The translations under genes and the position numbers were made by a program. This document shows, one piece after another, positions 1 to 33,826 of a stretch of DNA of 33,826 nt. Each line of letters starts with the position of its first letter. Position 1 is the stretch's first letter. A model generated the notes under the pieces. The model saw nothing but the letters and a program-made list of their open reading frames with translations, was not told where the DNA came from and ran no database searches. The stretch is from Deltaproteobacteria bacterium (lineage in GTDB: Bacteria; Desulfobacterota; GWC2-55-46; UBA9637): the NCBI GenBank assembly GCA_030690165.1, contig JAUYHF010000045.1:1-33826 (forward strand). The letters are read 5' to 3'.

Positions 1-2
1 GG

Positions 3-131
3 AGAAGGACAAGACCTATGGGTGTGTTCAGCGACAGAACGAGTATGGAAAGAATACTGTATGCTGTATTTACCTATGAAAACAAAAAGGAGGGAACTAA
101 TACCCCTTTCTTACTGACACATAATAATTGA
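3..131 (+). pseudogene. C-terminal end of a transposase, probably IS256/mutator type
   Basis: The frame starting at base 3 is open from the window edge to a TGA at 129-131. It reads RRTRPMGVFSDRTSMERILY and continues to a TPFLLTHNN tail. The 'RRRTRPMGVF...ERI' pattern resembles the C-terminus of mutator (IS256-like) transposases, which catalyse cut-and-paste or copy-out transposition through a DDE domain; that domain would lie outside the window. No terminal inverted repeat could be identified in the following 119 bases. The family assignment rests on memory of the motif. Whether the element is complete upstream cannot be seen. Confidence 0.5.
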
Positions 132-250
132 CATTACCTAATAAAATTTATTTGGAATAATGCGGTCTTTTGTGGTAAATAGCAGATTATATTTTAGAGA
201 TTCGTAATTCTTAATTATATTTCCGTAATCACAATTGCAAAGGAGAGAAA

Positions 251-1102
251 ATGAAAAGAATAGCCGTTATTGCAAAGCTCACCAAACCGGAGGCTGTCAA
301 GGTAAGCCAGGATGTTATAAAGTGGCTTATTGAGCGGGGCATGGAAGTTTATCTGGATACCGAACTTGGCGGCAGACTGAACTGGTCAAAAAGCTATTCC
401 AGGACGGAGCTCCCGGGGCTTGTGGAACTTATGGTGGTCCTGGGCGGAGACGGGACAATGCTCTATACAGCCAGGTTAATCGGAGAGAAAAAGGTTCCGA
501 TCCTTGGAGTGAACCTTGGAGGACTTGGTTTTCTTACAGCCATTACAATGGAAGAGATTTATACTGTGCTGGAAAGGGTTATAAGGGATGACTTTGAGAC
601 AGAAGAGAGGATGATGCTTAATATAGAGATACACAGGGACGGTGGAAAGGCGTCAAAATATATTGTTCTGAATGATATGGTTATAAAGGGGCAGTTGGCA
701 AGGCTTATCAGCCTTGAGACCCGTATAAATAAAGAATATGTTACAACCTACAGGGCAGACGGCATTATTGTGGCCACACCGACCGGTTCAACCGGATATT
801 CCCTTTCAGCAGGCGGGCCAATCCTTTATCCCACCATCCACTCTATTATTGTGGCTCCGATATGTCCGTTTACACTGACCAACCGGTCTGTTGTTATACC
901 CGACTGGATGACCGTTGAGATACTGCTCAAGGCTGACCAGGGCAATGTCTTTCTGACGATGGACGGTCAGGTTGACCTTCCTCTCAAAGGAGGGGATGTT
1001 GTGGAGGCAAAGAGGGCTGAGGCAAGCACCTATCTTGTAAAATGCCCCGGCAAAAGCTATTTTGATATTTTGAGGGAAAGGCTGATGTGGGGAGGGAAGT
1101 AG
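251..1102 (+). CDS. nadK: NAD kinase
   Basis: ATP-dependent NAD kinase, a cytoplasmic enzyme that phosphorylates NAD to NADP. The 283 residues match the usual bacterial length. Visible signatures are GGDGTML near residue 65 (nucleotide-binding loop), NLGGLGFLT just after it, and RADGIIVATPTGSTGYSLSA around residues 168-187, the conserved NAD-binding and catalytic segment. The start is set by AAGGAGAG immediately upstream of the ATG at 251. A TTGACA hexamer at 128-133 could be a -35 box, but no convincing -10 sits at the right distance. recN follows after 4 bases, so the two genes probably share a transcript, a pairing common in bacteria. Confidence 0.96.
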   Translation: MKRIAVIAKLTKPEAVKVSQDVIKWLIERGMEVYLDTELGGRLNWSKSYSRTELPGLVELMVVLGGDGTMLYTARLIGEKKVPILGVNLGGLGFLTAITMEEIYTVLERVIRDDFETEERMMLNIEIHRDGGKASKYIVLNDMVIKGQLARLISLETRINKEYVTTYRADGIIVATPTGSTGYSLSAGGPILYPTIHSIIVAPICPFTLTNRSVVIPDWMTVEILLKADQGNVFLTMDGQVDLPLKGGDVVEAKRAEASTYLVKCPGKSYFDILRERLMWGGK

Positions 1103-1106
1103 GTGG

Positions 1107-2792
1107 ATGTTATTACAACTCAACATAAAAGACTTTGCAATAATTGATAACCTGCAGATAACGTTTGGCAAAGGATTAAATATACTTACAGGCGAGACAG
1201 GCGCGGGCAAGTCAATAATAGTTGATGCGGTTAAACTTATCCTTGGAGACAGGGCCTCTCTGGATGATATAAGGTCGTCAAAGGACGAGGCGGTTGTGGA
1301 GGCAATGTTTGATATATCATCACTTAAAGATATAGCGGAGCTGATGGAAACAACAGGGCTTCCAAATGAAGAAAATATTATAATACGGCGCGTCATATCC
1401 CGCTCAGGCAAGAACAGGACGTTTATAAACAACAGCATGGCAAACCTGACACTCTTGCAGGAGATAGGAAGCCGCATCATAGATATATACGGCCAGCATG
1501 ACCACCAGTCTTTAACAAGACCGGAAGAGCATATTGATATTCTGGATAATTTTGGCGGCCTCATGCCTCTCAGACAAGAATATATCAATGCTTATACGGA
1601 ATATGTCTCAATCAAAAAAGAATTAGATAGTCTTATGGCAGATAATGAGAAGCTTGTTGAAAGACAGGATTTTTTGAGTTTTCAGTCAAGAGAGATAGAG
1701 GCGGCAGGGCTTAAAACAGGAGAGGACGCGGAACTCAAAAAAGAAAAAGAAATACTTGCAAACGCTGAAAAAATCTTTGATGCAGCCCACAGCGGCCATG
1801 ATATTTTATACGCATCAGGCGGCTCCGTGTTAGAGAGGATCGGCCATGTGCTGAACAGATTAAAGGATGTGTCAAGGATTGATGAAAGGCTTAATCCGAC
1901 ACTGCAAACCCTTGAGACCGCTGTCTGCCAGCTTGAGGATGCCGCATCATTTTTGAGGGATTACAGCCAGGAAATGAGCTTTGAGCCGGGCAGGCTTGAA
2001 GAGGCGGATAACAGACTTGACGCTATAAACAAACTTAAAAAAAAGTACGGACAGACCATTGAACTCATCCTTCAAAAGAAGAAAGAGATAGATAAGGAAT
2101 TGGACGGCATTGGACATCACGATGAGAAGATAGCGGAACTGAAAAAGACCATAGACGGCTCAAGCGCAAAAGCAGTTGCCCTTGCGAAAAAACTGTCGGA
2201 TAAAAGAATTGACGCAGCCAGGATATTAAAGAAAAAGATGGAGCAGGAGTTGTCTGACCTCGGCATGAAAAAAACAGTATTTGAGGTCAGGATAAAGGGA
2301 GACGTCGACGGAGCCGGCAGCTTTAATCTGGGCGAAAACGGCATGGACAGGCTTGAATTTTTTATATCCCCTAATGTTGGCGAAGAGCCGAAACCCCTTG
2401 CAAAGATCGCGTCAGGCGGAGAGCTTTCAAGGATTATGCTTGCAATAAAAAGGATCGCTGCAACCGGGAAAATACCTGTCCTGATATTTGACGAGGTGGA
2501 CGCCGGCATAGGCGGCGGCACAGCAGAGGTTGTTGGAAAAAAATTAAAAGAGGTGTCAAAAAACCACCAGGTGCTTTGTATTACCCACCTGCCGCAGATT
2601 GCTGCTTATGCCGATAAACACTATTCTGTTGCAAAAGAGGTCAGGGCAGGCAGGACATCCGCATCAATAAAGGAGCTTAAAAACGAAGAGCGGGTTTCTG
2701 AAATCTCCCGCATGCTCGGCGGGGTTAAGATAACAGACAGGACAAGGGAGCATGCAAGGGAAATGCTGGAGAATGCGAGGGGAGGGGTGTAG
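1107..2792 (+). CDS. recN: DNA repair protein RecN
   Basis: SMC-like ATPase for double-strand break repair. Walker A GETGAGKS lies at residues 29-36, long alpha-helical coiled-coil arms fill roughly residues 150-390, the ABC signature ASGGELSRIMLA follows, then Walker B VLIFDEVDAGIGG and the THLPQIAAYAD switch region. The 561 residues are full length. It begins 4 bases after nadK, with the purine-rich end of nadK serving as ribosome binding site. The last 29 codons have a diverged second copy at 3701-3787, so the 3' end of this gene sits at a recombination boundary; the copy here is intact. Confidence 0.96.
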   Translation: MLLQLNIKDFAIIDNLQITFGKGLNILTGETGAGKSIIVDAVKLILGDRASLDDIRSSKDEAVVEAMFDISSLKDIAELMETTGLPNEENIIIRRVISRSGKNRTFINNSMANLTLLQEIGSRIIDIYGQHDHQSLTRPEEHIDILDNFGGLMPLRQEYINAYTEYVSIKKELDSLMADNEKLVERQDFLSFQSREIEAAGLKTGEDAELKKEKEILANAEKIFDAAHSGHDILYASGGSVLERIGHVLNRLKDVSRIDERLNPTLQTLETAVCQLEDAASFLRDYSQEMSFEPGRLEEADNRLDAINKLKKKYGQTIELILQKKKEIDKELDGIGHHDEKIAELKKTIDGSSAKAVALAKKLSDKRIDAARILKKKMEQELSDLGMKKTVFEVRIKGDVDGAGSFNLGENGMDRLEFFISPNVGEEPKPLAKIASGGELSRIMLAIKRIAATGKIPVLIFDEVDAGIGGGTAEVVGKKLKEVSKNHQVLCITHLPQIAAYADKHYSVAKEVRAGRTSASIKELKNEERVSEISRMLGGVKITDRTREHAREMLENARGGV

Positions 2793-2822
2793 CCGGGGTG
2801 AAATGTATGGTTTAGCATTATA

Positions 2823-3248
2823 TTATGTGCTTTTCTGTCTTTGCCGTTTACTGTAAAAAATAATAAACTCATTTGGAGAAAGAACTTTAATCCCCTGACA
2901 CAGTTTGACAGGAAAATGGGATTTATTTCCTGTAACAATACATGCTGCCCGTCCTGCAATGGCTACCTCAAGGAATGGCTCATCATCATGGTCTGGTAGA
3001 GAATGAGGCAGCGGTAAGGAAGCTATTGTTTCTCCGCTGTGTTCTATATATTCGAGGAGAGCAGCAACATTGTCTTTGTTGAACCCGAACTTTGGTCGGT
3101 GAAGGACCTCGTTATATTCAGCTAAAACACGGGCGTCAAGACACAAGGTCAGTTTACCAGATGAAATCATTCGCACAATTTCAGCGCATCGACCAAATGG
3201 TGACAGAAGACCGGCAACAAGAACATTGGTATCAACAACAACTTTCAT
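2823..3248 (-). CDS. PIN-domain toxin of a Phd/PIN toxin-antitoxin pair
   Basis: A 141-residue PIN-fold ribonuclease of the 'putative toxin component, PIN family' type. Acidic metal-binding candidates are Asp6 in VVVDTNVLV, Glu44 in LAEYNEVL and the Asp cluster at 86-89 in LPDHDDEPF. The TGNKSHF motif near residue 106 is typical of this subfamily. Its ATG overlaps the stop of the upstream antitoxin as ATGA, so the two are translationally coupled. The known role of the family is cleavage of RNA when the antitoxin is lost; the exact target is unknown. The gene is convergent with recN and ends 30 bases from it. Confidence 0.85.
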   Translation of the reverse strand: MKVVVDTNVLVAGLLSPFGRCAEIVRMISSGKLTLCLDARVLAEYNEVLHRPKFGFNKDNVAALLEYIEHSGETIASLPLPHSLPDHDDEPFLEVAIAGRAACIVTGNKSHFPVKLCQGIKVLSPNEFIIFYSKRQRQKST

Positions 3249-3532
3249 TTAACCCGCTTTTTACGAACTGATTTGATTTCGGTGTCAATTTCATCCATAG
3301 TAATTCTGCCAGTCCCCTGCTCCACTGAGCGGCGCTGAAGACTTGCTACCGCTTCAACTGCACGCGCCTGCCGGAATGCTGCAAGCGATTCTTCAAGATT
3401 TGATTCGCTTATAGCCGCAAGAATGGCTATGGGCCGACCGTTGCTGGTAACAATCATTTCCCTTTCAGCAGAAAGGGCCTTCCAGAGCTGGGCCGACTTG
3501 CCTCGTAAATCACGGACACTTACGAATTTCAT
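3245..3532 (-). CDS. Phd/YefM-family antitoxin
   Basis: A 95-residue protein beginning MKFVSVRDLRGKSAQLWKAL, the N-terminal DNA-binding fold of Phd/YefM antitoxins, followed by SNGRPIAILAAI. The C-terminal half (residues ~45-95) should bind and neutralise the PIN toxin encoded next. I chose the ATG at 3532 over a longer reading because GGAGG lies seven bases upstream of it, and the extra upstream codons would run through the promoter. The stop overlaps the toxin start. Autoregulation is likely from the operator-like repeats in the promoter. The first half of the gene and its promoter are duplicated at 5202-5401. Confidence 0.85.
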   Translation of the reverse strand: MKFVSVRDLRGKSAQLWKALSAEREMIVTSNGRPIAILAAISESNLEESLAAFRQARAVEAVASLQRRSVEQGTGRITMDEIDTEIKSVRKKRVK

Positions 3533-3612
3533 AGTTTTATCCTCCAATCGTGTGCAATATTGTATACACAATTGTCACTCAATTGTCAATCTAAAAATAA
3601 GGATTGATTAAG
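3415..3612. repeat. Copy 1 of a ~198-bp duplicated antitoxin/promoter segment
   Basis: This segment, from the middle of the antitoxin through its promoter, is repeated at 5202-5401 in the same orientation. By eye the copies differ at about three positions (C/T near 3479, A/G near 3556, A/G near 3593) plus a two-base insertion at the inner end of copy 2. Such similarity implies recent duplication or acquisition of a closely related module. Confidence 0.9.
3561..3589 (-). promoter_or_regulatory. Sigma70 promoter with operator-like repeats for the Phd/PIN pair
   Basis: Read on the minus strand, TTGACA (3584-3589) is followed by exactly 17 bases and then TATACA (3561-3566). The motif CAATTGTCA occurs twice, 11 bases apart, one helical turn, across the -35 and spacer. 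That arrangement fits autorepression by a Phd-type antitoxin. The same promoter is present in the duplicate near 5350-5390. Confidence 0.7.
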
Positions 3613-3615
3613 TAA

Positions 3616-3693
3616 GTAGGTTGGGTTGCGTTTTTCAACCCAACGATTTATTGCAATGGTTTGTTGGGTTTCGCAAAGCTCAACCCAACCTAC
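3616..3693. repeat. REP-like double-hairpin element
   Basis: The element starts GTAGGTTGGGTTGCG and ends CAACCCAACCTAC, its inverted complement. Inside are two hairpins, one pairing TTGGGTTG with CAACCCAA and one pairing TTGGGTTTCG-side bases with CTCAACCCAA. Repeats of this GGTTGGGTT type are widespread in bacterial spacers and behave as REP/BIME-like elements. It sits exactly between the duplicated antitoxin promoter and the recN relic. Confidence 0.7.
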
Positions 3694-3700
3694 ACGACTT

Positions 3701-3787
3701 TCGCGTATGCTCGGCGGAGTGAAAATTACGAGCAAGACAAGGGAGCATGCAATAGAGATGCTGGAGAATGCGAGGGAAGGGGTGTAG
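3701..3787 (+). pseudogene. Relic of a second recN 3' end
   Basis: In the frame starting at 3701 this reads SRMLGGVKITSKTREHAIEM and on to LENAREGV and a TAG stop. It aligns without gaps with the last 29 codons of recN (2706-2792). Differences are mostly synonymous third-base changes (for example CGC/CGT, GGG/GGA, GTT/GTG, AAG/AAA, ATA/ATT, ACA/ACG) with four or so amino-acid changes. That pattern means it was once a coding recN end from a related but diverged genome. Nothing upstream of it is recN-like, so it is a fragment. Confidence 0.85.
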
Positions 3788-3818
3788 GAAATAAATCTGT
3801 TGTCCCCTGTTTCCTTTA

Positions 3819-4145
3819 TTACGAAATTTTCGGGCTAATGGGTGGTCTGCTCAATGGCTCTAATATCACCCTGTTTCCAATAATAATTATTTGAGTCTTG
3901 AAGATAAGAATACCTTTACTCACTATCCCCATATGCACAAAAGAATCAGTTCTGTATTCTATAAAATGATCGAGCCCTATATCTTTACTGTGCCCGGTCG
4001 AGGGATAGGACAGTCTGATATGGTTGTCTGTAACATCTTCAACGAACCAAAGATCGGGTAAAGCTACATTAGCACGAATTTCTATTTTCGGTGCTGGGTG
4101 AACTCTTACCCAACCCCTTAGTGTTTTAAGTTTCTTTTTGTTCAT
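3819..4145 (-). CDS. Hypothetical protein, possible cassette gene
   Basis: A 108-residue protein I do not recognise. It starts with a basic segment (MNKKKLKTLRGWVRVHP), followed by beta-strand-like stretches (LWFVEDVTDNHIRLSYPSTG, then FVHMGIVSKGILIFKTQIII). There is no signal peptide and no clear catalytic motif. It lies 63 bases downstream of the 254-residue gene on the same strand, separated from it by the attC-like palindrome. The upstream AGAAG is a weak ribosome binding site. The ORF is AT-rich, unlike its upstream neighbour. It may be a second cassette gene. Confidence 0.55.
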   Translation of the reverse strand: MNKKKLKTLRGWVRVHPAPKIEIRANVALPDLWFVEDVTDNHIRLSYPSTGHSKDIGLDHFIEYRTDSFVHMGIVSKGILIFKTQIIIIGNRVILEPLSRPPISPKIS

Positions 4146-4168
4146 ATCATTCTTCTATATCGATGCAA

Positions 4169-4202
4169 GCTAACCGGCCGCCGCCGGCGGTCCGTGTTGA
4201 GC
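4169..4202 (-). other. attC-like imperfect palindrome
   Basis: On the + strand the left arm GCTAACCGGCCGCC (4169-4182) pairs across a GCC loop with the right arm at 4186-4202. The pairing is complete for 14 base pairs except for three single unpaired bases, all in the right arm and spaced every four bases. Extrahelical bases confined to one strand are the hallmark of integron attC sites. On the minus strand the ends read GCTCAAC (fits RYYYAAC) and GTTAGCT (one mismatch to GTTRRRY). At about 35 bases it is shorter than usual attC sites and lacks separate L boxes. Confidence 0.4.
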
Positions 4203-4208
4203 GCAGGG

Positions 4209-4973
4209 CTAGGCTTCGGGACGCCTCGCACCGAAATCTCTGCCTGATGCTTCTTGAAACTTGAAGCTGAATTTCAAGAGGGCGTCCACGAGTGGGCCAT
4301 CGCCGAACGCTTTTCCAATTACCGTGGCGCTAAGAAGACCGCGGTAATAGTAGTTCCAGATGTCGTACTCGTACTCCTCAATGCGTGGCGTTCCCAACAT
4401 ACCCGACAGTTGAAATCGCGGTGGCGTTCCGTCGCACATTTCCATTATGTGGGGTGAGGCCGCGTGGACGAACCCAGAGTAAACCTTACTAATGGTCTTC
4501 GACACAGCAATATCGCGCGAAGGATTAGAAGACCCCCCCACGATCCGAGAGATGTAAGCACGGATCTTCCTCCGAGGAACCATTTCGCGGTCTGAATGAG
4601 ACCCCACCGGATCAGAAGGGTTGTCGAACTCTTCGGCAAAGAATGCCTTCAAATATCTTTGGTGTAGGTCTGTAATCTTGTCGTTAGTAATGGCGATCGC
4701 CAGAAAGAAAATGTCCTCGTGCAGTTCATCAAGGGTACGCTGCAGGATACCCTGTTCTTGAATGAATCCGTGATCAAGGAGCAATTGAGCGGCATGAAGT
4801 GTGCTTATGTAGCGAGCGAGCTTTTGGATCAAAGCCTGCTCGATTGATTGCTCGCGATAGCGCAATAGGAGGTGACCCTTCACGCGTTTCAGTTTCGGGG
4901 CCTGAACCATTTGCTCGAGATGGCGGAAGGCTTTCTCAAGGACGGCAAGCGTTTGGCGCGCGAGATCGTTCAT
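4209..4973 (-). CDS. Hypothetical cytoplasmic protein, cassette-like, GC-richer than neighbours
   Basis: A 254-residue mostly helical protein with no signal peptide or membrane segment, somewhat like DUF5677-type proteins, but I cannot assign a family with confidence. Visible segments include a central LDELHEDIFFLAIAITNDKI helix and a charged RRKIRAYISRIVGG region. The GC content and CpG-rich codon use are clearly higher than the flanking genes, pointing to transfer. The ATG lies nine bases after GTTAGGC (an integron-type core site, 4982-4988), and the stop is followed at once by the attC-like palindrome. This is the layout of an integron gene cassette. Confidence 0.65.
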   Translation of the reverse strand: MNDLARQTLAVLEKAFRHLEQMVQAPKLKRVKGHLLLRYREQSIEQALIQKLARYISTLHAAQLLLDHGFIQEQGILQRTLDELHEDIFFLAIAITNDKITDLHQRYLKAFFAEEFDNPSDPVGSHSDREMVPRRKIRAYISRIVGGSSNPSRDIAVSKTISKVYSGFVHAASPHIMEMCDGTPPRFQLSGMLGTPRIEEYEYDIWNYYYRGLLSATVIGKAFGDGPLVDALLKFSFKFQEASGRDFGARRPEA

Positions 4974-4981
4974 GCTTCAAA

Positions 4982-4988
4982 GCCTAAC
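4982..4988 (-). other. Possible integron core site GTTAGGC ahead of the cassette ORF
   Basis: Minus-strand GTTAGGC matches the GTTRRRY consensus cut by integron integrases and lies nine bases before the start of the 254-residue gene. A seven-base match alone is weak; it gains weight only from the attC-like structure at the other end of the gene. Confidence 0.35.
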
Positions 4989-5118
4989 ATTCTTTTTTAT
5001 GTCTACATACATCTTTTAGTGAATTTTAGGTCAACTTATGCGGAGAGTCAAGGAGAAAACTGCATAAACTATTTTCCTCTGCTTATACCAGACAAAACAA
5101 AAGCCAACAAGCCCTTAA

Positions 5119-5205
5119 GCGGGTTCAAGTTTGTAACTTGAACCCAAATAGTTCGTATAAAGGTAATCACGAAATTCAGGGAGCAGGTTACAAACCTGCT
5201 CCCGC
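5119..5205. repeat. Double-hairpin palindromic element abutting the truncated antitoxin
   Basis: The ends GCGGG (5119-5123) and CCCGC (5201-5205) are complementary. Inside are two perfect 11-bp stems with three-base loops: GGGTTCAAGTT/AACTTGAACCC (5121-5145) and GGGAGCAGGTT/AACCTGCTCCC (5179-5203). The right end coincides with the point where homology to the antitoxin stops. The gene-free stretch 4974-5516 otherwise holds only the antitoxin relic and no further recognisable gene. Confidence 0.75.
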
Positions 5206-5401
5206 AAGAGAATGGCTATGGGCCGACCGTTGCTGGTAACAATCATTTCCCTTTCAGCAGAAAGGGTCTTCCAGAGCTGGGCCGACTTGCCTCGTAAATC
5301 ACGGACACTTACGAATTTCATAGTTTTATCCTCCAATCGTGTGCGATATTGTATACACAATTGTCACTCAATTGTCAATCTGAAAATAAGGATTGATTAA
5401 G
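5202..5401. repeat. Copy 2 of the duplicated antitoxin/promoter segment
   Basis: This is the near-identical copy of 3415-3612, in the same orientation. It carries the antitoxin start, its ribosome binding site and the complete TTGACA-17-TATACA promoter with both CAATTGTCA repeats. Homology ends at GATTAAG on one side and at the double hairpin on the other. Confidence 0.9.
5206..5321 (-). pseudogene. Truncated Phd/YefM antitoxin gene
   Basis: Translation from the ATG at 5321 gives MKFVSVRDLRGKSAQLWKTL through SNGRPIAIL, then leaves the antitoxin sequence and runs into the double-hairpin element. Only the DNA-binding half is kept; the toxin-binding half and the toxin are missing. If expressed, the product could still bind the operator of the intact pair, because the two promoters are the same. 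It has the same GGAGG ribosome binding site as the intact gene. Confidence 0.8.
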
Positions 5402-5479
5402 AAGAAAGGATATTTAAGAGTATCTGGAGTAGAAGCAGACAATTTCAGGGGAAGTAGAAATAGGTGGTTCGTTAGAAGA

Positions 5480-5527
5480 TTAACAAAAATATGGGAGTGT
5501 CTCTTGCTTCGGTGTATCAATCAGCAC
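5480..5527 (-). pseudogene. Possible remnant of a PIN toxin start
   Basis: A minus-strand GTG at 5527, overlapping the end of the RHH antitoxin, opens VLIDTPKQETLPYFC and stops. The first five residues look like the start of PIN toxins (VLIDT), which usually overlap RHH antitoxins in this way. The match is only five residues, so this is tentative. Confidence 0.25.
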
Positions 5528-5750
5528 GGTTTGCATACTTTCTGCTCTCCTCTTTTCTTAACTCATTTTCAATCTCAATACTCTCCTTATCTCTTTTTTG
5601 CCATTTGCCAAAAGAAGATACAGCCTTGTTAACCCGTCTCTTTCTTAAGTATTCTTTAAGCGCCTCTGATACCAATAGACTAAAGTTGCCGGCAGTCTTT
5701 TTGGCTTCTGTGTAAATATCTTCAGGGATTGATATAGTGGTCTTTATCAT
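5517..5750 (-). CDS. Ribbon-helix-helix antitoxin-like protein
   Basis: A 77-residue protein starting MIKTTISIPEDIYTEAKKTA. A short strand followed by two helices is the CopG/RHH DNA-binding fold, and the charged C-terminal tail (KWQKRDKESIEIENELRKEE) is typical of antitoxins. The start at 5750 is chosen because GGAGG lies eight bases upstream and the RHH strand begins at residue 2. No intact toxin follows: the sequence downstream breaks at the duplication. It probably represses its own promoter if it still functions. Confidence 0.75.
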   Translation of the reverse strand: MIKTTISIPEDIYTEAKKTAGNFSLLVSEALKEYLRKRRVNKAVSSFGKWQKRDKESIEIENELRKEESRKYANRAD

Positions 5751-5805
5751 ATAGGCACCTCCGCATAGGGTATTATCATATGGTATTACCAGATAGCATG
5801 TCAAT

Positions 5806-5840
5806 AAAAAAGCCTCAAGGCTGGGGAAAACCCTGAGGCT
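5806..5840 (-). terminator. Rho-independent terminator of the MFS gene
   Basis: On the minus strand AGCCTCAGGG (5831-5840) pairs with CCTTGAGGCT (5811-5820) around a ten-base loop, with one mismatch, and is followed by a run of T. It lies 26 bases past the MFS stop codon and separates that gene from the RHH antitoxin. Confidence 0.85.
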
Positions 5841-5865
5841 GTAAGGGAAAAAGGGGCAGCAGCCT

Positions 5866-7029
5866 CTATTTTTTCCTCATGCTAAACAGGATAAACGCCA
5901 ACAAGCCCGTTACTGTCCCGTAAAGGAAAGCCGCCTCAGGCCCAATCTTATCCCATAAAGCCCCTGCAACAATGCTTGCAGGCAGAAGGGCGATGCCGAC
6001 TGCCATGTGATAAATGCCGAATGCAGTAGCCTTTCTTTCAGGCGGCGCAATGCTCGCCAGATATGCCCTCTGCGTGCCTTCGCTCATCCCCTTGAACAGG
6101 CCATATAAAATGAACAGGGCTATTATATGCAGTTTGCCAGTCGCAAAGGCGAGCCCCGCATATATGCCTGAATAGAATATAAAACTGAAGGCCACCATCT
6201 TTCTTGTCCCTATTTTATCCGCCAGGATTCCCATCGGCATTGAAGATATGGAATATATCAGGTTGAAAGCAAGATAGACTACAGGGATAAATTCCTTTGG
6301 AATGCCCAGACTCTCTGCCCTGAGTATCAAAAACGCATCGCTTGAATTGCCGATGGAGAAGACGGTTATTACAAGGATGTAGCGCCTGAAATCGCCGTTA
6401 AAGTCTTTGAATGTAAGCTTTGGAAGTTTTGCTCCTTCTCTCGCATGTCTTTTCTCAGTTATAAAAAAGATTATCAGACAAACAGCGATTATGCCCGGTA
6501 TTAAAGAAAGCCAAAACACCAGCCTGAAGTTATTCATAAACATGGCAAGGACAAAGAATGCGATGCCGGGGCCTATTACCGCGCCAAGGGTGTCCATTGA
6601 CCTGTGAAATCCGAATGCCTTGCCGAGGTTATTATTTTCTACTGAATCTGCTATTATTGCGTCCCTCGGCGCAGTGCGGACGCCTTTGCCGAACCTGTCA
6701 ACAAATCTGGCTGCGAGCACATCTGTCCAGTTTCCGGCAGTTGCCATTATGGGCCTGCTCAGAACAGAGACGCCGTATCCGATACCCATGAGGAGTTTTC
6801 TCTTGCCAAGCCTGTCCGAAAGCCAGCCTGAAAATATCTTCAATATGCTCGCTGTTGATTCCGCAATTCCTTCTATAATGCCTATGGTTGACTTGCTTGC
6901 GCCGAGGACAGTTGTAAGAAATATCGGGAGGATGGGATAAATCATCTCAGATGATATATCCATGAAAAGGCTTACAAGCCCTGCTGCGAAGACATTCTTT
7001 GGAAAGCCGAAGATTTTTTTGTCTGACAT
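5866..7029 (-). CDS. Major facilitator superfamily transporter
   Basis: A 387-residue inner-membrane protein with about twelve hydrophobic segments. Motif A appears as GWLSDRLGKRKLL in the loop after the second helix, and the second half repeats the pattern with GILADKIGTRKMV. RFVDRFGKGVRTAPRDAI is characteristic of a subgroup of MFS proteins with unknown substrate. I chose the ATG at 7029 (MSDKKIFGFPK) because the family starts near there; an in-frame ATG at 7080 would add 17 poorly conserved residues. Neither has a clear ribosome binding site. The gene is divergent from acs and ends at a strong terminator. Confidence 0.88.
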   Translation of the reverse strand: MSDKKIFGFPKNVFAAGLVSLFMDISSEMIYPILPIFLTTVLGASKSTIGIIEGIAESTASILKIFSGWLSDRLGKRKLLMGIGYGVSVLSRPIMATAGNWTDVLAARFVDRFGKGVRTAPRDAIIADSVENNNLGKAFGFHRSMDTLGAVIGPGIAFFVLAMFMNNFRLVFWLSLIPGIIAVCLIIFFITEKRHAREGAKLPKLTFKDFNGDFRRYILVITVFSIGNSSDAFLILRAESLGIPKEFIPVVYLAFNLIYSISSMPMGILADKIGTRKMVAFSFIFYSGIYAGLAFATGKLHIIALFILYGLFKGMSEGTQRAYLASIAPPERKATAFGIYHMAVGIALLPASIVAGALWDKIGPEAAFLYGTVTGLLAFILFSMRKK

Positions 7030-7212
7030 AACAATAATTTTTAACCAATTTTTGAGATTATTGCAACTGATAATCCGCATTTACCAAAAGCAAAAAGCAT
7101 ATATCAAGTAAACACAAGGCATGATATAACAGTAAGCAAAATCAAATCAAGAAGGAGACCCTTAAGGGGAGAGGGTTGTGGGTGAGGGGGGAAATAAATA
7201 TAGGAGGTTCTT

Positions 7213-9135
7213 ATGGCAGACGAACATGTTGAGAGTATGCTGAAGGTTGAAGAGGTATTTAAGCCTTCAAAAGAGATTATAGAAAAGGCATGGGTTAATG
7301 ACTATGAAAAGACCTATAAACACGCGCTTGAAGACCCGGAGGGTTTCTGGGGTGAAATAGCAAAAGAACTTGAATGGTTTCTTCCGTGGAAAAAGGTTTT
7401 GAAGTGGGAGCAGCCATGGATGGGCGGGGCGTCATGGTTTGCCGGCGCAAGGTGCAATATTACATACAACTGTCTTGACCGGCATGTAAAGACATGGAGG
7501 CGGGATAAGGCGGCGATAATCTGGGTAGGAGAAGACGGATCTGAAAGGGTTATTACATACAATGAATTATTGAGGGAGGTAAATAAGGCGGCAAATATGC
7601 TCAAGTCCCTTGGTGTTGGGAAAGGCGACAGGGTTACTATTTATATGCCGCGTATTCCTGAGCAGATTATATCCATGCTTGCGTGCGCAAGGATTGGCGC
7701 TGTGCACAGCCTTGTATATTCAGGCTTCAGCGCAACGGCGCTGCAGAGCAGGATCCACGATGCCGAATCAAAGGTTGTTATAACCGCTGACTGCGGTTAT
7801 CAAAGGGCAAAGTGCATTCAGTTAAAAAAGATTGTTGATGATGCGGTTAAAGACTGCCCATCAGTATCAAATGTGGTTGTTGTGAGACGCTCAGAGCCGA
7901 ATCCCCCCTCACCCCCCTTTGAAAAAGGGGGGACGGGGGGGATTTATATTGACTGGCACGAAGCAATGGCAAAGGCATCTCAAAAATTTGAGGCTGTGGA
8001 GATGGATGCGGAAGATCCGTTATTTACGCTTTATACCTCAGGCACAACAGGCAAGCCAAAAGGAGTTTTGCATGTCCACGGCGGCTATATGGTGGGGACA
8101 TACATAACAACAAAATGGGTCTTTGATTTAAAGGACGAGGACATCATGTTCTGCACAGCAGACCCGGGCTGGATTACAGGACACAGTTATATTGTTTACG
8201 GCCCGCTTTTAAACGGAGCGACAATCCTTTTTCCAGAAGGTGCGCCTGATTTCCCTAATCCCGGCAGGTGGTGGGGGTTGATAGAGAAATACAAAGTCAA
8301 TATATTTTATACAACACCAACAGCAGTAAGGCTTCTTATGAAATACGGCGATGACTGGCCGCAGAAGTATGATCTCTCAAGCCTTAAAATTCTTGGCTCT
8401 GTGGGAGAACCGATAAATCCGGAGGCGTGGCTCTGGTATAGAAAGGCTACAGGCAACAGGCTTCCCATAATGGATACATGGTGGCAGACAGAGACAGGCA
8501 TGATACTCATTACGCCGCTGCCTTGTATGGCGCTGAAACCAGGTTCTGCGGCAAGGCCGTTTCCGGGTGTAGTCCCTGAGATTGTTGATAGGGACGGCAA
8601 GCCATTGGGGGCAAACACAGGCGGTTTTCTTACCATCAAAAGGCCGTGGCCTGCAATGATGAAGACGATTTATAAAGACCCGGAGAGATACAGCCAGTAT
8701 TGGAAGACAATCAACAATGTCTATCTCGCAGGAGATATGGCAAGACAGGACGAGGACGGCTATTTCTTTTTCATGGGAAGGTCTGATGATGTTATAAAGG
8801 TATCTGGTTACAGACTTGGCACAGCAGAGATAGAGAGCGCTATTGTCTCGCATCAGTCAGTTGCTGAGGCTGCGTGCATAGGAAAACCAGATGCGCTCAA
8901 AGGCGAGATAATTAAGGCATTTGTGATATTAAAGCAGGGCTACGAGCCGTCAGATTTACTACTTGATGAGATTAAAAAACAGGTGAGAAAAGAACTTGGT
9001 CCCATTGCCATCCCATCTGAAATTGAATTTACCGAATGGCTGCCAAAGACAAGGAGCGGCAAGATAATGCGGAGGGTGCTGAAGGCAAAGGAACTTGGAG
9101 TTGAGCCAGGTGATGTGTCAACGCTTGAGGAGTAG
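7213..9135 (+). CDS. acs: Acetyl-CoA synthetase (AMP-forming)
   Basis: This enzyme activates acetate with ATP and CoA to acetyl-CoA. The 640 residues are near the usual length. Visible motifs are the P-loop-like YTSGTTGKPKGVLHVHGGY, WWQTETGMILITPLP, the GYFFFMGRSDDVIKVSGYR hinge, and PKTRSGKIMRR with the catalytic Lys617, a known acetylation target in this family. AGGAGG lies seven bases before the ATG. About 15 residues (NPPSPPFEKGGTGGI) are encoded by an in-frame palindromic repeat near residue 230. The leader at 7160-7190 holds another G-rich repeat of a common dispersed type. It is divergent from the MFS gene. Confidence 0.97.
   Translation: MADEHVESMLKVEEVFKPSKEIIEKAWVNDYEKTYKHALEDPEGFWGEIAKELEWFLPWKKVLKWEQPWMGGASWFAGARCNITYNCLDRHVKTWRRDKAAIIWVGEDGSERVITYNELLREVNKAANMLKSLGVGKGDRVTIYMPRIPEQIISMLACARIGAVHSLVYSGFSATALQSRIHDAESKVVITADCGYQRAKCIQLKKIVDDAVKDCPSVSNVVVVRRSEPNPPSPPFEKGGTGGIYIDWHEAMAKASQKFEAVEMDAEDPLFTLYTSGTTGKPKGVLHVHGGYMVGTYITTKWVFDLKDEDIMFCTADPGWITGHSYIVYGPLLNGATILFPEGAPDFPNPGRWWGLIEKYKVNIFYTTPTAVRLLMKYGDDWPQKYDLSSLKILGSVGEPINPEAWLWYRKATGNRLPIMDTWWQTETGMILITPLPCMALKPGSAARPFPGVVPEIVDRDGKPLGANTGGFLTIKRPWPAMMKTIYKDPERYSQYWKTINNVYLAGDMARQDEDGYFFFMGRSDDVIKVSGYRLGTAEIESAIVSHQSVAEAACIGKPDALKGEIIKAFVILKQGYEPSDLLLDEIKKQVRKELGPIAIPSEIEFTEWLPKTRSGKIMRRVLKAKELGVEPGDVSTLEE
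7900..7944 (+). repeat. In-frame palindromic repeat inside acs
   Basis: AATCCCCCCTCACCCCCCTT is followed by a short loop and a near-perfect inverted copy ending GGGGGGGATT. It spans 45 bases, exactly 15 codons, and keeps the frame open. The encoded NPPSPPFEKGG peptide lies in a surface-type region between conserved acs blocks. Confidence 0.8.
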
Positions 9136-9184
9136 GTAGTTGACGCTGAAAAACTTTCATCTGCTATAGAGGAAGAAGGTAATT

Positions 9185-9796
9185 ATGAAAGCCAATGATA
9201 GCACAGGCTTAATGGACAGGCAGGATGCCTGCCCTACTGGTAGCACAGGCTTCCAGCCTGTGAAATATTTTCAGATTTACAAAAGGAATCTCCCTCACTG
9301 GCAATCACCCGGAAGCGTGTATTTTATTACCTTTAGAACATTCAAAAATATTACGCTTTCAGAAGATGCCAGAGATGTTGTTTTAAACTCTATTCTGTTC
9401 TGGAAGGGCAAGAAATTTAGCTTATATGGGGCAATAGTAATGCCAGACCATGCACATTTAATCCTCCAACCTTTGGAGAAGAAAGGCACAGACAAGATGT
9501 CTGTGCCACCAAACAAAACTGGTAGCACAGGCTTCCAGCCTGTGACTTCTTACTATAGTCTTGCAGAGATCCTTCATAGCATCAAGAGTTATTCAGCAAG
9601 CAAGGTCAATAAACTACTTGGGGAATCAGGGTCTCTATGGCTGGATGAAAATTTCGACAGGATTGTGAGGGATGAGGGCGAATTATTAGAGAAAATGAAC
9701 TACATTACGAATAATCCGGTAAAGGTCGGGTTGGTAAACAAGGCTGTAGAATACAAATGGCTATATCTGGAAGGTATGCAGAAAAACAGTAAATAA
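9185..9796 (+). CDS. REP-associated tyrosine transposase (RAYT, Y1_Tnp/IS200-like)
   Basis: A 203-residue HUH single-strand transposase. The HUH motif is His89/His91 in VMPDHAHLILQP. The likely nucleophile is Tyr173 in MNYITNNPVKVGLV, and WLDENFDRIVRDEGELLEK is typical of RAYTs. The protein is enlarged by repeat-derived peptides: residues 11-26 (DRQDACPTGSTGFQPV) and 101-120 (ending TGSTGFQPV). Both are encoded by the palindromes that RAYTs are thought to mobilise. Without these the protein would begin near KYFQIYKRNLPHWQ. A third palindrome lies downstream, so the gene is bracketed and invaded by REPs. AAGAAGG precedes the ATG. Confidence 0.9.
   Translation: MKANDSTGLMDRQDACPTGSTGFQPVKYFQIYKRNLPHWQSPGSVYFITFRTFKNITLSEDARDVVLNSILFWKGKKFSLYGAIVMPDHAHLILQPLEKKGTDKMSVPPNKTGSTGFQPVTSYYSLAEILHSIKSYSASKVNKLLGESGSLWLDENFDRIVRDEGELLEKMNYITNNPVKVGLVNKAVEYKWLYLEGMQKNSK
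9219..9262. repeat. REP palindrome pair at the RAYT 5' end
   Basis: Two hairpins lie inside the first codons of the RAYT: GGCAGG-ATG-CCTGCC (9219-9233) and CACAGGCT-TCC-AGCCTGTG (9244-9262). They are separated by a CTACTGGTAG spacer. The second hairpin recurs at 9526-9544 and, with one change, near 9832-9850. Confidence 0.85.
9485..9544. repeat. REP palindrome pair inside the RAYT coding region
   Basis: GGCACAGACA-AGA-TGTCTGTGCC (9485-9507) is followed by CACAGGCT-TCC-AGCCTGTG (9526-9544). Together with the linker they add about 20 codons in frame just after the HUH motif, without breaking the ORF. Confidence 0.85.
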
Positions 9797-9828
9797 TGGG
9801 ATTAAGTTTTTCTGTGGGACAGGCTTCT

Positions 9829-9881
9829 GGTAGCACAGGCTTCCAGGCTGTGTCAACACAGGCAGAGATGCCTGTGCCACC
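9829..9881. repeat. REP palindrome pair downstream of the RAYT
   Basis: The unit runs from GGTAGCACAGGCTTCC to CTGTGCCACC, so its ends GGT and ACC are complementary. The first hairpin has a C-to-G change relative to the copies in the RAYT gene; the second is CACAGGCA-GAGA-TGCCTGTG. It lies in the leader of the following TPR gene. Confidence 0.8.
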
Positions 9882-9901
9882 AAGAAAGAAAGGAGTTACT
9901 T

Positions 9902-11089
9902 ATGAAACACATCCCTACAATTATCATTGTTATTATCTTATTTTTGCCCTTGTATGTCTCGGCGCAAACAAAAGAAATTATTTCAGAAGGCACATACAAT
10001 ATGGGCGATGGGGAGACGCCGAGTGTTGCTGAAAGCAGGGCGTTATTGCAGGCAAAGAGGACTGCCCTTGAACAGGCAGGGACTTATGTAGAGAGTTATT
10101 CAAAGGTAATAAATCTAAAGTTGACTGAGGATGAGATACAGGTTCTTGCATCGGGTTTGATGGAGGTGGAGATACTTGATAAAAAAAGGACTGTTATCGG
10201 AGACGGCATTCACTTCTGGGTAAAAATCAAGTCAAAGGTCAATCCTGATAAGATTCAGGATCTCGCAAAAAGGGTAAAAGAAAAAGATGTCATAGAGGAT
10301 TACAAAAAGATTCAGGAGGCTTATGGTAAGAGCCAGAAGGATATTGAGGAATTAAAGAAAGAGTTAGCAGAGGCAAAGGGTGTAAAGGAAAGGAAACTGG
10401 TTGAGGCAAAGATTACAGATGAAGAAAGGCTATTTCAGGCAAATGCTTGGTTTGCTAAGGGTTATAAACACGGTATAAACAATGAATGGGATGCAGCAAT
10501 AGAGGCATTTGCTTCTGCAATTGCTCTAAATCCGAGTTATGCTGAAGCTTATGGCAATCTTGGGGTTGCTTATGCCAATAAAGGGCAATTTGACAAAGCT
10601 ATTGAGAACTACAATAAGTCAATTGCTCTAAATCCGAGTTATGCTGAAGCTTATAACAATCTTGGGGCTGCTTATAGTGATAAAGGGCAAATTGACAGGG
10701 CTATTGAGAACTTAAATAAGGCAATTGCCTTGAATCCGAATTATGTTGATGCCTATGTCAATCTTGGGATGACTTATAGAGAGAAAGGACAACTTGACAG
10801 GGCAATAGAGAACTTCAGTAAGGCAATTGCGCTGAATCCTAATTATGACAAAGCCTATTTCAATCGTGGGCTTGCTTATGCCAATAAAAGAGATATGGGG
10901 AGTGCAATCTCTAATTTTCAAAAGGCAATTATTTTGAATCCGAATAATGCTTTTACCTATATCATGCTTGCGGTTACGTATGATATTGAAGGTGATATGG
11001 GGAGTGCAATCTCTAATTTGCAAAAGGCATGTGATTTGGGAAATCAAACGGGGTGCGAGAATTTGCGTAAGGCTTTAAAAAAGAGATAG
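9902..11089 (+). CDS. Secreted TPR-repeat protein, paralogue 1
   Basis: A 395-residue exported protein. The signal peptide is about residues 1-22 (hydrophobic IIIVIILFLPLYVSA). A conserved N-terminal domain (about 25-125; AESRALLQAKRTALEQAG) resembles LPP20/FlgT-like envelope domains by eye. It is followed by a Lys/Glu-rich coiled coil (about 130-175) and at least five TPR units with the AIALNPSYAEAY consensus. TPRs bind partner proteins, so an envelope scaffold role is likely, but the partner is unknown. AAAGGAG precedes the ATG. It is strongly similar to the protein at 12476-13672, and the cyclase-like gene follows 5 bases after its stop. Confidence 0.85.
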   Translation: MKHIPTIIIVIILFLPLYVSAQTKEIISEGTYNMGDGETPSVAESRALLQAKRTALEQAGTYVESYSKVINLKLTEDEIQVLASGLMEVEILDKKRTVIGDGIHFWVKIKSKVNPDKIQDLAKRVKEKDVIEDYKKIQEAYGKSQKDIEELKKELAEAKGVKERKLVEAKITDEERLFQANAWFAKGYKHGINNEWDAAIEAFASAIALNPSYAEAYGNLGVAYANKGQFDKAIENYNKSIALNPSYAEAYNNLGAAYSDKGQIDRAIENLNKAIALNPNYVDAYVNLGMTYREKGQLDRAIENFSKAIALNPNYDKAYFNRGLAYANKRDMGSAISNFQKAIILNPNNAFTYIMLAVTYDIEGDMGSAISNLQKACDLGNQTGCENLRKALKKR

Positions 11090-11094
11090 ATAAT

Positions 11095-11898
11095 ATGATT
11101 GAATCAGAAATATTTAGTTCAGGTTGCAAACCTGAACCAACAAAGGCAATGGACGCTAACGCCATGAAGCGCTGGGCTATTTATATTGATATAGAAGGTT
11201 TTTCGAATATTTTTACGGTTGATAGCACCAAAGCAATTAATTTGCTTGGTATTCTTATGAAATTTTTATATGAGATTGGGAATAAAGTTTATCCAAATCA
11301 CTCAGAGCGATTATTTATCCATCAATTTGGCGACGGATTCCTTATAGTTTCGGACTTTCCAGAAAAAAGTCTGGGAAGACCTATTGCAATTACTGTTGCA
11401 TTAATGCAAATTTTACTGTGTCACGATGGGGTTGCAAGAGCAGGAATATCTGACGGTGATTACGGAGATTATAAAAGATGTTATCAATTTTTTTTGGGAG
11501 AAGGCATAGGAATTGAAGATGGTGTTATCAGACCTGGTTTCGGAATAATGACCATTATGCCAACTATGGGAGAAGCTTTGATTAAATCTTACAAGATTCA
11601 AAATAATAAGAAAAGCGGGCCATTGTTACTTATTGACCCTAAACTTAAAGATTATCTACCAACGGATAACATCGTCTATTGTGAGAAAAACAATGAATTA
11701 ATAGTGGAGGTCAACTGGATTTATTCTAATCCACCCATAGCAAATAAAATATTTTCTCAAATCGGTATCAATGCTCCATTGCCTGCAAATCTTGTGGAAA
11801 AATTGAAAACTTATATAGAAAGAAATAAAAGTACACTTACTGAGGATTGGAAAAAGAACGCCTTGATATTAATTTCAGCAAAGAGCAAAGTATGGTAG
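11095..11898 (+). CDS. Nucleotide-cyclase-fold-like protein of unknown function
   Basis: A 267-residue soluble protein. The segments WAIYIDIEGFSNIF and FIHQFGDGFLIVSDF, with a following VARAGISDGDY, have the spacing of class III nucleotidyl cyclase catalytic blocks: metal-binding Asp in D-x-x-GF and the Gly-Asp turn. Several other cyclase residues are not evident, so it may be degenerate or bind a nucleotide without cyclising it. The first ~20 residues contain a palindrome-encoded peptide (SSGCKPEP), so the true start may be a later Met (residue 19 or 24). It probably shares a transcript with the TPR gene just upstream. Confidence 0.6.
   Translation: MIESEIFSSGCKPEPTKAMDANAMKRWAIYIDIEGFSNIFTVDSTKAINLLGILMKFLYEIGNKVYPNHSERLFIHQFGDGFLIVSDFPEKSLGRPIAITVALMQILLCHDGVARAGISDGDYGDYKRCYQFFLGEGIGIEDGVIRPGFGIMTIMPTMGEALIKSYKIQNNKKSGPLLLIDPKLKDYLPTDNIVYCEKNNELIVEVNWIYSNPPIANKIFSQIGINAPLPANLVEKLKTYIERNKSTLTEDWKKNALILISAKSKVW
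11117..11137. repeat. Short perfect palindrome in the cyclase-like leader
   Basis: GTTCAGGTT-GCA-AACCTGAAC is a nine-base perfect stem with a three-base loop, in frame near the start of the ORF. It has the same design as the hairpins at 5121-5145 and 5179-5203 (GGTT, three-base loop, AACC). Confidence 0.75.
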
Positions 11899-11944
11899 AG
11901 AAAATCAAGGAACGCTTCCCACATTTCTTGACACAAAAACTGTT

Positions 11945-12035
11945 ATAACCCCTTAATCACCCCGTGCCCCAGAAATAGAAAACAATATAGGCAAGGGGTT
12001 AAAGATTTGATAAAAAAGGTGAATTCATCTAAAAT
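11945..12035 (+). promoter_or_regulatory. Duplicated promoter/inverted-repeat unit ahead of hicBA
   Basis: TTGATA (12007-12012), a 17-base spacer and TAAAAT (12030-12035) make a good sigma70 promoter. Upstream, AACCCCTT (11947-11954) is repeated inverted as AAGGGGTT (11993-12000). The whole unit aligns with 14254-14352. The spacer start AAAAA, the -35 and the -10 are identical between copies. The hicB start lies 28 bases past the -10 with AGGGAGG between. Confidence 0.7.
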
Positions 12036-12063
12036 GTAGCAAACACAAATAGGGAGGTCATCA

Positions 12064-12279
12064 ATGAAACTTACGGCAATTATTGAACGCGAAGGTGATG
12101 GATACGTATCACTGTGCCCGGAGTTAGATATCGCAAGCCAAGGTGATAGTATAGAGCAGGCGCGGGACAACCTTCGGGAAGCGCTGGAACTGTTTTTTGA
12201 GACAGCATCGCCCGAAGAGCTAAAACAACGACTTCATGACGATATTTTTGTAACTCATGTTGAGGTGGCAGTTGGGTAA
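12064..12279 (+). CDS. hicB: HicB-family antitoxin
   Basis: A 71-residue antitoxin with the partial RNase H-like HicB fold: MKLTAIIEREGDGYVSLCPE, then ELDIASQGDSIEQARDNLRE and ALELFFE. In this group the protein neutralises the HicA RNA-binding toxin and can repress its own operon. AGGGAGG lies six bases before the ATG, and a strong promoter lies upstream. Its 3' end overlaps the hicA reading frame. The order hicB then hicA is the less common arrangement but well known. Confidence 0.88.
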   Translation: MKLTAIIEREGDGYVSLCPELDIASQGDSIEQARDNLREALELFFETASPEELKQRLHDDIFVTHVEVAVG

Positions 12280-12433
12280 ACTCCGTGTTCTTTCCGGCAA
12301 AGAGGTTTGCGTTATCCTTGCCAAACACGGTTTTCTTGAAGTGCGTAGGCGCGGCAGCCACATCGTAATGCAAAAGAAACTGTCCAAAGGGACGGTTACA
12401 GTCCCAGTTCCAGATCACTCGGATTTAGGCTGA
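12257..12433 (+). CDS. hicA: HicA-family toxin, C-terminally shortened
   Basis: A 58-residue product from the ATG at 12257 (overlapping hicB by 23 bases), or 53 residues from a TTG at 12272 that gives the family-like start GKLRVLSGKEVCVILAKHGF. The dsRBD-like core and catalytic region RRRGSHIVMQ with its His are present, as is VTVPVPDHSDL. The frame then ends at TGA where HicA proteins usually continue about 12-18 more residues (a GTLxSIIRQ-type helix). The downstream bases do not obviously encode that helix in another frame, so it looks truncated. Activity is therefore uncertain. Confidence 0.7.
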   Translation: MLRWQLGKLRVLSGKEVCVILAKHGFLEVRRRGSHIVMQKKLSKGTVTVPVPDHSDLG

Positions 12434-12475
12434 AATAATATCGCTTATAGTAATGTCATGGAAAGGGAGGGTCTT

Positions 12476-13672
12476 ATGGAAAAATACGTTTTTGCAATCC
12501 TTGTTTCTCTTTTCTTATTTTATCCATCACAGGGTTTTGCAGAAGTTAAAGAGATTGTATCAGAAGGCACATACAACATGGGTGATGGAGAGACGCCGGG
12601 TGTTGCAGAAAGCAGGGCATTGCTTAATGCAAAACGGGTTGCCCTTGAGCAGGCAGGGACTTATGTAGAGAGTTATTCAAAGGTAATAAATCTCCAGTTA
12701 ACAGAGGATGAGATACAGGCTCTTGCATCAGGTATTATGGAGGTGGAGATACTTGACAAGAAAAGGACGCTTATAGGGCACGGACTTAACTTCTGGGTAA
12801 AGATCAAAGCAAGGGTTTATCTTGATAAAACAGCGGAGCTCGCAAACAGGATTAAGCCTAAAGATAAATCATTTGTTGAGGACTATAAAAAGATTCAAGA
12901 GGCTTATGATAAAACTCAGAGGGATATTGAGGAATTAAAGAAGCAGTTAAAAGAGGCAATGGGTGAAAAGGAAAAGAAACAAGTAAAGGCAAAGATAGCT
13001 GATGAAGAAAGGTTGTTTCAGGCAAAAGGGTGGTTTGATAAAGGATACCAGCATGGTTTAAATAAGGAATACGATAAGGAAGTTGAGGCATATACCAATG
13101 CAATAGCATTAAACCCTAATTATGCCGATGCTTACTACAATCGTGGACTTGCCTATTATAACAAAGGACAATACGACAGGGCGATTGAGGATTATACCAG
13201 TGCAGTAGCAGTAAACCCTAATTATGCGGATGCCTACTACAATCGTGGACTTGTCTATTATAACAAAGGGCAATATGACAGGGCGATTGAGAATTATACC
13301 AATGCAATAGCCTTAAACCCTAATTATGCCGATGCCCACTACAATCGTGGACTTGCCCATTATAACAAAGGGCAATATGATATGGCGATTGAGGATTATA
13401 CTTCCGCAATTGTAATAAACCCTAATTATGCCGATGCCTACTACAATCGCGGACTTGCCCATTATAACAAAGGGCAATATGATATGGCGATTGAGGATTA
13501 TAATAAGGCAAGTGCATTAGACCCGAATGCTGCCGATGCCTACTACAATCGTGGACTTGCCTATCAACAGAAAGGTAATATGGGCAGGGCTACCTCTGAT
13601 TATCAAAAGGCATGTGATTTGGGGTTTAAACTAGCGTGCGAGGGTTTGCAGAAGACTTTAAAAAATAGGTAG
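12476..13672 (+). CDS. Secreted TPR-repeat protein, paralogue 2
   Basis: A 398-residue exported protein with the same design as paralogue 1: signal peptide (residues 1-20), the conserved AESRALLNAKRVALEQAG domain, a coiled coil, then six TPR units. The TPRs are almost identical to one another (NPNYADAYYNRGLAYYNKGQ repeated), including at DNA level with a 102-base period. That implies recent unit amplification. The ATG at 12476 is chosen because GGGAGG lies just upstream; the earlier ATG at 12458 lies before that site. The final KACDLGFKLACEGLQ segment is Sel1-like, as in paralogue 1. Binding partners are unknown. Confidence 0.85.
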   Translation: MEKYVFAILVSLFLFYPSQGFAEVKEIVSEGTYNMGDGETPGVAESRALLNAKRVALEQAGTYVESYSKVINLQLTEDEIQALASGIMEVEILDKKRTLIGHGLNFWVKIKARVYLDKTAELANRIKPKDKSFVEDYKKIQEAYDKTQRDIEELKKQLKEAMGEKEKKQVKAKIADEERLFQAKGWFDKGYQHGLNKEYDKEVEAYTNAIALNPNYADAYYNRGLAYYNKGQYDRAIEDYTSAVAVNPNYADAYYNRGLVYYNKGQYDRAIENYTNAIALNPNYADAHYNRGLAHYNKGQYDMAIEDYTSAIVINPNYADAYYNRGLAHYNKGQYDMAIEDYNKASALDPNAADAYYNRGLAYQQKGNMGRATSDYQKACDLGFKLACEGLQKTLKNR

Positions 13673-13732
13673 GGCTTAAGGAGGTATAGCGGAGCTCTTC
13701 AAGTAAGGCATTAATGTATATTGCTAACTTAT

Positions 13733-14182
13733 TTATATGGTAGATTGCCCCATCCTAAAGATCTTTAGAGTTTCAGGGATGTTGTTTTTTATATCATCCA
13801 GTTGGAATGTTTGAGGCAGAAGCGTAAGCCCCCAGTCAGGGTCGAATATTCCTATCTGAAGGTTTCGATCTTTGAACACTTGAATGATAATAAATTTCTT
13901 TATAAAATATTTATCTTGCACCTCCTTGGGCATCATATGTGTGGTATTTTCTCCTTTAGGGCCAAATCTTTCTACTGCTTCGCCAGACTCAATCGGTTCA
14001 AACTTTATAGATTTAATGTATTGATCAAGTTCAGTAAATATCACCTCTTTTGGAAATATAACAATGCCGAAATTTTCTGAATTTTTATAGAGCTGATATT
14101 CATAAGCATGAGAAGAAACAGCAAAATAGGGGTTAATATTGAAGAAAAAAACGATAATTGAGGAAATAAGAAGCTTTTGCAT
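13733..14182 (-). CDS. Small secreted hypothetical protein
   Basis: A 149-residue protein starting MQKLLISSIIVFFFNINPYF, a signal peptide ending near AVSSHA. The mature part has no motif I recognise; it contains GIVIFPKEVIFTELDQYIKS and a charged PKGENTTHMMPKEVQDKYF stretch. The ATG at 14182 is preferred over an upstream in-frame TTG because it starts the signal peptide, although no strong ribosome binding site is visible. It converges with the TPR gene, with 60 bases between stops, and is AT-rich. Probable location: periplasm. Confidence 0.6.
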   Translation of the reverse strand: MQKLLISSIIVFFFNINPYFAVSSHAYEYQLYKNSENFGIVIFPKEVIFTELDQYIKSIKFEPIESGEAVERFGPKGENTTHMMPKEVQDKYFIKKFIIIQVFKDRNLQIGIFDPDWGLTLLPQTFQLDDIKNNIPETLKIFRMGQSTI

Positions 14183-14253
14183 TGTTTTATTAAACAACAA
14201 ATTACTATTATATGTCAAATAAAATATAAGGCGAAGTCCGCATCTATTAGACT

Positions 14254-14352
14254 ATAACCTTTAATCACCCCATGGCTCATGGGCAGAAGATAGTATATGC
14301 AATGGGTTGAAGGGTTAAAAGATTTGATAAAAAAGATAGATTTGTCTAAAAT
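14254..14352 (+). promoter_or_regulatory. Second copy of the duplicated promoter/inverted-repeat unit
   Basis: TTGATA (14324-14329), 17 bases, TAAAAT (14347-14352). The flanking GATTTGATAAAAAAG and TCTAAAAT blocks and the upstream TTAATCACCCC match the unit at 11945-12035. The inverted repeat is less perfect here. It serves the acyl-CoA synthetase gene, whose ATG lies 66 bases further on. Confidence 0.65.
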
Positions 14353-14418
14353 ATGGCAAAGTATGAAAGGGGAATATTGCTGTTTGCAATTGTGGATGGG
14401 AAAGGGTAAAGTTTCATC

Positions 14419-15120
14419 ATGACTCAGCAAGAGGCTAAAAAAATTATAACCGACGCCATTCAATCAGGCAGAAAATCCCTTCCTGAGCCAGAGGCGTTAG
14501 GCATTTTAAAGGCATGGGGAATACCTGTGCCGCAATATTTTGTTGCGAAAGATAAAAGTCTGGCAATAGGCGCTGCGAATAATATTGGTTACCCCGTTGT
14601 GCTTAAGATTCTATCAAGTGATATTATACACAAGACAGAGGCAGGCGGTGTAAAGACAGGGCTTAAGAACGATCAGGATATTGATGATGCATTTAATGAG
14701 ATGATGTTTGAGATATCAGACAATTATGCAACTGCAAGGATTGAAGGTTTTTTGATAGAGAGGATGGCAGATAAGGGAGTAGAGGTGATTGTGGGAGGGG
14801 TTAGAGATGCGCAGTTTGGCCCGGCAGTAATGTTTGGGATCGGCGGCGTTATGGTAGAACTTTTAAAGGATGTTTCTTTCAGGCTTGCGCCTGTTACAAA
14901 GGTGGAATGCCTTGAGATGATAAAAGAGATAAAGGCATATCCGCTGCTTACAGGGTACAGAGGCAGCGAGCCTTGCGATATTGATGCGATTGCGGATGTG
15001 ATTATAAAAGTCGGCGATATTATTAGCGAGATGGATGATATTAAGGAAATGGAGATAAATCCGCTTATCACCTATCCTGACAAGGTAATTGCCGTTGATG
15101 CAAGGGTGATATTAGTATGA
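14419..15120 (+). CDS. acdB: ADP-forming acetate/acyl-CoA synthetase, beta subunit
   Basis: An ATP-grasp subunit of ADP-forming acyl-CoA synthetase, which interconverts acyl-CoA + ADP + Pi with acid + ATP + CoA. The 233 residues are the normal length of a separate beta subunit. Motifs: GYPVVLKILSSDIIHKTEAG, GVEVIVGGVRDAQFGPAVMF, the glycine-rich FGIGGVMVELLKD, and MEINPLITYPDKVIAVDAR. The alpha subunit is not adjacent and must be elsewhere. The stop overlaps the cobD start (ATGA), so the two are translationally coupled despite unrelated pathways. No strong ribosome binding site is visible at the start. Confidence 0.88.
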   Translation: MTQQEAKKIITDAIQSGRKSLPEPEALGILKAWGIPVPQYFVAKDKSLAIGAANNIGYPVVLKILSSDIIHKTEAGGVKTGLKNDQDIDDAFNEMMFEISDNYATARIEGFLIERMADKGVEVIVGGVRDAQFGPAVMFGIGGVMVELLKDVSFRLAPVTKVECLEMIKEIKAYPLLTGYRGSEPCDIDAIADVIIKVGDIISEMDDIKEMEINPLITYPDKVIAVDARVILV

Positions 15121-16196
15121 ATAAAACCCACGGCGGAAATATCTGGAAGATTGCGAAAGAGAATGAGCTGAGGCCTGAGGATATTGTTGATTTCAGCGCA
15201 AGCATAAATCCTCTTGGGCTTTCACCGAAGGCAGAGGCAGCCATTAAAAATGCCATCTCACTTTTAGGCCATTATCCTGAACCCGGGGCAGAGGCAATAA
15301 TACATGAGCTGGCATCCTTTCATAATCTGCCTGAAGAGAATATCCTTGCAGGAAATGGCTCATCTCAATTCATATATCTAATCCCTCAGATTTTTCAGCC
15401 GAAAAAGGCGCTCTTAGTAGAGCCATGTTTCAGCGAATATAGAAATTCACTTGCAAATAGCTGCGCAATAGATTCATTCCTTTGCAAGGAAGACAATGGC
15501 TTTCTTCCTGATATAGACAAACTTTTTGCTGAGATTAAAAATGGTTATGACATTATCTATCTGGGAAACCCAGCAAACCCTGCAGGCGCCATCATTACTA
15601 AAAAGACAATCCTTGATATTGCCGCAGAATGCAAAAAATATAAAACAACCCTCATTGTTGACGAGGCGTTTATAGATTTTGTTGAACATGATTCTGTGAA
15701 GCGAGAGGCTGTCTTATTTGATAATCTTATTGTCATAAGGTCAATGACCAAGTTTTTTGCGATGCCAGGGTTAAGATTGGGCTATATCATTGCGCATGAT
15801 AGGATTATAAGTAAGTTTAAGAATCTTATGCCGCCGTGGTCTGTAAATACCCTTGCCATTGCTGCCGGCATCGAAAGCCTTAGAGATAAGGATTATATAA
15901 CAAAGACGAGAGAATGGCTGGCTTCTGACATGCCTTGTTTTATGGAAGGCCTTAAAACCGTGCCTTATGTTAAAACCTATCCGACAAAGGTCAATTATAT
16001 GCTTGTTAAGATACTCTTCAATGATATAATCGCAGCGGATATCCAAAAACAGTTATTGAAAAACGGCATACTGATACGGGATTGCGGTGATTTTATCGGC
16101 CTTGGCAGCAGTTTTTTTAGGCTTGCGGTAAGAGAAAAAGAAGAAAATAGATTACTGATTGATTGTATAAACAAGATGTTTGTAAACTTGAAATAA
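15117..16196 (+). CDS. cobD: Threonine-phosphate decarboxylase (cobalamin synthesis)
   Basis: A PLP enzyme of the class I aminotransferase fold. CobD makes aminopropanol phosphate for the nucleotide loop of cobalamin. The N-terminal HGGNIWKIAKE and VDFSASINPLGLSP are characteristic of CobD rather than HisC. LGNPANPAGAI and the Schiff-base Lys212 in SMTKFFAMPGLRLGY follow, and LLKNGILIRDCGDFIGL closes the active site. The 359 residues are the usual length. No other cobalamin genes are nearby, so the pathway is dispersed or the cell salvages precursors. HisC-like activity cannot be excluded from sequence alone. Confidence 0.85.
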   Translation: MNKTHGGNIWKIAKENELRPEDIVDFSASINPLGLSPKAEAAIKNAISLLGHYPEPGAEAIIHELASFHNLPEENILAGNGSSQFIYLIPQIFQPKKALLVEPCFSEYRNSLANSCAIDSFLCKEDNGFLPDIDKLFAEIKNGYDIIYLGNPANPAGAIITKKTILDIAAECKKYKTTLIVDEAFIDFVEHDSVKREAVLFDNLIVIRSMTKFFAMPGLRLGYIIAHDRIISKFKNLMPPWSVNTLAIAAGIESLRDKDYITKTREWLASDMPCFMEGLKTVPYVKTYPTKVNYMLVKILFNDIIAADIQKQLLKNGILIRDCGDFIGLGSSFFRLAVREKEENRLLIDCINKMFVNLK

Positions 16197-16297
16197 AGGA
16201 GACAAATTTCGTCGCGCCTTGGTCTGCTTTGTTCTGACGCTCTGTAATGCGCATGTACTTATGACGCTGTGTACAGAAATTAGGAAGGGGGTGTAAG

Positions 16298-16537
16298 ATG
16301 AAAGAAAGAGACAGAGAAATACGCAGGAGGCGGCGCAGAAGGGAAAAGGCAAAAAAGGAGAGGATCAGGGCATTGATAGCCAAGTCTGGAACTAACCCTA
16401 AAAAGAAACCCGCAGAGGCATTGCGCGAGGTAAAAGAGGAGAAAAAGATTATTCAAAGAAGAGCGGCGACAAAGGTTATAAAACCTACGCAAGAAGCAAA
16501 AGGGCATGCAGAGGCTGCAAAAAAGGGTGAAGAATAG
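16298..16537 (+). CDS. Small highly basic protein (DUF6800-like)
   Basis: A 79-residue hydrophilic protein that opens MKERDREIRRRRRRREKAKK. The start resembles small bacterial proteins of unknown function grouped as DUF6800 (MKERDREIRRRR...). The rest is Lys/Glu/Ala-rich and probably helical or disordered. Nucleic-acid or ribosome association is plausible from charge but unproven. GGAAGGGGG lies upstream, and the stop abuts the GTG start of the NHL gene, so they are co-transcribed. The 101-base spacer before it shows nothing else I recognise. Confidence 0.65.
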   Translation: MKERDREIRRRRRRREKAKKERIRALIAKSGTNPKKKPAEALREVKEEKKIIQRRAATKVIKPTQEAKGHAEAAKKGEE

Positions 16538-17647
16538 GTGAAAAGATATCCGGTATTTCTTTGCTTATGTTTTATATTTTTATTTTGCATTGCAACCACC
16601 CCGATGTTCATCGGGGCTGTTCCATTTGGCATCAATAGCGGCACAGGCTCATATATTGTTGCTACTATTGCAGGCAGCGGCATAAAGGGTTTTTTTGACG
16701 GCTCTAAAGAAAAGGCGCAATTCAACTGGCCGACCGACGTGGCTATGGATGGCAAAGGGAATATCTATGTGGCGGATTTTTTAAATAACCTTATAAGAAG
16801 GATTAACAACAGTGGAGAGGTTGTAACATTTGCAGGAAGCGGTCATGGGGCATTTGCTGACGGCAAGGGGAAAGATGCGCATTTGAAAGGCCCTGATAAT
16901 ATCGCAATAGACGATGACGGCAATATCTATGTTGCAGACGCGGACAATTTCAGGATACGAAAGATTGCGCCTGACGGGGTTATAACAACCATTGCAGGAA
17001 GCGGCATCAGAGGCTATAGAGACGGCGAATTGAAAATTGCCATGTTTGTATATCCTACAGGCGTTGCTGTTGATAAAGGCGGCAATGTATATGTTGCGGA
17101 CAGGGGAAGCCATACAATAAGAAAAATAGTGAATGGCAGACATGTTATTACTATAGCAGGCAACGGGTATCCTGCCTATGCCGATGGAAAAGGACTAAAG
17201 ACGCATTTTCGTGAACCGATATCAGTGGCAGTTGACCAATCCGGGATTGTTTATGTTGCGGATTCCGGCAACAATGCCATCAGGAAGATAACGCCCGATG
17301 GTGATGTATCAACCCTTGCAGGAGGCAGCAGGCCTGGCTACAGGGATGGGAAGGGGAGAGAGGCGAGGTTTTCATGGCCGACAGGCATTGCCGTAGACGA
17401 TGTTGGAAATATATATGTATGCGATTCGCACAATAACAGAATACGCAGGATAACACCCGAGGGTGTTGTAAGCACAGTAGCCGGCAGCGGCGTCCCTGGT
17501 TTTGCCGATGGTTCAGGTTATCAGGCGCAGTTCTGGTTTCCCACAGGCATAGAGGTTGACAGGATGGGCAATATCTATGTTGCGGATTCAGGCAACAACA
17601 GGATTAGAAAGATAAGCCAGGGCGGGATATTGCAGGCGATGAAATAG
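16538..17647 (+). CDS. Secreted NHL-repeat beta-propeller protein
   Basis: A 369-residue exported protein. It has a signal peptide (about residues 1-27) and then six NHL blades, each ending in a copy of GNIYVADSGNNRIRKI with the preceding ATIAGSG...GYRDG linker. NHL propellers mediate protein or carbohydrate contacts, and no catalytic motif is seen. The start is a GTG immediately after the upstream stop, with GGGTGAAG as ribosome binding site. The end of the signal peptide is encoded partly by a CCCCGATG/CATCGGGG palindrome. It may act at the cell surface; the ligand is unknown. Confidence 0.88.
   Translation: MKRYPVFLCLCFIFLFCIATTPMFIGAVPFGINSGTGSYIVATIAGSGIKGFFDGSKEKAQFNWPTDVAMDGKGNIYVADFLNNLIRRINNSGEVVTFAGSGHGAFADGKGKDAHLKGPDNIAIDDDGNIYVADADNFRIRKIAPDGVITTIAGSGIRGYRDGELKIAMFVYPTGVAVDKGGNVYVADRGSHTIRKIVNGRHVITIAGNGYPAYADGKGLKTHFREPISVAVDQSGIVYVADSGNNAIRKITPDGDVSTLAGGSRPGYRDGKGREARFSWPTGIAVDDVGNIYVCDSHNNRIRRITPEGVVSTVAGSGVPGFADGSGYQAQFWFPTGIEVDRMGNIYVADSGNNRIRKISQGGILQAMK
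16599..16616. repeat. Palindrome in the NHL signal-peptide region
   Basis: CCCCGATG-TT-CATCGGGG is a perfect eight-base inverted repeat read in frame as PMFIG at the end of the hydrophobic leader. It resembles dispersed CCCCGATG palindromes seen in repeat-rich genomes. Confidence 0.6.
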
Positions 17648-17649
17648 CG

Positions 17650-17725
17650 TCAAAGAGTCAGAGATTCAGAGATTTAGAAAAGCAAAGTTTTTGCTTTGAC
17701 TCTTTGATACTTTGACCCTTTGACT
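17650..17725. repeat. Inverted repeat plus tandem octamers between NHL and flavoprotein genes
   Basis: TCAAAGAGTCA (17650-17660) is inverted exactly at 17697-17707. From 17694 the octamers CTTTGACT, CTTTGATA, CTTTGACC and CTTTGACT run in tandem to 17725. A smaller AAAGCAAA/TTTGCTTT stem lies inside. It lacks a T-run, so it is not a canonical terminator. It fills the 94-base spacer. Confidence 0.6.
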
Positions 17726-17741
17726 CTAAAAAGGGGTATCT

Positions 17742-19412
17742 TTGGTAGTTCATGATGTAATAGTTGTAGGGGGAGGGTTGGCAGGCATGAGGGCTGCTAT
17801 TGAGGCAGCAAGGAATAATGTAAATGTAGCCATCGTGTCCAAGGTTCATCCAATAAGGAGCCATTCTGTTGCGGCACAGGGAGGAATCAATGCGGCTATC
17901 GGCATCGATGACTCATGGGAGGCCCATGCCTTCGACACAGTGAAGGGAAGCGACTATCTCGGAGACCAGGATGCCATAGATATCATGTGCAAAGAGGCGC
18001 CCGGTGATATTCTTGAGCTTGACAGCATGGGCTGTCTTTTCAGCAGAGATGAGAAAGGGGTTATCGCTCAGAGGCCGTTCGGCGGCGCTGAATTTCCCAG
18101 AACATGTTACGCAGCGGACAGGACAGGCCATGCTATTCTCCATACACTTTACGAGCAGCTCCTCAAATACGGCGTGCCGGTCTATGAAGAGTGGTATGTG
18201 ATTTCATTGGCAGTCGAAGATGGCATATGCCGCGGCCTGATTGTTCTGGATATACATACCGGAAAACTTCACAGATTGCACGCAAAGGCTGTAATTCTTG
18301 CCACAGGCGGTTACGGGAGGGTTTATAAAAATTCCACTAATGCGCTTATAAATACAGGGGATGGCATGGGGCTTGCGCTGAAAAGCGGTGCGTATTTAAT
18401 GGATATGGAATTTGTCCAATTCCATCCCACCACATTGAAATCTACCGGTATTTTAATAAGCGAGGGGGCGAGGGGCGAGGGCGGTTATCTGGTGAATTCG
18501 CTCGGAGAGCGGTTTATGAAAAAATATGCGCCCAAGGCCGCTGAGCTTGCCAGCCGCGATGTTGTTTCAAGGGCAGCGCAGCAGGAAATTGAAGACGGCA
18601 GGGGAGTTGATGGCTGTGTATTCCTTGATTTAAGACACCTTGGCGAATTGCTGATAAATGAGAGACTTCCCCAGATACGGCAGCTATCAATAGATTTTGA
18701 GGGTGTTGACCCTTTAACGGAACTTCTCCCCATTAAACCAGGGGCGCATTATTCAATGGGAGGCATCAAGACCGATGTATGGGGCAGCGCTAATATAAGA
18801 GGCCTTTATGCCGCCGGTGAGTGCGCGTGCGTCAGCATTCACGGCGCCAACCGTCTGGGAGGGAATTCTTTATTGGATGCCATTGTTTTTGGCAGAAGGG
18901 CTGGACAGGCAGCATCCGATTATGCAAAAGAAACTGCGCTGGCGGAATTTCCGGAAGGTACGCTTGAGGCTGTCGCAAGGGATATTGCGTTTATAATGGA
19001 TAAAACAGGCGGTGAGAAGGCAGCCTGTGTAAGGGATGAACTTGCTTCTGCGATGGCCGCGTATGTTGGCGTGTTCAGGGATAAAAACAGATTGGACAGC
19101 GCATTGACTGCAATAATTAGATTAAAGGAGAGATATAAAAATATATATCTGGAAGATAAAGGAGAAATCTTTAATACTGAGCTTGTTGCGGTTTTTGAAC
19201 TCGGCCATTTACTTACTATTGCAGAGTGTATTGTGAATAGCGCAATGAACAGAGAAGAAAGCAGGGGCGCCCATTACCGCATGGATTTTCCAGATAGAGA
19301 TGATAAAAACTGGTTTAAGCATACGCTCTTATTTAAAGATGACGAGAATATTAAGATTAAATTTACAGATGTTGCCATAACCAGGCATAGGCCTATGGAA
19401 AGGAAATATTAG
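17742..19412 (+). CDS. sdhA: Succinate dehydrogenase/fumarate reductase flavoprotein subunit
   Basis: A 556-residue FAD enzyme subunit interconverting succinate and fumarate. It has the dinucleotide fold [17 protein letters not shown] at the N-terminus, [14 protein letters not shown] (histidine for covalent FAD), [28 protein letters not shown], the active-site SRDVVSRA Arg region, [10 protein letters not shown], and [19 protein letters not shown]. The C-terminal [17 protein letters not shown] is family-typical. The start is a TTG at 17742 with AAGGGG six bases upstream. No iron-sulfur or membrane-anchor gene is adjacent, so the partners are elsewhere. Sequence alone does not separate Sdh from Frd, so the symbol is nominal. 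Confidence 0.9.
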
Positions 19413-19432
19413 CTTAAAATTAGTAAATATGT

Positions 19433-19462
19433 TTGACTAATCTTTAATGTTTATATTAGAAT
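19433..19462 (+). promoter_or_regulatory. Sigma70 promoter of rpoD
   Basis: TTGACT (19433-19438), an 18-base spacer and TAGAAT (19457-19462), in an AT-rich spacer. The rpoD ATG follows 53 bases later with AAGGAG upstream. Confidence 0.55.
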
Positions 19463-19515
19463 ACGACATTTAAATTATATTTAGTTTGTGAGTCGCCTGT
19501 TATAAGGAGATAGAA

Positions 19516-21015
19516 ATGGCCAAGATAGTAAACAATAGCACAGAGCTTCAAAAACTTATTGAGATAGGCAAGGACAGAGGATTTTTAACCTATGATGAGA
19601 TTAATGATGCCCTGCCCCATGAAGGGTTTTCTGTTGACGATATGGACAGCCTTCTTGAGACGCTTGGGGAGATGGGGATAGAGGTAGTAGACAGCGCTGG
19701 AAAGGCTGTTGCTGAGGATGTTGCAGAGGAAAAAGAAAAGGTTTTGGAAGTTGAGGGAATAGAAGACCCTGTAAGGATTTATATGAAGGAGATGGGCGCT
19801 GTTTCGCTCTTGAACAGGGAGGAAGAGGTTGTTTTGGCCAAAGAGATTGAGGACGGCAGAAATGAGCTTAAAAGGCTTACATTTTTAAGTCCGTTTGCAT
19901 CCAGAGAGGCTCTCCGAATATCCGAAAGGATAAAGTCAGACAAGGCGTCTCTAAGGGAGCTTATGGAGGAGGCTGAGGAGACGGGTCAGCAATATGATGA
20001 AGAGCGCAAAGGCGAGGTTTTGGCTCAGGTAGATAAACTTAAGAGGAGAAAAAGAGTAGGCGCATATAAATTATTAAATGAACTAAGCCTTAATCCAATA
20101 GTAATAAACAAGATTGCCCATCGGATAATAAAGTTAGAGAGACTTCTACAAAGGGAAGAGGCAAAGAGAGGTATTAAAAAGGCAGAAAGGGCCAAGAAAC
20201 GTATAAGGTGGGTATTGAGAAAGATTGAAATGAACAGGGAATCCCTTAGACAATTGGCAGTGGGAGTAAGAAAACATGATATTGTTGTGAGAAGGGCAAA
20301 GAAAAGGCTTGTAGAAGCAAACTTAAGGCTTGTGGTGAGTATTGCAAAGAGGTATATGAACCTTGGTTTAAAGTTTTCGGACCTTGTTCAGGAAGGCAAT
20401 ATAGGCCTTATGAAGGCAGTGGATAAATTTGACTACAAGAAGGGCTTCAAGTTTTCAACTTATGCAACATGGTGGATCCGTCAGGCAATAACAAGGGCTA
20501 TTGCCGACCATGGCAGGACAATTCGTATTCCGGTTCATATGATAGAGACCATAAACAGGCTCTTGCAGACATCACGGCAACTCCTTAAAGAGCTTGGAAG
20601 AGAGCCTACCCCGGATGAGATAGCGGAGAGGATGGATATTCATGTCTCAAAGGTAAGGCGGATCCTTCGCCTTATGAAACAGACCCTTTCTCTCGAAACT
20701 CCAATCGGCGATGATGATGAAAGTTCTTTGGGTGATTTTATTGAGGATGAAAAATCCCCTTCCCCTGCTGAGGCGGCAATAGAGAGCGACCTTTCTGACC
20801 AGACTAAGAGGGTGCTTGCAACCCTTACACCGCGCGAGGAGAAGGTTTTGAGGATGAGATTTGGCGTTGGAGAAAAACAGGATTACACATTAGAAGAGGT
20901 GGGTAAAGTTTTAGGGGTTACAAGGGAGAGGGTGCGCCAGATAGAGGCTAAGGCTATCAGAAGGTTGAGACATCCTACCAGGGTTAAACTGTTGAAGGGA
21001 TTTGCTGAAGAATAA
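19516..21015 (+). CDS. rpoD: Primary sigma factor RpoD (sigma70)
   Basis: A 499-residue principal sigma factor. Region 1.1 is at residues 1-60 ([20 protein letters not shown]), region 1.2 at [20 protein letters not shown] (from residue 84), and a short non-conserved spacer follows. Region 2 holds [40 protein letters not shown] and [20 protein letters not shown]. Region 3 follows ([18 protein letters not shown]), then region 4 with [14 protein letters not shown] and the [20 protein letters not shown] helix-turn-helix. AAGGAG lies upstream. dnaG, the usual partner, is not present. The last 32 bases overlap the convergent YggU-family gene. Confidence 0.97.
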
Positions 21016-21286
21016 ATTTTATCAGGTCTTCTGCCTCCTGCAATGATATACCGGTTAACTTAATCTGTTTTATCCTCGATTTTTGGCCAGACATGATTTC
21101 TACCTGGCTTTTTCTTATCCCCAGTACATTCGCAAGAAACTCTATGCATGCTGAATTTGCAGCGCCCTCCACCGGAGGAGATGTAAGCCTTATCTTTAAG
21201 GCGGTTCCGCCATGGATACCCACAATCTCATTTTTTGATGCGCGGGGCTGTATATAAAGCCTCAAAAGTATTCTTTCTTTATCCAA
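20984..21286 (-). CDS. YggU/DUF167 family protein
   Basis: A 100-residue protein of the DUF167 (YggU) family: [60 protein letters not shown], then RIKQIKLTG. The molecular role of the family is not known. It is the last gene of the maf-yggS-proC-yggT-yggU set, an order conserved across bacteria. Its 3' end overlaps the rpoD 3' end by 32 bases on the opposite strand. Confidence 0.9.
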
Positions 21287-21327
21287 TTTTAGAAAAGGTA
21301 GACTACTTCTTGATAAATTTGAGCCTG

Positions 21328-21639
21328 TTATAACCCACTTCCCATTCTTAGTCTTACAGCAAGTTCGTTTAATGTCCTTACCAGAAATACCTGCAAAAAT
21401 AATATAATGAGCAAGACTATAATCGGCGAAATATCTATGCCTCCCATAAATGGCAATCTTCGCCGGATAGGATATAATATGGGTTCTGTTGCCTGGTATA
21501 AAAACCTTACAATTGGACTATAAGGGTCCGGGCGTACCAATGATATGAGCGCCCTTATAATGATAATCCACATATATATATTTAATAAATAATATATAAC
21601 TGTGGCTGATGCTTCAATTAGATTTGCAAAAATAAACAA
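21328..21639 (-). CDS. YggT family membrane protein
   Basis: A 103-residue inner-membrane protein with two hydrophobic segments (about 12-32 and 70-90). The family signature PYSPIVRFLYQATEPILYPIRRRLP falls between them, here split by eye as PDPYSPIVRFLY and ATEPILYPIRRRLP. YggT proteins are linked to envelope or osmotic functions without an established mechanism. It starts 3 bases after proC ends and is clearly in the same operon. Confidence 0.92.
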   Translation of the reverse strand: MFIFANLIEASATVIYYLLNIYMWIIIIRALISLVRPDPYSPIVRFLYQATEPILYPIRRRLPFMGGIDISPIIVLLIILFLQVFLVRTLNELAVRLRMGSGL

Positions 21640-21642
21640 TTC

Positions 21643-22461
21643 TTACCTCCCGGACAATTCCTTTGCCCTTTTTGTCGCAGCCTTAACAGCCTTTATTATT
21701 GCCGCCCTTACACTGCCATCTTCCAGCTTTTCAAGGCCGGCAATGGTTGTTCCGCCCGGTGATGTTACCATATCCTTCAACTCGCCAAAGTGTTTGCCGC
21801 TTTCCATTGCAAGCTTTGCCGAGCCCAGGACAGTCTGCATAGCAAGCAGGTTTGAGGTTTTTCTTGGGAGCCCCACCCCGACACCTGCGTCTGACAATGC
21901 CTCGAGTATTAAAAATACATAAGCAGGTCCGCTTCCGCTTAAACCTGTGACAGCATCCATAATCTCTTCATTTTCTATAACCTGAACCTTTCCGACCGCC
22001 TCAAAAATTGCCACCGCAATATCCCTGTCTTCTTTTGAAACACCCTCTCCTGGACAAATGGCTATTGCCCCTTCCAGCACAAGGGCAGGTGTGTTTGGCA
22101 TAATCCTGATAAGCGGCACACTGTGGGGAAGGCACTTGAGTATATAATCCATTGTCACGCCCGCTGCTATTGAGATGAGGAGTTTATCTTTATTCAGATC
22201 AGAGCCAATCTCCTGCAGCGCAGCCTTCATATCATTTGGCTTTACCGCAAGTATTATTATATCAGCCCCTTTTGCTACCTCAAAATTTTTACTGAACACC
22301 TTCACCTTATAATGCTCTGCAATATGAGCAAGTCTTTCCTCAATTTTATCTGTAACAAGTATCTGTCCGGCGGTTACCTTCTTTGAGGCTAAAAGCCCTT
22401 TTATAAGCGCCTCGCCCATAATTCCTGCGCCAATAAAGCCGATAGTTTTTTTTGTAAGCAT
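21643..22461 (-). CDS. proC: Pyrroline-5-carboxylate reductase
   Basis: A 272-residue NAD(P)H enzyme for the last step of proline synthesis. The N-terminal Rossmann loop reads TIGFIGAGIMGEALIKGLL. ILAVKPNDM and LIRIMPNTPALVLEGA follow, and the C-terminal dimerisation and active-site block is VTGLSGSGPAYVFLILEALS with MVTSPGGTTIAGL. The ATG at 22461 is chosen because AAGGAG lies nine bases upstream and the Rossmann strand begins at once; a longer reading extends back across the end of yggS. Confidence 0.95.
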   Translation of the reverse strand: MLTKKTIGFIGAGIMGEALIKGLLASKKVTAGQILVTDKIEERLAHIAEHYKVKVFSKNFEVAKGADIIILAVKPNDMKAALQEIGSDLNKDKLLISIAAGVTMDYILKCLPHSVPLIRIMPNTPALVLEGAIAICPGEGVSKEDRDIAVAIFEAVGKVQVIENEEIMDAVTGLSGSGPAYVFLILEALSDAGVGVGLPRKTSNLLAMQTVLGSAKLAMESGKHFGELKDMVTSPGGTTIAGLEKLEDGSVRAAIIKAVKAATKRAKELSGR

Positions 22462-22483
22462 ATATTCACTCCTTAAATATAGG

Positions 22484-23188
22484 TTAGTTCTTCTCTCTTT
22501 GCCTTTCCCCGAATATCGCTGTCCCAACCCTTATTATAGTCGCCCCTTCTTCAATGGCAACCTCAAAATCATGGGACATGCCCATAGAAAGTTCTTTCAT
22601 AATAACATTAGGGATAGCTTCACGCCTTATCTTTTCTGCCAGCCTTCTTAATTCGGTAAAGTAAGGCCGTGACATTTCAGGGTTTTCAAAAAATGGCGGG
22701 ATAGCCATTAGTCCTTTTAATGACAGATTTGCAAGTTTTGATATTTCATGGGTCAGATCCAATGCCTCATGCTCAGCAACACCGCCCTTTGTTTTTTCCT
22801 TTGATAGGTTTACCTGAATAAGGACACATAGTTTTTTTTCTGCCCTCTTGTTCAACTCCTTTGCTATGCCAATGGAGTCAACACTTTCTATCGTATCAAA
22901 AAGCTTCACAACATCCTTTGCCTTATTCTTCTGGAGATGGCCTATGAAATGCCAGTATATATCTTTTTTGCTCCGATGTAAGTCTTTAATCTTTTTCTCT
23001 GCCTCCTGAACATAGTTTTCTCCGAATGTGGTAACCCCTGCCTTTACAGCTTCCTGCATTTTTCTTATATCAACAGACTTTGCGGCTGCTAAAATGGTTA
23101 TCTCTCTCGGATCCCTGCCGGCGCGTCTGGCAGCCTTTTCTACCCGTTCCCTGACCATTGCAATATTTTTTGGAATAATTGACGGCAT
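22484..23188 (-). CDS. yggS: YggS/PLPBP family pyridoxal phosphate homeostasis protein
   Basis: A 234-residue single-domain PLP protein of alanine-racemase type III fold. PLP Lys37 is in ILAAAKSVD; FGENYVQEAEKK, HFIGHLQKNKAKD, and LSMGMSHDFEVAIEEGATIIR with the phosphate-binding VRVGTAIFG-type end follow (here IIRVGTAIFGER). It buffers free PLP and affects amino-acid pools. Its place before proC is widely conserved. It lies 10 bases after maf. Confidence 0.94.
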   Translation of the reverse strand: MPSIIPKNIAMVRERVEKAARRAGRDPREITILAAAKSVDIRKMQEAVKAGVTTFGENYVQEAEKKIKDLHRSKKDIYWHFIGHLQKNKAKDVVKLFDTIESVDSIGIAKELNKRAEKKLCVLIQVNLSKEKTKGGVAEHEALDLTHEISKLANLSLKGLMAIPPFFENPEMSRPYFTELRRLAEKIRREAIPNVIMKELSMGMSHDFEVAIEEGATIIRVGTAIFGERQREKN

Positions 23189-23198
23189 TTATGCACCT

Positions 23199-23792
23199 TC
23201 ACATCACTCTTTTTACAATCCCTGTTTCTTCCAATACTTCTTGAAATTCTTCCATTGGAAGGCCAACCACATTTGTATATGAGCCTTCTATCTTTTCAAC
23301 CATAAAACCGCCGATACCCTGCACAGCATACGCGCCTGCCTTGCCAAGGGGTTCGCCGGTCTTGAGATAGTCTTCAATTTCTTTGTTAGTCAAGTTTTTT
23401 ATCTTTACCTTGCTCTCTACAACCCTTTTTACATTCTCGCCTGTAGCGGCGTTAAAAAAGCAGAAGGCTGTTGCGACCTTATGATCCCTGCCGCTTAAGA
23501 GGAGAAGCATTTCCTTTGCCTCATGTATATCAGACGGCTTGCCGAGTATGCGGTTATCAATAAATACTATTGTATCTGCTCCGATTATCCAGCCGTTTTT
23601 TACCTTTTGGGCAACTGTTTTAGCCTTTTTTTCTGCGAGCCTTAACGTATGTTCCTCTGGCGACTCTCCTTCTTTTATATCTTCGTCAATATCAGCGGGA
23701 AATATATCGAATTTCAAGCCGATTTCTTCAAGAAGCTGTTTTCTCCTGGGAGAAGACGAGGCAAGCGCAAGCCTTTTTTCGCTACTCTGCAT
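23199..23792 (-). CDS. maf: Maf-like nucleotide pyrophosphatase
   Basis: A 197-residue housekeeping NTP pyrophosphatase (Maf/YhdE type) that removes non-canonical or modified nucleotides. Motifs: LALASSSPRRKQLLEEIGL at the start, DIDEDIKEGESPEEHTLRLA, IIGADTIVFIDNRILGKPSD, and GKAGAYAVQGIGGFMVEKIE with SYTNVVGLP. The ATG at 23792 is preferred to a GTG at 23801 because the promoter at 23816-23844 would leave almost no leader for the latter; both lack a strong ribosome binding site. First gene of the maf-to-yggU operon. Confidence 0.92.
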   Translation of the reverse strand: MQSSEKRLALASSSPRRKQLLEEIGLKFDIFPADIDEDIKEGESPEEHTLRLAEKKAKTVAQKVKNGWIIGADTIVFIDNRILGKPSDIHEAKEMLLLLSGRDHKVATAFCFFNAATGENVKRVVESKVKIKNLTNKEIEDYLKTGEPLGKAGAYAVQGIGGFMVEKIEGSYTNVVGLPMEEFQEVLEETGIVKRVM

Positions 23793-23815
23793 AATTTTCA
23801 CGATAATATAGACCG

Positions 23816-23844
23816 TTTATAGCATATTTAGGCTGGTTATCCAA
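23816..23844 (-). promoter_or_regulatory. Sigma70 promoter of the maf operon
   Basis: On the minus strand TTGGAT (23839-23844), 17 bases, TATAAA (23816-23821). It straddles the stop codon of the upstream SpoIIM-like gene, so the maf operon can be transcribed separately from recQ. Confidence 0.6.
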
Positions 23845-24499
23845 GAGAAATATCGGATAATAGGAGTTTTTCGGCATGAAGTCCAAAGAAATGCAGCCAG
23901 CTCATCTCCCACACTGCCCCTAATAATAAAAGGGTTGCAGCCAGAACAAATAACAGGGCGGCGTCATTTACAGCAGACTTGAATGATAGAAGCCTTGTTT
24001 CTTTACCCTTCCATGCAGGGTTTAATATGGCAAGGCCGATGTTTATGCCTGCTGCGGATGAAAAGACATATCCGCCGAATTCCAGAATAAATGTGCCGTA
24101 AAAGACCACAAAGTGCAGAGGAGTGGTTGTTGTCCCGTAAAATATTACTCCCACAACCCATGCCCTGAATACTGTTATAATATAAGGAAAAAAGAAGATA
24201 ATGCCCGGGATTGTGGTTGACAGGAGCGCGCCGACCGTGAGGTTAAACAAAAATGTATACGCTATCTTCAATGGAAGATACGGCGCCAGAGGACCTGTCA
24301 GGGGCTTCAGATAGCCCATTTCAGGAAGTTTCTTTAAAAACTCATTTTTAAATTCAACAGCGCCTGGAACGCCTTGAGCTATCATCCACTGGCCAAAAAG
24401 CAAAAAGACGATATTTGTGATGATAAGAAATATAATTAGCGTCTTGAGTTCCTTTGTTTTTTGCCATGCCTGAAAATAAATTTCTTTTATCCTTGCCAT
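23837..24499 (-). CDS. SpoIIM-like integral membrane protein
   Basis: A 220-residue membrane protein with about five hydrophobic segments (near 20-38, 75-95, 98-120, 128-150, 180-200). The layout and the TVGALLSTTIPGIIFFFPYI and GTFILEFGGYVFSSAAGINI stretches match the stage II sporulation protein M (DUF95) family, which is common in non-sporulating bacteria with unknown function. Its ATG directly follows the recQ stop, without any gap, so it is co-translated with recQ. Confidence 0.8.
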   Translation of the reverse strand: MARIKEIYFQAWQKTKELKTLIIFLIITNIVFLLFGQWMIAQGVPGAVEFKNEFLKKLPEMGYLKPLTGPLAPYLPLKIAYTFLFNLTVGALLSTTIPGIIFFFPYIITVFRAWVVGVIFYGTTTTPLHFVVFYGTFILEFGGYVFSSAAGINIGLAILNPAWKGKETRLLSFKSAVNDAALLFVLAATLLLLGAVWEMSWLHFFGLHAEKLLLSDISLG

Positions 24500-26665
24500 T
24501 TAATCTTCTCTCCTTTGCATCCACTTTCTTGCTATCCGCGCCTCTTCATAACTTACCACACCGTTTGCCTGCTCAACAACAGATTTCAGGCCGAGGTGTT
24601 GAGATTTTAAAAACATCTCTTCTATCTCGCGCCTCTTTACAGGCGCAATCAAACGGTCTATGTCAATATCACTGCCTGCCTGAATGAGTTTTTCTATGTG
24701 GCTTGCAATGGTTGATGGCGCGAGGCTGCGCTGCGCCGCTATTTGTTCCAGAGATAAGCCTTTTTGGAACAGCCGGTATGTTTCTTCAACAGTCCCCGTG
24801 ATTGCGGATTTAGGATTGCGGATTTCTGTTTTATATTCCGCATTCCGCTCTCTGCGCTGCGCATTCGGATTTTCGGCAAGGTATTTCGCAGTCTCCTGAA
24901 TAAACTTATCGCCGTATCGCTCTAACTTCGTATCGCCGACGCCGCTGATCTTTCTCATGTCCGGCGCTGTAGCGGGATAGTATCTGCACATCTCATGCAG
25001 GGTTCTGTCCGAGAACACGACAAAGGGCGGAACCCGCTCTTTATCGGCGATCCTCTTTCTCATTATCCGCAGCCTATCAAAGAGTGTTTGGTCATACCCT
25101 TCAATCCCGCCCCTTGCCCGCGCCTTTTCTTTTGGCTCGTCACGTTTCAATCCTTCAATCTGCGCCTTGCCGCGCAGGACTGCGTTTGCCTTTTCCGTCA
25201 GTTTCAATACCGGATATTTGCCGCTCTCCTGCAGGATTATCTCCTGCGCGAGCAGTTCGTCAACAATGAGCCGCCAGTGCTCTTTGTCCTTATCTTTTCC
25301 CACGCCGTAAGTTTTTATGGCATGATGGCCCAAGGCGCGGATCCGTTTTGTGTCCGCGCCGGTCACCACATCAACGATGTGTCCTGCTCCGAACCGCTCC
25401 TCTGTTCTGAACATGGCTGACATCACGATCTGCGCATCCCGGGTAATGTCAATCCGCTCGATATTTCCGGTACAAATATCGCAGCTACCGCAATTTTCCG
25501 TTGGATACTGTTCGCCGAAATAACCGAGAAGCTGCCTTCGCCTGCACACATTGTGCGACGCAAACCCGACCATCCGGTTCAGATTTTCCATAGCAACAGA
25601 GCGCTCCGCGTCGCCCGGTATCTGATCTATGAAATATCTTATCTTGGGAATATCTCCTCTGCCGAAAAAGAGGAGACATTGCGCTGGTTCGCCGTCGCGT
25701 CCGGCGCGGCCTGTCTCCTGATAGTAGCCCTCAATGTTTTTGGGAAGGTCTGCGTGGATGACAAACCGCACATTGGATTTGTCAATGCCCATGCCAAAGG
25801 CGATGGTCGCCACGATCACCTGCGCCTCGTCACGGTTGAACGCATCCTGATTTTTGTCCCGCACATCCGGAAGAAGCCCAGCGTGATAAGGAAGGGCGCT
25901 GATTCCGTTGGCCTTGAGAAAATCCGCAGTCGCCGTAACAGAATCGCGCGTGGTGCGATACACAATGCCGGACTCGTCGGAATGCAATCCGAGGAATTTA
26001 AGTATCTGCGATTCCACGTCGGATTTTCTTTCCACCTGATAAAAGAGATTAGGACGATTGAAAGAGGCGCGAACGACAAAAGGTTTTCTGAGGCTGAGCC
26101 TTGCGCAGATATCTTCCTGCACCATGGCTGTTGCTGTTGCGGTAAAGGCGGCTATGGGTGTATTGCTAAACACTTTTGGAATAATGGAAAGGCTCAGATA
26201 ATCAGGCCGGAAGTCATGCCCCCATTCCGAGATGCAGTGCGCCTCGTCTATGGCAAAAAACGAGATGGGCATGGCCTTCAAAGTCTCAAGAAAATTCGGC
26301 ATGGCGAACCGCTCCGGAGCGATGTAGAGCAGTTCTATCTTTTTATTTTTCAAGTTTCGGTAAACTTCCGAAACCTCGCTGGAATCCAGCGAACTGTTCA
26401 GATACGCGGCCGCGATACCGTTTGCCCGCGCAGCGTCAACCTGATCCTTCATCAAAGAGATGAGCGGGCTGATGACGATTGCGGCGCCGGACATGATCTT
26501 TGCCGGAAGTTGATAGCAGAGCGATTTGCCGCCGCCGGTCGGCATCACGGCAAACACATCCCTGCCCGCCAGAATGCTTTTGATAATCGCCTCCTGATTC
26601 GGCCGGAACGAGCGAAAGCCGAATACGGTTTGAAGGGCGTCTCTTATTGCAGACCCATTATCCAT
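24500..26665 (-). CDS. recQ: ATP-dependent DNA helicase RecQ
   Basis: A 721-residue 3'-5' helicase for recombination and fork repair. Walker A MPTGGGKS is at 41-48, DEAH at 140-143, FTATATA near 174-180, and motif VI ETGRAGRDGEPAQC at 317-330. The RQC zinc site has Cys374, Cys392, Cys395 and Cys398. The HRDC domain (about 526-597) contains MRKISGVGDTKLERYG. A C-terminal helix-turn-helix extension (about 626-721; LSLEQIAAQRSLAPSTIASH) is as in longer RecQ proteins. The linker at 600-622 (EYKTEIRNPKSAI) is encoded by repeat-like DNA. GC content is higher than in neighbouring genes. Followed directly by the SpoIIM-like gene. Confidence 0.95.
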   Translation of the reverse strand: MDNGSAIRDALQTVFGFRSFRPNQEAIIKSILAGRDVFAVMPTGGGKSLCYQLPAKIMSGAAIVISPLISLMKDQVDAARANGIAAAYLNSSLDSSEVSEVYRNLKNKKIELLYIAPERFAMPNFLETLKAMPISFFAIDEAHCISEWGHDFRPDYLSLSIIPKVFSNTPIAAFTATATAMVQEDICARLSLRKPFVVRASFNRPNLFYQVERKSDVESQILKFLGLHSDESGIVYRTTRDSVTATADFLKANGISALPYHAGLLPDVRDKNQDAFNRDEAQVIVATIAFGMGIDKSNVRFVIHADLPKNIEGYYQETGRAGRDGEPAQCLLFFGRGDIPKIRYFIDQIPGDAERSVAMENLNRMVGFASHNVCRRRQLLGYFGEQYPTENCGSCDICTGNIERIDITRDAQIVMSAMFRTEERFGAGHIVDVVTGADTKRIRALGHHAIKTYGVGKDKDKEHWRLIVDELLAQEIILQESGKYPVLKLTEKANAVLRGKAQIEGLKRDEPKEKARARGGIEGYDQTLFDRLRIMRKRIADKERVPPFVVFSDRTLHEMCRYYPATAPDMRKISGVGDTKLERYGDKFIQETAKYLAENPNAQRRERNAEYKTEIRNPKSAITGTVEETYRLFQKGLSLEQIAAQRSLAPSTIASHIEKLIQAGSDIDIDRLIAPVKRREIEEMFLKSQHLGLKSVVEQANGVVSYEEARIARKWMQRRED
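24801..24870. repeat. Repeat-like DNA encoding the RecQ HRDC-HTH linker
   Basis: ATTGCGGATTT occurs twice, 14 bases apart, followed by ATTCCGCATTCCGCTC and GCGCATTCGGATT. Such GCGGATT/ATTCCGC units are typical dispersed spacer repeats, here in frame between two RecQ domains. Confidence 0.55.
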
Positions 26666-26708
26666 TGGTATTTTTATTGTCCTTTCCCTGTGGTCATTAC
26701 AGTTTATA

Positions 26709-27566
26709 TCAAAACACGGTTATTGAAACAACCCCGGCCAACATAAATAAGCTTCCGAGCAGCCTCTCTCCTATATCTCTTTCCTTAAATACAATCATGC
26801 CGTAAATAACACTAAAGACAAGGCTTGTCCTTTTTACGGATATTACATAGGCGACATCGGCCATGCTGATAGCCATGAAATGCGATAAAATCATAATGGC
26901 TGTAAAAAGGCCTATTGTTAGAAATGTTACCGGCCTTGATACCACCTGATGGAGAGTCCCTTTAACACCCACAACCATTGACAGGGCAATGGTCAAAAGC
27001 AGTGGGTAAAAAAAGCCAAAAAATATCGGGCTTGAATGCTGGACAGCGATCTTTCCGATGGTGGACGTAATGCTGTATATGACCGCAACAATAATCATCA
27101 GCACGGAGCCCCGCTCTTTTGCGATTGCCTTTATTGGGCCTAAAAGACCAAGGTTGCTTGCCTTTGCATTCAACAGATACGCCCCGATTGTAATAAGAAA
27201 TATGCCAAGAAACCCTGATTTATCAGGCCATTCACCGAGTAGAAAAAATGCAATAACTGTTATGAACACAGGACTTAAGGCCATGAACGGTATAGTAAGG
27301 GAAAGGGGAGAGAGTTTTATCGCCTTCACATAGAGTATGAGCGCTGTTATCTCCAACGGCAAAAGGATGAGAACAGAGACCCAGAATGTTTTATCTAAAT
27401 CGGGTATAGGGATAAAAAAAAGCGCTATTGCAATAAAGGGGAGGGCATAGCCTTCCCTTACCCATGCAATTACATATTCATCGCTCTTTATCATTGCCCT
27501 TTTGCTCAAGGCATCGGCGGTTGACAGAGAAAAGGCGGTAATGAGGGCAAACATGATCCAGAGCAT
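26709..27566 (-). CDS. EamA/DMT family transporter
   Basis: A 285-residue inner-membrane protein with ten hydrophobic segments in two EamA halves. The ends of the halves are recognisable: IPFMALSPVFITVIAFFLLG with EWPDKSGFLGIFLITIGAYL in the first, and VIYGMIVFKERDIGERLLGS with LFMLAGVVSITVF in the second. Substrates of these drug/metabolite exporters vary and cannot be told from sequence. It lies upstream of recQ on the same strand, 43 bases away, and is divergent from the DUF4390 gene across a 96-base spacer. Confidence 0.88.
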   Translation of the reverse strand: MLWIMFALITAFSLSTADALSKRAMIKSDEYVIAWVREGYALPFIAIALFFIPIPDLDKTFWVSVLILLPLEITALILYVKAIKLSPLSLTIPFMALSPVFITVIAFFLLGEWPDKSGFLGIFLITIGAYLLNAKASNLGLLGPIKAIAKERGSVLMIIVAVIYSITSTIGKIAVQHSSPIFFGFFYPLLLTIALSMVVGVKGTLHQVVSRPVTFLTIGLFTAIMILSHFMAISMADVAYVISVKRTSLVFSVIYGMIVFKERDIGERLLGSLFMLAGVVSITVF

Positions 27567-27625
27567 GATACCATTCTATAGACTTTGCAGCAGTTGCTCA
27601 AGAGGATTAATTTACCCCTCCTTGC

Positions 27626-27654
27626 TTGCTTTTCATAATGGTTTTGCGTATTAT
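27626..27654 (+). promoter_or_regulatory. Possible promoter ahead of the DUF4390-ntrY-lpxC cluster
   Basis: TTGCTT (27626-27631), 17 bases, TATTAT (27649-27654). The annotated ATG is only nine bases past the -10, so if this promoter is used the transcript would be nearly leaderless. Confidence 0.35.
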
Positions 27655-27662
27655 ATCCATCT

Positions 27663-28241
27663 ATGTTCAGGCGCATTATATTTTTAACAGCCATTTTTAC
27701 ACCCTTGTTTCCTATCATTGCCGCGCCGGCCTTTGGCGGGAGTTCTATGAATCCAGCAGTGGACAAGGTTGTTATAACAAATAATTCAGATAGTGTTCAG
27801 GTGTCTTTTGAGATTAAAAACGCCTTTACAAAGGATATAGAAGAGGGGATTAAAAGCGGGATACCTACGACATTTACCTTCTTTGTAGAGCTTTACCGAA
27901 AACAGGGTTTGTGGTTTGATAAAACATTGGCTGGCATGACATTCAGGCATACTGTAAAGTATGATACCTTAAAAGAAGAGTATGAGATTGTGCAGGGAGA
28001 AAAACAGAAAAACACCATGCGGATCAAAGAGATTGAGCAGGCAAAGAAAATCATGGCAGGCGGTGATAATATCATCATTAAACCAGCTTCAGCGCTGAAA
28101 AAAGGAGAAGGGTATCAGATCAGAATAAAGGCCACACTGGATCCTGTAAACCTTCCATTCCCGCTTAATTATATGCTCTTCTTTGTTTCATTCTGGAATT
28201 ATGAAACCGGTTGGTATGAAAAGGAGTTTGTAATACAGTAG
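27663..28241 (+). CDS. DUF4390 domain secreted/periplasmic protein
   Basis: A 192-residue protein with an N-terminal hydrophobic leader (IIFLTAIFTPLFPIIAAPAF) and a beta-rich domain of the DUF4390 type: VQVSFEIKNAFTKDIEEGIK, GIPTTFTFFVELYRKQGLWF, FRHTVKYDTLKEEYEI, and YMLFFVSFWNYETGWYEKEF at the end. Members are typically encoded just before NtrY-like kinases, as here, and may be the periplasmic sensing partner; that role is inference. No ribosome binding site is visible before the ATG. Confidence 0.8.
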   Translation: MFRRIIFLTAIFTPLFPIIAAPAFGGSSMNPAVDKVVITNNSDSVQVSFEIKNAFTKDIEEGIKSGIPTTFTFFVELYRKQGLWFDKTLAGMTFRHTVKYDTLKEEYEIVQGEKQKNTMRIKEIEQAKKIMAGGDNIIIKPASALKKGEGYQIRIKATLDPVNLPFPLNYMLFFVSFWNYETGWYEKEFVIQ

Positions 28242-28258
28242 ACAGTAAGCAGTAAGGA

Positions 28259-28313
28259 GGTAGCCGCAGGCTTTAGCCTGCGAAATTACGCACCCTGAAA
28301 GGGTGCGGCTACC
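28259..28313. repeat. Double-hairpin element between DUF4390 and ntrY
   Basis: The ends GGTAGCCGCA and TGCGGCTACC are perfect inverted repeats. Inside are CGCAGGCT-TT-AGCCTGCG and CGCACCCT-GAA-AGGGTGCG. It fills most of the 80-base spacer and ends eight bases before the kinase start, where a hairpin could affect translation. Confidence 0.8.
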
Positions 28314-28321
28314 TGAGAATC

Positions 28322-30550
28322 ATGACTGAACAACTAATATCCGAAGAGGAACATAAAAGACGCAGACGCGAGTGGTATATCATTGCATCTGTTGCGATTG
28401 CTATCATTATATTAACATACATTGAAAGCCACATCGGAGGCGCAGACAGCAGTCTTCCTACAGCCACTAATGTAATTGTTTTCGGCCTCATCAATGTAAA
28501 CATAATTCTCTTAATCCTGCTTGTCTTTCTAATCTTAAGAAATTTTGTAAAACTCATTTTTGAAAGACGAAGCAAGATTATTGGCTCGCGGCTTCGCACA
28601 AGACTCATCGTTACATTTGTAGGACTTTCTATTATTCCAACCTTCCTTTTATTTTTCGTGGTTATTGGATTTATAAACAAAAGCATTGAGGGTTGGTTTG
28701 GCATTAAGGTGGAAGACTCTTTGCGGGAATCTCTGGAACTCGGACAAAACTACTATAAAGACACATCCGATAATATGGTTGTATATGCTAATCAGATAAG
28801 GTCAAAACTCTCCTCTGATGGATTAACTCAGGATGAGGATAAACTACGGTCATACCTTGAAACAAAAATGGCAGAGGCAGGTATAAGCAGCATAGAGGTT
28901 TTTTCCGCAGATAAACAGAGGATTGGCTATACGCTGGCAAACCATGTGACGCAGAATATGGTTCCGGATATACCTATAGAGTTAATTTCAGACGCCTTCA
29001 AGGGTAATGCGGCAAATTTTATACAAACCTTTGAAAAGGGGGATGTGGCAAGAGGCGTTTCTCCAGCCTTTTCCTCTGACCGCAAGGTCGTAATCGGGGT
29101 TGTAGTTGTAAGCCATTATGTGTCCAGGAGCCTCATTGCCAAGATGAAGGGAATCTCCACTGCATTTGAGAGCTACAGGCAGTTGAAGATATTAAAAACG
29201 CCGCTTAAGGCCAGTTATTTTACAACGCTTCTAATTATAACTCTGGTAATAGTGTTTTTTGCAATATGGATAGGCAGATATATGGCAAAGGAGATAACAG
29301 TCCCTATCCAGCAGCTTGCATACGGGACAAATGAGATTGCAAACGGCAACCTTGATTATCGCATATCTATAGAGGCAAAGGATGAGATTGGGGTTTTGGT
29401 AAACTCATTTAATAAAATGACCGGAGATTTAAAGGCAACCAAGAACAGGATAGAAGAGGCAAATATAGACCTCAAAAAAACAAACACGGAGCTGGAGCAG
29501 AGAAGGAGATACATGGAAATAGTTCTTGGTAATGTGGCTGCGGGTGTTATCTCGCTTGACAAGGACGGAAAGATAACTACAATAAACAGGGTTGCAGAAG
29601 ATCTCCTTGGGCTGGCTCCTGGAAGGGCTTTAGAAAAAACTTACAGGGATATATTGAAACCAAAGGATGAAGGCTTCCTGAACGGAATGATAGCTGAGAT
29701 GAAGGACAGAGGCGCAGATAACCTGGAAAGGCAGATACAGATAGACTTAAAAGGCAAGGCCGTACCTGTTCTTCTTAATCTTACGATGCTTAAGGATGAC
29801 AACGGCAATTATCTCGGCATGGTGGCTGTGCTTGAGGATTTAAGCCATCTCCTTAAGACCCAACGTATGATGGCATGGAAGGAGGTTGCCCAGAGGATAG
29901 CGCATGAGGTGAAAAATCCTCTTACACCAATACAGCTTTCTGCGCAGAGATTGAGCAAAAAATACAGAGACAGATTTTCCGGAGAAGAAGGCCATGTCTT
30001 TGACGAATGCACCAAAACCATAATCAGACAGGTGGATGAATTAAAGACCCTTGTGAATGAATTCTCAAATTTTGCAAGGATGCCGTCTGCCAATCCGGCG
30101 CCGAATAATATAAATGAGATTATAAAAGAGGTTGCGGCCCTTTATCATGGCATGCCGAAAGGCATATCGTTTAGTTTAAATCTGGATGAAAAGCTTCCAA
30201 TGCTGGATGTAGACCGGGACCAAATAAAAAGAGTCATCATAAACCTTCTGGATAATTCTATTGTGTCTATTGAGGGGAACGGTATGATTATACTGGAAAC
30301 CTTTTACGATAAGGAATATAAGATTGCGAGGATTGAGGTGGCTGACACAGGCTGCGGGATACCGGAAGAAGATAAGCCCAGACTCTTTGAGCCATATTTT
30401 TCCACAAAGAAGTCAGGAAACGGCGGGCTTGGCCTTGCCATTGTAAGCGACATAATTGCCGATCACAGAGGCTATATAAGGGTAAAGGATAATGTCCCGG
30501 CGGGAACCCGTTTTGTAATAGAACTTCCGGTAAAGGGAGGCAGGGCTTAA
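28322..30550 (+). CDS. NtrY-like sensor histidine kinase
   Basis: A 742-residue membrane kinase. Three hydrophobic segments lie within residues 1-120 (IIASVAIAIIILTYIESHIG, NIILLILLVFLILRNFV, FVGLSIIPTFLLFFVVIGFI). A periplasmic sensor region (about 120-295) is followed by a fourth membrane segment near 300-320, HAMP (PIQQLAYGTNEIANGNLDY), PAS (about 395-505), HisKA with His528 in RIAHEVKNPLTPIQLSAQRL, and HATPase with INLLDNSIVSI, DTGCGIPEEDKPRLFEPYF and GGLGLAIVSDI. This is the NtrY architecture. The next gene, 17 bases on, carries the receiver and is its probable target. No nif or gln genes are nearby. Confidence 0.9.
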   Translation: MTEQLISEEEHKRRRREWYIIASVAIAIIILTYIESHIGGADSSLPTATNVIVFGLINVNIILLILLVFLILRNFVKLIFERRSKIIGSRLRTRLIVTFVGLSIIPTFLLFFVVIGFINKSIEGWFGIKVEDSLRESLELGQNYYKDTSDNMVVYANQIRSKLSSDGLTQDEDKLRSYLETKMAEAGISSIEVFSADKQRIGYTLANHVTQNMVPDIPIELISDAFKGNAANFIQTFEKGDVARGVSPAFSSDRKVVIGVVVVSHYVSRSLIAKMKGISTAFESYRQLKILKTPLKASYFTTLLIITLVIVFFAIWIGRYMAKEITVPIQQLAYGTNEIANGNLDYRISIEAKDEIGVLVNSFNKMTGDLKATKNRIEEANIDLKKTNTELEQRRRYMEIVLGNVAAGVISLDKDGKITTINRVAEDLLGLAPGRALEKTYRDILKPKDEGFLNGMIAEMKDRGADNLERQIQIDLKGKAVPVLLNLTMLKDDNGNYLGMVAVLEDLSHLLKTQRMMAWKEVAQRIAHEVKNPLTPIQLSAQRLSKKYRDRFSGEEGHVFDECTKTIIRQVDELKTLVNEFSNFARMPSANPAPNNINEIIKEVAALYHGMPKGISFSLNLDEKLPMLDVDRDQIKRVIINLLDNSIVSIEGNGMIILETFYDKEYKIARIEVADTGCGIPEEDKPRLFEPYFSTKKSGNGGLGLAIVSDIIADHRGYIRVKDNVPAGTRFVIELPVKGGRA

Positions 30551-30567
30551 GCCCGAACTTACTTAAC

Positions 30568-31884
30568 ATGAAGAGAGTAAAGAAAATAATGGTTGTGGAT
30601 GATGAGGAAAGCATCAGGCAATCTCTCTCTGATGTTCTGAGAGATGAAGGGTTTGATGTAATATTGGCCGGCGACGGACATAAGGCATTAAAGATGTTGA
30701 ATTCAAACCGGCCTGATTTGGTGATCCTTGATATATGGATGCCTGTAATGGACGGCACAGAGGTTTTAAAAGAAATAAAGGCAAGACAACCGGACCTTCA
30801 GGTGATAATGATATCCGGCCATGGAAATATTGAGGCGGCTGTAAAGACCATAAAGCTCGGCGCATATGATTATATAGAAAAGCCGCTTTCTCTGGAAGCC
30901 GTGCTTTTAACTGTAAAGAGGGCATTGAATGAGGGGGGTAAGGAGAGTTCGGAGTTTGGAGTTCCGGTCTCCAGCGAAGCGGGCGCGGAATTAAAATCTC
31001 AAATTCCAAATCATAGGTTTGAGGCAAAGAAAGGGCAGGCCGGCAGAATGCAGCGGACAATAAAAACGAGCATTGTCCTTGGCGGTCAGGGGCTTCACTC
31101 CGGCGGAAAGACAGGGGTTATCCTTTCTCCGCTCCCTCCCAACAGCGGTATTGTATTTACAAGCCTTTCATCAGAAGAGATGATACCCGCGCACCTTGAT
31201 TATGTTTCTTCCACAGATTATGCCACTACCTTGAAGAGAGGACACGCCTCTATCATGACCATTGAGCATCTTATGGCTGTCCTGCATATATATAAAATAA
31301 CCAATCTCCTGATAAAGATAGGGAGCGAGGTGCCTATAATGGACGGCTCTGCCATGGATTTCTGCCAGATGATAGAAGACAGCGGCGCTCTGGAACAGGG
31401 AGAGCCGGTAGACGATATTGTAATAGACAATACTTATTCAATCGGGAATCCTGCTAATGGGAGATATATATCCATTGAACCTTCACCCAATCTTACAATC
31501 CGGTATTCAATGGATTATCCGCCTCCGATTGGAAAACAAGAGGCGAATTTTATTCTTGACGATCCTGAGGTTTTCAGGAAAGAGATAGCCCCTGCCAGAA
31601 CCTACGGCTTTGTTAAGGATTACGGCAAATTGCAAGAGATGGGTCTGGCAAAAGGGGGCAGGCTTTCCAATGTGGTGCTGGTGGGCGAAGACAGGGTAAT
31701 CAATACAGCGCTTAGATTTCCCAATGAGTTTGCCAGACACAAGATACTTGATATTACCGGAGACCTCTATCTTTTGGGGAGGCCGATAAAGGGCAAGGTT
31801 ACAGCAAGGATGACGGGACATACAGAAAATATCTTGCTCTTGAGGAAAATAGCGGAATGCAAGACAGCCGCTACACAAAAATAG
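30568..31884 (+). CDS. lpxC: Receiver domain fused to LpxC (UDP-3-O-acyl-GlcNAc deacetylase)
   Basis: One 438-residue ORF without internal stop. Residues 1-121 are an NtrX-type receiver: acidic Asp11/Asp12, phospho-acceptor Asp55 in LVILDIWMPVMDG, Ser83 in MISGHGNIEAAVKTIKLGAY, and Lys105 in IEKPL. Residues 122-160 form a low-complexity linker. Residues 161-438 are a full LpxC, the zinc deacetylase committing to lipid A: Glu233-His234 in TIEHLMAVL, ARTYGFVKDYGKLQ, His391/Asp395 in RHKILDITGDLYLLG, and His418 in TGHTEN, matching the E. coli H79, H238, D242, H265 set. The AAA+ and Fis domains of NtrX are absent. An internal ATG at 31048 might also yield LpxC alone; its ribosome binding site is weak. 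Confidence 0.93.
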   Translation: MKRVKKIMVVDDEESIRQSLSDVLRDEGFDVILAGDGHKALKMLNSNRPDLVILDIWMPVMDGTEVLKEIKARQPDLQVIMISGHGNIEAAVKTIKLGAYDYIEKPLSLEAVLLTVKRALNEGGKESSEFGVPVSSEAGAELKSQIPNHRFEAKKGQAGRMQRTIKTSIVLGGQGLHSGGKTGVILSPLPPNSGIVFTSLSSEEMIPAHLDYVSSTDYATTLKRGHASIMTIEHLMAVLHIYKITNLLIKIGSEVPIMDGSAMDFCQMIEDSGALEQGEPVDDIVIDNTYSIGNPANGRYISIEPSPNLTIRYSMDYPPPIGKQEANFILDDPEVFRKEIAPARTYGFVKDYGKLQEMGLAKGGRLSNVVLVGEDRVINTALRFPNEFARHKILDITGDLYLLGRPIKGKVTARMTGHTENILLLRKIAECKTAATQK

Positions 31885-31948
31885 AGGCAAAGCCGCCACC
31901 TCCCTTGAGCTTTTTTGGTAAAATGGAACGTCCTTTAAGGCTGAGGCA

Positions 31949-32939
31949 ATGACAGACGCAGACAAAATAAATATTTTTGTCCATGAAGGCGAAGGGCTTA
32001 CCGTTGAGTTTAAGGAACATTTTACTGCCCGGATTGATGAGGATATCGTTGCATTTGCAAACACAAAAGGCGGGACAATCCTGCTCGGTGTCAGAGACGA
32101 CCGCACAATAGCAGGGGAGAAACTAACCAATGACCTCAAAGCCCGCATCAATTCTATTGCAAGAAACTGCGCCCCACCTATACAGACAAAGATTAAACAC
32201 ATTCAAAACATCGTAGCAATAGAAGTGCCGCTTAATCCAGTTTAATGAAGCTGTTGCTTTTTTAAAGAAACATTTGAACGTCCGCAGTGAAATTCGGGGT
32301 TTTGAGCGTTCTGATATTTATGAGATACCTTTGGACGCCTTAAGGGAAGCAATTGTTAATGCTATAGTCCACAGGAATTATACTATTAGCGGAACAAGTA
32401 TTTATGTAAGAATTTACGATGACCGCGTGGAGATAGAAAACCCAGGAGGACTTCCTGACGGAATTACAAAACTGGATTTTGCCAAGTCCTCTGTAAGGAG
32501 AAATCCGATTATTGCTGATATGTTCCATCGTATGGGTAAAGTTGAGCGCATGGGTTCCGGTATCGAGCGCATGAGGGACCTTATGCGCGAGGCTGGGCTG
32601 AAAGAGCCAGTATTTGAAATGGATGCATTCTTTCGGGTCGCTTTTTATCGTGATCCGCGTTATTCCCTTAAAGCGGATAGAGAAACCGGAGAGAAAACTA
32701 CCCAGAAAAAGTTGGGTGAAAGGTTGGGTGATAAGTTGGGTGAAAGGTTGGGTAAAAATGAAATGAAGATTTTAGATATTATAAATCAAAATAAATTTAT
32801 TACAATCCCAAAACTCTCAAAATCGCTTAAGATTAGCACAACTGCTGTAGAAAATAATATTGCAAAACTAAAAGCAAAGAAGGTGTTAAAACGTATCGGG
32901 TCCGATAAGGGCGGTCATTGGGAGATAGTGAATGGCTAA
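31949..32939 (+). pseudogene. AlbA/RecG-like (COG2865) regulator with internal deletion
   Basis: Two pieces of one gene in different frames. Bases 31949-32245 encode an AlbA_2 (divergent AAA, Schlafen-like) start: LTVEFKEHFTARIDEDIVAF and ANTKGGTILLGV. From about 32238 the frame shifts and FNEAVAFLKKHLNVRSEIRG leads into the C-terminal half: EIPLDALREAIVNAIVHRNY, the ATPase-like DDRVEIENPGGLPDGIT, RRNPIIADMFHRMG and a final winged helix. The end of AlbA_2 and the middle of the protein, of the order of 100 residues or more, are missing. A 12-base tandem repeat (32711-32752) encodes KLGERLGDKLGERLG. The gene overlaps the methyltransferase start by 8 bases. Confidence 0.8.
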
Positions 32940-33720
32940 ATTTCAAAAACTTGAACTCACATGGATAGGCAAAGAAAATCAGCCGAGGCTTGAGCCGAGG
33001 ATATTGATTGAAGATGCGGAGAGGTCTTACGGACACACCCCTGCCCCTCTCAAGAGGGGATTAAAAAGTCCCCTCCTCGGAGGGGAAACAGGGGTGGGTA
33101 ATATGCTTATCCACGGCGACAACCTTCTTGCGCTCAAAGCCCTTGAGCAGGACTTTGCAGGGAAAATCAAGTGCATCTATATTGACCCGCCGTACAATAC
33201 TGGAAATGCCTTTGAACATTATGATGACGGGCTGGAGCATTCAATATGGCTGAGCCTCATAAAGCCACGGATTGAACTTTTGCACAGGCTTTTGAGCAAT
33301 GACGGCTCTATATGGATTTCTATTGATGATGATGAAAGCCATTATCTGAAGGTGCTGTGTGATGAGATTTTCGGGAGGAAGAATTTTGTTGCAAACGTGG
33401 TTTGGCAGAAAAAATCATCTCCATCAAATGATGCCAAATGGATTTCTGATAATCACGACCATATTTTGGTATTTGCAAAAGACAAAAATATCTGGCGACC
33501 AAACAAGCTGGAAAGAACACAATCACATAACGCTATTTATAAAAACTCCGATCAGTATGATGGGGTTGACAATAAAAGCAATTTCTATGGGCGAGGGCCT
33601 TGGTTTCCTGGCGATATGACGGTTAAAACAATTACTGAAAACGCTTTGTACGAAATTACTACTCCTTCCGGCAGAAAGGTCAAACCTGGACTTCCCCCGA
33701 ATTTAAGGACACTAAGTTAG
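32932..33720 (+). pseudogene. Type III-like adenine DNA methyltransferase (Mod), truncated by an IS
   Basis: An N-terminal 252-residue part of a beta-class N6-adenine methyltransferase. NMLIHGDNLLALKALEQDF and the catalytic motif IV YIDPPYNTGNAFEHYDD are followed by LSNDGSIWISIDDDESHYLK and the target-recognition start. It runs into an IS3-family end at 33687, after YEITTPSGRKVKP, adding nine foreign residues and a stop. In this class the AdoMet-binding motif I lies in the C-terminal part, which is lost, so the product should be inactive. Residues ~36-55 come from an in-frame repeat. A restriction subunit, if any, would lie beyond the window. Confidence 0.88.
33037..33095 (+). repeat. In-frame nested palindrome in the methyltransferase gene
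   Basis: ACCCCTG (33037-33043) and CAGGGGT (33089-33095) enclose two hairpins, CCCCTC-TCAA-GAGGGG and CCCCTC-CTCG-GAGGGG. The insert keeps the frame open and encodes a KRGLKSPLLGGETG-type peptide just before the NMLIHGDN motif. Confidence 0.8.
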
Positions 33721-33826
33721 GTTAGGCTACCATAGATTCGAGCTCATAAGATACTGGAGAAAGATACCCCAGTGTTGAGTGACGTCTCTTTCGATTATAG
33801 AATATTTCAATATAATTAAAAATACT
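33687..33826 (-). mobile_element. IS3-family insertion sequence, one end, continuing past the window
   Basis: The end begins TGGACTTCCCCCGAATTTAA at 33687, exactly where homology to DNA methyltransferases stops. A transposase OrfB C-terminus is read inward on the minus strand. The other end and any target duplication lie outside the window. Confidence 0.8.
33722..33826 (-). CDS. IS3-family transposase OrfB, C-terminal end (partial)
   Basis: The minus strand from the window edge reads 34 codons to a TAA at 33722-33724. [20 protein letters not shown] followed by PVSYE is the characteristic C-terminus of IS3-family OrfB (DDE integrase, rve domain). The catalytic residues lie beyond the window edge. 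Confidence 0.88.

Follow-up and report, generated by a model that had tools for sequence, protein, structure and literature searches.

What a response-regulator receiver domain is doing at the N-terminus of LpxC (UDP-3-O-acyl-GlcNAc deacetylase), the essential, antibiotic-targeted enzyme of the committed step of lipid A synthesis, is the question raised by one gene of the window, the 33,826-nucleotide stretch of deltaproteobacterial DNA analysed here. The gene (30568..31884, + strand) is one uninterrupted open reading frame of 438 amino acids, as an earlier note made from the sequence alone had described it, in which an NtrX-type receiver (residues 7-114; 30586..30909, +) is joined through a linker (residues 123-161; 30934..31050, +) to a complete LpxC deacetylase domain (residues 162-429; 31051..31854, +). 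Both domains exceed their Pfam gathering cut-offs (Response_reg, PF00072, E = 2.6e-32, 111.7 bits versus a cut-off of 30.2; LpxC, PF03331, E = 2.5e-81), and the protein also passes the lpxC equivalog cut-off of TIGR00325 (230.6 versus 187.25 bits). The nearest solved structure to the N-terminal half is the NtrX receiver 4d6x, while LpxC structures, 2jt2 and 5u86 among them, come closest to the C-terminal half. The NtrX type of the receiver is supported by this structural match, by the receiver tree and by the NtrX equivalog NF051870, a model of receiver, AAA+ and HTH domains that matches the fusion over the receiver stretch only, with 141.6 of 600 bits. The receiver has the acidic pair (D11, D12), the predicted phospho-acceptor aspartate (D55; codon 30730..30732, +), the serine/threonine (S83) and the lysine (K105) of PF00072, and the LpxC half, full-length with all of its zinc and catalytic residues (E233, H234, H391, D395, H418), is predicted to have deacetylase activity; these ten residues, listed in the earlier note, are invariant in the ten closest fusions. 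AlphaFold2, run on the fusion with nine relatives, predicted the receiver mostly well, the linker with low confidence and the LpxC half poorly, the last because the alignment was shallow.

The fusion gene is the third of a series in which a DUF4390 gene is followed by ntrY and then by the receiver-LpxC gene. The kinase (28322..30550, +; 742 amino acids) has four hydrophobic segments and the NtrY_N (28.6 bits; cut-off 23.2), HAMP, PAS, HisKA and HATPase domains, with an HEVKNP motif at H528 in HisKA, so that the proposed pairing with an NtrY-like kinase holds at the level of domains and also at the level of gene order, ntrY being adjacent throughout the family of the window (f1). Among sampled fusions ntrY adjoins the fusion in about half, including this whole family; exactly one NtrY_N match, adjacent or elsewhere, was found in 21 of 25 fused genomes tested and none in the other four, and in the genome of the window the only match is the adjoining kinase. 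The DUF4390 protein (27663..28241, +; 192 amino acids), whose domain is above its cut-off and whose N-terminus appears by eye to be hydrophobic and signal-peptide-like, resembles PlrP, and its position before the kinase is that found with NtrYX and PlrSR in beta- and gamma-proteobacteria (PMC13001219). In Bordetella, PlrP joins the NtrY-type PlrS system as a third component; it has been shown genetically to modulate the kinase and is proposed to restrain the phosphatase activity of PlrS (PMC13001219). By analogy, the DUF4390 protein may modulate NtrY, and of the three-gene envelope-sensing circuit suggested earlier, a third component of this kind is plausible. Downstream of the fusion, two adjoining open reading frames (31949-32939) resemble the two ends of a single AlbA/HATPase-type (Schlafen-like) regulator, N-terminal and C-terminal, without the middle, and look like a broken or shortened gene. 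A probable adenine-specific DNA methylase (32932-33720) is represented by its N-terminal part; its frame closes shortly before the contig does, and the gene appears to be truncated.

The genome that contains the window is 2.2 Mb in size and 100% complete, as a draft in 70 contigs, and the fusion is its only lpxC. LpxB and LpxK are also encoded, so the lipid A pathway seems to be intact and is expected to rely on the fusion. Among the other proteins of the genome that bear a receiver, the nine best were examined for a second NtrX-type receiver and none was found; all nine fall outside the NtrX/fused group in a short and weakly resolved receiver tree. The separate lpxC and ntrX genes whose presence the earlier note had proposed to check were thus not found, within this complete genome and among these nine proteins, respectively.

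The architecture is widespread and old, beyond what could be seen from the window. Each of the seven lpxC-bearing f1 genomes sampled (that of the window and six relatives) has the same open fusion, as does G014 of another family in the same class, whereas the remaining members of the class have an ordinary unfused LpxC of about 320 amino acids with about 37% identity. A missed stop codon or frameshift between the two halves, or an error of assembly, is ruled out by this recurrence in independent genomes. When 395 genomes of the phylum were queried with the LpxC half, 362 were found to bear lpxC and 89 of these to have fusions (90 loci), with a sharp break in identity: matches of at least 45% (the 90 loci) all lie in open frames of 382-1423 amino acids, the 382-residue frame being cut by a contig end, and matches of at most 43% are ordinary LpxC of 280-360 amino acids plus a few longer stop-to-stop frames such as that of G377. 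The 1007-1423-residue frames of G127, G246 and G162 were considered as fusions that incorporate the kinase and rejected as long open frames overlapping other genes; no Pfam domain was found in their added parts. In Nitrospinota, lpxC is present in 65 of 77 genomes, each time as a single copy and nearly always in a frame of 460-797 amino acids, the shortest frames inspected ending at contig ends; the fusion thus runs through effectively the whole of this phylum. Nitrospirota have the fusion in a minority: five loci reach at least 54% identity, and about ten others, at 43-47%, are candidates by frame length (444-496 amino acids). The combination of Response_reg and LpxC thus recurs in three phyla, and the receiver precedes LpxC in all sampled fusions (74 loci read out for domain order) except L146, L147 and L160, in which the receiver is cut off or broken. 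Three genomes (G274, locus L190; G119, loci L180 and L193; G316) combine an unfused lpxC, clustered as lpxC-(DUF4390)-ntrY, with a receiver-LpxC gene that lies apart from this cluster; the LpxC of L190 is very divergent, with methionine for H177 and serine for T345, and is perhaps a paralog with another role. A 3310-base contig of G004 (C36; loci L124 and L042 compared with L122, on contig C76 of G002) carries what seems to be the fusion sequence of G002. G004 also has its own copy on C7, and the short contig is probably contamination from binning and not a second gene.

Two forms of the fusion exist: a short form, receiver-LpxC, found also in two Nitrospinota (L144 and L145), and a long form of about 670-770 amino acids in which an AAA+ domain and, in part of the members, a Fis-type HTH lie between receiver and LpxC. 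The proposal that LpxC stands in the place of the AAA+ and DNA-binding parts of an NtrX protein is borne out by these relatives that still carry such parts, the AAA+-containing intermediate surviving as the long form. The long forms retain Walker A; the GAFTGA loop, which is needed for activating sigma-54 polymerase, is present in none of 37 informative long fusions, versus 21 of 22 stand-alone NtrX/NtrC proteins that have the loop or a close variant, and the Fis HTH has been lost from about a third of the long forms. Fused LpxC domains kept E233, H234, H391, K392, D395 and H418 in 73 of 73 proteins, and fused receivers kept D12, D55, W57, P59, K105 and P106 in 70 of 70 and D11 in 68 of 70, position 83 being serine or threonine; the only exceptions among the 70 are L131 and L132 of Nitrospinota, which have glutamate for D11, the first residue of the acidic pair. 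To judge from these sequences, the part inherited from a transcription factor degenerates once fused, whereas switch and enzyme are retained, and this contrast is the strongest evidence that the receiver acts on LpxC.

The preferred reading, to which a probability of roughly 70% is given, is that the protein is a response regulator with LpxC itself as its output, NtrY setting the phosphorylation of D55 and thereby altering LpxC. The membrane kinase NtrY would phosphorylate or dephosphorylate D55 in response to a putative signal, with the DUF4390 protein probably tuning NtrY in the periplasm; the resulting change in the receiver would affect how active or how stable the attached LpxC is, or its placement at the membrane, and the rate of lipid A initiation would be set in this way. 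Against this reading count the half of the sampled fusions without an adjacent ntrY and the four tested genomes without an NtrY_N match. Control by phosphorylation is what we infer from the conserved residues, which might be kept for some purpose besides the switching of LpxC. A rival reading is that of a tether, by which the receiver docks LpxC on NtrY at the inner membrane and phosphorylation sets its residence there rather than its catalysis. Docking of this kind is suggested by the encoding of receiver and NtrY side by side and has a parallel in Neisseria, where recruitment of LpxC to the inner membrane by LapB/Ght has been reported (PMC12444477); it is judged unlikely, because many fusions are encoded away from ntrY and a pure docking domain would not need the D55 and K105 that every fused receiver keeps. 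The receiver might instead be a stabilising or dimerising module that works without phosphate control, as receivers of NtrC-type proteins are known to dimerise and two Nitrospinota tolerate glutamate at D11. That the phosphorylation site is invariant or conservatively replaced across three phyla, that pairing with NtrY continues and that the receiver has a dN/dS of about 0.1 make such a purely structural role quite improbable. Within f1, the least saturated pairs give dN/dS of about 0.10-0.14 for the receiver and 0.07-0.09 for LpxC, values which indicate strong purifying selection on both halves, the linker being unconstrained; the view that both halves look functional is upheld by this selection together with the residue conservation.

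The linker is also where the two halves might come apart, if a free LpxC arose through internal initiation of translation or through cleavage and the receiver acted as a free single-domain regulator. In the window an ATG codon (M161) stands at the expected beginning of a free LpxC, but M161 is missing from all other f1 genomes aligned and common only to contig L052, and in only five of 72 fused genes does a Shine-Dalgarno-like tetramer accompany a start codon close to where LpxC begins; translation from M161 was rejected for lack of conservation, and separate action of the halves is very unlikely. Linkers of the short forms are 22-63 amino acids long. The linker of the window includes KSQIPNHRFE, similar in flavour to an in-frame stretch, NAEYKTEIRNPKSAI, of a RecQ-like helicase (24500-26665), a stretch with the look of a short interspersed repeat that has been translated. 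Within the window, the DNA of the linker pieces was not found a second time, as it would be if a mobile repeat had left it there. Elsewhere in the window, an open reading frame (9185-9796) resembling a REP-associated (RAYT-type) transposase has the repeated peptide TGSTGFQPV in frame, which suggests a short repeat inserted into it. The last reading, an accidental fusion or assembly artefact without consequence, as a 70-contig draft and an unconstrained linker might imply, is refuted: the fusion occurs across three phyla in genomes independent of one another, long single contigs among them, as one LpxC clade with purifying selection on both halves.

Fused LpxC proteins form one clade relative to unfused LpxC, with support of 100/100 in the careful tree and 99 (SH-aLRT) when 30 unfused rows were included. 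The clade of the window, which consists of f1, G014 and two Thermodesulfovibrionia bins, has support of 100/100 and groups with the Nitrospinota fusions with moderate support (85); this grouping and the patchy spread suggest that horizontal transfer lies behind its fusion. Five changes between long and short form map onto the LpxC tree (4-6 over bootstraps). The early branches of the rooted tree are short-form, but they are long-branched and uncertain, and because the order receiver-AAA+-HTH is colinear with NtrX, loss of the AAA+/DNA-binding part from a long form is likelier than repeated gain. On this order of events, an NtrX-LpxC fusion most likely lost sigma-54 activation first and the whole AAA+/DNA-binding part next, in several lineages including that of the window. 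In unfused members of the phylum, lpxC is directly upstream of (DUF4390)-ntrY at 15 of 20 loci from many families (L191-L195, L199-L202 and L204-L209), with ntrX following ntrY where the stretch reaches that far. A link between NtrYX and LpxC thus appears to be older than the fusion.

The fusion shares with regulators of the NtrX/NtrC family (NtrYX; PlrSR of Bordetella) an NtrX-type receiver and an NtrY kinase encoded upstream, and differs from them in that the protein of the window has neither AAA+ nor DNA-binding domain and its output is an enzyme. Response regulators with enzymatic outputs are known of the CheB, GGDEF, EAL and HD-GYP types, in which a receiver is likewise coupled straight to a catalytic domain; the output here differs in being a committed enzyme of outer-membrane biosynthesis. 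With LpxC proper it has in common the whole domain and all catalytic residues, and it is set apart by the N-terminal receiver and by its separate clade. LpxC-FabZ bifunctional proteins (NF009667, for which the fusion scores 205.7 of 465 bits) also join LpxC to a second domain, in that case a dehydratase of metabolism rather than a signalling domain. In E. coli, FtsH, LapB and YejM exert post-translational control on the committed step of lipid A synthesis, as is proposed for the fusion, but by proteolysis rather than by a phosphorylation switch. An NtrX without its AAA+ domain has been reported from beta-proteobacteria (PMC13001219). Rhodobacter sphaeroides without NtrYX has 8.8-fold more lpxC transcript and more LPS, an effect judged to be indirect; no NtrX site was found upstream of lpxC (PMC7240162). 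NtrYX of Caulobacter is reported to lower lpxC expression (PMC12444477). The same signalling family acts on the same enzyme, transcriptionally in Rhodobacter and Caulobacter and, as proposed here, through covalent coupling in the fusion; that the phosphorylated form of the fusion inhibits LpxC would be a guess by analogy with the lowering of LpxC by Rhodobacter NtrYX. A 2025 review of lipid A regulation describes proteolysis, and transcription in other bacteria, and does not mention a receiver fusion (PMC12444477); no earlier description of a receiver-LpxC fusion was found in the open-access literature searched.

Extended to all Nitrospinota and to many lineages of the phylum of the window, the preferred reading becomes that of a two-component system without transcription, in which signalling from NtrY through the fused receiver to LpxC is the main control of lipid A synthesis, and a transcription factor, once fused, has become a regulated biosynthetic enzyme by shedding step by step the parts that act on DNA; this wider account is considered probable on balance. 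The control of LpxC outside the E. coli group is a largely open question on which the fusion touches, and recurrence across three phyla suggests that outer-membrane synthesis is controlled there by signalling directly to LpxC. If true, the fusion would be a direct switch of LpxC open to assay in the test tube, and it would account for the puzzling way in which NtrYX is repeatedly linked to the cell envelope. It would also be a clear case of a transcription factor converted to a regulated enzyme whose intermediate forms survive today.
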